From Cytobacillus firmus (lineage in GTDB: Bacteria; Bacillota; Bacilli; Bacillales; Cytobacillaceae), in contig NZ_CP098323.1 of NCBI RefSeq assembly GCF_023657595.1, positions 3,744,001 to 3,808,000 of the forward strand: a stretch of 64,000 nt of DNA, read 5' to 3'. Below the pieces are notes generated by a model. The model was not told the origin of the DNA. It did no database searches and worked only from the letters and a program-made list of their open reading frames with translations. Shown piece by piece: positions 1-64,000 of the stretch. Positions within the stretch are counted from its first letter, which is position 1, and the number at the start of each line of letters is the position of its first letter. The position numbers and the translations under genes were made by a program.

Positions 1-519
1 AAGCGTTTCTCTTCCATATTTTAAACCCCATTTGTTAACCGGAAAAGATTTTAACCCCAGAATCCATTGATCTGCTACTTTTCCAGTGACCGGGCTGTGT
101 ATCCTGTGGTAGTGGCTCGGACTTAAATAAAAGATCATGTAAGTGCCGCCTGCATATTTCCCTGCTTTATTTGCACCAAGCATCTCAGAGATGGAATAGT
201 TCTTCCCCTTTACTGTAATTATACGATCCTCCCGGATATCCCCAATATCTTCGATTACAGCATCTACAGGACTTACTGCTGAATCAGGGCTCTCATCGGT
301 TACTCGTGCCCCTTCCTTCAGCTTTCTAATGAAAAACTCATGAAGTGTTGGATATTCATGCAGTTTTTTTTCCATTTCACTCTCATTAATATTATAAATT
401 CTTGAAAATGAAGGAATGACCCTCCTGCTTAAACTTGATTGTGCAAATTTCTGAAGTATACCGGATGTCCATCTTCCATTTGTCAATTCAATCAGCAGTC
501 GATATACAGGTTTTAACAA
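1..519 (-). CDS. psd: Phosphatidylserine decarboxylase, N-terminal part (cut by window edge)
   Basis: Pyruvoyl-dependent enzyme that decarboxylates phosphatidylserine to phosphatidylethanolamine at the membrane. 173 codons are present; Bacillus Psd is about 263 residues, so the C-terminal part with the self-cleaving LGST-type site lies outside the window. Visible family features are YPTLHEFFIRKLKEGAR, the SPVDAVIEDIG segment and FYLSPSHYHRIHSPVTGKV. The start is a TTG at 519-517 with an AGGGGG Shine-Dalgarno eight bases upstream; no ATG fits. It is divergent from pssA, which makes its substrate. Identity is inferred from these motifs and the pssA neighbour. Confidence 0.93.
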   Translation of the reverse strand, partial: MLKPVYRLLIELTNGRWTSGILQKFAQSSLSRRVIPSFSRIYNINESEMEKKLHEYPTLHEFFIRKLKEGARVTDESPDSAVSPVDAVIEDIGDIREDRIITVKGKNYSISEMLGANKAGKYAGGTYMIFYLSPSHYHRIHSPVTGKVADQWILGLKSFPVNKWGLKYGRETL

Positions 520-789
520 AGGAAATGCCCCCTAACTAAATATGTTCTTTACGAACAGGCATAAAAAGCATAGAATAAAATATTATTATATAACATATAA
601 AACTAAGTTTGCCATAGACTTCCTCAGATTTGGCGCTTTTTTTATTATTAGCTTCAGTAAATTTGCAGATTACTTCTTTTTCCGCCCTTCCCGATAGTTC
701 CCATTTGCCAGAAGACATTTACACATAGCTGTTAGAAAAACTTCCTAAAGTCTGCAAGCTGTGATTCCCCGTTGCAAGGAGTGTTCGAT

Positions 790-1329
790 ATGTTTTCTCA
801 GGATGTTCTTGATTTAACCATTAAGAAGCTAAAGGCTCAGACTGCCAATATCTTAACTCTGTCTAACTTATTCTTAGGGTGCTTTGCTATTTTGTTTTCT
901 ATTAATGACAATTTGAAATTGAGTGTGCTGCTGATCTTTATCGCAGCTCTTGCTGACCGATTTGATGGGATGGCAGCAAGGAAAATGAATATTGAATCTG
1001 AATTAGGAAAGCAGCTGGATTCGATGAGTGACATTATTTCGTTTGGAGTTGCACCTGCACTGCTCCTTTACATGGGAGTACTTTATGCATTCGGGGCACC
1101 CGGCGCCTTCCTGACTGCTCTATATATAGGATGTGGAGCTTTGCGGCTCGCCCGTTTTAACATTAGTGAGAATAACGGCTATTTTACAGGCCTGCCAATA
1201 ACAGCTTCCGGATGCCTCGCCACTTTATGTTTTCTGGCTGTCCCGTATTGGCCTTCACCTATATTCCTTTTCATAATGCTGATACTTTCAATTTTAATGA
1301 TAAGCCCTTTCAGGCTGAAAAAAATGTAA
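790..1329 (+). CDS. pssA: CDP-diacylglycerol--serine O-phosphatidyltransferase
   Basis: Integral membrane enzyme that joins CDP-diacylglycerol and serine to give phosphatidylserine, the substrate of Psd. The 179-residue protein has the complete CDP-alcohol phosphatidyltransferase signature at about residues 56-81 (D56, D59-G60, A63-R64, G73, D77, D81), followed by several hydrophobic helices. I chose ATG 790 because AAGGAG at 776-781 sits eight bases upstream; in-frame TTG 772 and GTG 781 overlap or precede that site. Length matches B. subtilis PssA (about 177). In B. subtilis pssA and psd are co-directional; here they are divergent. Confidence 0.95.
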   Translation: MFSQDVLDLTIKKLKAQTANILTLSNLFLGCFAILFSINDNLKLSVLLIFIAALADRFDGMAARKMNIESELGKQLDSMSDIISFGVAPALLLYMGVLYAFGAPGAFLTALYIGCGALRLARFNISENNGYFTGLPITASGCLATLCFLAVPYWPSPIFLFIMLILSILMISPFRLKKM

Positions 1330-1331
1330 AA

Positions 1332-1360
1332 AAGCCGTGCTCAAAATAAGAGCGCGGCTT
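1332..1360. terminator. Bidirectional terminator between pssA and the M3 peptidase
   Basis: An 11-bp stem (AAGCCGTGCTC pairing with GAGCGCGGCTT, one G-T wobble) with a 7-base loop lies between the two convergent stop codons, with A/T-rich runs on both sides. Confidence 0.85.
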
Positions 1361-1367
1361 CTATATT

Positions 1368-3167
1368 TTATTTATCTCCTGTTAATGCCAGGAACTCTTC
1401 CACATCATCCATGCATAATTGCACGGCACTTTCCCAGAACTCAGGCTTGGTTAAATCAGCATTTAAATGCTTCATCGCTAAATCTTCAACTGTCATCGAT
1501 GCAGTATCCTTTAATAATGCTATATATTTTTCTTCATATCCTTTCCCTTCTTTTAGTGCCTGTGCATAGATTCCGAGCGAGAATAAATACCCAAAAGTAT
1601 ATGGGAAATTATAGAATGGCACGCCAGTAATAAAGAAATGCAGTTTTGAAGCCCAGAAGGACGGATGATACTCATCAAGCGCGTCGCCATAAGCCTCTTT
1701 TTGGGCTGCCTCCATGATGTCATTCAGACGTTCGGCACTCACATTCCCCTGTTTTCTTTCTTCATAGAATCTGGTTTCAAACAGGAATCGCGCATGGATA
1801 TTCATTAGCAGTGCAACAGATCTTTGTACTTTATCTTCTAATAGTGCCAGCTTCTCTTCTTCTGACCCTGCTTTTTTCACTGCGGCATCAGAGACAATCA
1901 TTTCTGCAAAAGTAGAAGCTGTCTCTGCAACATTCATGGCATAATTTCGATTCAGCAAATGGAGATCTCTCATTGCATATGTATGAAAACCATGCCCGAG
2001 TTCATGTGCAAGGGTAGAAACATTGGATGGTGTCCCTGAGTATGTCATAAAGATTCTTGATTGGCTGTCTTCAGGAAAGTAAGTATGAAAACCGCCTGGC
2101 GCCTTTCCTGGACGGTCCTCAGCTTCAATCCACTTTTCTTCAAAGGCTTTTTTAGAAAAGGAGGTCATCTCTTCTCCGAATTGGGCAAACTGCTCAAGGA
2201 TAAATTCTGCGCCTTCCTGATAGGATAATTTCGTTTCTGACTCGGAGAGCGGCGCATCCAGGTCATACCAGCTTAATTTCTCTAAACCTAAAAGCTTTGC
2301 CTTTCTCTCCAAATATTGAACAAGAGGTGCTTTATTTCGGGAAATTACCCCCCACATTGTCTCCAGGGTTTCTTTTTTCATCCTGTTTAAATCCAGCGGT
2401 TCCTTAAGAAAGTCATCCCAGCCTCTTAATTTATATACATTTAATCTAAAGCCGGCTAAGTGATTTAGAGTCTTGGATAGATAGTCAGACTGGCTGTTCC
2501 ATGACTTTTCCCAATTATCAAAAACTTCCTTGCGCAACTTTCGGTCAGGGCTAGAAAACTTATTGGCAGCCTGCCCAACTGACAGCTGTTTTATCTCCCC
2601 ATTTTCATTGCATGGAATCTTTATGTTTCCTACTATTACGTCATACATCTGGCCCCATCCGTGGTAACCATCAACAGCAAGAGCATTAATGACAGTCTCT
2701 TCCTCCTGCGAAAGCCTTTCTGAGGCTTTTTCGCGGCGCTCGCTTAATACAAATGAGAGTTCATTTAAATCTTGATCATCTATTATTTGCTCCCATGCAC
2801 CGTGATCTAAACTTGCCAGCTTCTGATCAAATACAGTCAAAGCGTTTTGAAAACCTGCACTCAATTCAGTAGTTGCGCCTCTAAGGTCTTTCGCTTTTTT
2901 GTCTTCGGTATTTTGTGCCTGAAGACAGCTGACAAAAGCTCCGGCCTGGCGCACTTTTCTTGCCGTCTGCTGAAACAGCTCAATAATTTTACTTATTTCA
3001 TCGGCATCTTCAGCTGAGTTAGAAGGCTCCCAATTATGTATTAGATTAGAAAATGAATCAATATGTTTTCTTGTTTCCTGTAAATGCTGTTTAAATTCAG
3101 CTGAGTCGCTTCCACCCTTAAAAAAAACATCTAAATCCCACACGGACGAATATGCTGTTGCAGTCAT
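1368..3167 (-). CDS. M3 family oligoendopeptidase (PepF-like)
   Basis: Cytoplasmic zinc metallopeptidase that trims short peptides. The 599-residue protein carries the thermolysin-type HELGHGFH motif at about residue 386, with the third ligand glutamate likely in the downstream VAETASTFAEM segment. Length and the N-terminal helical region fit the PepF/M3 oligoendopeptidase family. ATG 3167 has an AAGGGGGG Shine-Dalgarno. It appears monocistronic and ends at a terminator shared with pssA. The substrate range cannot be read from sequence. B. subtilis PepF (YjbG) is longer, so I give no symbol. Confidence 0.92.
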   Translation of the reverse strand: MTATAYSSVWDLDVFFKGGSDSAEFKQHLQETRKHIDSFSNLIHNWEPSNSAEDADEISKIIELFQQTARKVRQAGAFVSCLQAQNTEDKKAKDLRGATTELSAGFQNALTVFDQKLASLDHGAWEQIIDDQDLNELSFVLSERREKASERLSQEEETVINALAVDGYHGWGQMYDVIVGNIKIPCNENGEIKQLSVGQAANKFSSPDRKLRKEVFDNWEKSWNSQSDYLSKTLNHLAGFRLNVYKLRGWDDFLKEPLDLNRMKKETLETMWGVISRNKAPLVQYLERKAKLLGLEKLSWYDLDAPLSESETKLSYQEGAEFILEQFAQFGEEMTSFSKKAFEEKWIEAEDRPGKAPGGFHTYFPEDSQSRIFMTYSGTPSNVSTLAHELGHGFHTYAMRDLHLLNRNYAMNVAETASTFAEMIVSDAAVKKAGSEEEKLALLEDKVQRSVALLMNIHARFLFETRFYEERKQGNVSAERLNDIMEAAQKEAYGDALDEYHPSFWASKLHFFITGVPFYNFPYTFGYLFSLGIYAQALKEGKGYEEKYIALLKDTASMTVEDLAMKHLNADLTKPEFWESAVQLCMDDVEEFLALTGDK

Positions 3168-3250
3168 ATAATCCCCCCTTAAAAAGTTTCGGCTGCAGAA
3201 ATATTATACCTTGATTTTTCCGAAATTTCTATAAAATAACACATAAAAGG

Positions 3251-3274
3251 AGCCCATATCCTAAGATATGAGCC
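3251..3274 (-). terminator. Terminator of the small YjcZ-like gene
   Basis: On the minus strand a 10-bp stem (GGCTCATATC with GATATGGGCT, two wobbles) and a TTAG loop are followed by CCTTTTAT, directly after the stop codon at 3290. Confidence 0.7.
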
Positions 3275-3289
3275 AATTGCTGGTTATCG

Positions 3290-3442
3290 CTACCTGAAAT
3301 AGCCGCCATAATAAGCAAATCCCCCAAAAACAAGCAGCAAGATCAGCAGGACAACTGCGAGGGCCAGCCAGAAACCGCCTCCACCATAATAACCGCATGG
3401 ATAAGGAGGGGGAACAGGATAACCGCCATAACCATAAGGCAT
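3290..3442 (-). CDS. Small Gly/Tyr-rich YjcZ-like membrane protein (50 aa)
   Basis: ATG 3442 is preceded by GGGAGG nine bases upstream. The N-terminal half is Pro/Gly/Tyr-rich (PYGYGGYPVPPPYPCGYYGG) and is followed by one hydrophobic helix of about 17 residues and a FAYYGGYFR tail. This layout resembles the YjcZ-family sporulation proteins of Bacillus, which are small single-pass proteins. A good ribosome site and its own terminator support a real gene. Function is unknown; the family assignment rests on composition and should be treated as tentative. Confidence 0.72.
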   Translation of the reverse strand: MPYGYGGYPVPPPYPCGYYGGGGFWLALAVVLLILLLVFGGFAYYGGYFR

Positions 3443-3604
3443 AACCAATTACCTCCCTTCGCCTTCTATTACTAAGATATGTATATAATGGACAATCGCT
3501 TAGGCTTTTGTACTAAATCACGGTTTAAAATGATGTTTTCTTAGCACCTCTATTAGAATAATTCATAGAATATACTAGAAGGAATTTTATGGGAGGAGTG
3601 TTAA

Positions 3605-3769
3605 ATGAAGATTATCTCAATCTGCAAAAAATGCAAAGGCACTGGCAGCATAACAGCATGTAAATTCATAAAGAAAACCTGCCCTGCCTGTAAGGGGTCA
3701 GGCAAAATGACAAAACACCTTTCCGATATCAAGTATCTGGAGAGAAATAAGTTTTTTCTTCACTCATAA
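3605..3769 (+). CDS. Minimal DnaJ-type zinc-finger protein (54 aa)
   Basis: ATG 3605 has a GGGAGGAG Shine-Dalgarno. The protein holds two CxxCxGxG-type motifs, CKKCKGTG (about residues 7-14) and CPACKGSG (about 26-33), the arrangement of half of the DnaJ cysteine-rich domain that binds one zinc ion. No J domain or other domain is present. A terminator follows at once. It may be a free-standing zinc-ribbon accessory protein; the substrate is unknown. The coding call is well supported, the function is not. Confidence 0.75.
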   Translation: MKIISICKKCKGTGSITACKFIKKTCPACKGSGKMTKHLSDIKYLERNKFFLHS

Positions 3770-3787
3770 CAGGTAGCCATTAATTTG

Positions 3788-3816
3788 AACCCTTCCACAG
3801 GCAAGGGTTTTTTATT
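3788..3816 (+). terminator. Terminator after the small zinc-finger gene
   Basis: AACCCTT and AAGGGTT form a 7-bp stem around an 8-base loop, followed by a long run of T with one A. Confidence 0.8.
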
Positions 3817-3886
3817 TTTTGCTGAAATACTATATAATGACATCGATAATTATAACCATTGAAAGTTATGGATTGGAGTGAAACGA

Positions 3887-4852
3887 ATGAAACATGGCAG
3901 AACGATTTTGGCGGTTCTCCTTTTATTGCTCACTGCCGGCTGTTCTGTGGAGGATGAGCAAAGTAAGAAAACTGCTGATGAACCTTCAAATAAAACTTCA
4001 GAAGCGACTGATTATACTATTATTGAGGCCTCAGCTCAGCAAATCGAGCATATTCAAGGAATTGGATATCCCGGAAATGATGCCGGACTTTACCTTTCAT
4101 CCAGCGAAGGCTTAAAATTTTTTAAAGATGGCATTTGGCACGAGACGACTTCTCTTAACCATGACTATATGGGATTTCAGGCTGTCAAAGATGGATTTAT
4201 TGTCAGCGGCCATCCTGATAAGAATTCCGTTATAAAAAAACCTCTTGGAATTGTGAAAAGTACAGATAAAGGAGCCTCTTTCAAGAAACTGGCTTTTAAC
4301 GGAACAAGTTCCTTTCCTTTTCTAGCTGCAGGCTATAATACCAATCTAATCTATATGATCAATCAGGAAAATAACGATGAACTCAAGGCAGGTGTATACC
4401 GCTCTCAGGACGCAGGAAAAACATGGGATCCAGTCAGCTTAAAAGGACTTGAGGCCGACACACTTGGTATGATTGCGGCACATCCAACTAATCCTGAAAT
4501 CATGGCCATGTCAACAAGAAGCGGCATCTTTTACTCACAGGATAAAGGGGAAACTGTAAAGTTAGTATCTGAGCCAATTATGGCTACAGCCCTCGCATTT
4601 ACGGAAAACAGCTTGTATTATGCCTATGCAGATCAGGAAAAGGTCCAAATGAGCAAAATTGATCTTAAAACGATGGAAAACTCACAGGTTAAAATCCCTT
4701 TTCTCAGCTATGACAACCCTATTACATACATTGCTGCCGAACATAAATCTGACGGAAAGCTTGCTGTTTCAACTTATCTAAAAGATGTATATGAATCTGC
4801 AGACAGCAGTGAGAACTGGAAGCTCCTATTGAAAAACGGCAGAATTAAATAA
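3887..4852 (+). CDS. Lipoprotein with BNR/Asp-box repeats (predicted beta-propeller)
   Basis: The 321-residue product has a lipoprotein signal (charged start, long Leu-rich stretch, lipobox LTAGC with Cys at about residue 19), so it should be anchored outside the membrane. Asp-box-like turns recur (STDKGASF, SQDAGKTW, SQDKGETV), as in sialidase- or sortilin-type beta-propellers. ATG 3887 is preferred over GTG 3878 because GGAG at 3875-3878 is eight bases from the ATG. Annotation pipelines often call this type 'glycosylhydrolase', but I see no catalytic residues that show this. Role unknown; perhaps a surface binding or assembly factor. Confidence 0.8.
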   Translation: MKHGRTILAVLLLLLTAGCSVEDEQSKKTADEPSNKTSEATDYTIIEASAQQIEHIQGIGYPGNDAGLYLSSSEGLKFFKDGIWHETTSLNHDYMGFQAVKDGFIVSGHPDKNSVIKKPLGIVKSTDKGASFKKLAFNGTSSFPFLAAGYNTNLIYMINQENNDELKAGVYRSQDAGKTWDPVSLKGLEADTLGMIAAHPTNPEIMAMSTRSGIFYSQDKGETVKLVSEPIMATALAFTENSLYYAYADQEKVQMSKIDLKTMENSQVKIPFLSYDNPITYIAAEHKSDGKLAVSTYLKDVYESADSSENWKLLLKNGRIK

Positions 4853-4881
4853 CTAAAGGGACAGTCAAACTGTCCCTTTAG
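4853..4881. terminator. Bidirectional terminator between the lipoprotein gene and sigK
   Basis: A perfect 12-bp stem, CTAAAGGGACAG pairing with CTGTCCCTTTAG, with a TCAAA loop. It overlaps the sigK stop codon on the minus strand and has T-rich sequence on the plus-strand side. Confidence 0.9.
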
Positions 4882-5597
4882 CTGTTACTTTTCCTTTTTT
4901 CTTTTTCCGCCCGATAAAACTCATGAAACATTTTCATTAATGCTCTCTTTTCAATTCTGGAGACATAACTTCTTGATATGCCAAGCTCTTTGGCTATTTC
5001 TCTTTGTGTTTTTTCTTTTTGCAGGTCAAGTCCGAACCTGCCGACAATGACTTCTTTTTCTCTGTCATCTAAAACATCAATATACTCCTTCACTTTTTCC
5101 AGCTCCATATTTAGCTGAATCGTATTAATAACATCCTCAGATTCCGACTTAAGAACATCAATAAGAGATATTTCATTGCCTTCTTTGTCCTGCCCAATAG
5201 GATCATGAAGGGATACATCTTTTTTAGTCTTCTTCAGTGCCCGTAAGTGCATCAGTATCTCATTCTCAATACAGCGGGCTGCATAGGTGGCAAGCTTTGT
5301 GCCTTTCCCTTCCGAATAGCTCTCGATGGCCTTTATCAGTCCGATTGTCCCTATTGAAATCAGATCCTCAGAATCCTCTCCTGTATTTTCGAATTTCTTT
5401 ACAATATGGGCAACGAGCCTTAGATTATGTTCAATAAGCATATTACGGGCATGCGAATCGCCAGCAGCCATCAAACGCAGGTATTTCTTTTCATCTGCAG
5501 GAGACAGCGGTTGAGGAAATGCATTATTTTTTACATAAGATACAAGAAACACTATCTCCTTAACCAAAAACCCGAGTGCAGTTAAAATACCGGACAT
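4878..5597 (-). CDS. sigK: RNA polymerase sporulation sigma factor SigK (pro-sigma-K), intact
   Basis: Late mother-cell sigma factor for coat and spore maturation genes. The 239-residue protein is close to B. subtilis SigK over its whole length: sigma-70 region 2 ([16 protein letters not shown] through [16 protein letters not shown]) and region 4 ([28 protein letters not shown]). The first 20 residues form the hydrophobic pro-sequence; SpoIVFB cleavage is expected between S20 and Y21. Unlike strain 168, where the skin element splits the gene, the frame here is continuous. ATG 5597 has a GGGGGTGG Shine-Dalgarno. Confidence 0.97.
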
Positions 5598-5863
5598 CGT
5601 TCCACCCCCGCTTATAATGCGTTCAAAAATGCCTATAACTAATTCCTATGTATGGATGGAGTTGTTTTTGTCTGTCCAATTCAGATAATTTCCTCAGAAA
5701 AAATTCCGTCCCTCATTTTTTCAGCCAATAGTCCTTCAATAAAGCTTTTCGCTATGATGATAGGATATAATTATTCATGGTATGATTTTTATCGCCTGCA
5801 TGCGGTATACATAGCTCCGTTTCAAGTTATATAAATAATCAGGAAGAAAGAGGTCTTGATAAT

Positions 5864-6028
5864 TTGAATGGTCAGAGAATAATTTTAGCCCTCGTATTTT
5901 TTATTGTTTTTCTTGACAGCCTTGCAAAGTTTATTTTTGAAGGTTTTTCTTTAAAGACCTTGCTGATATTGCTCGCAGTTTCTGGAATTGTCCTATTTCT
6001 CTGGATTTACCCTAACAAAAAGGACTGA
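5864..6028 (+). CDS. Small two-helix membrane protein (54 aa), unknown
   Basis: TTG 5864 is preceded by GAAAGAGG with suitable spacing. The product has two hydrophobic segments (about residues 6-18 and 31-48) separated by AKFIFEGFSLK and ends in a short basic tail. A 14-bp perfect terminator stem begins inside the stop region. Ribosome site, length and terminator all favour a genuine small membrane protein. I recognise no family. Confidence 0.65.
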   Translation: MNGQRIILALVFFIVFLDSLAKFIFEGFSLKTLLILLAVSGIVLFLWIYPNKKD

Positions 6029-6053
6029 CTTCTCAATCCAGAAGTCAGTCCTT
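6020..6053 (+). terminator. Strong terminator
   Basis: A 14-bp perfect stem (AAGGACTGACTTCT and its complement) with a 6-base loop is followed by an uninterrupted T run. Confidence 0.92.
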
Positions 6054-6254
6054 TTTTTTATATTTCATATTACTCTATTACGCTTACCTCAGCAGAAATG
6101 ATGCAGCCGACAGTACCGCACACAACTAATCCCATTACGATCCAGAACATCCTCCACACCCCTTTTTTAATTCCTTATTTTCTTTAATGTAACATGGTTT
6201 CTGCTTCAGAAAACGGGAGGAATGTGAACATTCTGTTAATCAGCATCAAGTGGA

Positions 6255-6308
6255 TCAGTTCCTTTTCTTTCGGAATTTCAAGGTTAAAATTAAAATATGC
6301 AAAGACAC
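6255..6308 (-). CDS. 17-aa ORF resembling the N-terminus of YrzI
   Basis: GTG 6308 lies eight bases after a perfect AGGAGG. The peptide MSLHILILTLKFRKKRN matches the first part of the nearby YrzI product (MTLNILFLTVTIKKR) in pattern and charge, then stops at TGA. It is either a very small paralogue or a truncated copy. The strong ribosome site is the main evidence for translation. Confidence 0.45.
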   Translation of the reverse strand: MSLHILILTLKFRKKRN

Positions 6309-6339
6309 GCTCCTTACCTCCTAACCGGTTACAGCTTTG

Positions 6340-6399
6340 TTAGGTGGAATCTTTCTCCACCCAAAAAATTGCCTGACGTCCTTGTAAAATGTAAATCAT
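6340..6399 (-). CDS. 19-aa ORF in the yrzI cluster
   Basis: ATG 6399 has an AAAGGTGG site eight bases upstream and encodes MIYILQGRQAIFWVEKDST. It lies between yrzI and the 17-aa YrzI-like ORF, and the three could share a transcript. No family is recognised, and it is short enough to be a chance ORF. Confidence 0.3.
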   Translation of the reverse strand: MIYILQGRQAIFWVEKDST

Positions 6400-6436
6400 C
6401 TAACAAACCACCTTTCTTGTTTTTTTGTCACTGAAA

Positions 6437-6577
6437 TTAAAATGGACGGTAAATTGAGAATTGACGATCACGGTTTTGTTCAATAATTTTTTCAACCATT
6501 TGTTCACGAACAACATCTTCTGCTGATACGTGACGTTTTTTTATCGTGACTGTTAAAAATAAGATATTTAATGTCAT
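6437..6577 (-). CDS. yrzI: YrzI family small protein (46 aa)
   Basis: The product begins MTLNILFLTVTIKKRHVSAE and ends DRQFSIYRPF, the pattern of the Bacillus YrzI family of small proteins that often occur in tandem. There is a hydrophobic N-terminus, then an amphipathic charged helix. ATG 6577 follows a GAGGAGGT site. A terminator lies upstream, so it may start its own transcript, perhaps continuing into the two tiny ORFs downstream. Function is unknown. A longer frame starting at 6700 runs through the upstream terminator and lacks a ribosome site. Confidence 0.82.
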   Translation of the reverse strand: MTLNILFLTVTIKKRHVSAEDVVREQMVEKIIEQNRDRQFSIYRPF

Positions 6578-6618
6578 TAGATATTCCACCTCCTCTTTCA
6601 TATCCTGCCAAAAGGCAC

Positions 6619-6651
6619 AAAAAAGCCGCAAAGAGATATACTCCCAGCGGC
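6619..6651 (-). terminator. Terminator upstream of yrzI
   Basis: On the minus strand GCCGC and GCGGC enclose an inner GAG-TATAT-CTC hairpin and are followed by TTTTTT. It is the second of two terminators in tandem. Confidence 0.75.
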
Positions 6652-6666
6652 CTGCCATTAAGGCAT

Positions 6667-6697
6667 AAAAAACCGCAGGGCACAATTCTCCCTGCGG
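6667..6697 (-). terminator. Terminator after the 26-aa ORF
   Basis: An 8-bp perfect stem, CCGCAGGG with CCCTGCGG, and a T6 run on the minus strand, about 30 bases after the 26-aa ORF. Confidence 0.85.
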
Positions 6698-6726
6698 CAT
6701 GGATATGTAATGTCAATAAAGCAAAT

Positions 6727-6807
6727 CTAAGCGATCCATTCCATGTAGGTCGAATTTGTACAATATTTATTTAGCTGTGTTCCTAATACAATTGCAGTTA
6801 ACATCAT
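6727..6807 (-). CDS. 26-aa hydrophobic small ORF
   Basis: ATG 6807 is nine bases after a perfect GGAGG. The peptide starts MMLTAIVLGTQLNKY and ends MEWIA; it has a short hydrophobic start and one cysteine. It is followed directly by a strong terminator, so a dedicated transcript is likely. It could be a small protein or the coding part of a regulatory RNA. No family is recognised. Confidence 0.5.
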   Translation of the reverse strand: MMLTAIVLGTQLNKYCTNSTYMEWIA

Positions 6808-6922
6808 TTCATTCGACCTCCTTTTTAGAATTTTCACTTACACTGGTAATTATATCCACGATTATGCAGTTTGTAAACCTTTTTTGATAAATTTTTATTT
6901 TATTTTTTTGTTTTATAAATAC

Positions 6923-7053
6923 AGCCTGTTAATTTCCGCTGCAGGGTGTAGTTTAGTGAGTTGCTCTTCGCTGGGGGCATTTGAAAATGCTGACGCATTT
7001 CCTTCGTGCGGTGTTCGTTATTAAGAAGCAACATGCTTTACGAAAATAGCCAA
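6923..7053. repeat. MITE-like dispersed repeat, copy A (partial, rearranged)
   Basis: The left part reads GTTAATTTCCGCTGCAGG, like the other copies. The right end, read in reverse complement, is GGCTATTTTCGTAAAGC, matching the repeat's terminal sequence. The middle, in reverse complement, contains ACACCGCACGAAGGAAATG and AGCATTTTC, a module found in the opposite orientation inside copy D (36158-36437). The left terminus is missing. It lies beside the yrhC terminator. Confidence 0.65.
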
Positions 7054-7060
7054 TGAAAAA

Positions 7061-7083
7061 AACGCCCGGATATCCGGACGTTT
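7061..7083 (-). terminator. yrhC terminator
   Basis: AACGTCCGG and CCGGGCGTT form a stem around a short AT loop, and the minus strand continues into T7. Confidence 0.85.
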
Positions 7084-7090
7084 ATTTTAC

Positions 7091-7351
7091 TTATTTTCTC
7101 ATGAGGTATTCCTGACCTTCATCCGTTTCATTCAATTTCGTTCTGCATCGTCTGGAAAGGATAAAGAAAAGGATTGAGCCTATAAGGAAAGCTGAAGAAG
7201 ATCCAGCCATTATATATAAATCAGAAACTGTATTTGCAGTGTCAGGGATAATTAAGCCAATGTAAAAAAACGATCCGACAGCGAGCATTGAAATTGCAAA
7301 CCGCTTGAAATCAACCATTTTTTGATATAAGTTCTTTGCTTCGTTCATCAT
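7091..7351 (-). CDS. yrhC: YrhC family membrane protein
   Basis: Small membrane protein (86 aa) with two hydrophobic segments (about residues 17-35 and 47-66) and a basic cytoplasmic end (RRCRTKLN). Its position after mtnN matches B. subtilis, where yrhC closes the yrrT-mtnN-mccA-mccB-yrhC operon; here the three genes between are absent. ATG 7351 follows GAAGGTG. The role is unknown; a link to sulfur or cysteine metabolism is inferred only from context. Confidence 0.78.
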   Translation of the reverse strand: MMNEAKNLYQKMVDFKRFAISMLAVGSFFYIGLIIPDTANTVSDLYIMAGSSSAFLIGSILFFILSRRCRTKLNETDEGQEYLMRK

Positions 7352-7441
7352 TTATTATCACCTTCTAAGAAAGACTATGTTTCTACTTTAACATACTTAG
7401 CAAGTTTGAAGGTGATGTAAATAATGTAAGATAGGAAAAAT

Positions 7442-7459
7442 AGGGAAGAGATTATCCCT
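7442..7459 (-). terminator. Possible weak terminator after mtnN
   Basis: A 5-bp stem, AGGGA with TCCCT, is followed by ATTTTT on the minus strand, just downstream of the mtnN stop. It is weak, so read-through to yrhC is plausible. Confidence 0.4.
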
Positions 7460-7467
7460 TTTTAAAG

Positions 7468-8172
7468 TTATTTGTTATTCTTAAGGGCATTTACTATCTT
7501 CATTACAAGTGTAGCAGAATGAAGTGCTGCCTTCTCCAAAAATTGCTCAAATGAAACATCAGATTCTTTTCCTGCAATGTCTGACAGGGCACGGATGACA
7601 ACAAAAGGAGTCTCAAACTGATGCGCAACCTGAGCAACCGCTGCTGCTTCCATTTCTACTGCCTGAAGGTCTGTAAATTTATCACGGATATAATCCACTC
7701 TTGCAGGATCACTCATGAAGGAGTCACCTGTTGCAATTAACCCTCTTACAACCTGGATATCCCCGATTTCCTTGGCGCATGCTTCAGCAATCTGCACGAG
7801 GCTGTGATCGGCTTCGAATGCTGCCGGCAATTGAGGTACCTGTCCATATTCGTAGCCAAAAGCGGTAACGTCTACATCATGATGTCTAACCTCAGTCGAA
7901 ATTACCGTATCTCCCACATTCAGTTCAGGATTAAATCCTCCAGCTGAACCGGTGTTAATGACATAATCCGGCTTGTACCGCTCCAAAAGGATGGCAGTCG
8001 ACATGGCTGCATTTACTTTGCCTATTCCAGAACGGAGCAGCACAACATCCGCACCACTCATTTTTCCTGCTGTAAACTCGCATCCTGCAATAGTATCCTG
8101 TTGCTTATCTTCTATTTTATCTCTAAGTAAAGTAACTTCCTCTTCCATTGCTCCAATAATAGCTATTTTCAT
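7468..8172 (-). CDS. mtnN: 5'-methylthioadenosine/S-adenosylhomocysteine nucleosidase
   Basis: Hydrolyses MTA, SAH and 5'-deoxyadenosine to adenine and the thioribose or ribose product, recycling methionine and removing methylation by-products. The 234-residue length is normal. Family motifs are visible: the IIGAMEEEV start with the catalytic glutamate region, [21 protein letters not shown] (substrate ribose contact) and ALSDIAG with the general-acid aspartate. ATG 8172 has AGAGGT upstream. It is followed by yrhC but, unlike B. subtilis, not by yrrT-mccAB. Confidence 0.96.
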
Positions 8173-8377
8173 TTTAAGACCTCTTTCTATGCTTTGATTA
8201 CATTCATGGAATTAGTTTGCCCATATGATTTATGCAAACTCTATTCTACCATCATAGACGGGATGTTTGCCATATTCGTAAATAATTCATGCATTAACCT
8301 CTCAGGTTTTGAAAGTTGCCAGACTAAAACTCACCCCATAAAATAAAAGATAGTATCGAAGGGAAGGGGGAATCACG

Positions 8378-8584
8378 ATGAATTTCCAGTTTGATTTGAT
8401 AGAAGATAAGGTTGAGTTTTATGAGGCTCCTACTTTAAAGGAGCTTGAAAAGAAGATAAATTTACAGATTGAGCATAATAAAGCCATCCTTTTATCTGTC
8501 CACCACGTATCGCATCAAATGCATCTTGATGAGAATGGAAGGACTTATTTCTCGGCGGTGGTTCACTATAAAGCAAAAAAATAA
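8378..8584 (+). CDS. yrzA: YrzA family protein (DUF2536)
   Basis: A 68-residue cytoplasmic protein beginning MNFQFDLIEDKVEFYEAP, with a short amphipathic helix (LKELEKKINLQIEHNKA) and a beta-rich second half (FSAVVHYKAKK). This matches the small YrzA family found beside yrrS in Bacillus. ATG 8378 follows GGAAGGGGG. It converges on yrrS and shares its terminator. No biochemical role is known to me. Confidence 0.75.
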   Translation: MNFQFDLIEDKVEFYEAPTLKELEKKINLQIEHNKAILLSVHHVSHQMHLDENGRTYFSAVVHYKAKK

Positions 8585-8602
8585 GGACGCCTTGGCGTCC
8601 TT
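8583..8602. terminator. Bidirectional terminator between yrzA and yrrS
   Basis: AAGGACGCC and GGCGTCCTT form a 9-bp inverted repeat separated by TT, with A/T runs on both sides, between two convergent genes. Confidence 0.85.
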
Positions 8603-8607
8603 ATTAA

Positions 8608-9273
8608 CTAATTTATTGCATTTAAGACCTCTACTCTGGATGGCTTCCATCCTTCTCCGTCAACCCAGTCTATATAGACACGGTACTTTTCACTTTGATC
8701 TTTTGTGGAAACTGTCCCAACAGAGCTATTGGGCCCATTATTTCCGAGGAACCAAACAGTCATATTCCCCTGATCAACACCTGTCGCATAAGAAATGGCA
8801 CTGAGCATTTCCTGCCAATCTGCATGATTTTGATCGTAGACAGCAGTATGCTCTCCCGTTTGAGAGGTTCCGACTGGTTTCCATGATGGATTTTCAATCG
8901 TTTTTTCAACGTCAGGTCCGCTTCCACCTTCTGTTACGACTTGTTCTTTATCTTCTTCAGGTTCCTCTTCAGCATTCTCTTCTGTTTCTTTTTCTTCTTC
9001 TTCAGACTCTTTATCTGCTTTCTCTTCGTCTTTATCCTCGTTTTGCTCTATATCATTGCCCTTGTCTTCCTTGTTTTTCTCATTTTGCTTCGATTCAGAT
9101 GCTGTCTGTTCATCGGCAGGAAGTGCCTGGTCATTATTACCGCCGAAGAATATCTTGGCTGATACAACAATAATAAGGATGATGACAAGTGCAATAAGGC
9201 TATTTAAGATGATATTGGTTTTTTTTCTTTTTTCCCGTTTACCAAAACGGGATTCTCTGTTATTCCCTTTCAA
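8608..9273 (-). CDS. yrrS: YrrS family protein (DUF1510), single-pass membrane protein
   Basis: The 221-residue protein has a basic N-terminus (GKREKRKK), one transmembrane helix (about residues 24-43), a long Glu/Lys/Asp-rich low-complexity linker (about 50-120) and a C-terminal globular DUF1510 domain (WKPVGTSQTGEHTAVYDQNH onward). Topology suggests the domain is outside the membrane. In B. subtilis yrrS follows pbpI in a SigG-linked sporulation unit; here a repeat lies between them. Function unknown, probably spore envelope-associated by context. Confidence 0.88.
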   Translation of the reverse strand: MKGNNRESRFGKREKRKKTNIILNSLIALVIILIIVVSAKIFFGGNNDQALPADEQTASESKQNEKNKEDKGNDIEQNEDKDEEKADKESEEEEKETEENAEEEPEEDKEQVVTEGGSGPDVEKTIENPSWKPVGTSQTGEHTAVYDQNHADWQEMLSAISYATGVDQGNMTVWFLGNNGPNSSVGTVSTKDQSEKYRVYIDWVDGEGWKPSRVEVLNAIN

Positions 9274-9364
9274 GACTTTCTCCTCCCCAATCTGTCAGAA
9301 TTACAAGTAAATATCAAAATGAACTGTTTAATGCACTAATATAATATAATTTTCACTTATAATT

Positions 9365-9502
9365 TAGTCTGTTGATTTCCGCTCCAGGCACGCAGCGAAC
9401 CCGCGGGGAGTCCTGCGAGCCTCCTCGGCTTTGCCTGTGGGGTCTCGCATTCCCTCACTTCACGCAGAAGTCAAGTGCCCACAGCGAGGATCAACTCAGT
9501 GC
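9365..9502 (+). repeat. MITE-like dispersed repeat, copy B (core only)
   Basis: This copy keeps GTTGATTTCCGCTCCAGG, a GC-rich core (GCGGGGAGTCCTGCGAGCC, CTCCTCGGC, GGGGTCTCGC) and the closing ATCAACTCAGT. Both terminal GGCTnTTTTCG sequences are missing. It fills most of the 426-base gap between pbpI and yrrS; I see nothing else convincing in that gap apart from an A/T-rich stretch upstream of yrrS. Confidence 0.75.
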
Positions 9503-9699
9503 ATATACTTAGTGCACAAATCTACATACTTTGAAAGAAATTAATATAAAAAATGAGGATTACTTTACTCAAACAGCGGCTGTCAACATTCTAACACGGA
9601 ATCAGGTTATGTTAAAAGAAATAACCTATGGACACCTGTACTGCCGGCAATTAAATGGACGACAGAAGTATTCGGAAAGTTACACTATACCATATTTGT

Positions 9700-11493
9700 T
9701 TACTGGTCTGCAGAGCCCAATGGAGGAGTTTCCTGGTTATGATTATAGTTATAGATTTCTTTGACGATATCAGCAAAGAGCGGATTCACTCCTCCTGTGT
9801 CTTCAGTAACCTCCAGATTTACAGTTACAAGGGCATATTTTGGATTTTTATATGGAAAATAACCCGCGAACCATTTATTGTGAAGCTGCTTTCCATCTGC
9901 CATTATGCCCGTTTCGGCAGTGCCGGATTTGCCTGCAACTTCGTAAGGAAGTTCTTTAAACCAGCGGCCGGTCCCTTCTTCATTGATTACGACTTCCCTT
10001 AGCAGCCTTTGAAGCTTCATAGCGGTAAACGGGGCAATTATTTCTCCCTGCAGCTTCTGTTTCTCGAATTCTATAAGAGATGTACTGTTTTTATATTCAA
10101 TTTCTGACGCAACCCGGACCATATCTTTCTCTCCTCCTCTGGCTATAGCTGCCATCATGTTGGCAACAGCAAGTGGAGTAGCTCTCACCTCATGCTGTCC
10201 AATTCCTGTCAGGCCTGCAAAATTACTGTCTTTCTTAGCATCTTCAGACAGAAACACCCGTCCTTTTTCTTCGTCCTGAAGCTGTTTAAAATCGCTGAAG
10301 TGATAAATATCTCCCTCCCAGCTTACAGGACCTATTAATGACAGTTTGTCTGCATACTCCTCAAGGAGATCCGGGTTAATATCTTTTAATTCCTTAGCAA
10401 TGGATGCAAATGTATTATTACAGCTCCTGGCAAAGCTCTCATCGAAATTCAGCATGCCATGCTGATATTTAAGATCCGGCTCCCCATTTATTTTCCTGCT
10501 GCAGTCAAATTGCCTTTTAGGGTCGTCCAGACCATGGTCAATTGCGGCTGCTGCCACTACCGTTTTAAAAACCGATCCCATGATCTGCTGTTTAATCATA
10601 TGATTAATCGTCCCTCTGCTTTCTTCATCAAATGGATTATGTTTATTAAGGGATGGACGCGACACCATTGCCAAAATTGAATTAGTCTCTATATCAAGCA
10701 GGACAATACCGCCTTTTTTAATCCCATGCTGATCCGCCAATTTTTCAGCCATCATTTGCAAATCATAGTCCAAAGTTGTCCTAATATTAACCGGATAAAA
10801 GGGATTTGCCGGTTCAACATATTTTACATCGATGCCAAACAGGGGTCCGCCTGTTCCATCTACATGATAAACAAGTTTTGATGCCCCTTCAGGAAGCAGA
10901 AATTCATCAAAGCTCTTCTCCATGCCAGTAATGCCGATCATTGTGTCAGGAGACAGATCTTTGTCTGGGTACCTTTCATTAAGGACGTCCTGATTTTGGC
11001 CGGTAATTCCAATTAGCTGGGATGCGGGTTTTTCGGAACGGCTGTATTTCTTTTCAACAGCAAAGACACCCGGAATTTTCAAATCATTGATTTTCTCCAT
11101 TTGATCGTAAGACAGCTGAATGGGCTGCGGGCTTCCAAATGCAAAAGGTTCTTTTGCATTCTCAACAGAATGACGCAAAGAATACTCCGAAGCACCCGTA
11201 ATTTCAGATATCTTTTTTATATCCCAATCCATTCTTGCGAGGAAGGGGAATAATATAAGAACAGATTTGTTTTCAAATGTCATGGGATTACCGCTGCGAT
11301 CAAGAAAATCCCCTCTCCCGGCATCGATAATCATTTCCTGGGAGCGCTGACGGACACTTGCTTCCAAAAGATTGATTTCCCTGCCTGTAAAATGCTCTGT
11401 TGAAACAAGCTGCAGCTGTATAAGCCTTCCCATTAAAAAACAAAGAATTATGAAACTAACGATTAGCCAGCCAACTGCTCTTTTTCTCCACAT
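9700..11493 (-). CDS. pbpI: Class B penicillin-binding protein PbpI (YrrR-like)
   Basis: Membrane-anchored peptidoglycan D,D-transpeptidase, 597 residues. There is an N-terminal membrane helix (about 9-30), a dimerisation domain, and a transpeptidase domain with the active-site SVFK (SxxK), SCN (SxN) and KSGT (KTG-type) motifs. In B. subtilis PbpI is sporulation-associated. I start at ATG 11493 (MWRKRAVGW), which follows GAGGTG; an upstream in-frame start at 11538 would run through the greA terminator. Its ribosome site sits in the 3' arm of that hairpin. Confidence 0.93.
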   Translation of the reverse strand: MWRKRAVGWLIVSFIILCFLMGRLIQLQLVSTEHFTGREINLLEASVRQRSQEMIIDAGRGDFLDRSGNPMTFENKSVLILFPFLARMDWDIKKISEITGASEYSLRHSVENAKEPFAFGSPQPIQLSYDQMEKINDLKIPGVFAVEKKYSRSEKPASQLIGITGQNQDVLNERYPDKDLSPDTMIGITGMEKSFDEFLLPEGASKLVYHVDGTGGPLFGIDVKYVEPANPFYPVNIRTTLDYDLQMMAEKLADQHGIKKGGIVLLDIETNSILAMVSRPSLNKHNPFDEESRGTINHMIKQQIMGSVFKTVVAAAAIDHGLDDPKRQFDCSRKINGEPDLKYQHGMLNFDESFARSCNNTFASIAKELKDINPDLLEEYADKLSLIGPVSWEGDIYHFSDFKQLQDEEKGRVFLSEDAKKDSNFAGLTGIGQHEVRATPLAVANMMAAIARGGEKDMVRVASEIEYKNSTSLIEFEKQKLQGEIIAPFTAMKLQRLLREVVINEEGTGRWFKELPYEVAGKSGTAETGIMADGKQLHNKWFAGYFPYKNPKYALVTVNLEVTEDTGGVNPLFADIVKEIYNYNHNQETPPLGSADQ

Positions 11494-11524
11494 AAAAAAC
11501 ACCTCGTCAAAAGTCTTGACGAGG
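11494..11524 (-). terminator. greA terminator that contains the pbpI ribosome binding site
   Basis: On the minus strand CCTCGTCAA, GACTT loop and TTGACGAGG form a perfect 9-bp stem, followed by TGTTTTTT and then the pbpI ATG. The GAGG of the pbpI Shine-Dalgarno is part of the 3' arm, so the folded hairpin would both stop greA transcripts and hide the pbpI start. Confidence 0.8.
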
Positions 11525-11549
11525 TTTTCTGATTTCAAACCAGCTATTC

Positions 11550-12026
11550 TTATTTAATGGAAACAATGCGTACGTTCATTTCTCCTCCAGGAGTCTGAAC
11601 GGTAACTTCGTCTCCGACTGTACGTCCAATCAGGCTCTTGGCAATTGGTGAATCGTTTGAGATTTTACCTTCAAAAGGATCCGCCTCGGCACTTCCTACG
11701 ATAGTGTAAGTTTCTTCGTCTCCATCCGGAAGCTCCACGAACGTAACGGAACGGCCAAGTCCAACGATATCTCCAGCCATTTCTTCCTCTTGAATGATTT
11801 TTGCATTGCGGATCATATTTTCAAGAGTAGTAATCCGGCCCTCAACAAATGCCTGCTCTTCTTTTGCTGAATCATATTCCGAGTTCTCGGAAAGATCTCC
11901 GAAGCTTCTTGCGATTTTTATACGTTCAACTACTTCTTTGCGTTTAACCGATTTTAAGTATTCAAGTTCCTGCTCAAGTTTTTCTTTACCTGCCTGTGTC
12001 ATTGGGAAAACCTTTTCTGTAGCCAA
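11550..12026 (-). CDS. greA: Transcription elongation factor GreA
   Basis: Rescues backtracked RNA polymerase by stimulating transcript cleavage. The 158-residue protein has the N-terminal coiled coil ([12 protein letters not shown] to about residue 75) whose tip carries the acidic residues, including the [20 protein letters not shown] segment, and a C-terminal FKBP-like domain ([20 protein letters not shown]). TTG 12026 gives [10 protein letters not shown], matching B. subtilis GreA, and is seven bases from AAGGAG. A GTG nine bases earlier overlaps the ribosome site. Confidence 0.96.
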
Positions 12027-12046
12027 AACCTTCACTCCTTCGAATT

Positions 12047-12069
12047 ACACATCCTTTAAAAGGATGTGT
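12047..12069 (-). other. Near-perfect palindrome in the greA leader
   Basis: ACACATCCTTT and AAAGGATGTGT form an 11-bp inverted repeat separated by a single A, a few bases upstream of the greA Shine-Dalgarno (12033-12040). It could be a leader hairpin or a protein operator. The effective RNA loop would need 1-2 closing pairs to open. Confidence 0.5.
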
Positions 12070-12120
12070 TCTATAATGTATGTACTTCTTTTTATCATAT
12101 TATCAAGAAAATGAACAGGA

Positions 12121-12145
12121 GCGCGTCCTTTGTTAAAGGGCGCGC
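12121..12145 (-). terminator. GC-rich hairpin between udk and greA, probable terminator
   Basis: An 11-bp stem, GCGCGCCCTTT with AAAGGACGCGC (one wobble), and a 3-base loop on the minus strand, followed by only a moderate T tract. It lies about 130 bases after the udk stop; the stretch 12146-12277 shows nothing else I can name. Confidence 0.5.
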
Positions 12146-12277
12146 AGATCATCTTTTTATTTTGACCGGCTCTGAAAGATTTAGCTGACGGTTATATTGA
12201 ACCGGGACAAGCAATAGATCTAAAAAAGCCACTCGGTAAAAGGATAAGTCCTATAGAACATTTTCAATGCTATTGTT

Positions 12278-12913
12278 TCATAAAAATGACTTTTGTTCAA
12301 GAATTGTTTGAATTTTTGTGACCATTAAATCAATGGCAACGTAATTATGCCCGCCTTCGGGAATAATGATGTCAGCATATCTTTTCGTCGGCTCAATAAA
12401 TTGATTATGCATTGGCCGTACAACATTTACATACTGTTCAATGACTGAATCCATGGTGCGTCCCCGCTCTTTTATATCCCTGAATAAGCGGCGGATGATC
12501 CGCAGGTCTGCATCTGTATCTACATATAATTTCATGTCCATCAGATTACGGAGCCTCTCATCCTCAAGAATCAGAATGCCCTCTAAGATGATGACATCCT
12601 TTGGTTCGACTTCAATTACTTCTTCAGACCTTGTATGCATGGCATAATCATATACAGGCTTTCTTATCGGCTCATATTTCAGCAGGCTTTCAATATGTTC
12701 AATAAGCAGGTCGTTGTCAAATGCAAGCGGATGGTCATAATTTGTCTTCAGTCTTTCCTCGAAGGGCAGATGAGTCTGATCCTTATAATAATAATCCTGT
12801 TCGATCATAAGGATTGAGTGCCCTTTGAATCGGTCATAAATCGCTTTAGTTACGCTCGTTTTTCCTGAGCCGGAACCGCCGGCTACCCCAATTACAACGG
12901 GTTTGCGTTTCAT
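12278..12913 (-). CDS. udk: Uridine/cytidine kinase
   Basis: Phosphorylates uridine and cytidine to UMP and CMP in pyrimidine salvage. The 211-residue protein has the P-loop GGSGSGKT near residue 13, the EQDYYYKDQ and YDHPLAFD nucleoside-site segments, and LEGILILED. Length and sequence fit Udk. ATG 12913 is only three bases after the trhP2 stop and its GGAG lies inside that gene's end, so translation is coupled to the tRNA hydroxylation genes. B. subtilis has the same order. Confidence 0.96.
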
Positions 12914-12916
12914 TGA

Positions 12917-14185
12917 TTAGAGCTCCTTTCGCATCATGTTGTCAGGGTATACCGGCTTATCAACTTTAAATTGAACAATTTGAAGCGGATGGCGCGCTGC
13001 ATCCAGCTCATTGCCTTTTTCATCCCATATTTTATCGATGACTTGTGTAAAGTTTTCAATTTCAGGGCCGAAGAATTCTACTTCCTCTCCAGGCATAAAT
13101 TTGTTTCTCTGCTGCAGGGTAACAATTTGTGTTTCCGGATTGTAATCCAGCACAAGCCCGACGAAATCGATATTCGTCTTTTTGCTATGATTTCCAAACA
13201 TTTGCTCTTTATACCCGGGTACCCCTTCAAAGAAAGCGGTCGCTGTTTCGCGGTTTGCACATTTATCAAGCTCTTCAAGCCATTCCTGCTTAATCTGGAA
13301 GTTATCCGGATCTGCACAATAGGCATCAATCACTTTGCGGTACACGCTTACTACTGTTGCAATGTAATGGATGGATTTCATGCGTCCTTCAATTTTTAAA
13401 CTGTCAATTCCCAATTCGATCATACGCGGAATTGATTCAATCAGCTTAAGATCTTTAGGACTCATCGCAAAAGGAGCATCTCCTTCGCTGTATAAAGGTA
13501 CCTCATTTTCTCCTTCAAGCTGATACAAATCATAATCCCAGCGGCAGGACTGGCAGCAGCCGCCCCTGTTGGAATCACGTGCAGTCATATGGTTGCTGAG
13601 TGTGCAGCGACCGGAGTAGGCAATACACATCGCCCCATGAATGAAGGTTTCAATTTCAATATCAACCTTTTCCTTCATTTCTTTGATTTCCTCCGCACTT
13701 GTTTCACGCGCAAGGACGACACGCTCCAATCCTTCTTCCTTCCAGAACTCGACTGCCTTCCAGTTGGAGAGGGATTGCTGTGTGCTTAAATGCACTTCTA
13801 TCTCCGGTGCAACACGGCGGCAGGTTTCAATGATCAGCGGATCTGCCACAATGATTCCTGCAACTCCTGCTTCTTTAAGACCCTGCAAATACTCCTCAAG
13901 ACCATCAATATTTTCGTTATGAGCAAAAATATTAGTTGTAACATAAATCTTCGCTCCGTATTTTTTGGCAAATTCTACGCCTTCTTTCATTTCTTCAAAA
14001 GTGAAGTTGCCTGCGCTTGAACGAAGGCCGTATTCCTGTCCGCCGATAAACACAGCGTCGGCACCATAGTGGACGGCAATCTTCAGCTTTTCAAGGTTTC
14101 CAGCCGGAGCAAGCAATTCAGGCTTTTTTACAATAACCCGTTTGCCGTTGACAATTTCGGAAATTTTTTCTTTTACCGCTGCCAT
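12917..14185 (-). CDS. trhP2: Prephenate-dependent tRNA uridine-34 hydroxylase subunit TrhP2 (peptidase U32 family, YrrO)
   Basis: U32-family proteins YrrN and YrrO were shown in B. subtilis to make 5-hydroxyuridine at tRNA position 34. This 422-residue protein has the family's N-terminal barrel (KPELLAPAGNLEKLKIAVHY), the conserved HGAMCIAYSGRCTLSNHMTARDSNRG segment and the cysteine cluster CCQSCRW, which suits an iron-sulfur site, plus the C-terminal U32 domain. ATG 14185 has AGGAGGAAG upstream. It follows trhP1 by 35 bases. It is a biosynthetic enzyme despite the old peptidase label. Confidence 0.92.
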   Translation of the reverse strand: MAAVKEKISEIVNGKRVIVKKPELLAPAGNLEKLKIAVHYGADAVFIGGQEYGLRSSAGNFTFEEMKEGVEFAKKYGAKIYVTTNIFAHNENIDGLEEYLQGLKEAGVAGIIVADPLIIETCRRVAPEIEVHLSTQQSLSNWKAVEFWKEEGLERVVLARETSAEEIKEMKEKVDIEIETFIHGAMCIAYSGRCTLSNHMTARDSNRGGCCQSCRWDYDLYQLEGENEVPLYSEGDAPFAMSPKDLKLIESIPRMIELGIDSLKIEGRMKSIHYIATVVSVYRKVIDAYCADPDNFQIKQEWLEELDKCANRETATAFFEGVPGYKEQMFGNHSKKTNIDFVGLVLDYNPETQIVTLQQRNKFMPGEEVEFFGPEIENFTQVIDKIWDEKGNELDAARHPLQIVQFKVDKPVYPDNMMRKEL

Positions 14186-14220
14186 AGAGCTTCCTCCTCT
14201 TAATTTTTAATATAGTCAAA

Positions 14221-15150
14221 TTAGTAGACAGTTTCCTTAAAGAAGAATCCGGTATCAAGCGGACGATTCGCCGGCTGAATTTCTTCAACTTCAGTGAGAA
14301 GACCATCTTTTATTTCATCGTATTGGTCCGGATCTTCGACACATAGATCAATAGCTTTTCTATAGAGTTTAGTCACTTCAACAATATACTCAGGAGTTTT
14401 TAATATCCCGTCAATTTTAAATGAATCAATGCCCGCTTCAATCATTTCCTGCAGTTCATCTATAATGCAGATGTCATTAGGACTCATGATATGAGTGCCA
14501 TTTTCATCTTCAAAAATCGGGTATTTATTTTCCCGTTCCTTATCGTGGAGGAACATATTTTTTTCCTGTTTGCGGTTTTCCACTTCCAGGGCTTTCCCCT
14601 GGTATTCATAATAATTGCCCAGCAGGGAGCGCTTTGATTGGAACATGGCAGTCATGCCATGAACCTGCACTTCAATTTCTACCTCGGCATTCTCTTTTAT
14701 TTCAATGATGGCATCCATATTAATCTCTCTTGCAAGGACTGCGCGTTTTGCACCTTTTCTGCCCCAGTAGTTGCATGTATACCAGTTTGTTGCAGTAGTT
14801 TCTGTATTCCAATGGAGCTTCATGTCCGGCGCAGCCGAGCGGGCGGCCATTAATACAGCAGGATCTCCAAAAATGATTGCATCAACATTTATTTCATTTA
14901 AAAAACTGATATAGCCTTCAAGTTCAGGCACTTTATCATTATGAAATAAAGCGTTCATCGCCACATACACTTTTTTCCCATGCTTGTGTGCAAGTTGAAC
15001 CGCTTCTTTCACATCTCCCCTTGTGAATTCCCCTGCAAGTCTCAGTCCATACCGCTGTTCTCCTACAACAAAGGCATCTGCACCCGCAGACACAAGGGGC
15101 CCGATATCTTCAACACTTGTTGGCGTTACCAACAGTTCAGGTTTATTCAT
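14221..15150 (-). CDS. trhP1: tRNA uridine-34 hydroxylase subunit TrhP1 (peptidase U32 family, YrrN)
   Basis: Shorter U32-family partner of TrhP2 (309 residues, same length as B. subtilis YrrN). It has the shared barrel start (NKPELLVTPTSVEDIGPL), VHGMTAMFQSKRSLLGNYY in place of the partner's HGAMCIAYSGR motif, and HIMSPNDICIIDELQEM. The cysteine cluster of TrhP2 is absent, so the two are not interchangeable. ATG 15150 is eight bases after AGAGG; the in-frame GTG at 15159 overlaps the site. It lies five bases after trmR. Confidence 0.92.
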   Translation of the reverse strand: MNKPELLVTPTSVEDIGPLVSAGADAFVVGEQRYGLRLAGEFTRGDVKEAVQLAHKHGKKVYVAMNALFHNDKVPELEGYISFLNEINVDAIIFGDPAVLMAARSAAPDMKLHWNTETTATNWYTCNYWGRKGAKRAVLAREINMDAIIEIKENAEVEIEVQVHGMTAMFQSKRSLLGNYYEYQGKALEVENRKQEKNMFLHDKERENKYPIFEDENGTHIMSPNDICIIDELQEMIEAGIDSFKIDGILKTPEYIVEVTKLYRKAIDLCVEDPDQYDEIKDGLLTEVEEIQPANRPLDTGFFFKETVY

Positions 15151-15155
15151 TATAA

Positions 15156-15791
15156 TCACCTCTTTTTACTAATTGCCACGCCATCCCCAACAGGCAAAAT
15201 AACTGTATGATATTCAGGATGACTCATTAGCCATTTATTAAACACATCAATTTTTCTAACCATATTCCGGATACGTTTATTTTCTATATCTGGTTCACAC
15301 ACAAGGCCTTTGAAAAGGACATTGTCTGTTATAATCACACCGCCATCTGAGAGAAAACGTGAATAGATTTCAAAGAACCGCTGATATTGGCCTTTTGCTG
15401 CATCAATAAATATAGCATCATAGCGTCCGTGCTTTTCAACATCTTCCTCGACTTCCAGGGCATCTCCCTTAATGATGATGATTTGCTCCTTTTTCCCGGC
15501 TTCTTCTATATACTTTTCGGCAAGCTGGTAACGTTCCGCATCGCGTTCAATAGTAACAATTTTCGATTCAGGAACTGCGAACGCCATTCTGAGTGCTGAA
15601 TAGCCAATTGCCGTGCCTACTTCGAGAATCATTTTCGGTTTTTGAATGCGCAAAAGCTGAAGCATCGCTTCGATTCCTGCCAGCTCCATGATTGGAACAT
15701 TATGCTCTTTGGCGTACTGCTCCATTTTGTCCAGTAACTGGGTTCTTTCAGGTATTATTTCCTCTATATATGCATGCAGCTTATCGTTCAT
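15156..15791 (-). CDS. trmR: tRNA 5-hydroxyuridine methyltransferase TrmR (YrrM)
   Basis: SAM-dependent O-methyltransferase that converts 5-hydroxyuridine-34 to 5-methoxyuridine, the step after TrhP. The 211-residue protein has the COMT-like motif I EVGTAIGYSALRMA (about residues 55-68), IERDAERYQ, the DAIFIDAAKGQYQRF metal-site segment and ITDNVLFKG. The start is ATG 15791 or TTG 15794; the GAGGTG spacing slightly favours TTG, while the ATG is the better codon. The three-gene set trmR-trhP1-trhP2 is kept together as in B. subtilis. Confidence 0.92.
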   Translation of the reverse strand: MNDKLHAYIEEIIPERTQLLDKMEQYAKEHNVPIMELAGIEAMLQLLRIQKPKMILEVGTAIGYSALRMAFAVPESKIVTIERDAERYQLAEKYIEEAGKKEQIIIIKGDALEVEEDVEKHGRYDAIFIDAAKGQYQRFFEIYSRFLSDGGVIITDNVLFKGLVCEPDIENKRIRNMVRKIDVFNKWLMSHPEYHTVILPVGDGVAISKKR

Positions 15792-15836
15792 CAAGCTGGC
15801 ATCACCTCGATCAGATGGAATTTTATTGTCAAGCTG

Positions 15837-15873
15837 CGGCTCTAAGAGACACTCAGGTCTCAGCCGTTTTTTT
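15837..15873 (+). terminator. Plus-strand terminator with no plus-strand gene upstream
   Basis: CGGCT, a CTAA bulge and GAGAC pair with GTCTC-AGCCG around ACTCAG and are followed by T7 on the plus strand. The nearest upstream plus-strand sequence is antisense to trmR, so it may end an antisense transcript. The minus strand has no matching T run. Confidence 0.55.
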
Positions 15874-15888
15874 ATTTAGACATGAAAA

Positions 15889-15980
15889 AATAGCGTTCAC
15901 AGATAGGATGTGAAAATGCGCTGTGCTGCATTCCGGCTTAGTTGAGCCTGTATCCATGCTTGTCCGTGATTTACGCTATC
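15889..15980 (-). ncRNA. Candidate structured RNA upstream of trmR
   Basis: On the minus strand the ends ATAGCGT and ACGCTAT pair (7 bp), extended after an AAA bulge by TCAC/GTGA. Inside are GGAT/ATCC enclosing two hairpins, GGCT-AGCC and AATGC-GCATT. The 3' side runs into T6. The layout is a three-way junction with a terminator-like end between the mltG terminator and trmR. No known family is recognised, and the inner stems are short. Confidence 0.35.
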
Positions 15981-16019
15981 TTAAAGACATTAAAACACCT
16001 GATCTATTTTACCATAAGT

Positions 16020-16054
16020 AAAAGGGGAATGCTATATGTGCACATTCCCCTTTT
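16020..16054 (-). terminator. mltG terminator
   Basis: AAAAGGGGAATG and CATTCCCCTTTT form a 12-bp stem around an 11-base loop just after the mltG stop. Confidence 0.88.
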
Positions 16055-16060
16055 CCCAAT

Positions 16061-17194
16061 TTAATTATTTGATATATGCTGTGCTTTTTTTTGATTATGC
16101 TCATCCAATGTCTTTGAGAAAAGAACTTCTCCTGATGATGTAGCAAGGAAGTAAAGGTAATCCGTTTCTGCAGGCACCAATGCTGCTTCAATTGAGGAAA
16201 CTCCTGCATTTGAAATTGGACCGGGAGTCAGTCCAGGGTACTTATATGTGTTGTATGGTGAGTCGATTTCTAAGTCTTTATATAGGACCCTTGATTTATG
16301 TTCACCATGTGCATACAGAACAGTTGGATCTGTCTGCAGAGGCATTCCTGTGTCAATCCTGTTGTAGAAAACACTCGCAATCTGATCACGGTCTACTTTC
16401 GCCGTTGCTTCTTCCTCTATGAGCGATGCCATTGTCAATAATTTGTGCGGAGTATATTCCTGCTTCTCCATATCACCGCTATACTCTTTAATAACTGAAG
16501 CCGTTTTATCAAGCATAACTTTGACAATTTCCTCTATAGTAGGATCTTCTTTGTAAAAAGGATAGGTTGCCGGAAATAGATATCCCTCAAGAGGATATTT
16601 AATATTCTCACCCAGGATTTCCTTTGTAAGCAATCCAGGATATTCTGCCATTAAAGACTTAATAAAAGCTTTTTCATTAAGTTTTTTCAACACATCTTCT
16701 GGTTTTTTATCAGTTTTTTCTGCAATGATCCCTGCTATCTGCTCAAGCTGTTTTCCCTCTGGAATGGTGATCTTGAAAGCAACTTCTTCCATTACCTTAC
16801 CTGTTTTCAAGCTATCCAGAATCTCCTTCATATTCATGGAAGGCTTCAATTCATATTCTCCTGCCATGAATCCAGCTTCATTCTTAAATTTCACATAATA
16901 TTTAAAAACACGTGCATCCCTGATAATTCCATTTTCTTCAAGGACTGTGCCGATTCCTGTAACAGAAGACCCGATTGGTATCTCTACTTTTTTCGGCTTA
17001 TTATTATCGGGATCAACAGGCTTTAAAGCTGAATTAATATAAAAATATCCGCCGCCGAGCACTGCAGCAGCTGAGATTAATAATATGATTGCAACTATCA
17101 GTACAATTTTACGGACTACTTTTGCTTCACCTTGGCGCTCAATCATTTTTTCGCGTATTATTTCTTTTTTCCCTTTTTGATCGTCTGCCGACAT
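16061..17194 (-). CDS. mltG: Endolytic murein transglycosylase MltG (YrrL)
   Basis: Cleaves nascent glycan strands inside the chain and so sets their length. The 377-residue protein has a basic cytoplasmic start, one membrane helix (about residues 29-51), a LysM-like region with VEIPIGSSVTGIGTVLEENGI, and the YceG/MltG catalytic domain with MASLIEEEA (catalytic Glu at about 257) and GLTPGPISNAG. ATG 17194 is seven bases from GGGGGG; GTG 17197 is closer than usual. The gene stands alone between a repeat and a terminator. Confidence 0.94.
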   Translation of the reverse strand: MSADDQKGKKEIIREKMIERQGEAKVVRKIVLIVAIILLISAAAVLGGGYFYINSALKPVDPDNNKPKKVEIPIGSSVTGIGTVLEENGIIRDARVFKYYVKFKNEAGFMAGEYELKPSMNMKEILDSLKTGKVMEEVAFKITIPEGKQLEQIAGIIAEKTDKKPEDVLKKLNEKAFIKSLMAEYPGLLTKEILGENIKYPLEGYLFPATYPFYKEDPTIEEIVKVMLDKTASVIKEYSGDMEKQEYTPHKLLTMASLIEEEATAKVDRDQIASVFYNRIDTGMPLQTDPTVLYAHGEHKSRVLYKDLEIDSPYNTYKYPGLTPGPISNAGVSSIEAALVPAETDYLYFLATSSGEVLFSKTLDEHNQKKAQHISNN

Positions 17195-17233
17195 CACATA
17201 TCCCCCCGTTCCAAAGACCTTAGCTTTGTAAAT

Positions 17234-17454
17234 GGCTCTTTTCGTATAATTTGTTTATTTTCGCCTTTCAATATTGTCCGTTGATTTCCGCTCCAGGCTG
17301 CTCAGCGAACCTCGGGGCAGGCGGTGAGCCTCCTCACCGCTTCGTGTCTGCGGGATCTCACCTGTCCCGCTACTCCCGCTGGAGTCTCGCGCCTGCCGCT
17401 GCAATCAACTCAGTAAATAATATTATAAAAGCAAAAAACTTTGCAAAAACAGCA
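17234..17454 (+). repeat. MITE-like dispersed repeat, copy C, near full length with target duplication
   Basis: A 221-bp element. The left end is GGCTCTTTTCGTATAATTTG; the right end in reverse complement is TGCTGTTTTTGCAAAG. It is flanked by a direct 8-bp repeat TTGTAAAT (17226-17233 and 17455-17462). The core holds GTTGATTTCCGCTCCAGG, GGGGCAGGCGGTGAGCC, CACCTGTCCCGCTACTCCCG, CTGGAGTCTCGCGCCTGCCG and ATCAACTCAGT. It occupies the 485-base gap between mltG and yrzB; the remainder, 17463-17655, is A/T-rich with no gene seen. Confidence 0.85.
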
Positions 17455-17655
17455 TTGTAAATTAACTGCACGTTTTCTTGCCAACTGGCCTAAGAAATTG
17501 TATTTTCTTTTTGTTCCTGAGACATCACGGGCTTATTATACTATATTTTCTTTTGGAAGTCGCAGGATATTACAAAAACCAAAAAGATTCGCCATTTTTT
17601 CCCACATTTTGCACTTTCGGTTTATTCAGCTCCAGCCGAAAAAGAAGCAAATAAA

Positions 17656-17677
17656 AAACTGGCCCGGGGGCCAGTTT
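17656..17677 (-). terminator. Terminator after yrzB
   Basis: AAACTGGCCC and GGGCCAGTTT form a 10-bp inverted repeat separated by GG; the minus strand continues into T-rich sequence. Confidence 0.85.
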
Positions 17678-17679
17678 AA

Positions 17680-17964
17680 TTAATCTTCCTGCTCATCAAG
17701 GAATGTGTTTAGCATTTCTTCAATTAGATCCCATTCCTCTTCTGTCTCGATCGGCTGCAGCTCGCCATCCTTGCTGTCTTCGCTTGGGCTGAATGCTGAT
17801 GCGTGAATTTCAATTTCTTCATCATCATTTTCATCTGCCCCCACTGGGTAGTAAAGGACATATGACTTTCCGAATTCTTCGGAATCAAACGTGAACAATA
17901 CTTCGCAAAGCTGCTCGTTGCCTTCCTCATCAATTACAGTAATGTTGTTATCTCCATGGTTCAT
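17680..17964 (-). CDS. yrzB: YrzB family protein (DUF1292 / UPF0473)
   Basis: Small, very acidic cytoplasmic protein of 94 residues with the DUF1292 pattern: [28 protein letters not shown] and [15 protein letters not shown]. It is always found after ruvX/yrrK and ireB/yrzL in Bacillaceae, and the same operon is present here with a 14-base gap to ruvX. It is expected to be conserved and expressed, but I know no assigned function. Confidence 0.92.
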
Positions 17965-17978
17965 TTCTGTTCACCTCA

Positions 17979-18395
17979 TTAAATTTGGCTATTTAAAAAG
18001 CCTTGTAAAATCATTACGGCTGCCATTTTATCAATGACTTTTTTCCGTTTCTTGCGGCTGACATCCGCTTCAAGCAAAACTCTTTCAGCTGCCATTGTTG
18101 AGAGACGCTCGTCCCATAATACGACCGGAAGGCCAAATAGCTTCTCCAGCTCTGAAGCAAAGAACTGGCTGGCTTCACCGCGTGGGCCAATGGTTCCATT
18201 CATATTTTTAGGCAGGCCGACAACAATTTTACTGACTTCATGCTCTTTTATTATTTCACCAATTCTTTCAAAACCAAACTCTTTTTCTTCCTCGTTGATT
18301 TTGATGGTTTCCAAGCCCTGCGCTGTCCATCCGAACGCATCGCTTAGAGCGACGCCGACTGTCTTAGAGCCGACATCCAGTCCCATAGTCCGCAT
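17979..18395 (-). CDS. ruvX: RuvX/YqgF family RNase H-fold nuclease
   Basis: Putative Holliday junction resolvase and/or pre-16S rRNA 5'-end processing nuclease. The 138-residue RNase H fold shows the catalytic acid pattern [15 protein letters not shown] near the start, [14 protein letters not shown] and [17 protein letters not shown]. Length is typical. The start lies two bases after the ireB stop, so translation is coupled, and yrzB follows in the same operon. Which substrate matters most is still open in the family. Confidence 0.94.
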
Positions 18396-18397
18396 GT

Positions 18398-18664
18398 TTA
18401 CCCCTCACGCTGCTGTTTTAAGTATGATTTAACCAATTCTTCGATGATCTCATCCCGTTCAAGTTTACGGATGATATTGCGTGCATCCTTATGGCGGGGA
18501 ATGTAAGCCGGATCCCCGGACAGCAGATAACCGACAATTTGGTTTATAGGATTATACCCTTTTTCCTGGAGGGCACCATACACTTGAAACAGAACTTCAT
18601 TCACATCCTGTTCGATTGGTTCTTCAGGAAAGTTAAACCTCATTGTTTTGTCAAATGAGCTCAT
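18398..18664 (-). CDS. ireB: IreB family regulatory phosphoprotein (YrzL)
   Basis: An 88-residue protein beginning [19 protein letters not shown]. In Enterococcus the IreB homologue is phosphorylated by the IreK PASTA kinase and modulates cephalosporin resistance. Threonine 7 (DKTMRF) lies in the region that carries the phosphosites of IreB. The family signature [25 protein letters not shown] is clear. It is the first gene of the ireB-ruvX-yrzB operon downstream of alaS. Confidence 0.92.
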
Positions 18665-18903
18665 ATCTTACACCTCGCTTTTCTGTATGAAGGATAGGAT
18701 AGCTTTTATTTACCGGATTGAATCCGGTTCATTACCCGCTTGTCCCCCTCTTCATAACTGTTTGGCCTGCCGCCTGAATAAACAGAGCAATCAATAAATG
18801 ATCTTGTTCCTGACAGGAAAACATGGTGAAGAACAAGCTGTTTCTTCCTGATGATGAACAATCTCTCTTGGTTACCTCCATTTTACACTACTTTACTGGG
18901 ATA

Positions 18904-21537
18904 TCAAACGGATTTAACCCATTCTTCTACAAATTGCAGAGCACTTTCAAGTTTTTCCGGGTCTTTTCCGCCAGCCTGAGCCATATCCGGACGGCCTCCG
19001 CCTCCGCCTCCGCATTTTGCAGCAACTTCTTTGACCGCTTTGCCCGCATGGAAGCCTTTTTTAATCAGATCATCTGTCACCCCGGCAATAATATTCACTT
19101 TTCCCTCGTTTACACTGCCTAATACAACAACTGCAGATCCGAGTTTTTGTTTTAAATCGTCAGCCATATTGCGCAGGTTATTCATGTCTGATGCCTGGAC
19201 CTTCTCAGCAAGAACGGTAATGCCATTGACTTCTTTTGCCTTTGATACCAGGCTCCCTGCTTCAATATTGCCCAATTTCGCTGCTAAAGATTCGTTTTCT
19301 CGCTGCAGCTGCTTCATTTCTCCAAGCAGCACATCAATTCTTGCGGACAAATCTTTTGGATTGGTCTTTAATTTGCCTGAAGCTTCTTTTAATACAGTAA
19401 TCTGGTCATTCATTAGCTTGTATGCAGATTCGCCAGTTACTGCTTCTATTCTGCGAGTTCCAGCGCCAATTCCGCTTTCCGATTGGATCTTGAACAATCC
19501 GATGGAAGCAGTATTAGGAACATGGCATCCGCCGCAAAGCTCGAGACTGTAGTCACCAACCTGAACAACCCGGACAATCTTGCCATATTTCTCACCAAAT
19601 AGAGCCATAGCCCCCATTGCCTTTGCCTCTTCAATGTCCTTGTAGTTGATTTCAACTTTAAGGCTTTGCCAAATTTGTCCGTTGACAATCGCTTCAATTT
19701 TCTCAAGCTCTTCTGAAGTAATTTGCCCAAAATGAGAGAAGTCAAAACGCAGGCGATCCGGCCCTACTAAAGAACCAGCCTGGTTAACATGGCCTCCCAA
19801 AACATCCTTTAAAGCCTGATGAAGCAAGTGAGTTGCAGTATGATTTTTGATTACCTTTGAACGGATTTGCTCATTTACGGCAGCCAGTACAGATGCTTCA
19901 GCCTTCAGCGTTCCTTTTTCAACGACAGCTCTATGAAGGTTTTGTCCATTCGGAGCTTTTTGAACATCCTTAATTGAAACCATTAATCCTTCTGCTTCAA
20001 GAGTTCCCTGGTCAGCAATCTGTCCGCCGCTCTCTGCGTAAAATGGTGTCTCATTCAGGATCAGCTGAATCTCATCACCAGCATGAGCTTCTTCAATTAA
20101 TTGCCCACCCTTCACAATTGCAGCTATTATGGCTTCTGTCTGAAGCTTATCATATCCGACAAATTTGCTTTCGGTTTTCAGCTCTCCTAATACACCGCCC
20201 TGGACCTGCATGGAATCTACATCCTGACGTGCTGAACGTGCACGCTCACGCTGTCCCTCCATTTCCTTTTCAAATCCGGCATGATCCACTTTCATACCTT
20301 CTTCTTCAGCATATTCCTCTGTTAACTCAACAGGGAATCCGTACGTATCATAAAGACGGAAAACGTCTTCACCCTGAATCGTATCGCTGCCTTTTTCCTT
20401 TTCTTTCTTGATAACAGATGAAAGAATGGCAAGACCTTCATGTAGTGTTTCATGGAAACGTTCTTCTTCGTTCTTGATGACCTTTTGGATAAACTCTGTT
20501 TTCTCTTTTACCTCCGGATAGAAGTCATGCATAATTTCTCCTACCACAGGCACCAATTCATACATAAATGGCTCGTTTATATTAATTTGTTTAGCATATC
20601 TGACAGCACGGCGAAGCAATCTTCTTAATACATAGCCCCGTCCTTCATTAGAAGGCAGAGCACCGTCACCCACTGCAAATGCCACTGTGCGGATATGGTC
20701 AGCAATAACTTTAAATGCAACATCCGTTTCTTTTGATGCTCCATATTTCCGGCCTGAGATTTCTTCCGTTCCCCGGATAATCGGCATAAATAAGTCTGTA
20801 TCAAAGTTGGTAGGAACATTTTGAACGACAGATGCCATCCGCTCAAGTCCCATCCCGGTATCAATATTTTTCTTAGGAAGCGGCGTATAAGTGCCATCTG
20901 GATTATGGTTGAATTCAGAAAACACAAGGTTCCAAACTTCTAAATAGCGATCGTTTTCACCGCCGGGATAAAGTTCAGGATCTTCTGTGTCATTTCCATA
21001 TTCAGTACCGCGATCATAGAAGATTTCTGTATTTGGACCACTTGGGCCTTCTCCAATATCCCAGAAGTTTCCTTCCAAACGGATAATTCTCTCTTCCGGC
21101 ACTCCCACTTTTTCCCGCCAGATGTTAAAAGCTTCATCATCTTCAGGATGAATCGTAACAGAAAGCTTTTCTTCAGCAAAGCCGATCCATTTTTTATCAG
21201 TCAAAAACTCCCAAGCCCAGACGATTGCTTCTTCTTTAAAGTAATCACCAATTGAGAAATTGCCCAGCATTTCAAAAAAAGTATGATGTCTTGCTGTTTT
21301 GCCGACATTTTCGATATCGTTTGTGCGGATGGATTTTTGGGCATTTGTAATCCTTGGGTTCTCTGGAATGACACGGCCGTCAAAATATTTTTTCAGAGTG
21401 GCAACACCACTGTTAATCCAGAGAAGGGATGGATCTTCGTGAGGAACGAGGGATGCGCTCGGTTCAACAGCGTGTCCTTTCTCTTTAAAGAAATCCAGGA
21501 ACATTCGGCGTATTTCAGCACCTGATAATTGTTTCAT
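18904..21537 (-). CDS. alaS: Alanine--tRNA ligase
   Basis: Charges tRNA-Ala and edits mischarged Ser/Gly. The 877-residue protein shows class II motifs in the N-terminal catalytic domain ([40 protein letters not shown]), the editing domain with [11 protein letters not shown] and CGGCHV metal ligands, a coiled coil and the DHHA1 glycine-rich [16 protein letters not shown] end. ATG 21537 (MKQLSGAE) is nine bases after AGGAGG and matches B. subtilis AlaS; a longer frame to 21582 enters the leader. It is controlled by the T-box upstream. Confidence 0.98.
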
Positions 21538-21580
21538 TCTAACCAACCTCCTAAAATATGTAAAAACTTTTAAAAACAAC

Positions 21581-21887
21581 AAAAAAAGCCCTCATCCCTG
21601 GACAGGGACGAGAGCTTGCTCGCGGTACCACCCTGATTATGGAAGTTAATAGTATAAAGACCAGATCCTTATCCGGTTCATTAGACAATCTTCCATCTCT
21701 CAGATCCTTAACGCGGAAATACGGCAGGGATTAGCTGCACTCAGGATTAGCTTTCTGTTATCCTTCATCTGGAAGTTCTTTCAGCCATGGAACTCCCTCT
21801 CTTTTATGAACGCAGCAATGCATTCACGCAGATGGCCTATAACATACTCATTCCGTCAAAATGTTTAATATATAACTTTATAGACGC
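21581..21887 (-). promoter_or_regulatory. T-box riboswitch controlling alaS
   Basis: The leader has the conserved antiterminator sequence GGTGGTACCGCG (21632-21621), Stem I features GAGTATG, AGAGAGGGA and GGCTGAAAG, and a 12-bp terminator (21614-21589) ending in T7. By alignment with the hisS leader of this window the specifier is GCT (21751-21749, Ala), inside AGAAAGCTAATCC. Uncharged tRNA-Ala should favour antitermination. It accounts for nearly all of the 382-base gap. Confidence 0.93.
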
Positions 21888-21917
21888 ATTATAGCGATTT
21901 ACCTTTATTGTTGTCAA
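21888..21917 (-). promoter_or_regulatory. SigA promoter of the alaS leader
   Basis: A consensus TTGACA (21917-21912) and TATAAT (21893-21888) with an 18-base spacer on the minus strand, immediately upstream of the T-box. Confidence 0.88.
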
Positions 21918-21919
21918 CA

Positions 21920-23008
21920 TCATGATGAGGTTCCGCTGATTTTTGGCTGTTTATTTTTTGAAAAGTGTTTTTTTGCATGTATCATACTTACTTTAATAAC
22001 AGCTAAAATCGGAACTGCAATAATCAAGCCCAATATCCCTCCAGCTTCTCCGCCGGCCAGCAGTGCGAGCATAATGAGAAGAGGGTGCATATGAAGACTT
22101 TTTCCAACAATCAGGGGTGATAGGATATTCCCCTCAAGGAATTGAAGAACAATAATAATCCCAATTGTTATTACAACCATTTTAACCGATAAAGCTGAAG
22201 CAATGATGACAGCCGGAACCGCTCCGATAATTGGACCAAAATAAGGAATTACATTGGTAACACCTATAATTGTGCCCAGCAAAAGAGGATAGCGCATATC
22301 AAAAACCCAGAATAGCAGAGAAGAAATCGCCCCAATGGCTGCACATACCAGAAGCTGTCCTCTGATATAGCTTCCGAGGGACTTATCTATATCTCTTAAG
22401 AATAACACGCCTTCCTTCCTCCATTTTCTTGGCGTCAAGTACCAGGCAGCTCTTTTCATAATCGAAAAATCTTTAAGAAGGTAAAAGGAAATGAAGGGAA
22501 TAACTGCGATAATCACAGCATAGTTCAGTACATTCAGAAAAAATGTGATTACCTTTGATAAAAGATTATTTAATCTTTGCTCTACAGCAGCAATAACCTC
22601 ATCAATCCTGGTCTGCAGGCCATCTGGCCATGTTGATGTTTTACTCTGAATCGTGTCGATCCACCCGCGGTACTGATTTGCAAATTGAGGTGCATTTTCC
22701 GCCAGATCACGCAATTGATGAATAAAAGCCGGAATCCCTTTATATAGGATAAGGCCAATTCCCCCGAAGAACAAAAAATATATAATAAAAACGGCAAGCC
22801 CCCTGTGAAGCCCCGTTTCATGCAGTTTTTCCACGATCGGGTGAAGAAGATATGTAATAAATGCCCCAATGACAAAAGGAATGAATACGGCAAAAATGAT
22901 TTCCAGAACGGGCATCCATAATGCCTGGAGCTTTAGGAAAACTAAAATCACAATAAACAAGAGAAGCAGAAATCCAAGCCGGTAATACCATTTCATTTGA
23001 ATATTCAA
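21920..23008 (-). CDS. yrrI: AI-2E family transporter (YrrI)
   Basis: Polytopic membrane protein of 362 residues with about seven or eight hydrophobic segments and the family hallmarks LLHPIVEKL, PYFGPIIGAVPA and LEGNILSPLIVGKSLHMHPL. Members export small molecules or ions; AI-2 itself is not a safe guess here. TTG 23008 is nine bases from GGAGG and gives a length equal to B. subtilis YrrI; ATG 22996 is an alternative. It is followed by the alaS promoter, so it does not need to be in the same unit. Confidence 0.88.
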   Translation of the reverse strand: MNIQMKWYYRLGFLLLLFIVILVFLKLQALWMPVLEIIFAVFIPFVIGAFITYLLHPIVEKLHETGLHRGLAVFIIYFLFFGGIGLILYKGIPAFIHQLRDLAENAPQFANQYRGWIDTIQSKTSTWPDGLQTRIDEVIAAVEQRLNNLLSKVITFFLNVLNYAVIIAVIPFISFYLLKDFSIMKRAAWYLTPRKWRKEGVLFLRDIDKSLGSYIRGQLLVCAAIGAISSLLFWVFDMRYPLLLGTIIGVTNVIPYFGPIIGAVPAVIIASALSVKMVVITIGIIIVLQFLEGNILSPLIVGKSLHMHPLLIMLALLAGGEAGGILGLIIAVPILAVIKVSMIHAKKHFSKNKQPKISGTSS

Positions 23009-23091
23009 TATGGCCCCCCTCCTTGTAATTATTGTGATAGCTTCCATGGGAATTATGCATCTTACTCAATATGATAAGCATGGAGCTGCGA

Positions 23092-23124
23092 AAAAAAGCT
23101 GGCCCTTTTTTAAGAACCAGCCTT
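23092..23124 (-). terminator. Terminator after yrzQ
   Basis: AGCTGG and CCAGCC/T pair around a 14-base loop, and the minus strand continues into T7. Confidence 0.7.
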
Positions 23125-23130
23125 GATCAT

Positions 23131-23265
23131 TTAAAATAAAGCTTTGGTTATTCTTTTCTGGATGCGTTTCATTTTTCGGCCTGATATCATATTATTCTTT
23201 TGAGCATAATTATAAGCAGCCATGCCTGCCCCAAGCATCATTGCAGAGGTTAATATTTTGTTCAA
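23131..23265 (-). CDS. yrzQ: YrzQ family small protein (DUF3918, 44 aa)
   Basis: TTG 23265 follows GAAGAGGTG with seven bases spacing. The product has a short hydrophobic Ala/Gly/Met-rich start (LTSAMMLGAGMAAYNYAQ) and a basic helical tail (GRKMKRIQKRITKALF), the pattern of the YrzQ family. It lies between the zinc-ribbon gene and yrrI, as in B. subtilis. Role unknown; probably membrane-associated. Confidence 0.72.
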   Translation of the reverse strand: MNKILTSAMMLGAGMAAYNYAQKNNMISGRKMKRIQKRITKALF

Positions 23266-23290
23266 ACTGGTTCACCTCTTCCGTTAATTC

Positions 23291-23482
23291 TTACGAAAGA
23301 AACCGGCGCTCTTCTTCTTCAAATAAATCATCAAGGGAGCTGAGCGTACCATCTTCCTCTACTTGATGGGTGTTAATGATCCCTTTGGACAAGGAAAGTT
23401 CAATAAAGCAATTCCAGCAATAATATTGGTTAATCCCGATTTTACCAATATCTTTGCTCTGGCAATTTGGACATTTCAGCAC
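23291..23482 (-). CDS. Small zinc-ribbon protein (63 aa)
   Basis: Two CxxC knuckles, CPNCQSKD (residues 4-7) and YYCWNCFIEL (about 22-25), form a compact zinc ribbon; the rest is acidic (LDDLFEEEERRF). In the B. subtilis locus the equivalent place holds yrzR; I leave the symbol blank because I cannot confirm identity. ATG 23482 lies next to yrrD with a 15-base gap, so the two are likely co-transcribed. Confidence 0.75.
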   Translation of the reverse strand: MLKCPNCQSKDIGKIGINQYYCWNCFIELSLSKGIINTHQVEEDGTLSSLDDLFEEEERRFLS

Positions 23483-23497
23483 GAAAAAGACACCTCA

Positions 23498-23992
23498 CTA
23501 TTTTACATTTACAATAATGGCGTCTTTTCCAATTGCAGGCGGGTCATCGGTTTTTATGACACGTTTTCCTTCCAGCACATCTGAAAAGAAGCCATCCGAC
23601 AGTTCGTACCCTACAATCGTGCCCAATTCTTCCTTAAAGTATACATCCTCAAGCAAACCCAGCCGTTCTCCTTCCCGGCTCATAATCATTTTGCCGGTTA
23701 ACCGGTTATTGGTCTCACATGTATAATCATCATGTTTAGGAATTGCCTGGAGAACAGAGGTATCTTCAATCATCACTCCATCCCAGCCGAAAGATGCCAC
23801 GTCTTCAATATTGATGATATAGGTCTTTTTCAGAAATGCGCCCTTTCGCAGCAGTAATCCCTGAACTTTTCCGGTTCCTGAAATGGATAAATCACAAATA
23901 TCGCCTGCTTTATTGCCGGTTTTCAGCTCAAACACCGGCAGCCCTTTTAATAAAGAAAATGTCCGCAAAGAGAATCCCGCCTTCCCGAACAT
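23498..23992 (-). CDS. yrrD: PRC-barrel domain protein (YrrD)
   Basis: The 164-residue protein contains two PRC-barrel-like repeats: KGLPVFELKTGNKAGDICDL (about residues 14-33) and GKMIMSREGERLGLLEDVYF (about 100-119), the second with IVGYELSDG. PRC barrels bind RNA-processing factors or photosystem partners and are also used in sporulation-associated proteins. Context (recD2-yrrD-yrzQ-yrrI) is the B. subtilis order. No specific partner can be named from sequence. Confidence 0.85.
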   Translation of the reverse strand: MFGKAGFSLRTFSLLKGLPVFELKTGNKAGDICDLSISGTGKVQGLLLRKGAFLKKTYIINIEDVASFGWDGVMIEDTSVLQAIPKHDDYTCETNNRLTGKMIMSREGERLGLLEDVYFKEELGTIVGYELSDGFFSDVLEGKRVIKTDDPPAIGKDAIIVNVK

Positions 23993-24089
23993 TTATAGTT
24001 TTCACTGTCCCGAAAAAAACATAACGGAAAACCATTCCCATGGGAGCCAAAAAATATTGTTAAGAACGGATTAGAAAGCCTGCATAAGC

Positions 24090-24239
24090 CTACTTTCCGC
24101 TGTACCTTGGCTTATTAAAAAGCTCGCTGCGCTCCCCGCCGTCTGACAGTTCCTCTGAAAACTCAAAGTCCTGCCGCGGCTGTCTGCGTCGTTTTACTCC
24201 ATGGAGATTGAGAAGAGAAGTTCTGTTTTTCTTTTCCAC
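24090..24239 (-). CDS. Small basic hypothetical protein (49 aa)
   Basis: GTG 24239 is eight bases from AAGGAG and encodes a highly charged peptide with a Lys/Arg-rich first half (VKRRRQPRQD) and an acidic patch (FSEELSDGGERSE). An overlapping ATG two bases upstream opens a 15-codon frame and is the alternative. It lies between recD2 and yrrD. I recognise no family; the ribosome site is the main support. Confidence 0.45.
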   Translation of the reverse strand: MEKKNRTSLLNLHGVKRRRQPRQDFEFSEELSDGGERSELFNKPRYSGK

Positions 24240-24303
24240 ATTTATCTCTCCTTTATATATTTAGATTAAACCGCCAAATTGCATGTCTATTGCTTAGATA
24301 TAC

Positions 24304-24335
24304 AAAAAGAACAGTCTTTTATTGTAGACTGCTCT
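24304..24335 (-). terminator. recD2 terminator
   Basis: An 11-bp stem, AAGAGCAGTCT with AGACTGTTCTT (one wobble), follows the recD2 stop and continues into T5 on the minus strand. Confidence 0.85.
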
Positions 24336-24337
24336 TC

Positions 24338-26764
24338 TTAGCTATATTCTTTTTCCAAAAAATCATACGGTGTTATATTTCCCATTCCTATCATTGGATC
24401 GGATTGGAGAAGCTTTTCTTCGAGAGAAAGTGTTTCCGTAAGAGAAGCCTCAGTTGTATCTTCAAGCCCTGTTTCATCATTAAACAGGATTGCATCTCTC
24501 AGCTTTTCAGAAAGAGTGGTCAAGCGGGCCTGTTCATCCGCACGTTCCACACCCATTTTTAATGCATCTTCTTCGCCGCACAATATCAAAAATTGTCTGC
24601 TGCGGGTAATGGCGGTATAAAGGAGATTTCTTCTCAGCATCCTGTAATAGCTTTTAACAACAGGCATAATGACAATCGGAAATTCACTTCCCTGCGATTT
24701 ATGGACAGAGCAGCAGTAGGCATGAGTGATCTGGTTCAAATCCTGCCTTGTGTATGTAGCTTCCGCACCATCAAAGGATACGACAATCATATCCTGTTTT
24801 TCCGTATTTTCCTTTGCGTAAAAAATAGAAACAATTTCACCCATATCCCCGTTAAAAACATTGTTCTCAGGCTGGTTGACAAGCTGAAGGACCTTATCGC
24901 CAATTCTGTATTTCACATCACCAAAGGACAGCTCTTTCCTCGATCCATCGGGATTTGGATTCAGTATTTCCTGCAGTATTTCGTTTAGTCTGTCGATGCC
25001 TGCAGGTCCGCGGTACATTGGGGCAAGCACCTGAATATCTTTAGATGAATAACCTTTCTTTTTGGCATTAAGGACAACCTTTTCAACAACATCAGCAATT
25101 TGGCCCGGCTGGCATTTGATAAATGAACGGTCCGATTGCTGCGCAGTGATGTTCGCAGGAAGCTTGCCTTTTTTCATTTCATGTGCCAGTTCAATAATTG
25201 AAGACCCTTCAGCCTGCCTGTATATATCTGTTAAACGGACAGTTGGAATGCGTTCTGAGCGCAGAAGATCCTTCAAAACCTGGCCGGGACCCACTGAAGG
25301 CAGCTGGTCTTCATCACCAACCAGTATCACTTGCATATTTTCAGGAAGAGCCTTGAAAAGCTGATTTGCAAGCCAAACATCAACCATTGATGTTTCATCT
25401 ACAATTAAAATCCTGCCTTCCAGCGGACTCTCCTCGTGCCGGTCAAATCCTTCAGACCCATTCCATCCAAGAAGACGGTGAATCGTTACAGCTGGCAGCC
25501 CTGTTGATTCTGCCATCCGTTTTGCAGCCCTTCCTGTAGGGGCTGCCAGCAGGAAGGGAAAGGGCTCTTCCTTTTTATAATCTTTCAGTTCCAGGGAGCA
25601 GCCATGCAGCTCGGCATATAACTCAACAATCCCCTTAATAACGGTTGTTTTTCCTGTCCCCGGCCCGCCGGTCAATATCAGCATAGGAGACATAAGAGCT
25701 GTTTGAATGGCTTCCTTTTGAGTTGGGGCATATTGGACACCCAGGCGCTCCTCCAAATTTCCAAGGGCCAAAAGAAATTCCGACTCCGGAAACTGTTCAT
25801 CATACTGGGTTTGCTTGAGGATCCGCTTAATATTGGTTACTAGTCCTTTTTCGGAAAAATAAAGAGATGGAAGGAAAATTTTCTGGCCTTCAGCCATGAT
25901 CTTCCCTTCCTCTTCAAGCTTAATCAGTTCATTGGATATATCCTTGTATTCAATCAAATCACGTTTATTTTCTTCCAGCAGCTTCTTCACACTTTGCAGA
26001 AGAGGCTTTGCTTCAATATAAACATGGCCTGCCTGAATACTCTCCGTTTCAAGTATGTAGAGGCAGGCAGCTTTAATACGGTCAGGATGATTGCCTGATA
26101 TGCCAATTTGATATCCCAGCTCGTCAGCACGGCCAAAGCCGACCCCCTCTATATCCTCAACCAGCTTATAAGGGTTATTTTGAACGACTTCAATCGTCAT
26201 TTCTTTATACACCTGATAAATTCTCATGGAAAGCTGCGGTCCAAACCCATATTGATTAAGAGCGATCATGGCTTGCTCAAGGCCCTGGTGTTCCATCAGC
26301 GTATCGTAAAGCAATTTAGCTTTTTCAGGTGACAGCTTAGGAACATTATCGAGGAGGGACGGCTGGTTTAGAATACGAGTAATCGCATCTTCTCCAAGTG
26401 TCTCCACGATTTGCTCGGCTGTTTTCTTGCCAATCCCTTTAAATAATTCACTTGATAAATAATTGGCTACGCCTTGTTTCGTCTGGGGAAGATCTTTCCT
26501 GTAATGGCTTGCATGGAATTGGATGCCGAACTTAGGGTGGTCTTTGAATTCACCATAAAAAATATAGGTTTCATGCTCATGCATCTTTGGAAGATAGCCG
26601 GTAATGACCGCTTCTTTCTCATCATAAGAGTCATTCGTTTCATCAACCCTAATGCGCACAACCGTATATAAGTTTTGCTCATTATGAAAGATTGTGACCA
26701 GATGTCTGCCCTTTATGAACTTCCCCTGTTCGGCAAAAAGATCCATGGAATCCTGTTTTTCCAT
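24338..26764 (-). CDS. recD2: ATP-dependent 5'-3' DNA helicase RecD2 (YrrC)
   Basis: RecD-like SF1B helicase that works without RecBC and contributes to replication fork and mismatch-repair processes in Bacillus. The 808-residue protein has an N-terminal OB/HhH region (FKGIGKKTAEQIVETLG), Walker A GGPGTGKTT at about residue 365, Walker B VDETSMVD, the VGDEDQLPSVGPGQVL motif and the C-terminal helicase motif THAYCCSVHKSQGSEF. ATG 26764 has GGAGG at eight bases; an earlier ATG at 26770 is too close. yrrB lies just upstream. Confidence 0.96.
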   Translation of the reverse strand: MEKQDSMDLFAEQGKFIKGRHLVTIFHNEQNLYTVVRIRVDETNDSYDEKEAVITGYLPKMHEHETYIFYGEFKDHPKFGIQFHASHYRKDLPQTKQGVANYLSSELFKGIGKKTAEQIVETLGEDAITRILNQPSLLDNVPKLSPEKAKLLYDTLMEHQGLEQAMIALNQYGFGPQLSMRIYQVYKEMTIEVVQNNPYKLVEDIEGVGFGRADELGYQIGISGNHPDRIKAACLYILETESIQAGHVYIEAKPLLQSVKKLLEENKRDLIEYKDISNELIKLEEEGKIMAEGQKIFLPSLYFSEKGLVTNIKRILKQTQYDEQFPESEFLLALGNLEERLGVQYAPTQKEAIQTALMSPMLILTGGPGTGKTTVIKGIVELYAELHGCSLELKDYKKEEPFPFLLAAPTGRAAKRMAESTGLPAVTIHRLLGWNGSEGFDRHEESPLEGRILIVDETSMVDVWLANQLFKALPENMQVILVGDEDQLPSVGPGQVLKDLLRSERIPTVRLTDIYRQAEGSSIIELAHEMKKGKLPANITAQQSDRSFIKCQPGQIADVVEKVVLNAKKKGYSSKDIQVLAPMYRGPAGIDRLNEILQEILNPNPDGSRKELSFGDVKYRIGDKVLQLVNQPENNVFNGDMGEIVSIFYAKENTEKQDMIVVSFDGAEATYTRQDLNQITHAYCCSVHKSQGSEFPIVIMPVVKSYYRMLRRNLLYTAITRSRQFLILCGEEDALKMGVERADEQARLTTLSEKLRDAILFNDETGLEDTTEASLTETLSLEEKLLQSDPMIGMGNITPYDFLEKEYS

Positions 26765-26790
26765 TTCCATTCCCTCCCCTAAAAACAACT

Positions 26791-27456
26791 TTAATTCAAT
26801 TCACTGCCGCCCTTTTCAATCAGCTTTTTTCCGTAGCCAGCAAGCATATGGTCCGGCTGAATTTCCAGTGCCTTATTAAAGTAAGCAAGTGCTTCATTTT
26901 CGTCTTCCTTAAATCCATATGCTACTCCAAGATTATAATAAGCATCTGCATGCTCCGGCTCAATTTCTATGCACTTTTTCATCTGCCCGATCGCTTCATC
27001 AATGTAATCCAGCTGTGCCAGGCATAATCCATATTGGAAATGTGCTTCGGCGTCATTTTCATTCAGCTCCGCACTTCGCTGCAAATAAGGCAAAGCCAGT
27101 CTGCCCTGGTCAAGGGCTGTAAGGGACATGCCAAGCATGAAGAAATTATCTGCAGTTTCCAGGCCTTTTTGCAGTGCTGTTTCAAACATCTTTTTAGCTT
27201 CGTCAAACTGCTGTAATTCATAATATAAATTCCCCGCACTGTAGTAAGCAGCACCGGCATTTTCATCAAGTCCTATTGCTTTCTCATAGAACTTCAGCGC
27301 TTTCTCGTTTTCTCCTACGGCAGATAACACATTTCCAAAGTTAATATATGAAACAGGATCTGAAGGATTCTCTTCAATTGCTTCCATAAAAACCTTCGCT
27401 GCTTCTTCCCATTTTCCTTCTTGCATATATTGAATACCCATTTGGTTTTTATCCAT
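26791..27456 (-). CDS. yrrB: Tetratricopeptide repeat protein (YrrB)
   Basis: The 221-residue soluble protein is built of about six TPR units, for example PVSYINFGNVLSAVGENEKALKFYEKAIGL, AAYYSAGNLYYELQQFDEAKKMFETAL and ADAYYNLGVAYGFKEDENEALAYFNKAL. TPRs mediate protein-protein contacts. B. subtilis YrrB has the same place between mnmA and recD2. No binding partner is evident. Confidence 0.92.
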   Translation of the reverse strand: MDKNQMGIQYMQEGKWEEAAKVFMEAIEENPSDPVSYINFGNVLSAVGENEKALKFYEKAIGLDENAGAAYYSAGNLYYELQQFDEAKKMFETALQKGLETADNFFMLGMSLTALDQGRLALPYLQRSAELNENDAEAHFQYGLCLAQLDYIDEAIGQMKKCIEIEPEHADAYYNLGVAYGFKEDENEALAYFNKALEIQPDHMLAGYGKKLIEKGGSELN

Positions 27457-27530
27457 TATCCATCACTCCATTCAAATCAAAGTATAGCATATTTGAATTC
27501 ACCTTTTCCGCTGTCTTCTATTCCAGTAAT

Positions 27531-27560
27531 AAAACCCCGATCCTTTGATAAGAATCGGGG
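27531..27560 (-). terminator. mnmA terminator
   Basis: CCCCGAT and ATCGGGG form a 7-bp stem around a 12-base loop (partly paired), followed by TTTTATT on the minus strand. Confidence 0.78.
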
Positions 27561-27572
27561 TCCAGTCTTTTC

Positions 27573-28706
<1,134 letters not shown>

Positions 28707-28747
28707 TCAGAAACCACGCTATGACGTGCATGTTTCCATTATCTTAT

Positions 28748-29890
28748 CTATTTAGCCAGCCGTTTCACGATTTTGGCTGTTTGTTCTGCTGCTTGTTCGA
28801 CTTGTTCTTTTGTATTAAAAAGGCCGAAGCTGAAACGGATGGAATTTTGCAGTTTATCTGATCCTTTTCCAAACATGCCGACAAGGACGTGGGATGGTTC
28901 GATGGAGCCAGCAGTACAGGCCGACCCGCTTGATGCTGCTATTCCAGCCAAATCAAGATTAACCAGCATGGCTTCAACATTTGTTCCGGGAAAGCTTAAG
29001 TTTAAAACATGAGGGAGGGAATAATCAAGCAATCCGTTCAGCTCAAAAACAGCATCTTCCTGCTTCATTTTATCCATGAACAGCATCTTAAAAGAATGCA
29101 GCTCTTCCCGCTTTGCTTCCATCTCCTTCTGAGAGATCCGGACAGCCTCCTGGAAGCCTGCAATAGAAGGAACATTTTCCGTTCCTGCCCGCCGCTTCCT
29201 TTCTTGTTCACCCCCAAAAAGCCGTGAAGCAAGCTTCACATCAGGATGGGCGTATAAAAAGCCGATTCCTTTTGGGCCATTGATTTTATGGGCGGAGACG
29301 GAAAGCAAATCCACTCTCAATTCCTGCACATCAATTTTTTCAATTCCATAAGCCTGTACAGCATCGGTATGGAATTTCGCAGGATGCTCTTCCAATAACC
29401 CGCCTATTTCCTTAATCGGCTGAAGAGTCCCTATTTCATTATTTCCGTACATGATAGTTACAAGTATGGTATCCTCCCGCAAAGCATCTTCTACGTCCTT
29501 TACAGAAACACGCCCATTTAAATCAACAGGCAAATACGTTACCTCAAAGCCCTGTCTTTCAAGCTCCTCACATGCATGCAAAACCGCATGATGTTCAATT
29601 TGAGTTGTGATAATGTGGTTGCCCCTATGGCGGCAGGATTCAGCCGTTCCAAAAATCGCATGATTATCTGCTTCTGTTCCGCCGCCTGTAAAAATAATGT
29701 CATTGGCTTTTGCCCCAATACTGTTTGCTAAAGCAGATCTTGCTTCATCGACAATATGGCGTGCACTCCGTCCGAAATGATGAATGCTTGAGGGATTTCC
29801 ATATTCAGATTTCATGATTTCAGTCATCCGTTCAATCACTTCAGGGTGCATTGGCGAAGTTGCGGCATGGTCAAGGTATATTCTTTCCAA
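28748..29890 (-). CDS. yrvO: Cysteine desulfurase, IscS/NifS type (YrvO)
   Basis: PLP enzyme that forms a persulfide from cysteine; in B. subtilis YrvO is the dedicated sulfur donor for MnmA. The 380-residue protein has YLDHAATSPMH, HHAVLHACE, the PLP lysine in SVSAHKINGPKGIGFLY and the active cysteine loop SSGSACTAGS. TTG 29890 follows AGTAGGTG. The cymR-yrvO-mnmA order puts sulfur control, mobilisation and tRNA thiolation together. Confidence 0.94.
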   Translation of the reverse strand: MERIYLDHAATSPMHPEVIERMTEIMKSEYGNPSSIHHFGRSARHIVDEARSALANSIGAKANDIIFTGGGTEADNHAIFGTAESCRHRGNHIITTQIEHHAVLHACEELERQGFEVTYLPVDLNGRVSVKDVEDALREDTILVTIMYGNNEIGTLQPIKEIGGLLEEHPAKFHTDAVQAYGIEKIDVQELRVDLLSVSAHKINGPKGIGFLYAHPDVKLASRLFGGEQERKRRAGTENVPSIAGFQEAVRISQKEMEAKREELHSFKMLFMDKMKQEDAVFELNGLLDYSLPHVLNLSFPGTNVEAMLVNLDLAGIAASSGSACTAGSIEPSHVLVGMFGKGSDKLQNSIRFSFGLFNTKEQVEQAAEQTAKIVKRLAK

Positions 29891-29957
29891 ATTATTTCAC
29901 CTACTTCATTTCATCCTGCTGCTTTATTTTCAACAAAAATTATTCCCTGATTATGAC

Positions 29958-30377
29958 CTAAATATAAAACATATAGGCATCCGATTCTCCGGTATCTGTA
30001 TGGCTGGCAAGATCTTCAAGCGTTGTGTTATCAAGCACATCTTTCACAGCATCACGAATTCGCATCCAAAGTTCTCTCTTTGCAGGCTCCTCATCTTCAA
30101 TTCCTTCCACTGGACTAATCGGTCCTTCCAGAACTCTGATGATATCCCCGGCGGTAATTTTTGTCGGCTCTTTGCCTAAAATATATCCGCCGTATGCACC
30201 GCGGATACTTTTAACAAGGCCGGCGTTTCGAAGCGGAGCAATAAGCTGCTCCAGATAATGCTCAGACAGGTCATTCGTCTGGGCAATCGATTTTAACGAA
30301 GTGGGACCTTCCCCATGCTTTTTAGCTAATTCAATCATTATAGTTAAACCATAACGGCCTTTAGTAGATATTTTCAT
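29958..30377 (-). CDS. cymR: Cysteine metabolism repressor CymR (Rrf2 family)
   Basis: Winged-helix repressor of cysteine and sulfur uptake genes, acting with CysK in B. subtilis. The 139-residue protein is nearly identical in pattern to B. subtilis CymR: MKISTKGRYGLTIMIELAKK, the recognition helix SEHYLEQLIAPLRNAGLV and wing IRGAYGGYILGK. It has no Fe-S cysteines, which fits CymR rather than IscR. Its start codon overlaps the stop of the upstream membrane gene (TGATG), so the two are translationally coupled. Confidence 0.96.
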   Translation of the reverse strand: MKISTKGRYGLTIMIELAKKHGEGPTSLKSIAQTNDLSEHYLEQLIAPLRNAGLVKSIRGAYGGYILGKEPTKITAGDIIRVLEGPISPVEGIEDEEPAKRELWMRIRDAVKDVLDNTTLEDLASHTDTGESDAYMFYI

Positions 30378-31063
30378 CAGCTTGCACCTCTATCCTTTTC
30401 TTTAAGCATTTGATTCGAATAAATATCCTTTTCTTTAAGCTTTGCCAAAAACCGGTCAGTTAAAGCCTGGCATTGCGGCAAAGCTGCTCCGACAATCGGC
30501 CCGACTGCCAAACTGAGTACAATGGTGCCCCAAAAAACAGGTCCTCCCAGCTGCCATCCAACTGTCAGCACAGCAATTTCCATTAAGACTCTGACATTTC
30601 TAACCTTCCAGCCAGTTTTTGCTGTCAATGCAATCATCAGGCTATCCCTCGGCCCCGCTCCGAGCTGAGCCGAAATATACATCCCCATCCCATAGCAATA
30701 AACAACTATACCAAAACCAAACATGGCCATTTTCCCTGCAAGACCATTTGGCGTCTGCATAAATGGCAAAAGCAAATAGGCGTCAATAAACAGACCAATC
30801 AGTATCATATTCAAGAATGCACCGGCCTGTGGAAATTCCTTTGAAATTAGTGCTGCAGCAGCTAATATGATAATCCCGACAATGATGGACCAGCTGCCTA
30901 TCGTCAGTCCAAGCTGGTAGTACAGCCCAACATGCAGAACATCCCAGGGGGTTGCCCCTATATCAGCCACTATTAACAAAACAATACCCAGGCTCATGAC
31001 AAGCAGTCCTGTTAGATACACCAAAAACCTGGGACCGATTTGCCCTTTATTTTTCAGTAACAT
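30377..31063 (-). CDS. YczE/YyaS/YitT family membrane protein
   Basis: A 228-residue integral membrane protein with about five or six helices and the family's GATPWDVLHVGL and GAGPRDSLMIAL repeats. Members are unassigned; YczE itself is needed for full surfactin production in B. subtilis. The one-base overlap with cymR suggests joint expression, perhaps marking a sulfur-compound transporter, but that is inference. The start at ATG 31063 has a GGGGAG site about ten bases upstream. Confidence 0.82.
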   Translation of the reverse strand: MLLKNKGQIGPRFLVYLTGLLVMSLGIVLLIVADIGATPWDVLHVGLYYQLGLTIGSWSIIVGIIILAAAALISKEFPQAGAFLNMILIGLFIDAYLLLPFMQTPNGLAGKMAMFGFGIVVYCYGMGMYISAQLGAGPRDSLMIALTAKTGWKVRNVRVLMEIAVLTVGWQLGGPVFWGTIVLSLAVGPIVGAALPQCQALTDRFLAKLKEKDIYSNQMLKEKDRGAS

Positions 31064-31315
31064 GTCCCCAACGCTCCCCGCATGACCTGCAAAAATATAT
31101 TAAGTTTTAATCCTTAGTAAGATTATAGACTTTTGACATTATAGCATATTTTAGGGAGAAAAGGGGCGCGAGGGATTGAATCCCGGACGCTGGCAATGGC
31201 GGTCTAATTGATTTCGCAGCAGGAAATGTTATGGTATCTTAAATAGAAAGCGGAAGCTTTGCTGAAAATTGATAGGCAGACTGCAAACTGCCGGCAAAAG
31301 GCTGGAGTGATAACT

Positions 31316-32581
31316 TTGAACATTAAACCTCTTGCATTCCGGATGAGGCCGAGAACGATAGATGAAATCATCGGCCAGGAGCATCTTGTTTCAGAAGGAA
31401 AAATTATTTATCGCATGGTGCAGGCTAAGCAGCTCTCATCGATGATTCTGTATGGGCCTCCAGGTATAGGCAAGACGTCGATTGCAAGTGCCATTGCTGG
31501 AAGCACCAAATATGCTTTCCGCACTTTAAATGCAGTGACTAATAATAAAAAAGATATGGAAGTGGTAGCGGCAGAGGCAAAAATGTCGGGTAAGGTCATT
31601 CTGCTGCTGGATGAAGTCCATAGGCTTGATAAAGGCAAACAGGATTTTCTGCTCCCCTATCTGGAAAACGGCAGCATCACTTTAATTGGCGCCACAACCA
31701 GTAACCCATATCATGCAATAAACCCTGCGATCAGAAGCCGGTGTCAAATTTTTGAACTGAAGCCGCTTTCTGCAGATGAAATAAAAAAAGCACTGGCAAG
31801 AGCCTTGCAGGATAAGGAACGGGGCCTCGGCAATAAACAAACCGATGTTACCGATAAAGCTCTAACTCATCTGGCCACTGCTTCAAATGGGGATGTCAGA
31901 AGCTCGCTTAATGCCTTGGAACTGGCTGTGCTTTCAACAAAAGAGGATGAAGAAGGCATCATTAAAATTGACTTGTCCGTTGCCGAGGAATGCATTCAGC
32001 GCAAAAGCTTTACACACGATAAAGATGGGGATGCCCATTACGATGTATTATCCGGCTTTCAAAAGTCTATCCGCGGAAGCGACGTAAATGCTGCGCTTCA
32101 CTATTTGGGCAGGTTAATTGAAGCAGGCGATCTGCAGAGCATAAGCAGAAGACTGCTGGTTATTGCCTATGAAGATATCGGCCTGGCATCACCCCAAGCC
32201 GGAGCCAGGACTCTCGCAGCCGTCGAAACAGCCGAAAGAATTGGATTTCCGGAAGCAAGGATACCGCTTGCAAATGCGGTCATAGAGCTTTGCTTGTCTC
32301 CAAAATCCAATTCTGCATACAAAGCTTTGGATTCTGCCATTGCAGATATTCGAGCAGGCAAAAGCGGTGAAGTCCCCGATCATCTGAAGGACGCCCACTA
32401 CAAAGGAGCAAAAGAGCTCGGAAGAGGCATTGGTTATCTGTACCCTCATGATTATGAAACGGGCTGGGTCAAACAGCAGTACTTGCCGGACAGAATAAAA
32501 AACAAGGTATATTATCAGCCTAAGAAAACAGGCAAATTTGAACAGGCATTAGCATCAATTTATGAAAAACTCCTTAAATAG
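31316..32581 (+). CDS. rarA: Replication-associated recombination protein RarA (MgsA/YrvN)
   Basis: AAA+ ATPase that acts at stalled forks with SSB. The 421-residue protein has Walker A GPPGIGKTS at about residue 46, Walker B LLLDEVHR, sensor ATTSNPY and the C-terminal tetramerisation domain (RIPLANAVIELCLSPKSNSAYKALD). TTG 31316 is six bases after GGAGTG and gives the same length as the B. subtilis protein; upstream in-frame starts lack a ribosome site. It is one of the few plus-strand genes in this block. Confidence 0.95.
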   Translation: MNIKPLAFRMRPRTIDEIIGQEHLVSEGKIIYRMVQAKQLSSMILYGPPGIGKTSIASAIAGSTKYAFRTLNAVTNNKKDMEVVAAEAKMSGKVILLLDEVHRLDKGKQDFLLPYLENGSITLIGATTSNPYHAINPAIRSRCQIFELKPLSADEIKKALARALQDKERGLGNKQTDVTDKALTHLATASNGDVRSSLNALELAVLSTKEDEEGIIKIDLSVAEECIQRKSFTHDKDGDAHYDVLSGFQKSIRGSDVNAALHYLGRLIEAGDLQSISRRLLVIAYEDIGLASPQAGARTLAAVETAERIGFPEARIPLANAVIELCLSPKSNSAYKALDSAIADIRAGKSGEVPDHLKDAHYKGAKELGRGIGYLYPHDYETGWVKQQYLPDRIKNKVYYQPKKTGKFEQALASIYEKLLK

Positions 32582-32582
32582 C

Positions 32583-32612
32583 AAAAGGTCTGGCTATGAT
32601 GCCAGACCTTTT
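32583..32612. terminator. Bidirectional terminator after rarA
   Basis: AAAAGGTCTGGC and GCCAGACCTTTT form a perfect 12-bp stem with a 6-base loop between two convergent genes. Confidence 0.92.
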
Positions 32613-32623
32613 CTTATTTACTT

Positions 32624-33583
32624 CTAAGCAGAAACATCTCTTTTATTAAATACATAAAATGCAAGCACCTGGAAAAGCAGGAAGTAGATAAGAATAATCA
32701 TGATCGAAAAGCCAAACGTCATTCCCTGAACCATTGGCACTCCTTCAAAATATTGAAGAAGATCTGTATTGGCAAAAAGGCTGTACTTTGCCCAATCATA
32801 CTTCATGGCAATCAGTCTTGTGACTTGTCCTCCCATAAACATCAGAAACAGAGAAAGTCCTATTGCCAGAGAGCTATTCCTGAAAACTGCCGAAATCATA
32901 AAAGCCATGGTTGCAAGCATAAGCATGTTAATGGATTTAAGGCCATAATAAGCTATCAGATGAAGTCCCATGCTTTGTTCTCCCACAGTGCCATTGTAAT
33001 AATATAAATAAGGAATTACTTTTTCAGGGAATCCAAAGAGGAGCCCGCCCAGAAGTGCTGAAAATCCGAAGAGGACGGAAAGCAGCATCACACCAAATAT
33101 AATCACGGTAATATACTTTGCTCCTAGGATTTTCACTCTTTTGATAGGCCTAATCAAAAGCAGTTTGATGGTTCCCCAGCTAAACTCACTTGCCACAATC
33201 CCTCCGGCAATGATGATGGTAAACAAGCCGGCAAATTCAATCAGCTGTGAGGTATCGGATACAAATCCCCAGACAGAATATTCCTCATTCGGTGAAATAT
33301 CATGCTGAATTCGGTATTCATTAAGGGCAATCTCCCTCTGATACTGTTCCTTCATATCTCTGGGAACCGTATCTCCCATCTCTTCAAGCTGTTTTTGATA
33401 GCTTTCGTTTTGAGTCTGCAAACCCCTTTTCCATTCCGTATTATCCGGGACCGTCCCCCCGCTTTCCTGATATTTTATAAAAGCGCCTGCAACAGTCGTC
33501 ATGATTAAAAGCAGTCCAATCATGACATAAGTCCCTGGACGCCTAAAAATCTTCATCCATTCATTTTGAATCAGTCCGAGCAT
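32624..33583 (-). CDS. ABC-2 type transporter permease
   Basis: The 319-residue permease has one N-terminal helix (about residues 18-38), a roughly 100-residue extracytoplasmic loop, then five helices, the layout of bacitracin/lantibiotic-type ABC-2 exporters. ATG 33583 (MLGLIQNEWMKIFRRPGTYV) has GGAGG at eight bases; GTG 33592 overlaps it. The start lies inside the last codons of the ATPase gene, so the two are coupled. Substrate unknown; antibiotic export, sodium export or immunity are all possible. Confidence 0.88.
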   Translation of the reverse strand: MLGLIQNEWMKIFRRPGTYVMIGLLLIMTTVAGAFIKYQESGGTVPDNTEWKRGLQTQNESYQKQLEEMGDTVPRDMKEQYQREIALNEYRIQHDISPNEEYSVWGFVSDTSQLIEFAGLFTIIIAGGIVASEFSWGTIKLLLIRPIKRVKILGAKYITVIIFGVMLLSVLFGFSALLGGLLFGFPEKVIPYLYYYNGTVGEQSMGLHLIAYYGLKSINMLMLATMAFMISAVFRNSSLAIGLSLFLMFMGGQVTRLIAMKYDWAKYSLFANTDLLQYFEGVPMVQGMTFGFSIMIILIYFLLFQVLAFYVFNKRDVSA

Positions 33584-34502
33584 GTTCGGCACCTCCCTTG
33601 TACTCAGTAACTTCCAGGAAGCGATCTTCCAATGTTTTGGTTACTTCACGGACAGCAAAAATATTAATATCTTTCCGGACCAACCCCTTTACCATCTCAG
33701 GTATGCGTTCACGGACGAGCGGAAGGTACACTCTGTTTTCTGTGACTTGTATAGGCAATTCAGGGTATAAATCCTTTAACATTTTTTGTGCTATATCAGG
33801 GTCATCCACTTCTACTTCATAAACTTTTTCTTTCCCCTGCACAAAATCACTGATGTGCTGAACATCAATCAACTTCCCGTTTTGAATAATGCCGATTCTA
33901 TCGCACATCATTTCCATTTCAGATAATAAGTGGCTGGAAACAATGACAGCCATTTCTCTGTCTCTCGCTAGCATCCTCAGGTGATCCCGAATCTCCCTGA
34001 TGCCTGCCGGATCAAGCCCATTCGTAGGCTCATCCAGAACGAGGATTTTGGGATCATGCAAAAGACACTGCGCCAGACCAAGTCTCTGCCTCATTCCAAG
34101 AGAGTATGTCCTCACTTTATCATGAATCCGATCAGTCAGGCCTACCAGCTCGACAGTCTCATCAATCTTCTCCTTAGTCACTCCTTTTGACATTCGTGCA
34201 TAATGGATTAGATTTTGATAACCTGATAAAAACTTATACATCTCAGGATTTTCTACAATGGCTCCAATATGGGAAACTGCCTTTTCAAAATCTGTTTTAA
34301 TGCTGCTGCCGAGAATTTTTATGTCACCGGAAGTAATGCCGATCAAACCCACCAGCATTCGAATAGTGGTGGTTTTACCAGCACCGTTTGGGCCAAGGAA
34401 ACCAAATACCTCTCCCTTTTTCACGTCAAAGCTGACAGAATCAATTATTGTTTTTCCTTTTATCACTTTTGTAACTTCCTGTATTTCTACAAGAACATCC
34501 AT
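33561..34502 (-). CDS. ABC transporter ATP-binding protein
   Basis: The 313-residue ATPase has Walker A GPNGAGKTTT near residue 41, signature YSLGMRQRLGLAQ (YSxGM type), Walker B ILVLDEPTNGLDP, the H-loop SSHLL and a C-terminal dimerisation extension typical of BcrA/NatA-like exporters. ATG 34502 is eight bases from GGGAGGAGG; a longer frame reaching 34628 has no ribosome site. It overlaps the permease by 23 bases. Confidence 0.9.
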   Translation of the reverse strand: MDVLVEIQEVTKVIKGKTIIDSVSFDVKKGEVFGFLGPNGAGKTTTIRMLVGLIGITSGDIKILGSSIKTDFEKAVSHIGAIVENPEMYKFLSGYQNLIHYARMSKGVTKEKIDETVELVGLTDRIHDKVRTYSLGMRQRLGLAQCLLHDPKILVLDEPTNGLDPAGIREIRDHLRMLARDREMAVIVSSHLLSEMEMMCDRIGIIQNGKLIDVQHISDFVQGKEKVYEVEVDDPDIAQKMLKDLYPELPIQVTENRVYLPLVRERIPEMVKGLVRKDINIFAVREVTKTLEDRFLEVTEYKGGAEHARTDSK

Positions 34503-34680
34503 GTATTCATCCTCCTCCCAGCTAATAATGTTTTGTCCATTTTGCAGACATCTTTTAAGGCCGGGATCAAAATTAGATTTGCTCCTTGCTATTTTACCTT
34601 TCACCAGCTGAGAATGGAATATTTTCATCTATTAAGGTGACGATAAACCTAACAATCGTATTTTCGAGGTGATCAAAGAA

Positions 34681-35199
34681 ATGAAGGAACGGAAAGACTT
34701 ATGGAAGCCGGAAGAGGATCAATTACTCGAAGAGACAGTCCTTGAATATACATCAAATGGCGATTCAAAAGCATCAGCCTTTAAGAAGGCAAGTACGAAG
34801 CTCGGACGTACAGTTTCAGCCTGCCAATATCGCTGGAACATGGTCATAACCAAAAGGGAAGATCATGGATCCGAAGAAGAGACAAGGAATTCTGCCGGCA
34901 CCCAAACCAATGAAACTTATGGTACTGTTCCCCCAGCCGATTTGTCTCAAGTCATACACTTCTTAAAAAACTACGCCAAGACACAGCCTAACCCAGAGCA
35001 ATTGAAGGAAAATAAACGTCTGCACGAAGAACAAGTTCACTTAAAGCTTCAGAATGAGCAGTTAATAAAAAAGTTGAAGGAAAAAGAAGCGGAATATAAA
35101 AATCACCTTTTGCAATATGAGGAAATGACAAGCATCCTGAAAGAAGCAGACCAGCTGCTTAAGCATGACAGCCTAGAAGAGAAAAAAGCAGTTCATTAA
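34681..35199 (+). CDS. RsfA-like sporulation transcription regulator
   Basis: The 172-residue protein begins with a Myb/SANT-like DNA-binding domain (WKPEEDQLLEETVLEYTSNG ... GRTVSACQYRWNM), then an acidic linker and a long coiled coil (about residues 105-165). This is the RsfA/YlbO layout; RsfA is a SigF-made prespore regulator that tunes forespore genes. I prefer ATG 34681 over GTG 34669 because the latter overlaps GAGGTG. It lies between the ABC pair and tcdA, a place not occupied by it in B. subtilis. Confidence 0.82.
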   Translation: MKERKDLWKPEEDQLLEETVLEYTSNGDSKASAFKKASTKLGRTVSACQYRWNMVITKREDHGSEEETRNSAGTQTNETYGTVPPADLSQVIHFLKNYAKTQPNPEQLKENKRLHEEQVHLKLQNEQLIKKLKEKEAEYKNHLLQYEEMTSILKEADQLLKHDSLEEKKAVH

Positions 35200-35231
35200 C
35201 TGCAGGGATTTCAGGACATTTAAACGCGCAA

Positions 35232-35256
35232 AGACCGGCCTCCAGAAGGCCGGTCT
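35232..35256. terminator. Bidirectional terminator between the RsfA-like gene and tcdA
   Basis: AGACCGGCCT and AGGCCGGTCT form a perfect 10-bp stem with a CCAGA loop between convergent genes. Confidence 0.9.
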
Positions 35257-35260
35257 CTTT

Positions 35261-36022
35261 TCAGTCATTTACACGTGCAATTTTTATATCGCTTAAGAGT
35301 TCTCTGGTTACATAGCTGGCCATGATTAAACCTGCAACAGAAGGAACAAATGCGTTAGAAGATGGCGGCATTTTGGCCTTTCTGATTTCAGCATCATCTT
35401 TTCCTACTGTTTTTCGGACATCTTCCCGGATTACAATCGGGCTTTCATCGGAAAATACAACCGGAACGCCTTTTCTGATTCCTTCTTTTCTCAGGCGCGT
35501 GCGGATAACCTTTGCAATCGGGTCAGTATGAGTTTTGAAGATATCAGCAATCTGGAATCTGGTTGGATCCATCTTATTTGCAGCACCCATGCTTGAGATT
35601 ATTGGAATCCCTCTGTTCAAGCATTCTTTCATTAGATGAATTTTATAGGCAATTGTATCGGAAGCATCAACTACAAAGTCCAGACCGTAATCGAAGAATT
35701 GTTCATAGGTTTCTTCTGTATAAAACATTTTCAAAGCAATAACTTCACAGTCAGGATTGATATCCTTGATTCTTTCTTTCATTAAGTCCACCTTTGGTTT
35801 CCCGACAGTGGATAATAAAGCGATGACCTGTCTGTTCACATTGGTAATATCGACATCGTCTTTATCAACCAGCACAAGCCGGCCAACACCGGAACGCGCC
35901 AATGCTTCCGCTGCAAAGGAGCCAACTCCGCCGATGCCCAGGACTGCAACGGTACTATTTTTCATTTTTTCTAGGCCTTCTTTGCCAATAGCCAATTCAT
36001 TTCTGGAAAATTGGTGAAGCAT
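35261..36022 (-). CDS. tcdA: tRNA threonylcarbamoyladenosine dehydratase TcdA (YrvM)
   Basis: E1-like ATP-dependent enzyme that cyclises t6A37 to ct6A in ANN-decoding tRNAs. The 253-residue protein has the nucleotide-binding GIGGVGSFAAEALARSGVG near residue 30, DKDDVDITNVNRQ, FVVDASDTIAYK and a C-terminal VPSVAGLIMASYV helix. ATG 36022 has GGAG at nine bases and gives the B. subtilis length; ATG 36037 lacks a site. Location beside 6S RNA and aspS matches B. subtilis. Confidence 0.94.
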   Translation of the reverse strand: MLHQFSRNELAIGKEGLEKMKNSTVAVLGIGGVGSFAAEALARSGVGRLVLVDKDDVDITNVNRQVIALLSTVGKPKVDLMKERIKDINPDCEVIALKMFYTEETYEQFFDYGLDFVVDASDTIAYKIHLMKECLNRGIPIISSMGAANKMDPTRFQIADIFKTHTDPIAKVIRTRLRKEGIRKGVPVVFSDESPIVIREDVRKTVGKDDAEIRKAKMPPSSNAFVPSVAGLIMASYVTRELLSDIKIARVND

Positions 36023-36157
36023 ATATATCAACTCCATCAGATGTTATTTAATAAGCATGTTTTATCTTATACCCGATAATGAATATATCATACTTGAATA
36101 TTAAAACAAGTAGTTCTATGGGATTAATGATATTAACATTTTAATATAAAACCAGAA

Positions 36158-36437
36158 GGCTCTTTTCGTATTAATTGTTTTTTTTGCATATCCATGTTGT
36201 CCGTTGATTTTTCCGCTCCAGGTTGCTCGCTTTCCGCGGGGCGGGCGGTGAGCCTCCTCGACGCTGCGCGTCGCGGGGTCTCACCTGTCCCGCTACTCCC
36301 GCAGGACTTTGAATAAGCTTCTTTGAGTAGACACCGCACGAAGAAAATGTGATAGCATTTTCGAGGATCTCGCACCTACCGCTCCAATCAACTCAGTAAA
36401 TAAGATGAAAAATGCAGCAAACCTTGCGAAAACAGCC
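36158..36437 (+). repeat. MITE-like dispersed repeat, copy D (longest, about 280 bp)
   Basis: The left end is GGCTCTTTTCGTATTAATTG; the right end in reverse complement is GGCTGTTTTCGCAAGGTTTG. It has the GC-rich core (GGGGCGGGCGGTGAGCCTCC, TCACCTGTCCCGCTACTCCC) plus an extra segment ACACCGCACGAAGAAAATG ... AGCATTTTCGAGG that also occurs in copy A in the opposite orientation. Flanks do not form a clear target duplication. It fills much of the 36023-36522 gap; the rest shows no gene. Confidence 0.82.
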
Positions 36438-36522
36438 AGTCAAAATTCTCCCCAATAGTGTTCACAGCGTTCTCTTATTTAAACTTACCTTCTTATGGGC
36501 GCTCATAGTGAAGAGGACAATC

Positions 36523-36554
36523 AAAAAAATCCATGCCCGCTGGCATGGATTTTT
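36523..36554 (-). terminator. Terminator downstream of 6S RNA
   Basis: AAATCCATGCC and GGCATGGATTT form an 11-bp stem around a short loop, with T7 on the minus strand, about 16 bases past the mature 6S 3' end. Confidence 0.88.
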
Positions 36555-36570
36555 AATATCCGTATGTACT

Positions 36571-36762
36571 AAAGAGTCCCAATCGTGCCGTCGCTGTTGA
36601 TGCCCTCGTTTTGAACCCGCACTCAGCAGGTGGGTGTCCTGTTTCCTGCGTTTGTAAGTCCTCATCCATGAGGCATTTACGCTGCTGGAAAACTCCGGAC
36701 TCCCGAAGGAATAATGTTGGTCAAAATTTCAGGTTTTACAACGAACACATCAGGACTCTTTA
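36571..36762 (-). ncRNA. bsrA: 6S RNA (6S-1 / BsrA)
   Basis: Global regulator that binds housekeeping RNA polymerase by mimicking an open promoter. The minus strand starts AAAGAGTCCTGATGTGTTCG and ends GGCACGATTGGGACTCTTT; the ends AAAGAGTCC and GGGACTCTTT close a long rod. The internal ATTCCTTCGGGAGTCCGGAG matches 6S-1. Length (about 192 nt) and position between tcdA (yrvM) and aspS match B. subtilis bsrA. The promoter implies a precursor with a short 5' extension, as known for 6S-1. Confidence 0.92.
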
Positions 36763-36774
36763 TTTATTGATATG

Positions 36775-36803
36775 ATCATATCACACGATTTCGTCTTTTT
36801 CAA
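36775..36803 (-). promoter_or_regulatory. Promoter of 6S RNA
   Basis: TTGAAA (36803-36798) and TATGAT (36780-36775) with a 17-base spacer. The start would fall near 36768, some 6 bases upstream of the mature 5' end. The stretch from 36804 to aspS (36947) shows no further feature. Confidence 0.85.
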
Positions 36804-36946
36804 GCTGCTGAAATGGAGGTGATATGGACAAATATATCCATTTTATTCCTTTAGATATGAAAGTTTCCCTAAAAGTCAGGAGTAACTTCCTGGTTTAACT
36901 TTCTGAAAAATAATTTTTTTCTGCAAATTAACCATTAAATAGGAGA

Positions 36947-38722
36947 TTACTCACTTTTTTTCAAATTAAGTGCTAAATTTAAATCATTCAGCTGCGACTG
37001 GCTGACTTCCCCGGGAGCTTCTGTAAGCACACAGCTCGCGCTTGCAGTTTTAGGGAATGCAATTGTATCCCTCAGGTTTGTTCTGCCGGCCAATAGCATT
37101 ACGAGTCTGTCCAATCCCAGGGCAATACCTCCATGCGGAGGAGTGCCGTATTCAAATGCTTCAAGCAGGAATCCAAACTGTTCTACAGCTTCCTCTTTTG
37201 AGAATCCGAGCACACTGAACATTTTCTCCTGAACATCTCTTTCGAAAATACGCAATGAACCGCCGCCAAGCTCGTAGCCATTTAATACAAGGTCATATGC
37301 TTGTGCACGGACCCCAGCAGGATCCTTTTCAAGAAGATCTAAATCTTCTCTGGCAGGCATTGTAAATGGATGATGGGCAGCATAATAGCGGCCTTCTTCT
37401 TCATCGTACTCCAGAAGCGGCCAGTCTGTAACCCAAAGGAAATTAAATTTGCTTTGATCGATCAGCTCCAGCTCTTTTCCAAGCTTTAAACGGAGAGCGC
37501 CAAGTGCATCAGCGACAACATTCTTCTTATCAGCAACAAAGAGGAGCAAGTCTCCTGGTTCTGCCGCTAAAGCGGAATAGAATGATTTTTGCTCTTCCTC
37601 GGTTACAAACTTGGCAATCGGGCCTTTTAATCCGTCCTCTTCAGCTTTTAACCACGCAAGTCCTTTTGCACCATATACAGCTGCAAACTCTGTCAGAGCA
37701 TCAATATCTTTTCGAGAATACTTTCCTGCGCCATTTTTCACATTAATGGCCTTAACCTGCCCCCCGGAAGCTACTGCTCCGGCAAATACTTTGAAGCTTG
37801 AATCTTTTACTATTTCCGATAGATCCGTCAATTCCATTCCAAAGCGTGTATCCGGCTTATCAGATCCAAAACGGTCCATCGCCTCCTGATAAGTCATTCG
37901 CGGGAATGGAAGCTGGACATCCAGGCCTTTTACTTCTTTCATGACCTTTTCCATCATGTTTTCCATCAGGCCGATGATTTCTTCCTGGCTCATAAAACTC
38001 ATTTCGATGTCGACCTGAGTAAATTCAGGCTGGCGGTCTGCCCGCAGGTCTTCATCACGGAAGCATCGGGCAATTTGGTAATAGCGTTCAAATCCGCCGA
38101 CCATTAATAGCTGCTTAAAGATTTGAGGGGATTGAGGAAGAGCATAGAACTCACCCGGATGCACACGGCTTGGAACTAAATAATCACGGGCTCCTTCAGG
38201 TGTGCTCTTCGTTAAGATCGGTGTTTCTACATCAAGAAACCCTTCGCTGTCAAGAAAATTCCTCATAGTTTTTGTTACTTGATGACGCATTTTAAAGGTA
38301 TCAAACATAACTGGACGTCTCAAATCCAGATAACGGTATTTTAAGCGGACATCTTCGGAAACATCCGTTTTATCATCAATGACAAAAGGAGGTGTTTTTG
38401 CTTCATTGATGATCGTCACTTTCTCTGCTTTAATCTCAATCCGCCCTGTTTTCAAGTTCTCATTGATGGTGCCTTCTTCGCGCGCAATTACTTCTCCCTC
38501 TATATCAAGCACAAATTCATTGCGAATTTTTTCAGCCGCTGCAAGAGCGTCCGGGGAAACTTCCGGATTAAATACAACCTGAACTATGCCAGTGCGGTCA
38601 CGAAGATCTACAAAGATCAGACCGCCCAAATCCCGGCGCTTTTGCACCCAGCCTTTTAAGCTGACTTTTTCTCCTATCGCTTTTTCCGTTAATTCCCCGC
38701 AAAAATACGTTCGCCCAAACAT
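36947..38722 (-). CDS. aspS: Aspartate--tRNA ligase
   Basis: Charges tRNA-Asp. The 591-residue bacterial-type enzyme has the N-terminal OB fold ([22 protein letters not shown] in part), class II motif 2 ([20 protein letters not shown] in part), the GAD insertion domain and motif 3 ([14 protein letters not shown]). ATG 38722 is seven bases from GGAGG; the in-frame ATG at 38743 has none. It follows hisS by 25 bases, so it should share the hisS T-box. A separate terminator is not obvious after it. Confidence 0.98.
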
Positions 38723-38747
38723 ACTAATTCCTCCTGTAAACACAAGT

Positions 38748-40022
38748 TTATGATTGATAAAGTGCTGTGAATTTCTCTATAAACGAATCAAGGTCAACCT
38801 CTGTTTGCTCCCCTGATTCCATCGATTTTACATTAATTTTATTCGCTTTAAGTTCATCTTCGCCCAGGACAGCAACAAATTTCGCATTTGAACGGTCTGC
38901 CGCTTTGAACTGCGCTTTAATTTTTCTGTCAAGATAATCTCTTTCAGCAGAATATCCTGCCATCCTAAGTTTTTGAAGAAGGCCGACTGTATAATCCTTT
39001 GCTTCCTCCCCAAGGGATACAAGGTAGCAATCAATGCTCTTAATAAGAGGTAAATCGACCTTTTCCGCTTCAAGAGCAGCAATGAATCGCTCTATACTTA
39101 AAGCAAATCCAATTCCCGGCGCTTCAGGACCGCCAATTTCCTCAGTAAGGCCATTGTATCGTCCGCCGCCGCAAAGAGTAGTTATAGCTCCAAAACCTTC
39201 GGAATCACTCATAATTTCAAAGGCAGTATGATTGTAGTAATCCAGGCCGCGAACAAGATTTGGATCAACCGTAAAATCAATATCCAGGTTCTTTAAATAC
39301 TTTTGAACCTTCTCGAAGTAGGCTTTTGAATAATCGTTTAAATAATCAATAATGGATGGAGCAGATTTCATAAGTTCATGTTCACGGTCTTGTTTACAGT
39401 CCAGGATGCGCATTGGATTTTTCTCAAGACGGTTCTGGCAATCCTGGCAAAACTCACCGATCCGCGGCTTAAAGTGGCTGACCAGAGCCTCTCTGTGTGC
39501 AGTTCGGCTTTCTTTATCTCCCAGGCTGTTCACAATCAATTTAAGCTTTTGCAGGCCCATGCTTTTATAAAGTGACATTGCCAGTGCAATTACTTCTGCA
39601 TCAATTGCCGGATCAGCACTGCCGATCGCTTCGACTCCGAACTGGACAAACTGGCGGAAGCGACCAGCTTGCGGGCGTTCATAACGGAACATTGGCCCCA
39701 TATAGTAAAGCTTTACAGGCTGGCTTGGATCGCCATGCATTTTATGCTCAACAAATGACCTTACAGTTGAAGCAGTTCCTTCAGGACGAAGGGTCAGACT
39801 GCGACCGCCGCGGTCTTCAAACGTGTACATCTCTTTTTGAACAATATCCGTTGTATCTCCCACACTGCGAAGAAATAATTCTGTATGTTCGAATATAGGT
39901 GTTCTGATTTCACGATATTGAAACTTCTCACAAAGCTCCCTTGCCTTTACTTCAATCAATTGCCATTTCTCAACTTCTCCAGGCAGAATGTCCTGCGTTC
40001 CCCTCGGTATTCGAATTGACAT
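38748..40022 (-). CDS. hisS: Histidine--tRNA ligase
   Basis: Charges tRNA-His. The 424-residue class II enzyme has [12 protein letters not shown], motif 2 [15 protein letters not shown], the histidine-specific [29 protein letters not shown] and the C-terminal anticodon-binding domain. ATG 40022 has GGAGG upstream. First gene of the hisS-aspS operon controlled by the T-box leader. Confidence 0.98.
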
Positions 40023-40090
40023 GAAAATTACCTCCTAATGCAAAATGATAAGTATGTATAAAATTCTTAGATTTGCAATCGCAAAAATAA

Positions 40091-40425
40091 AAAAACCCCC
40101 GCCTCCTTGTATATTAAATACAAGGGACGAGAGTTTGGTTTTTCCCGTGGTGCCACCCTAGTTGAAGCCTATAAATAGACTTCCTCTTTTACAGTTAACG
40201 CCTGTTAACGTTCAGCTCCTACTAAAGATGAATCCTTTTCAGAGAGAAACCTACGAAGTGTTCTTTCGTTAAATCATCATGTGAGAATGCTTTCAGCCGG
40301 GCGGCATTCTCTCTCTTTTCATGTGGGGTTTAACTACTCTTCTCCATCAATGGTTTATTATCGAAAAGCATGAACGCCTTGGTCGGGCGCTGCAGCTAGA
40401 CATTTAATTGTTTTGTCATTTTATT
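40091..40425 (-). promoter_or_regulatory. T-box riboswitch controlling hisS-aspS
   Basis: Stem I elements AGAAGAGTAG, AGAGAGAGA and GGCTGAAAG are followed by the specifier loop GAAAGAACACTTC, where CAC (40260-40258) is a histidine codon. The antiterminator core AGGGTGGCACCACGGG (about 40159-40144) precedes a terminator built on CCTTGTAT/ATACAAGG ending in T7. It covers most of the 451-base gap upstream of hisS. Confidence 0.93.
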
Positions 40426-40431
40426 TATATT

Positions 40432-40460
40432 ATAATACGGAGCATTTCCTTCAATGTCAA
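40432..40460 (-). promoter_or_regulatory. Promoter of the hisS T-box leader
   Basis: TTGACA (40460-40455) and TATTAT (40437-40432) with a 17-base spacer on the minus strand. Confidence 0.82.
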
Positions 40461-40473
40461 GACTAAAAACATG

Positions 40474-40650
40474 CTATGATCGTTCCAGCCTTTTTTTCAG
40501 TTTTCTTACATCCCTAAGAGATAATCCAAACTCTGACGCGAGTTCAATCATGTTTGAGTTCTGTTCTTTTTGTATAAAATCATGAAAATCCACCCCAAAC
40601 AGCTGATTTTCACCAGATTGTGCAGACATTCCTTTTTCTCCAAATCTCAT
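40474..40650 (-). CDS. yrzK: Small helix-turn-helix protein (YrzK-like, 58 aa)
   Basis: The second half (MIELASEFGLSLRDVRKLKK) has the spacing of a helix-turn-helix, like sigma region 4 or a small DNA-binding protein. Position between yrvJ and hisS is that of B. subtilis yrzK, which is the basis for the symbol. ATG 40650 follows AAAGGG with eight bases; GTG 40659 is an alternative. It ends just upstream of the hisS promoter. No regulated target is evident. Confidence 0.65.
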   Translation of the reverse strand: MRFGEKGMSAQSGENQLFGVDFHDFIQKEQNSNMIELASEFGLSLRDVRKLKKRLERS

Positions 40651-40878
40651 TGTGCTCACCCTTTTTTATGTAGTCTGTTCTATTCTTGCCATTTTCAGTT
40701 GAAATGTTTCATAAGGGACAAATTAATTTCCCAGCTAAAATTGATCGCTGATATTCCGATATTAGAAGGGATATTGCACAAGATGGAGAAGTATTTTAGG
40801 ACCAAAGTTCTCTTGACTGCCGGCACCTTGTTTGTTTTTCTTTTAATAAGGATTTTAATTATGAAAGGAGGCAGCCTG

Positions 40879-42624
40879 TTGAAGAAAAGAAAGCCACTTA
40901 TTCTCGTGATATGCCTTATGCTTTTTGCCGGCATAACACAGACGGAAACACAGGTTAAAGCTGAAAACAGTTCTGTAACAATCACCACCAGCAATCTTAA
41001 CGTACGTCAAGGACCAGGTTTAAGCTACCCCATTCTGGGACAAGCCCAAAAAGGCGATCAATTTAACATCCTTTCCCGTGAAGGAGAATGGATTAAAATT
41101 AATTTCCAGGGGGAAAATGGCTATGTCGCAAGCTGGCTTGTTTCCAATTTGACTTCAAATCAGACAGGGGAAAAAATGGCAGGTGAAAATTCCCAGGCGG
41201 TTATCACAACAGATGGCCTTAGGGTGAGAAAGGGACCTGGTACAAGTTACGGGGTTCTGGGGACTATCCAAAAAGGCACAGCCTATGAGGTCAAGAGCAC
41301 AGAAGGAAGCTGGGTTAAGATTCAAACTCCATATGGAGATGGCTGGGTGGCAAATGAATTTGTCCAATTCAGCGGCACACAAAAGAAAAGTTCATCCAGC
41401 AGCAGTCAAACCGGGAAGATCACAGCAGACTCTCTAAATGTCAGGAACAAGCCTTCTCTTCAAAGTGACATCATCGGCAAACTTAATTCGGGGGAGACAG
41501 TTGCTGTTCTTTCTCAAAATGGCAGCTGGACAGAGATCTCTTTCTCGGGAAATACAGGATGGATCAGCAGCCAATTTATTACGTTTCAATCCTCACAATC
41601 AGAAAGCAAACCAAAAAAGGCTTCATCCGGAAAAACAGGCACTGTAACAGCAACCACTTTAACCGTAAGAAACAAAGCATCTTTAAATGGAAAACCAATT
41701 GGTTCAGTTGCCAAAGGCCAAGCTTTCTCCATTCATGAAGAAGCTGATAATTGGGTAAAGATTGAATATCAGCCTGGTTCTTATGGATGGGCGGCAAGCT
41801 GGTTCATAGACATAACAGCCCAAGAGAACTCCGGCTCATCTCAGCAAAATGTAAACGGCAGTTCTGCAATTATCTTACATAACGGATCAAATATTAGAAA
41901 AAAAGCGAGTACCCATTCAGCTGTCGTCCACAGGGCAAATAAAGGGGACAGCTTTGAAATAATGAGCCTGAATAATGATTGGTATGAAATTCGCCTGCCA
42001 AACGGCGGAAAGGGTTTTGTAGCAGGGTGGATCGTTTCAGTTAAAGGATCTGCACCTGCAGTAACAAAGCCGGGAGCAGAAAAGCATCTGAATAATAAAA
42101 CTATTGTCATTGATCCCGGTCATGGAGGCCGTGATAATGGTACAACGGGCGCACGAGGAACACGTGAAAAGGACATTACTATCAGGACAGCTCAAGTGCT
42201 TGCCGAAAAATTAAGGGCTGCAGGTGCTAATGTCATTCTGACCAGGAGCGGGGATACCTATTTGCCGCTGCCTTCGAGAGTAGGCATTTCACATCATCAC
42301 AATGCAGATGCTTTTATCAGTATTCATTATGACAGTACGCCGGACCGAACTGCACGAGGAGCGACTACCTATTACTATCATCCTTTCCAAAAGGAAATCG
42401 CCGCCAATATCCACTCCAATGTAACAGCGATGACAAACCTGAGAGATCGGGGCTATAGAGTCGGAGATTATCATGTAATCAGGGAGAACAAACGCAATGC
42501 TGTTCTGATTGAACTCGGATATCTTAGCAATCCGGCAGAAGAAGCCCTGATTGCTTCTGCACAGTATCAGCAATCAGCAGCAGCAGGAATTTATCAGGGA
42601 CTTGCCCGCTATTTTAAAAATTAG
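40879..42624 (+). CDS. yrvJ: N-acetylmuramoyl-L-alanine amidase with five SH3b domains (YrvJ)
   Basis: Secreted wall hydrolase of 581 residues. After a signal peptide (MKKRKPLILVICLMLFAG) come five SH3b wall-binding repeats, each with a NVR/RVR-type start and a GW/GY-xAxW end (for example LNVRQGPGLSYPILG, LRVRKGPGTSYGVLG, SNIRKKASTHSAVV). The Amidase_3 domain (about residues 400-578) has zinc ligands in IDPGHGGRD, REKD and ISIHYDS, plus ELGYLSN. TTG 40879 is seven bases from AGGAGG; a longer frame upstream has no site. B. subtilis YrvJ is somewhat shorter. Confidence 0.94.
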   Translation: MKKRKPLILVICLMLFAGITQTETQVKAENSSVTITTSNLNVRQGPGLSYPILGQAQKGDQFNILSREGEWIKINFQGENGYVASWLVSNLTSNQTGEKMAGENSQAVITTDGLRVRKGPGTSYGVLGTIQKGTAYEVKSTEGSWVKIQTPYGDGWVANEFVQFSGTQKKSSSSSSQTGKITADSLNVRNKPSLQSDIIGKLNSGETVAVLSQNGSWTEISFSGNTGWISSQFITFQSSQSESKPKKASSGKTGTVTATTLTVRNKASLNGKPIGSVAKGQAFSIHEEADNWVKIEYQPGSYGWAASWFIDITAQENSGSSQQNVNGSSAIILHNGSNIRKKASTHSAVVHRANKGDSFEIMSLNNDWYEIRLPNGGKGFVAGWIVSVKGSAPAVTKPGAEKHLNNKTIVIDPGHGGRDNGTTGARGTREKDITIRTAQVLAEKLRAAGANVILTRSGDTYLPLPSRVGISHHHNADAFISIHYDSTPDRTARGATTYYYHPFQKEIAANIHSNVTAMTNLRDRGYRVGDYHVIRENKRNAVLIELGYLSNPAEEALIASAQYQQSAAAGIYQGLARYFKN

Positions 42625-42626
42625 CC

Positions 42627-42666
42627 AAAAAGCCCCGGCACTCAAATTAGGATGCCGGGGCTTTTT
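42627..42666. terminator. Bidirectional terminator between yrvJ and dtd
   Basis: AAAAGCCCCGGCA and TGCCGGGGCTTTT form a 13-bp stem with a 12-base loop, flanked by A and T runs. Confidence 0.92.
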
Positions 42667-42673
42667 GCGTTCA

Positions 42674-43114
42674 TTATTTGCTTTCTAAGATTAAGGTAAC
42701 AGGTCCATCGTTGGTTAACTGAACATCCATCATGGCGCCGAATTCACCTGTTTCGACTTTCAGGCCTTTAGCTTCCAGAAACCGATTAAAAGCATCATAG
42801 ATTTTCACGGCGTGCGCAGGCTTGGCCGCATCCATGAAATTGGGCCGTCTGCCCTTTCGGCAATCTCCATACAGTGTAAATTGCGAAACCGAAAGAATTT
42901 CACCTTCCTGATCGAGCAGTGATAGATTCATTTTGCCGGCATCATCTTCAAAGACGCGAAGATTGGCAATCTTATCAGCCAGAAAAGCTGCGTCCTCTTC
43001 TTTATCTTCGTGGGTGACTCCAACGAGCAAAACAAACCCCTTTTTGATGCTTCCAACGGTTTCTCCGTCCACCGTTACGCTGGCTTCTTTGCTTCGCTGC
43101 ACTACAACACGCAT
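42674..43114 (-). CDS. dtd: D-aminoacyl-tRNA deacylase
   Basis: Removes D-amino acids (and mischarged glycine) from tRNA. The 146-residue protein has the two cross-subunit signature motifs [10 protein letters not shown] (about residue 77) and [10 protein letters not shown] (about 136), and begins [18 protein letters not shown]. It lies 14 bases after relA and is likely co-transcribed, as in B. subtilis. Confidence 0.96.
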
Positions 43115-43128
43115 TCTATCTGCTCCCT

Positions 43129-45324
43129 TTAGTTCATAATCCTTCTTACCGCATAAATATCAGGGATTTGCTTTATCCGCTCTACAACCCTTTGCAGGTG
43201 GCTTACATTGTGAATAGCAATGGACATATTGATCGTTGCTGATTTATTTCGGTCAGAACGGCCTGATACGGCTGAAATGTTGGTTTTCGTTTCATTAACA
43301 GCCTGAAGAACCTCGTTCAATAATCCTCTGCGGTCATAACCGGTAATTTCAATTTCAACATTATATTCTTTCCGGTCATTTAATGCTGTTTCCCACTCTA
43401 CCGGGATTAGCCTTTGTTTTGCATCATCCGTTTCGATATTAGGGCAATCATCACGGTGTACAGAGACACCTCTGCCCTTTGTAATAAACCCGACGATTTC
43501 ATCCCCTGGGACAGGATTACAGCAGCGTGAAAGGCGAATGAGCAGGTTATCTATGCCGGAAACCCGGACACCGGATTCGCGCTTTTTAGCTGAAGTAAAT
43601 GTCTTTAGTTCCGAAACAGCATTTGTAATATCGGAGGTTTGTTCAAGGTCGCGCTTCTTGCGCCATTTTTCTGTAAGCCTGTTGGCAACCTGAAGAGCTG
43701 TTACCCCATTATAGCCAACAGCAGCATACATATCTTCCTCAGTAGCGAAATTGAATTTCTCTGCAATCCTTTTGACATTATCAGGTGTCAGGATTTCCTT
43801 CAGCTCGAAATCCATATTGCGGATTTCCCGCTCAACCAGCTCTTTCCCTTTTTCCACATTTTCTTCTTTTCTTTGCTTTTTGAAGAACGTCCGAATTCTA
43901 TTTTTTGCCTGTGAAGTCTGAGCCAGCTTCAGCCAGTCTTTACTTGGCCCATAGGAATGCTTGGATGTCAGAATTTCAATGATATCTCCGGTTTTCAGCT
44001 TATAATCCAAGGTTACCATTTTCCCATTCACTTTGGCGCCGATTGTCTTGTTTCCTATTTCTGAATGTATCCTGTAAGCAAAGTCAATTGGGACTGATCC
44101 GGAAGGAAGCTCGATGACGTCCCCTTTGGGAGTAAAAACAAACACCATATCGGAAAACAAGTCAATTTTCAATGATTCCATGAATTCTTCAGCATTGGCT
44201 GCATCATCCTGGAATTCCAGGATTTCACGGAACCATGTCAGCTTCTCCTCAAAAGAAGAGCCTTCATTCACTCTTTTACCTTCTTTATAAGCCCAATGTG
44301 CAGCAATACCAAACTCTGCAATTCTGTGCATGTCCATGGTGCGGATCTGGACTTCCAGAGGGTCGCCCTTTGGTCCGATAACCGTAGTATGAAGTGACTG
44401 ATACATATTCTGTTTAGGCATGGCAATATAATCTTTGAAGCGGCCGGGCATTGGCTTCCAGCAAGTATGAATAATCCCGAGAACCGCATAGCAATCCTTA
44501 ATGCTGTTAACAACAATGCGTACAGCCAGCAAATCATATATCTCATTGAATTGCTTATTTTGAAGGGCCATTTTACGGTAGATGCTGTAAATATGCTTAG
44601 GGCGTCCGGAGATTTCTGATTTAATTGAGACCTCTGACATTCTGCTCCTCATAACATTGATTACATCATCTAAATACTCTTCCCGCTCCGCCCTTTTTTT
44701 CTTCATCAGGTTTACAATCCGGTAATACTGCTGCGGATTTAGGTACCTCAATGCGGTATCTTCAAGCTCCCACTTAATCTTGGAGATTCCAAGCCTATGG
44801 GCAAGAGGTGCAAAGATTTCAAGTGTTTCATTTGAAATGCGGCGCTGCTTTTCAGCAGGCAGATGCTTAAGTGTCCGCATATTATGAAGGCGGTCAGCAA
44901 GCTTTATCAAGATTACACGGATGTCCTGGGCCATAGCCACAAACATTTTCCGGTGGTTTTCAGCCTGCTGCTCTTCCTGAGATTTATATTTAATTTTCCC
45001 CAGCTTCGTTACACCATCGACAAGCATGGCCACTTCTGAATTGAAGGCTTCTTCGATATTCTCCAATGAGACTTCGGTGTCTTCAACCACGTCGTGAAGA
45101 AAGCCGGCTGCAACCGTAGATGGATCCATCTCCAGATCTGCAAGGATGCCTGCTACCTGGATCGGATGGATGATGTATGGTTCACCGGATTTTCTATATT
45201 GTTCACGATGGGCATGCTTGGCAAACTCGTATGCTTTTTTAACAAGCTCTGCATGCTCATCGTTTAAATATTCTTTTGCCCTGTTGATGACTTGCTCGGC
45301 GGTCAGAACTTGATCGTTCGCCAT
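43129..45324 (-). CDS. relA: Bifunctional (p)ppGpp synthase/hydrolase RelA
   Basis: Long RSH enzyme controlling the stringent response. The 731-residue protein has the HD hydrolase domain ([10 protein letters not shown] near residue 73), the synthetase domain ([19 protein letters not shown] in the form YQSLHTTV), TGS ([20 protein letters not shown] in part), a zinc-finger/conserved-Cys region ([12 protein letters not shown]) and a C-terminal ACT domain ([17 protein letters not shown]). ATG 45324 follows AAAGGTG. The A/T-rich leader 45325-45571 shows no other gene. Confidence 0.96.
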
Positions 45325-45579
45325 GGAATCACCTTTATCTCCCTGAATTTTATGCAGTTGCATAATGTAGTAATTTTGAAATTGATAATGAATAACAAGT
45401 TATTAAAAAAATTAATATTGCTACTATTATCGAAAAAAAAAGTGAAGATGTAAAGGGATAGACTGTTATTTTTATGGGAATAACAAAAGTTTTGTCGTTT
45501 TTTGTCCGAATTCCTTTATTGTTTTTCCATAAATGGATTTGGAAACCCTTTAAAAACTATTTTCTAATATAAATTAAAA

Positions 45580-45690
45580 GGCTCTTTTCGTATAAATTAT
45601 TGTTTTTACTTATCAATATTGTCCGTTGATTCCGCTCCAATCAGCTCAGCATATCTAATACAAAAAACAACAAACTTGAGAAAAACAGCC
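45580..45690 (+). repeat. MITE-like dispersed repeat, copy E (short, core deleted) with target duplication
   Basis: A 111-bp copy with left end GGCTCTTTTCGTATAAATTA and right end, in reverse complement, GGCTGTTTTTCTCAAGTTTG. A perfect 8-bp direct repeat AATTAAAA flanks it (45572-45579 and 45691-45698). The GC-rich core is absent: GTTGATTCCGCTCCAATCAG joins the two places where CCGCTCC occurs in the long copies. It sits at the edge of the apt terminator. Confidence 0.85.
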
Positions 45691-45694
45691 AATT

Positions 45695-45722
45695 AAAAAG
45701 AGCCCCATTTCGAATGGCGCTC
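45695..45722 (-). terminator. apt terminator
   Basis: GAGCGCCATT and AATGGGGCTC pair (one mismatch) around a short loop and are followed by T5 on the minus strand; the T tract is shared with the target duplication of repeat copy E. Confidence 0.8.
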
Positions 45723-45737
45723 TCTTTATAAAAAAAA

Positions 45738-46250
45738 TTAATACTGCATTAATGTCAGAATGTCGTAGTTGTCGAGCTTTTTACGCCCGTCAAGGTATGT
45801 TAACTCAATAAGGAATGCAATGCCTGCCACTACTCCGCCAAGTTCTTCAACCAGCTGGATAGTTGCATCGATTGTTCCGCCTGTTGCAAGGAGGTCATCA
45901 GTAATCAGGACTCTTTGCCCTGGTTTGATGGCATCCTTATGAATGGTTAAAACATCTTTGCCATATTCTAGGCCATAATTAACCTTGACTGTTTCACGTG
46001 GAAGTTTGCCTTCTTTTCGGACTGGGGCAAAGCCTACACCTAAAGAATAAGCCACAGGGCAGCCGATGATGAATCCGCGGGCTTCAGGGCCGACAACCAG
46101 GTCAATCTTCTTTTCGCGGGCATATTCAACAATTTGATCAGTAGCATATTTATATGCGTCACCATTGTCCATAAGAGTTGTAATATCTTTAAATTTAATG
46201 CCTGGCTTCGGCCAATCTTCTACAATTGTTATATACTGTTTTAAGTCCAT
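45738..46250 (-). CDS. apt: Adenine phosphoribosyltransferase
   Basis: Converts adenine and PRPP to AMP; it salvages adenine released by MtnN. The 170-residue protein has [15 protein letters not shown] and the PRPP loop [17 protein letters not shown] 46250 lies inside the 3' end of recJ, overlapping it by ten bases, so translation of the two is coupled. Confidence 0.97.
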
Positions 46251-48610
46251 TTTTCTTCCTTTGCCTCCTCAAGTTTTACAGCCCCTTGCATAACTTCATC
46301 AAACCAGTCTTTGAGCTGCTGAAAGGATGAATAGAGCAAATCGCTCTCAAGAGTGTATTGTGCCTGTTTAAGCTGATAAGTTTGTGAATCAGCTAAATCA
46401 CGTTTAGTGGATGTATTGTTTAACGAAATGACACCATTATTTATTTTAACAAATTCCAATTCAAAAAACACTTGAGACATAAAATCTACTGTCTCTCTGC
46501 TCCATCCTTTATGCTTCGCTATATCATTCCCATGACGCCTGATATCAATTGAACCTTTTTTAGCAATCAGGGCAAAGTACCATTTAAAATGGTCTCTTGT
46601 TGGTAATGTGCTAAAAAAGTCACTGTCTTCTTTATAGAAATGAGCATAAATTCTGGCAGGTTTTTTTCCGGAGAAAACCTGTGCAAGAATTTCCTTTGAA
46701 GGCGGCAAATCAGCCAGTACAACATTTGAGCCATCTATTTTTATGTCTTCTGCGTCTTCTGCAGATGTTATTTTCACCATGTTTTCCCCTGCAAATGGTT
46801 TATATTTAGAAATATATTCCTCATTAAAAAATAACCAGGTTGTGTTTGCCTCAGGAATGACACTTTGGAGCCTTTCAAGCCGTTTTAAACTCCGGATATC
46901 AAAGAGCTGCCAGGAGTTGACTGCCATATCCTGCAGGAAAATTTGCGGTTTTTTAATATTATTCCATTCATTAATGGATAATTCACCAATAACGGACAGC
47001 TTGGAGTATGGGGAAATATGTTCATGCAAATGCCCAAGTCCAAAACCGATGCCATCAAGTGAAGATCCATCATTCTCGATTGTGACTTTAATATGGTTCT
47101 GTTCAGATCCGATCTTTCTCATAGCTGCAATATTAGCATCTTTTATCATTACTTTTGGTTTCGCATTTCCCATCCCGAATGGAGCAAGCAGCTGCATTTC
47201 CGCAATGGAAGAAAGATTGATATCTTTTAAATGGAAAACCCCATCAATAGAGGTTACAGGAATAAAATCTTCCTCACTCAGCTGTTCATTTGCAAGAGTA
47301 TTCAGTCTGCTTCTCAGATCATCAACCGAATCAATGGATAAAGTCATACCCGCTGCCATCGGGTGACCTCCAAAGTGAGGCAGGATATCCCGGCATTCAG
47401 AAAGATTCTTGAACAGATCAAAACCTTCTATACTTCTTGCTGAACCCTTCGCCAGCCCTTTTTCACTGTCATAACTAAGGACAATGGCCGGGCGGTAAAA
47501 CTTTTCGACAAGCTTCGAAGCTACTATTCCGATTACCCCGGCGTTCCAGCCTTCTTTCCCGACAACAATAACTGAATTCTCACTGATTGGGAAATTTGTT
47601 TCAACCTCATGAACCGCTTGCGCTGCAATGTCATTGACAATAGATTGCCTTTCTTTATTCAGCATTTCAATTTCTTCGGCAATGGCTTGTGCTTCATAAG
47701 GATCATTTGTCAAAAGCAGATCCACAGCAGGATCCGCGCTTTCAAGCCTTCCTGCTGCATTGAGGCGAGGGCCGATTGTAAAGCCGATCGTTTCCTCACT
47801 AATGGATGGAAGCTCGATTCGTGCCGCTTTAAACAAAGCATTCAAACCTGTATTTTTAGTTGATTTCAGCTTTTGAATCCCGCGCTTGGCAATAAGTCTG
47901 TTTTCTCCTGTTAAAGAAACAAGATCAGCAATTGTGCCGATCGCAGCTATCTCCAAAAGGTGTTCAGGCATTTCACCATAAAGCGCATGTGCAAGCTTAA
48001 ATGCTACCCCAACACCGGCAAGTTCCCGGAACGGGTATCTGCTCTGCGGATGCTTAGGATGCACAATGGCCAATGCTTCAGGAAGCTCGGGGCCGGGCTC
48101 ATGGTGATCTGTAATGATCAAATCCATTCCAAGCTCTTTTGCAGCTTTTGCTTCATTTACAGCAGAGATTCCAGTATCTACAGTAATAATTAAACGGATG
48201 CCAATTTCGGCTGCATGTTCAAAAGCCGGGATATTTGGCCCATAGCCCTCCGTAAAACGATTCGGTATGTAGAATTGGACAGCAGCACCGAGATCTTTAA
48301 GTGCCATCACCATGACAGAAGTGCTGGTCACACCATCCGCATCATAATCACCAAAAATTAAAATAGGTTCCTGTTTTTCAATAGCTTCTTTTATTCTGGA
48401 AACAGCAATTGCCATATCTGTCATTAAAAAAGGATCATGAAATTCCTGCTCATTATCCATCAGAAAATACCGTGCTGAATCAACGGTATCCATTCCGCGA
48501 TTAATTAAAAGCGATGCTGCAAGAGGAGAAATATTCAGTTCCTTTGAAAGCCGCTGTACTTTATCCTCCTCTGTTTGCCGAACAATCCATCGCGTTCTTG
48601 AATGTAACAT
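46241..48610 (-). CDS. recJ: Single-stranded-DNA-specific exonuclease RecJ
   Basis: 5'-3' ssDNA exonuclease of recombination and repair. The 789-residue protein has DHH motifs [28 protein letters not shown] and ATIADLVSL, the DHHA1 motif FGGHPMAAG, an OB fold and a Firmicutes C-terminal domain. ATG 48610 follows GAGGGGTG; the in-frame ATG at 48661 has none. It is co-transcribed with apt, as in B. subtilis. Confidence 0.95.
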
Positions 48611-48742
48611 ACGTTCACCCCTCAGCTTATTAATTATACAAGAGGGGAAGGTGTGTTTCAATAAGTTAAAATCGGGTTAATCCATACAATTCTGGAAAGA
48701 AAAACAGGTGCTGCAGGTCACTTTTTGAGACCAAAAGAAAAA

Positions 48743-48760
48743 CTTGAGCATAAGCTCAAG
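48743..48760 (-). terminator. yrvD terminator
   Basis: CTTGAGC and GCTCAAG form a 7-bp stem with a TTAT loop followed by TTTTTC on the minus strand. Confidence 0.8.
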
Positions 48761-48769
48761 CATGTTCAT

Positions 48770-49087
48770 TTAATGTATATCCCTATCCAGCTCTTTTTCA
48801 AGTTCTTCCTTCTCAGCATTATCTTTTACAGAATTTCCTGCTTTCAGCTTTTCATTTTCCCTTTTTAGTAATTTCACTTGCCTTTGAAGTGAGTAAATGC
48901 GGACAATGCCGACAGAACCTACTATTAGTCCACCCATAAGAACAGATCCTAAAATCACTAGAATCAGCGGCCACTGGCTTTCCCCAAACAAGTAGTTTAC
49001 CGTTACATTATCGACATTGATCACTGCAAAAACAGCCACGATCAGCGCAAATAAAAAACCAAATAATAAAGTCCATTGAAATTTCAT
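48770..49087 (-). CDS. yrvD: LapA family membrane protein (YrvD)
   Basis: A 105-residue protein with two membrane helices (about residues 5-27 and 39-63) and a cytoplasmic coiled coil (LQRQVKLLKRENEKLKAGN). VAVFAVINVDNVTVNYLFGE is the LapA/DUF1049 signature. E. coli LapA works in envelope lipid assembly control; the Bacillus role is unknown. It lies between recJ and a CDF transporter. Confidence 0.87.
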   Translation of the reverse strand: MKFQWTLLFGFLFALIVAVFAVINVDNVTVNYLFGESQWPLILVILGSVLMGGLIVGSVGIVRIYSLQRQVKLLKRENEKLKAGNSVKDNAEKEELEKELDRDIH

Positions 49088-49111
49088 GCTATCCTCTCCC
49101 TGATATATTCT

Positions 49112-50014
49112 CTAATTTATATGTTCTTCACTGAAAGGATTAATGTGCACAAAGACATTTTGCACATTTTCCAATTGGAGCAGCTTGCGTTTTACTTCTT
49201 TGCCGACCCGGTGTCCATCCTCAACAGTCATATTCGGATCCACCGACACTTTAATATCAACAATAACATAGTGTCCGTGCTCCCTGGCATGCAATTCATC
49301 GATCCTTTTAACATGGTCGACGGATTCAGCCGTTTTGCGCATTTCAAGAGTATCTTCTTCATGAAGCACGTGATCAAGTGTGCTGTGAATGGATTCTTTC
49401 CCAAGCCGCCATGCCATTTGGAGAATCATAAGGGACACAATGAGGCCAGCCACAGGATCTGCATACTCAAGCCATTCGATCCCCATTCTTCCTCCAATAA
49501 TCGCACAGCCAATACCTATTAAAGCTGCAATTGATGAATAAACATCTGAACGGTGTTCATAAGCATTTACAATTAAAGCATCACTGTTTAGTTTCTTTCC
49601 CAAATTATACTTATATCGAAACATAGCTTCTTTCACAACGATGGAAACCACCACTGCAGCTATTGCAATTGCTTTTGGAGGTTCAATTGGCGAAAAGAAT
49701 GATTCAAATGATGATTTTCCGATTTCTATTCCCACGAGGAACAGCAGAACGGCAACAATTATGGCCGCTATCAATTCAGCTTTGCCATGACCGTATGGAT
49801 GATCCTCATCCGGCGGCTGTTTCGCAGCCCTCAGACCCAAATAAACAGCAAAAGATCCGGCAACATCTGAAGCTGAATGGACCGCATCCGCCACCAGCGC
49901 TTTACTTCCTGAATAAACGCCAATTCCCCATTTGAGGGCGGCAAGAATAATATTGCCCACGATGCCAATTATAGCTGCAAATTCAGCTTTCTTAAAACGA
50001 TCGTTATTTTCCAA
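49112..50014 (-). CDS. Cation diffusion facilitator family metal transporter
   Basis: Exports divalent cations (Zn, Mn, Fe or Co) in exchange for protons. The 300-residue protein has six membrane helices with the paired metal-site motifs ALVADAVHSASDVAGS (helix 2) and AYEHRSDVYSS (helix 5), the HPYGHGKAE loop and a cytoplasmic C-terminal domain with HYVIVDIKVSVDP. TTG 50014 follows GGAAG. The D-type residue at the helix 2 site does not settle which metal is moved; MneP-like manganese export is one option. Confidence 0.92.
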   Translation of the reverse strand: MENNDRFKKAEFAAIIGIVGNIILAALKWGIGVYSGSKALVADAVHSASDVAGSFAVYLGLRAAKQPPDEDHPYGHGKAELIAAIIVAVLLFLVGIEIGKSSFESFFSPIEPPKAIAIAAVVVSIVVKEAMFRYKYNLGKKLNSDALIVNAYEHRSDVYSSIAALIGIGCAIIGGRMGIEWLEYADPVAGLIVSLMILQMAWRLGKESIHSTLDHVLHEEDTLEMRKTAESVDHVKRIDELHAREHGHYVIVDIKVSVDPNMTVEDGHRVGKEVKRKLLQLENVQNVFVHINPFSEEHIN

Positions 50015-50110
50015 AGCGATACTTCCTTCCTCCCTGATCTTGCTATTAGTTTATCCTATTTCCCGGAATCATTAACCAAATTTGTAAAATAGACAGCATC
50101 CTGATTTAAT

Positions 50111-50140
50111 AAAAAAACTCAGGCACTCGCCTGAGTTTTT
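50111..50140 (-). terminator. secDF terminator
   Basis: AAAACTCAGGC and GCCTGAGTTTT form an 11-bp stem with a 4-base loop and T/A runs on both sides. Confidence 0.88.
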
Positions 50141-50148
50141 TGTAATTA

Positions 50149-52413
50149 TTACACTTGAGGTTCGTCACTGACTTTGCGTTTTTCTTTAACAGTATGAATA
50201 ACACCTTTTTCTTTCAGTTCCTTGCCTTTCCATACTGCCCAAATCTGTGCAGCAAGGAAAATGGAAGAATAAGTACCTGCTATTAAACCAATAAGAAGTG
50301 CAAACGAGAAGTTTCTGATTGATTCACTTCCAAACACAAGCAGCGCAACGACTGTAAATACAACCGTTAAAACAGTATTTACAGAGCGGCCAAGCGTTTG
50401 GCGAAGACTCTTGTTTACAACATCCGCAATATCTTCAAATGACTTGAGTTTTTTCTTTTTCTGCATATTCTCACGCATCCGGTCGAACGTTACGATTGTA
50501 TCATTTATTGAGTAACCGACCACTGTAAGAATTGCTGCAATGAAGGTAATATCCACTTCCATGCGTGTAAAGCTAAATACTGCGATAATAAAGAAGGCAT
50601 CATGCAGAAGTGCCAGTACTGCCGGAATGGCCATCTTGACCTCAAAGCGAATGGATACATAAATGATAATGCCTACAGAGGCTATCGCAAGAGCTTTCAG
50701 TGCATTTTTAGCAAGTTCTTTTCCTACAGTTGGTGAAACTGTGCTGACATTCGGATCTTGACCGAATTTTTCATGAAATTGAGTTTTAACTTCTGCTATT
50801 TCGTCTTTAGTTAAAACATCTTTAAATCTAGCAACACCAATTTCATTATTATCTCCAGAGATGACAATATCATCTGTCTCGATTCCAAGAGCTGATAATT
50901 CAGCTTGGAATTTTTCTTTTGTTAAGGATTCACTTGCCTGCTGCTCGATCCGGGTACCGCTGACAAAATCGATTCCAAGATTTAAGCGGAATATAGAAAG
51001 AACAATTATTCCTGCAGTAATTAAAACAGCAGAAAGGATGAAAAACTTCTTGCGGTTCCCTACAAAATCAAATTTATCAAATTTGGTCGGCAAATCAAGG
51101 GTATCGTAATTTTCTGCAATATTTTTGATCTCACTTTTCTTAACTCCAAACCAGCCTGGTTTCTTATCAAGTGCTTTACTATGGACCCAAAGCCCCATAA
51201 GCAGCCTTGTACCGTATACAGCAGTAATAAAGCTGGCCAGAATGCTTATTATAAGCATGGTAGCAAATCCCTTTACAGAACTTGTCCCATACAAGAATAA
51301 TACGGCTGCTGCCAGAATTGTTGTGATATTTGCATCAAAGATGGTGGAAAGTGAATTTTTCTCTCCAGCCTGGAAAGCAGATTTGATTGTTCTGCCCACT
51401 TTCATTTCTTCCCTGATTCTCTCATAGGTAATGATATTCGCATCAACCGCCATACCAACCCCCAGGATGAGCGCAGCAATACCAGGCAGCGTCAATACGC
51501 CATTCATCCAGTCAAAAACGAGTAAAATCAGATAAATATAAAACGATAAAGTAAGAGTTGCAATAAATCCAGGGAAACGATATACCGCAATCATGTAGAT
51601 AAAGATAATCAATACTCCTATTATTCCGGCAAGAATAGTCGTTTCCATTGCCTGCTCACCAAATTTAGCACCTACTGATGTTGAATAAACTTCATCGAGC
51701 TGTACAGGAAGGGATCCTGCATTCAATAAATCCGCCAGCGTCTGTGCTTCTTCAATTGTAAAGTTTCCCACAATGGAAACGGTATCCTGATTAAAGATTT
51801 GGCTTACCTGTGGAGCAGATAAGTATTTTGGGTCTTCTTTTGCTGCCTCAGCCTGGAAGGAATCCTGGCCTTCTTCAAAATCAAGCCAAATGACAAGCAG
51901 GTTATTTGGCGCTCCCATATTGACAATTTTTTGGGTTACATCTTTAAATTTTCCAGCGCTTTTCAGCTTCAATGAAACACTTGGCTTTCCATTTTCATCA
52001 AATGTCTGCTTTGCACCATTTTCAGCAAGATCTGAACCATCCATCATCAACTGATCATTAACATCTCTAAATGAGAGATTAGCTTCTGTGGACAGAATTT
52101 CCCTTGCTTTATTCTGATCTGTTACACCGGCAAGCTGAACACGGACCCGCTTATCTCCCTCAATCTGGATATTCGGCTCACTGACTCCAAGTACATTGAT
52201 TCGCCTGTCGAGCGCTTCGGCAGTACTTGCTAGGACTTCTTTAGTCACCTTCTGCCCATCTTTTGGCGTTACCTCATAGAGAACCTCAAATCCGCCCTGT
52301 AAATCAAGTCCAAGCTTAATATTTTTTAAGATGTTGTTTGTCGTTGCCCCAGCCAAGCTTCCCAATAATAAAACAATCAGGAAAAAAGCAACGATACGGC
52401 TGCGCTTTACCAT
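50149..52413 (-). CDS. secDF: Protein translocase subunit SecDF (fused)
   Basis: Proton-driven partner of SecYEG that helps pull proteins out of the translocon. The 754-residue protein fuses SecD and SecF, giving about twelve helices. Visible are NIKLGLDLQGGFEVLYEV, the P1 domain (about 60-270), GMAVDANIITYERIREE in the SecD half, and NLGIDFVSGTRIEQ plus VGYSINDTIVTFDRMRE in the SecF half. ATG 52413 has AAGGAGG about 11 bases upstream. Together with YajC it forms the accessory Sec complex. Confidence 0.96.
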   Translation of the reverse strand: MVKRSRIVAFFLIVLLLGSLAGATTNNILKNIKLGLDLQGGFEVLYEVTPKDGQKVTKEVLASTAEALDRRINVLGVSEPNIQIEGDKRVRVQLAGVTDQNKAREILSTEANLSFRDVNDQLMMDGSDLAENGAKQTFDENGKPSVSLKLKSAGKFKDVTQKIVNMGAPNNLLVIWLDFEEGQDSFQAEAAKEDPKYLSAPQVSQIFNQDTVSIVGNFTIEEAQTLADLLNAGSLPVQLDEVYSTSVGAKFGEQAMETTILAGIIGVLIIFIYMIAVYRFPGFIATLTLSFYIYLILLVFDWMNGVLTLPGIAALILGVGMAVDANIITYERIREEMKVGRTIKSAFQAGEKNSLSTIFDANITTILAAAVLFLYGTSSVKGFATMLIISILASFITAVYGTRLLMGLWVHSKALDKKPGWFGVKKSEIKNIAENYDTLDLPTKFDKFDFVGNRKKFFILSAVLITAGIIVLSIFRLNLGIDFVSGTRIEQQASESLTKEKFQAELSALGIETDDIVISGDNNEIGVARFKDVLTKDEIAEVKTQFHEKFGQDPNVSTVSPTVGKELAKNALKALAIASVGIIIYVSIRFEVKMAIPAVLALLHDAFFIIAVFSFTRMEVDITFIAAILTVVGYSINDTIVTFDRMRENMQKKKKLKSFEDIADVVNKSLRQTLGRSVNTVLTVVFTVVALLVFGSESIRNFSFALLIGLIAGTYSSIFLAAQIWAVWKGKELKEKGVIHTVKEKRKVSDEPQV

Positions 52414-52450
52414 TCTGAATAAATCCTCCTTAACTATCGCCCGCAGGCAC

Positions 52451-52470
52451 TGCATCAGCGGCGTGATGCA
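52451..52470 (-). other. Inverted repeat in the secDF leader
   Basis: TGCATCA and TGATGCA form a 7-bp stem with a GCGGCG centre, about 38 bases upstream of the secDF start. It could be a leader hairpin or operator. The rest of the 52414-52700 gap shows no gene. Confidence 0.4.
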
Positions 52471-52700
52471 TTATTTACCATACATTCCTGCACGTGAAGC
52501 CTGCATTACTATCTAATAAGCCTTCCCGTTAATTAAGACTACTGTTTGAAACTTTTACTACTCGTCCTTAACTTTCATTCTATGTATAACCGATTACATG
52601 AAAAAGGCCGATTACTCCGCTTTTCATTATGAAACAGATTGTAAAACCTGTCAATTTGTCTTATATCATGTTAATCCTTGAAAAAATTGGAAACACTGGG

Positions 52701-52997
52701 CTACTTTAATAGTTTTTTTCGTTCTTCTTCATTATCTAAATCAAATTCTGCTTCTTTAAAAGACTCGATGGTAGCATAGTGAATGTATTCACTCACCTTT
52801 ACCCCCATTACTTCTTCCACAATTTGAAATAGCCTGACATTTTCTTTTGGTTTTTTCCACTTTTTCTTTGTCAGATATCCCCAGAGTTCCTGTTCAGTCA
52901 CTTTTTTATATCCCAGAAGCCGAAATTCCTCCAGTTTGCTTTCCAATGCAGGTTTTACCGTAGTGCGAAAATAATCATATTCATGGCCGATTTTCAT
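52701..52997 (-). CDS. comN: Post-transcriptional regulator ComN (YrzD)
   Basis: In B. subtilis ComN controls comE competence mRNA and is found at the division site and poles through DivIVA. The 98-residue protein (same length as B. subtilis) has HEYDYFRTTVKPALESKLEEF and VTEQELWGYLTKKKWKKP. ATG 52997 is nine bases from GGGGAGG. It is divergent from spoVB, again as in B. subtilis. Confidence 0.9.
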   Translation of the reverse strand: MKIGHEYDYFRTTVKPALESKLEEFRLLGYKKVTEQELWGYLTKKKWKKPKENVRLFQIVEEVMGVKVSEYIHYATIESFKEAEFDLDNEEERKKLLK

Positions 52998-53119
52998 TTT
53001 CAGCCGCCTCCCCGCCATTAATAACATGGAAATTATGATAGCTTGTCATGCTTTGTCCTCTATCTTGCATATAGATAATTGTATATGATATTACCCATTT
53101 TGAGAAGGCAGGGAGTTGA

Positions 53120-54685
53120 ATGTCCAAATTTCTGAAAGGTACCATGATCCTGCTCGCTGCAGGGCTGGTGACCAGGGTCCTTGGCTTTATTAACAGAATT
53201 GTCATTGCCCGATTTATTGGAGAAGAAGGTGTTGGCCTATATATGATGGCCTTTCCCACCATGATTCTTGTCGTAACCATCACACAGCTTGGGCTGCCGG
53301 TTGCTATTTCTAAAAATGTAGCCGAGGCAGAGGCAAGAGGCGATACAGCAAAAATCAAGAAAATATTAATTGTTTCCTTAGCGACGACCATCTCGCTTTC
53401 CATTGTTTTCACTCCCGCTTTAATTTTGCTCGCACCATTATTATCAGAGACACTCTTTACTGATAACCGGACCCATTTGCCTTTGATGGCAATCGCTCCA
53501 ATTGTGCCGATCATTGCAGTTTCCTCTGTCATTCGGGGTTATTTCCAGGGAAGGCAGAACATGAAGCCTGCTGCCTATTCCCAGATGATTGAGCAGGTAG
53601 TCCGAATCAGTCTGATCGCTTTAATGACTAAGGCATTCCTGCCATATGGAATTGAGTATGCGGCAGCGGGTGCCATGCTGGCAGCAGTTATCGGGGAGCT
53701 TGCATCATTGCTTTATTTGATGACCACATTTAAGCTTAAAAAGAAATTCAGAGTCAGGAAACAATTTTTTAAATATGTGTCTTCCGGAAAAAGTACATTT
53801 AACGAATTGATGACCGTTGCTCTCCCAACGACTGGGAGCAGAATGATCGGTTCTGTCGCCTGGTTTTTTGAACCGATTGTGGTAGCGCAGAGTCTGGCAC
53901 TTGCAGGTGTGGCAGCAGCTGCGGCTACGAAGCAGTATGGTGCTCTTACGGGCTTTGCCATGCCTCTTCTGATGCTGCCATCGTTTATTACTTATTCTCT
54001 GTCAACCTCTCTTGTTCCGGCTATAAGCGAGGCAAATTCCCAAAATAATATGCTTCTGATCGAATACCGGCTTCAGCAGGCGCTTCGATTTGCATTTATT
54101 ACCGGCGGCCTGGCAGTGGTGGTTCTTTACGTCCTTTCCGATCAGCTAATGGAAGTGATGTATGGCTCCTCAAGCGGTTCACATTTTATTAAACTGATGG
54201 CGCCCTTTTTCCTGTTTTATTATTATCAGGGACCTCTTCAGGCAACTTTACAGGCATTGAATCTTGCCCGTGCGGCCATGATCAACAGTTTGATTGGAGC
54301 TGTTGTAAAGACGGCCGTTATCTTTCTCCTTGCCAGCCAGCCTGCATTCGGGATAAACGGAGTTGCAATGGGGATTTTGACAGGCACAGTTCTGGTTACA
54401 ATGCTTCACTTTGCAACCGTTCTGAAAGCTATTTCTTTTACTTTTTTCGTAAGGGATTATATAAAAACGATTATTGCAATGGGTATGTCAGGAGGCTTAG
54501 GGTTCTGGATGCTAAAAAACATCCTTGCCTCAGACATGAATACCGCCTTAAGGGTTATTTTGATATCCACAGTCATCACAATTGTCTATACCATCCTTTT
54601 ATTAATCTTAAAGCTGATTAGAAAGAATGACTTAATTCGTATTCCGGGAATCGGCAAAATGATATCCAGGCTTGCATTTAAATAA
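53120..54685 (+). CDS. spoVB: Stage V sporulation protein B (MOP-superfamily flippase)
   Basis: Mother-cell membrane protein needed for spore cortex, thought to flip lipid II. The 521-residue protein has 13-14 helices and the polysaccharide-biosynthesis/MATE-like start FLKGTMILLAAGLVTRVLGFINRI, SVIRGYFQGRQNMKP and VALPTTGSRMIGSVAWFFEP. ATG 53120 has GGGAG upstream. In B. subtilis it is SigE-controlled; I could not identify a clear SigE promoter here by eye. Confidence 0.94.
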   Translation: MSKFLKGTMILLAAGLVTRVLGFINRIVIARFIGEEGVGLYMMAFPTMILVVTITQLGLPVAISKNVAEAEARGDTAKIKKILIVSLATTISLSIVFTPALILLAPLLSETLFTDNRTHLPLMAIAPIVPIIAVSSVIRGYFQGRQNMKPAAYSQMIEQVVRISLIALMTKAFLPYGIEYAAAGAMLAAVIGELASLLYLMTTFKLKKKFRVRKQFFKYVSSGKSTFNELMTVALPTTGSRMIGSVAWFFEPIVVAQSLALAGVAAAAATKQYGALTGFAMPLLMLPSFITYSLSTSLVPAISEANSQNNMLLIEYRLQQALRFAFITGGLAVVVLYVLSDQLMEVMYGSSSGSHFIKLMAPFFLFYYYQGPLQATLQALNLARAAMINSLIGAVVKTAVIFLLASQPAFGINGVAMGILTGTVLVTMLHFATVLKAISFTFFVRDYIKTIIAMGMSGGLGFWMLKNILASDMNTALRVILISTVITIVYTILLLILKLIRKNDLIRIPGIGKMISRLAFK

Positions 54686-54718
54686 TAAACAAGGTCAGCT
54701 GAACTGTCCTTGTTTATT
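54684..54718. terminator. Bidirectional terminator between spoVB and yrbG
   Basis: AATAAACAAGG and CCTTGTTTATT form a perfect 11-bp stem with a 13-base loop between convergent genes; it overlaps both gene ends. Confidence 0.9.
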
Positions 54719-55364
54719 TTCTTTCATCAAGCAGGTCCACATAAAATTGGCCATTTTCATAACTGCAGAAAGAAATATTGGATATTTCTTTATACCCCTC
54801 TTTTCGAAGTTCCTGACGCAGCCAAAAGTCGCTTTTATTTATCGTTTCCAGATTCGTTTTCTGAATCGTTCCATCTATAATTAAAGGGATCGTTATCCCT
54901 CCCTCTTTACTGTCATTTCTTTCAAACACGGACAATGTACCTGAGGATTCAAGGATAGCAAATTCCACATCGGAGATTTTGGCAATATCTTTTTCTCTTA
55001 ACTGTAGAAGCAGGTCATCAAAGTTATACCGCTGCTTCCTCATGGCATTTTCATCTATTTTTCCTTTATTAATAATTATGGTCGGTTTTCCATCAACTAC
55101 GTCCCTGAATGTTTTGCTCTTCAGGGAGAATATGGCCAATACAATTTGTACAACCATCAAAAGGAGCATGGGGAACACATTTTTCAAAATATTTGAATCC
55201 GGAGTTTCAATAGCGACAACTGCAAGTTCAGCAATCATGATATAGACGACGAGGTCCAAGATGCTTAGTTCACCAATTTCCCTTTTGCCCATTAGTCTAA
55301 AGATGAGAAGAATGACTGCATATAGAAATAAGGTTCTTACAATGATGATTAGATATTCTTCCAC
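54714..55364 (-). CDS. yrbG: DUF421 domain membrane protein (YrbG/YetF family)
   Basis: The 216-residue protein has three N-terminal helices with RLMGKREIGELSILDLVVYI, then the cytoplasmic DUF421 domain (GKPTIIINKGKIDENAMRKQRYNFDDLL in part). YetF-family proteins are linked to spore membranes and germination in B. subtilis. GTG 55364 gives MEEYLIIIVRTLFLYA and is ten bases from AAGGAG; the longer frame to 55451 lacks a site. Confidence 0.88.
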   Translation of the reverse strand: MEEYLIIIVRTLFLYAVILLIFRLMGKREIGELSILDLVVYIMIAELAVVAIETPDSNILKNVFPMLLLMVVQIVLAIFSLKSKTFRDVVDGKPTIIINKGKIDENAMRKQRYNFDDLLLQLREKDIAKISDVEFAILESSGTLSVFERNDSKEGGITIPLIIDGTIQKTNLETINKSDFWLRQELRKEGYKEISNISFCSYENGQFYVDLLDERK

Positions 55365-55562
55365 TTCTACAGCACTCCTTTTGATGCAATCCTTTCTATT
55401 CTTCCGCATATTTGAACTTTTATGAGTATATGAGGTTTTTTCTTTGAACAATTTATATTCTATTTTTTCATTGTCTGAATATGCTTGTACTAAGGAAAAA
55501 GGCTGGCTTCCCCAAGGGTTGAAAGCTGTTCCTATTACTTATTAAGAAGGGAGAGGGTTCAT

Positions 55563-55949
55563 ATAGAAGAATCAAAGAACTTTGGCAGCGCTGTCCTTTA
55601 CGGTATTATTGCGATTTTTGCCATTGCCGTTGCCGGCAGTCTCATTTTTTCACTGCTCCTGCGGTTTACATCTCTGCAGGAGTCATCCCTGCAGTATATT
55701 ATTACTGCTGTTTCATTCATTTCTCTTTTTGCAGGCGGGTTCATTTCCGGAGGCAAAGGCAAGCAAAAAGGCTGGCTGCTCGGAGGCCTAACCGGCCTTA
55801 TTTATTCAATCGTCATTTTTCTTTTTCAATATTTAGGACATGACAGTTTATTTAATATGGAGCAAATGATTTACCACACCTGTTTCACACTTACGGCCAT
55901 GATGGGCGGTATATTGGGAGTGAATCTTAACACCAAAAGAACCGCATAA
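55563..55949 (+). CDS. yrzE: TIGR04086 family membrane protein (YrzE), apparent ATA start
   Basis: A 128-residue protein with four hydrophobic segments, a GGFISGGKGKQKGWLLGGLTG turn and a conserved tail (MMGGILGVNLNTKR). The frame has no ATG, GTG or TTG near its 5' end; the codon where the family's start methionine before EESKNFGSA is expected is ATA, nine bases after GGGAG (55549-55553). The gene's place between spoVB-yrbG and yajC matches B. subtilis yrzE. Function unknown. The coding call is firm, the start codon is the odd point. Confidence 0.78.
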   Translation: MEESKNFGSAVLYGIIAIFAIAVAGSLIFSLLLRFTSLQESSLQYIITAVSFISLFAGGFISGGKGKQKGWLLGGLTGLIYSIVIFLFQYLGHDSLFNMEQMIYHTCFTLTAMMGGILGVNLNTKRTA

Positions 55950-55954
55950 AGTGA

Positions 55955-56206
55955 AACTTCAATCAGTGGGGGTTTTCCTTATCCCCCACTGATTGTTAGT
56001 CGCGTTCTAGTGTCGCTAAGATCTCCGCTAGCGCTTCGATCAATCGACACTACGAACCCGATTGTTCAACTAAGCCTCTGCCTGCGCGTCGGCAAGTTTC
56101 ACTGTATCTCACCAATCGGGCCTTTACGGGCAGTTTGACCCCCGCTTATCCTCCTTGGATTCCTCTGAGTCTTGAAGTGGGGGTCTTACTGCCCGTTAGA
56201 CTGCGA
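55955..56206. ncRNA. Candidate orphan HEARO/omega-RNA-type structured element (IS200/IS605-family remnant)
   Basis: The region is almost entirely paired: a 13-bp hairpin CAATCAGTGGGGG/CCCCCACTGATTG (55960-55995); TAGTGTCG/CGACACTA (56008-56052); CCCGATTG/CAATCGGG (56057-56120); and ACGGGCAGT-TT-GACCCCC pairing with GGGGGTC-TT-ACTGCCCGT (56126-56196) around ATCC/GGAT. Terminal palindromes and such RNAs mark IscB/IsrB/TnpB elements. No ORF lies inside. GTGA at 55951 precedes it on the plus strand (HEARO insertion preference); TTTAT precedes it on the minus strand (TnpB-type TAM). Strand is undecided; minus-strand loops are more A-rich. Confidence 0.5.
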
Positions 56207-56207
56207 T

Positions 56208-56244
56208 AAAAAAGAAGGTCCTGCAGCTCAGGACCTTCTTTTTT
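56208..56244. terminator. yajC terminator
   Basis: GAAGGTCCTG and CAGGACCTTC form a 10-bp perfect stem with A6 and T6 flanks, so it works in both directions. Confidence 0.92.
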
Positions 56245-56248
56245 GATA

Positions 56249-56533
56249 TTAAGATTTTGCTAATGCATCGCCAGTTGCCTGCGTTACTTCGCGGATCGCT
56301 GCACGATCGTATGTAAGACGGCTTCCGTCACCACATTTAATAACCACTTTGTCTTCGTCGATGGCATCAACGAATCCATGAAGGCCGCCGATTGTAACAA
56401 CCTTATCTCCCTTTTTCAAATCACTCTGCATTTGCTGAACTGCCTTTTGGCGTTTCTGCTGCGGACGAATTAACAGGAAATAGAATAAAACAAACATCAG
56501 CAATAATGGTCCTAATGTTCCTAAAAGCTCCAT
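56249..56533 (-). CDS. yajC: Preprotein translocase accessory subunit YajC
   Basis: Single-pass membrane protein of the SecDF-YajC complex. The 94-residue protein has one helix (about residues 5-24), the signature LIRPQQKRQKAVQQMQ and LKKGDKVVTIGGLHG. ATG 56533 follows AAGGGGGG. It lies downstream of tgt in the queA-tgt-yajC order common to many bacteria. Confidence 0.95.
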   Translation of the reverse strand: MELLGTLGPLLLMFVLFYFLLIRPQQKRQKAVQQMQSDLKKGDKVVTIGGLHGFVDAIDEDKVVIKCGDGSRLTYDRAAIREVTQATGDALAKS

Positions 56534-56607
56534 TGTTTTCCCCCCTTTCAAAGAACGGCCCGATTTAAGGAAAAGCTGCTCCTTAAATGAACTCTCAATT
56601 TTTATTA

Positions 56608-57777
<1,170 letters not shown>

Positions 57778-57807
57778 TTAGTCCTGCCTGGAAAAGGCAG
57801 AATAATA

Positions 57808-58836
57808 TTACAAAATGAGCATAGCATCTCCAAAGCTGAAGAACCGGTACCGCTCCTCAACTGCCTGATTATAGGCATTCAGAACGTTCTCACGGCCTGC
57901 CAGTGCACTAACAAGCATAATTAAAGTTGATTTAGGCAGGTGGAAATTCGTAATCATGCCATCAATCGCTTTAAAATCATAGCCTGGATAAATGAAAATA
58001 TCAGTCCAGCCGCTTGCTTCCTCAAAACGGCCATTATGCGCAGAAGCAATGGTTTCTAAAGTCCTCGTGGAAGTAGTCCCCACACTGATGATTCTTCCTC
58101 CCTGCTCACGCACTTCATTTAATAGCCGTGCAGTTCCTTCAGTTACCTGGTAAAATTCAGCATGCATTTCATGCTCATTTATATCATCTACACTAACAGG
58201 CCTGAAAGTTCCAAGACCAACGTGCAGAGTAATAAAAGCAATATGCACACCCATTTCTTTTATTTCTTCAAGAAGCTGTTCAGTAAAATGAAGGCCTGCT
58301 GTCGGAGCTGCAGCTGAACCGCGTTCACGGGCAAACACAGTCTGATAACGGTCTCGATCATCAAGCTGCTCTTTAATATAAGGAGGCAAAGGCATTTCTC
58401 CCAATTGCTCAAGGACCTCATAGAATATTCCGTCGTATCGGAACTCAAGTACCCTGCCGCCATGATCTGAAGTTCCAGTGCAGACAGCAGTCAATTTGCC
58501 GTCTCCAAAAGTTATCTCAGTTCCTTCTTTTACTCTTTTGGCTGGTTTGACAAGTGTTTCCCAGGAATCCCCTTCAATCTGTTTGAGAAGAAGCACCTCT
58601 ATTTTTGCACCAGTGCCTGTCTTTTCTCCAAACAGCCTCGCAGGAAGGACCTTTGTGTCATTTAATACAAGGCAATCTCCTGCCTTAAGATAATTCTTAA
58701 TATCTTTAAAAACACTATGCTGAATATCCCCGGTTTTTTTATCAAGGACCATTAGCCTGCTGCTTGTCCGATCAGCCAAAGGCGTTTGTGCAATTAATTC
58801 TTCAGGCAAATGAAAATCAAACCAATCTACTTTCAT
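57808..58836 (-). CDS. queA: S-adenosylmethionine:tRNA ribosyltransferase-isomerase
   Basis: Transfers and isomerises the ribosyl of SAM onto preQ1-34 to make epoxyqueuosine. The 342-residue protein has [54 protein letters not shown] and [18 protein letters not shown] 58836 follows AAGGGTG. It sits between yrzS and tgt as in B. subtilis. Confidence 0.97.
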
Positions 58837-58864
58837 GATGTCACCCTTCTGTTATTCAAATAGA

Positions 58865-59071
58865 CTACCGGAACCTGCCAATAAAATAAAAGATGGCAGA
58901 TAGGATAATACTCAGCAATATCGATGTAACGACTGGAAAATAAAAGGTCGTATTGCCTTTTTTAATCACTAAATCTCCAGGCAGCTTGCCAATATTAATA
59001 AACTGGCTTATAAATCCTATGGCAAAAATGATGGCACCTATGACCATCAGCCATTTTGATATCCCGCTCAA
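58865..59071 (-). CDS. yrzS: DUF2905 family small membrane protein (YrzS)
   Basis: A 68-residue protein with two helices (about residues 6-27 and 46-64) joined by the family signature [21 protein letters not shown]. Its start overlaps the ruvB stop by four bases (ATGA), so it is translated with ruvB. Function unknown. Confidence 0.9.
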
Positions 59072-60069
59072 TCAGCAGGCACCTCCATTTGAAAATGTCG
59101 ATACACCAGGTCCGTTACAATTCTTCCTCTTGGTGTCCGCTGAAGAAACCCGATCTGCAATAGATAAGGTTCATAAACATCTTCAATCGTATGCGCTTCT
59201 TCCCCAATGGTCGCAGCAATCGTTTCAAGACCAACAGGTCCGCCCCGGAATTTTTCTATTATCCCTCTTAATAATTTATGGTCAATATGATCAAGGCCTA
59301 AACGGTCAACCTGCAAAAGCTCCAGGGCTTCCTTGGCAAGTGTTTCATCAATTTGGCCATCCGCTTTGACCTGTGCAAAGTCCCTGACTCTCCGGAGGAG
59401 CCTGTTTGCAATTCTGGGCGTGCCTCTTGATCTTCTGGCCACTTCAATCGCTGCTTTTTGATCTATACCTGTATCCAGCACGTCAGCTGTACGGACAACA
59501 ATATTAGTCAGCTGCTGTTCTGAGTAATATTCAAGCCTGCTGAGCACGCCAAAGCGGTCTCTTAACGGAGCCGATAAAGACCCGGCCCTTGTAGTCGCGC
59601 CAACCAGAGTAAAAGGAGGCAAATCAAGCCTTACTGATCTGGCACTTGGCCCTTTTCCGATAACAATATCAAGGCAGAAGTCTTCCATTGCCGGATAAAG
59701 AACTTCCTCTATAGACCGAGGCAAGCGATGAATTTCATCAATAAACAGGACGTCACCCGGTTCCAATGCAGTCAGGATCGCCGCCAGATCACCTGGCCTT
59801 TCAATTGCAGGGCCTGCAGTTGTTCTGATATTAACGCCCATTTCATTGGCAATAATAGCAGCCAGTGTCGTTTTCCCCAAACCCGGCGGCCCATATAGAA
59901 GGACATGATCTAAGGTCTCCTTGCGTATTCTGGCAGCTTTGATAAAGATCTCGAGGTTCTCCTTTACTTTATCCTGACCAATATACTGCTTTAGTGTCTG
60001 CGGGCGCAGACTCTGTTCAAATGAAAAATCCTGAAGATCAGCTTCACCGGATATTATCCGCTCTTCCAT
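59068..60069 (-). CDS. ruvB: Holliday junction branch migration ATPase RuvB
   Basis: Hexameric motor of the RuvAB complex. The 333-residue protein has [19 protein letters not shown], Walker [10 protein letters not shown] at about residue 59, Walker [10 protein letters not shown], sensor 1 GATTRAG and arginine finger [12 protein letters not shown], plus the winged-helix end [18 protein letters not shown] 60069 follows GAAGGTG. It follows ruvA by 52 bases. Confidence 0.98.
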
Positions 60070-60121
60070 ACTTAATCACCTTCTTAATTCGGCATAAAAC
60101 GCAACGGCCTTCATCAATAAA

Positions 60122-60733
60122 TTATAATTTTAAAAGCTTTTGCAGAGCCTTCTTTATGTATTGGTCCGTTGTAAGCTTTTCCTTTTTCAGTTCCGGCGTA
60201 ATCTTTTTTAGTTCCTTATCTGAATAGCCCAGAGCTTTTAATGCAAGCAAGGCTTCTTCCAAATCTCCCGCATGCCCGCTCTCCGACTGTATTCTATCCG
60301 CTGAAAACAGATTCGGGAAGAAGTCAGGGACAATATCCGGTAGCTTCCCTTTAAGATCAAGAATCATTTGCCTGGCTGTTTTCTTTCCGACTCCAGGAAA
60401 CTTAACAAGGAATGCTTCATCTTCATTTTCAATTGCCTGCACCACCTGTTCGGGTTCACCTGATGCAAGAATTGCAAGTGCTCCCTTCGGCCCAATGCCG
60501 GTAACATTAAGCAGCCTGGTAAACAGAGTTTTCTCCTCACGGGTCTGAAAACCATACAATGCCATGATATCTTCCCGTACATAATGATACGTGAATATCC
60601 TGACTTCCTGCCCAAACTCCGGGGTATAGCTAAATGGATTAGGCGTTAATATCTGATAGCCAATTCCATTGTTTTCAATCACTACATATTCAGGTCCGAT
60701 AAAATCGAGCCTGCCTCTTACAAATTCAAACAA
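60122..60733 (-). CDS. ruvA: Holliday junction branch migration protein RuvA
   Basis: Tetramer that binds the junction and loads RuvB. The 203-residue protein has the OB-fold start [32 protein letters not shown], two helix-hairpin-helix units ([16 protein letters not shown] and [19 protein letters not shown]) and the C-terminal domain III ([14 protein letters not shown]). First gene of ruvA-ruvB-yrzS-queA-tgt-yajC. Confidence 0.97.
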
Positions 60734-60827
60734 TGCCTTTCTACCCCCTAATTCAACTGTACCTCATTGTACCATAAACTATTTTGACAAGAAGTAAAAA
60801 ATGCTGCAGACACTCTTTTGAAGTGAT

Positions 60828-61193
60828 CTATGCATCCTCTTGTTCTTTCCTTAAAGCACCCTTCAAATCATCCTGGACACTAGTACTGCTCAATTCTACA
60901 CTTGAGCGATAAGCAGCGCGGCAAATTGCATGTGCGGAAACGGGGGCAGTCAGGAATACAAAAAATATGCCAAGCAGTAATCGAATACTGAAGTAATTAT
61001 CTGCAAACAGGAAAAACAGGAATGCTCCAAACAATGTAAACATTACACCCAGAGTGGAGCTTTTTGAGGCAGCATGAGACCGGGTATACACATCCGGAAG
61101 CCGAATAATTCCGATTGCACTTAAAAAACTGAAAATGGTGCCTGTCAATATCAGTATGGCTGCTACCAGTTCACTTGTGACGTCTGCGTTCAA
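60828..61193 (-). CDS. mrpG: Na+/H+ antiporter subunit MrpG (MnhG)
   Basis: Small three-helix subunit of the Mrp multisubunit antiporter. The 121-residue protein has IRLPDVYTRSHAASKSSTLGVMF and TAPVSAHAICRAAY, the PhaG/MnhG signatures. TTG 61193 (MNADVTSELV) is six bases from AGAGGTG and lies within the 3' end of mrpF, overlapping 23 bases. Last gene of the operon. Confidence 0.93.
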   Translation of the reverse strand: MNADVTSELVAAILILTGTIFSFLSAIGIIRLPDVYTRSHAASKSSTLGVMFTLFGAFLFFLFADNYFSIRLLLGIFFVFLTAPVSAHAICRAAYRSSVELSSTSVQDDLKGALRKEQEDA

Positions 61194-61455
61194 TGACAAC
61201 ACCTCTTTCCATAAATCGAGCAAAGGCAATTGTTCCAATAAAGGAAAGAATGCCAATTAATAAAATGACTTCCATAAAGGCATGTGTTTTTAGTAATACC
61301 GATAAAATAGCTACCGCTGAAATTAAATTTATCCCTAAAATATCCAAAGCCTGTACCCTGTCTGGTATCGTGGGTCCTATGACCAGCCGGAAGATTGTTG
61401 CCATCATTGAAAGCGCCAGAAATCCCAATGAAAGCATTAAAATAATTTCTATCAT
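61171..61455 (-). CDS. mrpF: Na+/H+ antiporter subunit MrpF (MnhF)
   Basis: A 94-residue subunit with three helices and the family's RLVIGPTIPDRVQALDILGIN and FIGTIAFARFMERG. It overlaps mrpE by four bases (ATGA) and mrpG by 23, so stoichiometric translation is likely. Confidence 0.94.
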   Translation of the reverse strand: MIEIILMLSLGFLALSMMATIFRLVIGPTIPDRVQALDILGINLISAVAILSVLLKTHAFMEVILLIGILSFIGTIAFARFMERGVVIERRRHK

Positions 61456-61931
61456 TTGCGGGTCACCTTCTTTATCGCCTTTTCAAACCGATCCTTTGAT
61501 ACTATGACAGATTCACTTGATTCCGGAATATCCATGGCATGAATGTAGAACACTTTATTATCGTGGGATACCTCCACAACAACAGAACCGGGAGTCAGTG
61601 AAAGCAGCAAAGCAAGCAGAGTTACTTCAAGCTCTCCTTCAAGCTCAGTTTCTATTGTGAAAATCCCGGGAGTGATATTAATTCTTGGCCTTATTACCTG
61701 CCGGATTACAAGTATGCTCGAAGTGAACAATTCCCAAATAAATACAAAAAACAATTTAAGGATGGCTAAGAGTGATCTCAAATATAAAGGGGCTTTAAAG
61801 AACTTCTCTAAAACGATCAAAACAATTATCCCCACCAGATAACCGCTGAAAAAGGATAATACGCTCCAGTCATCTTGAAGAAACATCCATAAAAAAGCTA
61901 TAAATAGATTGATTAATACTTGAATGGGCAA
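61452..61931 (-). CDS. mrpE: Na+/H+ antiporter subunit MrpE (MnhE)
   Basis: The 159-residue subunit has two or three helices and a cytoplasmic domain with the MnhE signature LLSLTPGSVVVEVSHDNKVFYIHAMD. It starts 41 bases after mrpD and overlaps mrpF. Confidence 0.93.
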   Translation of the reverse strand: MPIQVLINLFIAFLWMFLQDDWSVLSFFSGYLVGIIVLIVLEKFFKAPLYLRSLLAILKLFFVFIWELFTSSILVIRQVIRPRINITPGIFTIETELEGELEVTLLALLLSLTPGSVVVEVSHDNKVFYIHAMDIPESSESVIVSKDRFEKAIKKVTRK

Positions 61932-61972
61932 AATGATAACCCCTTTCGAAGAAAATCTGTTTATTCCAGGTA

Positions 61973-63466
61973 TTACGGCGCAGTCTCGCCACCAAAAACA
62001 GCTTGAATATAAATCTCCGGATTCATTAAGGTTTGAACTGCCAGCTGGGTATATGCAGAGATTCCTTCAGCCCCCAAGCCCAGCAATATTGTCAGCAGGC
62101 TGAGACAGGCTATCGGGAACATCACCCCTTTAGTGGTACCTGACTCCATTTCCTCACTTAAAAACGTTTCTCCCCAAAAACAATTCATAAAAATTTTAAT
62201 AACGGAGTAGAGGGCCATCAGACTTGTTAACAGACCTATTGCGCCAAGCCAGAAATAGCCGGCTTCGAAAGTGCCTTGCGTTATAAATACTTTGCCAAGG
62301 AAACCGCTTAATGGAGGTATTCCTGCCAGGGACAGAGCAGCAATAAAGAACATCCATCCAAGATATGGGTGATTGCGAATGAGACCGCTCATATCTTTTA
62401 GTTTCCCTGTGCCTGTAAGACTGATGATTGTCCCGCCTAATAAGAATATAAGCGCCTTAACGATTATGTCATGAATCATATAGTATACAGAGCCGGTTAA
62501 TCCCTCGATTGAGAAAGAGGCCAGCCCAGCAATGATAAAACCAACGCCTATAATGACGTTATAAGCAAGTATGTTCTTAATATCCCAATGTGCAACAGCT
62601 CCAATCGCACCAAGGATCATGGTTGCCGCTCCCAAAATGCCGATTAGGAGATGTGTAACTTTTGGCTCGTGGTAGAAAACCAGGGTAAACAAACGAAATA
62701 TCGCATAGATGCCAACCTTTGTTAATAGCGCGGCAAAAACCGCAGCCACAGCCGCTGGTGGGGCACTATATGAGCCTGGGAGCCAAAAGAATAGAAAGAG
62801 TGCAGCTTTGAGGCTGAATATGACCAGCAATAATATAGATATAATGGTCAATAGCCCGCTCTGGCCTGTCTCTGCAACCCTCACTGAAAGATGGGCAAAG
62901 TTTAAAGTTCCTGTAATAGCATAAATATAGGCGATTGCCACGAGGAAAAGAAATGATGAAATAATATTGGTAAGTACATATTTAATAGACTCCCGGAGCT
63001 GCACCTTAGTGCCCCCCAATGAAATCAATACGTATGAAGAAATGAGCATCACTTCAAAACAGACAAACAGGTTAAATAAGTCCCCAGTAATAAAAGAGCC
63101 ATTTACTCCGGTAATCAGAAATAAAAATAAAGGATAAAAATAATGGCTCTCCCTTTCTTCTCCTATTGATCTGAAGGCATAAAGCAAGCAGCAGACAGCT
63201 ACAATACTTGTTATTAAAAGCAGCATGGAAGAAAACATATCAGCGACCATGCTTACCCCAAACGGGGGCTTCCAGCCGCCTAAATGCAGGGTCTGAATCC
63301 CGGTGTTTTTATTTTCGCCCATTAACATGACCGCAATGATTCCTGATGCTGATAATGCAATGAGGCTTAAGATTTTATGAAGTTTTATATTCCTCCTAAA
63401 AATCACCATGACCATTCCTGTAATCAGAGGGATGATTATGGGCAAAATAATTAAGTTATTCATCAT
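61973..63466 (-). CDS. mrpD: Na+/H+ antiporter subunit MrpD (MnhD)
   Basis: Complex I NuoL/M/N-like ion-translocating subunit of 497 residues with about 14 helices. Visible are FVCFEVMLISSYVLISLGG, the lysine-containing FSLKAALFLFFWLPGSYSAPPAAVAAVFAALLTKVG and HDIIVKALIFLLGGTI, as expected for the proton channel. It overlaps mrpC by 11 bases; ATG 63463 is an equally good start. Confidence 0.95.
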   Translation of the reverse strand: MMNNLIILPIIIPLITGMVMVIFRRNIKLHKILSLIALSASGIIAVMLMGENKNTGIQTLHLGGWKPPFGVSMVADMFSSMLLLITSIVAVCCLLYAFRSIGEERESHYFYPLFLFLITGVNGSFITGDLFNLFVCFEVMLISSYVLISLGGTKVQLRESIKYVLTNIISSFLFLVAIAYIYAITGTLNFAHLSVRVAETGQSGLLTIISILLLVIFSLKAALFLFFWLPGSYSAPPAAVAAVFAALLTKVGIYAIFRLFTLVFYHEPKVTHLLIGILGAATMILGAIGAVAHWDIKNILAYNVIIGVGFIIAGLASFSIEGLTGSVYYMIHDIIVKALIFLLGGTIISLTGTGKLKDMSGLIRNHPYLGWMFFIAALSLAGIPPLSGFLGKVFITQGTFEAGYFWLGAIGLLTSLMALYSVIKIFMNCFWGETFLSEEMESGTTKGVMFPIACLSLLTILLGLGAEGISAYTQLAVQTLMNPEIYIQAVFGGETAP

Positions 63467-63794
63467 GATTACCTCTCATTTGATCCGTATCGTCTGTGCC
63501 CAGCACTTTATATGCACGATAGCTCAACACTAAGAAAAGGGCAGTTGTTGCAAAATTAATAACAATCGCAGTTAATATAAGTGCCTGCGGCAGCGCATCG
63601 GTAAATGGAAGGTCCTGCAGACCCAATAATGGAGGACCTCCCGTCTTTAAACCGCCCATAGTGAGAATAAGCAGATGGACCCCATGACTGATAATGGACG
63701 TTCCCAAGATGATTCTAAGCAAACTCTTGGTTAAGATTAAATAGGTTCCTATAGCAAAAAACAGACCGACAAGCAGTGACATTAAAGTTTCCAT
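63456..63794 (-). CDS. mrpC: Na+/H+ antiporter subunit MrpC (MnhC)
   Basis: The 112-residue NuoK-like subunit has three helices, with FFAIGTYLILTKSLLRIILG and the family's DALPQALILTAIVINFATTA. It starts two bases after the mrpB stop. Length equals that of B. subtilis MrpC. Confidence 0.95.
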   Translation of the reverse strand: METLMSLLVGLFFAIGTYLILTKSLLRIILGTSIISHGVHLLILTMGGLKTGGPPLLGLQDLPFTDALPQALILTAIVINFATTALFLVLSYRAYKVLGTDDTDQMRGNHDE

Positions 63795-63796
63795 TC

Positions 63797-64000
63797 TTAG
63801 TGATCATCACCTATACTCAGAATTATGGACATCGATGTCCCAATAACTGCCAGCGCAACCCCGACATCGAAGAGAACTGCAGTAGCCAGTTCAGTCTTTC
63901 CGAAAACCGGAATGTCGAAATAATCAAATGCCTGTGTTAAAAATGGCGCCCCAAAAACAATGCCTCCTACCCCTGTAAAAACAGCAATTAAAACTCCAAT
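63797..64000 (-). CDS. mrpB: Na+/H+ antiporter subunit MrpB (MnhB), C-terminal part
   Basis: The last 67 codons are in the window; the 5' part lies beyond its end. VGGIVFGAPFLTQAFDYFDI and GKTELATAVLFDVGVALAVIG match the MnhB C-terminus. It is followed by mrpC with a two-base gap, so mrpA presumably lies further upstream. Confidence 0.93.
   Translation of the reverse strand: MGVLIAVFTGVGGIVFGAPFLTQAFDYFDIPVFGKTELATAVLFDVGVALAVIGTSMSIILSIGDDH

Follow-up and report, generated by a model that had tools for sequence, protein, structure and literature searches.

Miniature elements with IS1595-type ends in Cytobacillus firmus probably carry an exchangeable hairpin core under strand-specific constraint

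RESULTS

A once-mobile MITE lies between yrzB and mltG

In the window, that is, the whole 64,000-nucleotide stretch of Cytobacillus firmus DNA that was analysed, a MITE of 221 bp lies on the + strand at 17234-17454, with yrzB (DUF1292) and mltG as its neighbours. The gene order around it we take, from B. subtilis and from the open reading frames, to be alaS-yrzL-ruvX-yrzB-mltG. This focal copy is of the short form, an IS1595-type shell with a core, and TTGTAAAT stands on either side of it in two exact copies (17226-17233 on the left and 17455-17462 on the right, without assigned strand). Its left terminal repeat, GGCTCTTTTCGTATAATTTGTTT (17234-17256, + strand), matches the ends of the complete IS1595 elements L226, L228, and L230, and the right terminal repeat, TGCTGTTTTTGCAAAGTTTTTTG, is inverted (17432-17454, − strand). 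The structured hairpin core occupies 17280-17409, with its G-rich, apparently constrained strand on the − strand, and was matched by a covariance model with 114 bits (E = 7e-30).

Genus relatives were compared at the focal locus, with 97-98% identity across the yrzB side. Some genomes of this genus have exact 120-mers in common with a locus of Cytobacillus oceanisediminis 2691, so that the window probably belongs to Cytobacillus. Empty orthologous sites, to which the original prediction of a mobile family had pointed, were seen in three of them (G024, G034, and G005), where a single target 8-mer is found, ATTTCCAA, which reads TTGGAAAT on the window strand. The site was occupied in G025 and G006 too, and G026 retained a deleted remnant. 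The 8-bp duplications and the empty site in close relatives indicate that the focal copy is a real, once-mobile MITE. Another insertion, apparently of a second shell type, stands beside the yrzB terminator in G014, G015, and G028, and yet another in G016. Incidentally, G013 (C8 1471986-1476685) showed two matches to the yrzB-ruvX-yrzL region, 3.7 kb apart in the assembly.

Copies in the window and in the host genome

Five related copies had been proposed for the window. Those at 17234 and 36158 proved to be full elements; the copy at 45580 is coreless, that at 9365 is a core only, and that at 6923 is a very weak remnant. The second full copy (36158-36437, + strand) is of the long form. Its flanking 8-mers, AACCAGAA and AGTCAAAA, form a decayed duplication, alike at 5/8 positions, and its long-form core lies at 36203-36392 on the − strand, with a covariance-model match at 36212-36331. 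The 45580 copy is a shell-only mini element (45580-45690, + strand) that lost its core between direct repeats CCGCTCCA, and it is flanked twice by AATTAAAA, exactly (45572-45579 and 45691-45698). At 9371-9495 (− strand) there is a core without recognizable IS1595 ends (covariance-model match of 85.7 bits, E = 9.9e-22), and the doubtful remnant at 6914-7051 (+ strand) combines a core-like start with a right-end-like ACGAAAATAGCC, at a weak profile match of 16.6 bits (E = 5e-4). Also noticed in the window were a 6S RNA gene (36572-36759, − strand), at a distance of ~135 bp from the 36158 copy, and a T-box leader (40120-40359, − strand).

A first BLAST of the whole host genome yielded 62 matching pieces. 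A profile search of the fetched regions recovered 49 related copies. The elements measure 110-290 bp, have inverted ends of ~20 bp and contain no transposase gene. They come in three forms: long (~280 bp), with a ~65-bp additional hairpin within the core; short (~220 bp); and mini (~110 bp), in which the core is deleted between the direct repeats. The extra hairpin (GAAAATGC..GCATTTTC..TTCGTGCGGTGTT) has a single insertion place in the core, both at 36158-36437 and in most host-genome copies, and it was also observed within second-shell elements (L118 and G014).

Both ends were recognizable in 27 host-genome copies. Their flanking 8-mers were alike at 6.33 of 8 positions, versus 3.6 (0.449 × 8) for shuffled flanks, and the agreement peaked sharply at length 8 and offset 0, with perfect duplications missing at some sites. 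These flanks, with the exact duplications of the focal and 45580 copies, uphold the 8-bp target duplications of the original prediction and, along with the comparison of ends, bear out its non-autonomous, MITE-like family with imperfect inverted repeats of ~20 bp. By eye, about 10 of the 27 insertions have a strong terminator-like hairpin immediately upstream. Around the presumed terminus, G000 showed almost no element copies over 2.25-3.15 Mb, with one core at 2745043.

The ends are those of IS1595 elements

The host genome contains no ISL3 transposase (PF01610) and no IS1595 transposase (PF12762) above cut-off; among 36 genus genomes, PF12762 exceeded the cut-off in 12. As the host is devoid of both enzymes, its MITE copies are probably stranded and immobile. 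A plasmid search with the coreless mini-shell gave weak matches, one of which (H1) led to an IS1595 element on a plasmid of Niallia sp. Man26 (NZ_CP095745.1, L226). There, an IS1595 transposase gene lies between GGCTGTTTTCGCATAGATTGTTA and GGCTCTTTACGTAAAGTTTGTTG, with ATAAATAA on each side, and the protein scores 180.8 bits against NF033547 (cut-off 75) and also matches PF12762. The same element includes a 152-aa passenger ORF (L226 1957-2415, − strand), for which only a sub-threshold DUF4340 match was obtained. In the genus, the complete IS1595 elements L228 and L230 agree with 17-18 of the 18 consensus end positions at both ends and have perfect 8-bp duplications; L235 and L237 agree at 16-17 of 18, with duplications alike at 7/8. 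A second IS1595 subgroup has ends GGCTCTGTTAAA..TGTTG. None of the complete IS1595 elements that were fetched contained the hairpin core.

Because their ends are common with those of IS1595 elements, the MITE shells appear to be IS1595 derivatives, and an IS1595 enzyme would be what mobilizes them. The elements are short, without transposase, with terminal inverted repeats, a target duplication, an empty site, and an autonomous relative with the same ends, as is characteristic of MITEs. Like the IS1595 insertion sequences (ISXO2-like DDE transposases), they have these ends and make 8-bp duplications, as a non-autonomous derivative of an IS1595-coding element should; unlike them, they encode no transposase and contain the hairpin core.

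The original prediction had attributed mobilization to an ISL3-family transposase. ISL3-family (PF01610) elements delimited in the family have 8-bp duplications too, and ends starting GG, which would suit an ISL3-family MITE. However, their ends, such as GGGTCTTCGGAATATATAGTGG and GGTTCTTACG..GGTGA, differ from those of the MITEs across the family, no ISL3 locus from the 36 genus genomes showed the MITE ends (GGCTNTTTTCG), and it is IS1595 elements that match these at 17-18 of 18 positions at both ends. An ISL3-family element with the same ends was looked for in the genus and the family and was not found. With host genome, genus, and family searched and ends compared, we rejected an ISL3 partner and find this origin hardly credible: the end-sharing elements carry IS1595-family transposases. 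As a separate observation, a second-shell MITE appears to be interrupted in its right arm by an ISL3 element (L099 ~2345-2372), the end of which abuts ATCAACAATGGCC.

The core is an exchangeable module

The majority of the repeats carry the hairpin, and the GC-rich core, 128-130 nt in length, is a module separate from the ends: it was observed in two kinds of IS1595 shell, one of which holds it in either orientation, and also without a recognizable shell. By BLAST, it was found in 166/183 family genomes and 21/24 genera, and many cross-genus alignments stop at, or 1-2 bases from, GTTGATT..AATCAAC. Among 189 contexts sorted with a permissive classifier, the first shell held the core in one orientation in 51 and in the other in 42; the remaining contexts include the second shell and flanks without recognized ends. 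The second shell, which is present in Sporolactobacillus too, reads 8 bp, GGCTNTGTTAAACTTGCCT, core, ATAGTGCAAAAATCAACAATGACCTTTAACACAGCC, 8 bp. The GTTGATT of the core is the inner part of the terminal repeat of this shell, which suggests that the second shell may have been the original home of the core.

Plasmid matches (17 records with the core) added Priestia, Peribacillus, Paenibacillus, Sporosarcina, and Planococcus, and none was found in phages. Covariance model R1 detected the core in 107 of 398 sampled genomes of the class Bacilli, distributed over 34/145 genera. Among distant genera, the flanks of the core vary; IS1595 shells are recognizable in some only, with many cores lacking them, so that other vehicles may exist. 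Core pairs in opposite orientation, 44-180 bp apart and REPIN-like, were noticed in distant genera (L321 1501-1911, L322 1501-1795, and L330 1501-1945).

Base pairing of the core is conserved with a strand asymmetry

The G-rich strand of the core folds as one long imperfect hairpin, closed by the stem GTTGATT/AATCAAC. In an alignment of 46 cores, mostly <90% alike, 92.1% of the cells pair, and changes on both sides were observed at 22 of 46 pairs (112 cells), whereas slid controls gave 7-13 such pairs (16-25 cells). A class-wide alignment, which was fitted to the model and hence leans towards the model structure, exhibited compensatory changes at 34/46 pairs (259 cells), with slid controls giving at most 17 pairs and 40 cells.

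On the G-rich strand, G-U exceeded A-C by 61:23 and 26:9, ratios that were reached in 0/200 column shuffles each, and the excess was confined to this strand. An earlier test, on the pairs common to the folds of both strands, had given 61:19 (p = 3e-6, p-values being approximate since the sequences are related). Unpaired columns showed C-to-T change at 9% and G-to-A change at 10%, with no C-to-T excess, and this equality means that mutation bias does not explain the excess of G-U. An excess of G-U over A-C on the G-rich strand only points to selection on that strand, more probably in the form of RNA than of single-stranded DNA. G-U pairs make up 2-3% of cells, a rarity with which a DNA hairpin would agree as well. 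On the evidence of these alignments, we conclude that selection specific to the G-rich strand has maintained base pairing of the core across Bacilli. Covariation supporting one strand is what is expected of a functional RNA, and the remark in the original prediction that the element might carry a structured RNA gains support from its strength and asymmetry. The pattern is like that of long hairpin RNAs in Rfam, yet the core matched no family of Rfam 15 above gathering score. An intrinsic terminator was also considered for the core and rejected, since a T-run is absent downstream of it whichever way it is read.

Orientation of the core is biased in some lineages only

With dnaA located, the G-rich strand was seen to run along the replication fork in 36 of the 41 host-genome cores, and in 26 of 27 cores between co-directional genes it coincided with the gene strand. 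Orientation was also strongly biased at the named loci (68:15). The bias was absent or weak in G047 (18:17), G155 (15:11), G002 (10:8), and the class-wide loci (9:11), and fork-relative orientation was weak in G002 (15:12). The bias thus appears to be lineage-specific, and orientation as a general law was abandoned, given its absence or weakness outside the host genome and the named loci. That the transposon ends set the orientation was also dropped, because the same core bias was present in both shell orientations. Unbiased insertion followed by selective loss would fit, since the G047 copies listed are near-consensus and unbiased. G047 also has a long same-strand run of cores at 3.77-4.78 Mb, which disagrees with the arm that a dnaA at 1.6 kb would predict and is possibly an inversion or an assembly artefact.

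DISCUSSION

We think it quite probable that IS1595-mobilized MITEs carry an exchangeable hairpin core with a strand-specific constraint of its own, likeliest as RNA. The ordinary part of this system is the IS1595 MITE family; the unusual part is a class-wide, strand-specifically conserved hairpin in several vehicles. In the scheme that we propose, IS1595-family transposases would act in trans on the ~23-bp ends GGCTNTTTTC[G/T]NANANNTTGTTG, and cutting and joining at A/T-rich intergenic 8-mers, often a terminator T-tract, would duplicate 8 bp. The 128-130-nt core would ride in the MITEs, as well as in the second IS1595-type shell (GGCTNTGTTAAA ends) and other Bacilli contexts. Transcriptional read-through would produce it as RNA within UTRs and intergenic mRNA, where a host factor may bind or process it, making insertions tolerable or useful. 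Loss of the transposase from the host genome would then have left its copies where they are. More ambitious, and to our mind evenly balanced between true and false, is the proposition that the core is a previously undescribed element of Bacilli, 128 nt long and found across the class, structured as an RNA or as a hairpin of one DNA strand, which has repeatedly switched transposon vehicle, attains copy numbers of tens and possibly hundreds per genome, and owes its maintenance to a function of its own, not to being a transposon by-product. In the literature searched, no description of the hairpin module was found.

The core might instead be selected as folded single-stranded DNA, REP- or attC-like, the substrate of an enzyme of the HUH or tyrosine type, and itself the mobile unit. 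The low number of G-U pairs, the presence of the core in different shells and in both orientations, and the inverted pairs in L321, L322, and L330 would all agree with this, and strand asymmetry would fit the use of one strand, G-T being the best-tolerated mismatch in DNA. We nonetheless regard it as unlikely: a Y1 transposase, the mark of REP/RAYT or IS200/IS605 systems, was sought in the host genome and not found, and no clean core-only insertion was seen. Hairpins are frequent in MITEs and IS ends, and the covariation could accordingly reflect a functionless long palindrome, derived from transposon ends and homogenized by gene conversion. Yet conversion from arm to arm would not spare the purine-rich unpaired blocks, nor maintain an excess of G-U over A-C on a single strand, and the core is conserved across 34 genera, which makes such an origin quite improbable.

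An oriented cluster of Chi sites (AGCGG) was also envisaged, since the G-rich strand has ~1.9 AGCGG per core versus 0.08 CCGCT and follows the fork in 36/41 host-genome cores. However, across 53 cores the three AGCGG sites were preserved in no more than 79, 34, and 51%, which is less than for the non-Chi blocks, and fork orientation is weak in G002 (15:12); we ruled out the cluster on site conservation, and consider it very improbable. We retain constraint on the G-rich strand as RNA as the preferred reading.

A hairpin present in about one-fourth of sampled Bacilli genomes and absent from Rfam could be missed, as the usual models seem to be without it. If the core acts as RNA, the same structured element would be placed in many UTRs at once, a ready-made rewiring of RNA processing, whereas action as folded DNA would point to an unknown single-strand mobilization system. 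With the ISL3 guess corrected, the MITE family offers a clean transposon/passenger pair for experiments, and does so in soil bacilli that are not pathogenic.

Among known repeats, bcr1-bcr18 of the Bacillus cereus group are intergenic, 100-400 bp long, high copy, and MITE-like, and for some of them transcription as structured RNAs was predicted or found (PMC3446304, PMC6542083). A TTTAT motif has been linked to their mobility (PMC6542083), and a title among the references of PMC2267715 calls bcr1 specific to the B. cereus group. The present family is likewise intergenic, high copy, and MITE-like; what sets it apart from the bcr descriptions are its 8-bp non-TTTAT duplications, its IS1595 ends, and its occurrence in 34 genera of the class sample. 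Neither TTTAT-linked mobility nor restriction to the B. cereus group applies to it, and the 17 core-bearing plasmid records include none from the B. cereus group. Modular MITE-like repeats are also represented by BOX and RUP in pneumococcus and by NEMIS/Correia in Neisseria. BOX and RUP are also listed in PMC2267715. All are short modular non-coding hairpin elements mobilized in trans, as the family described here appears to be, which differs from them in having one structured module common to at least two transposon shells and to many genera of one class.
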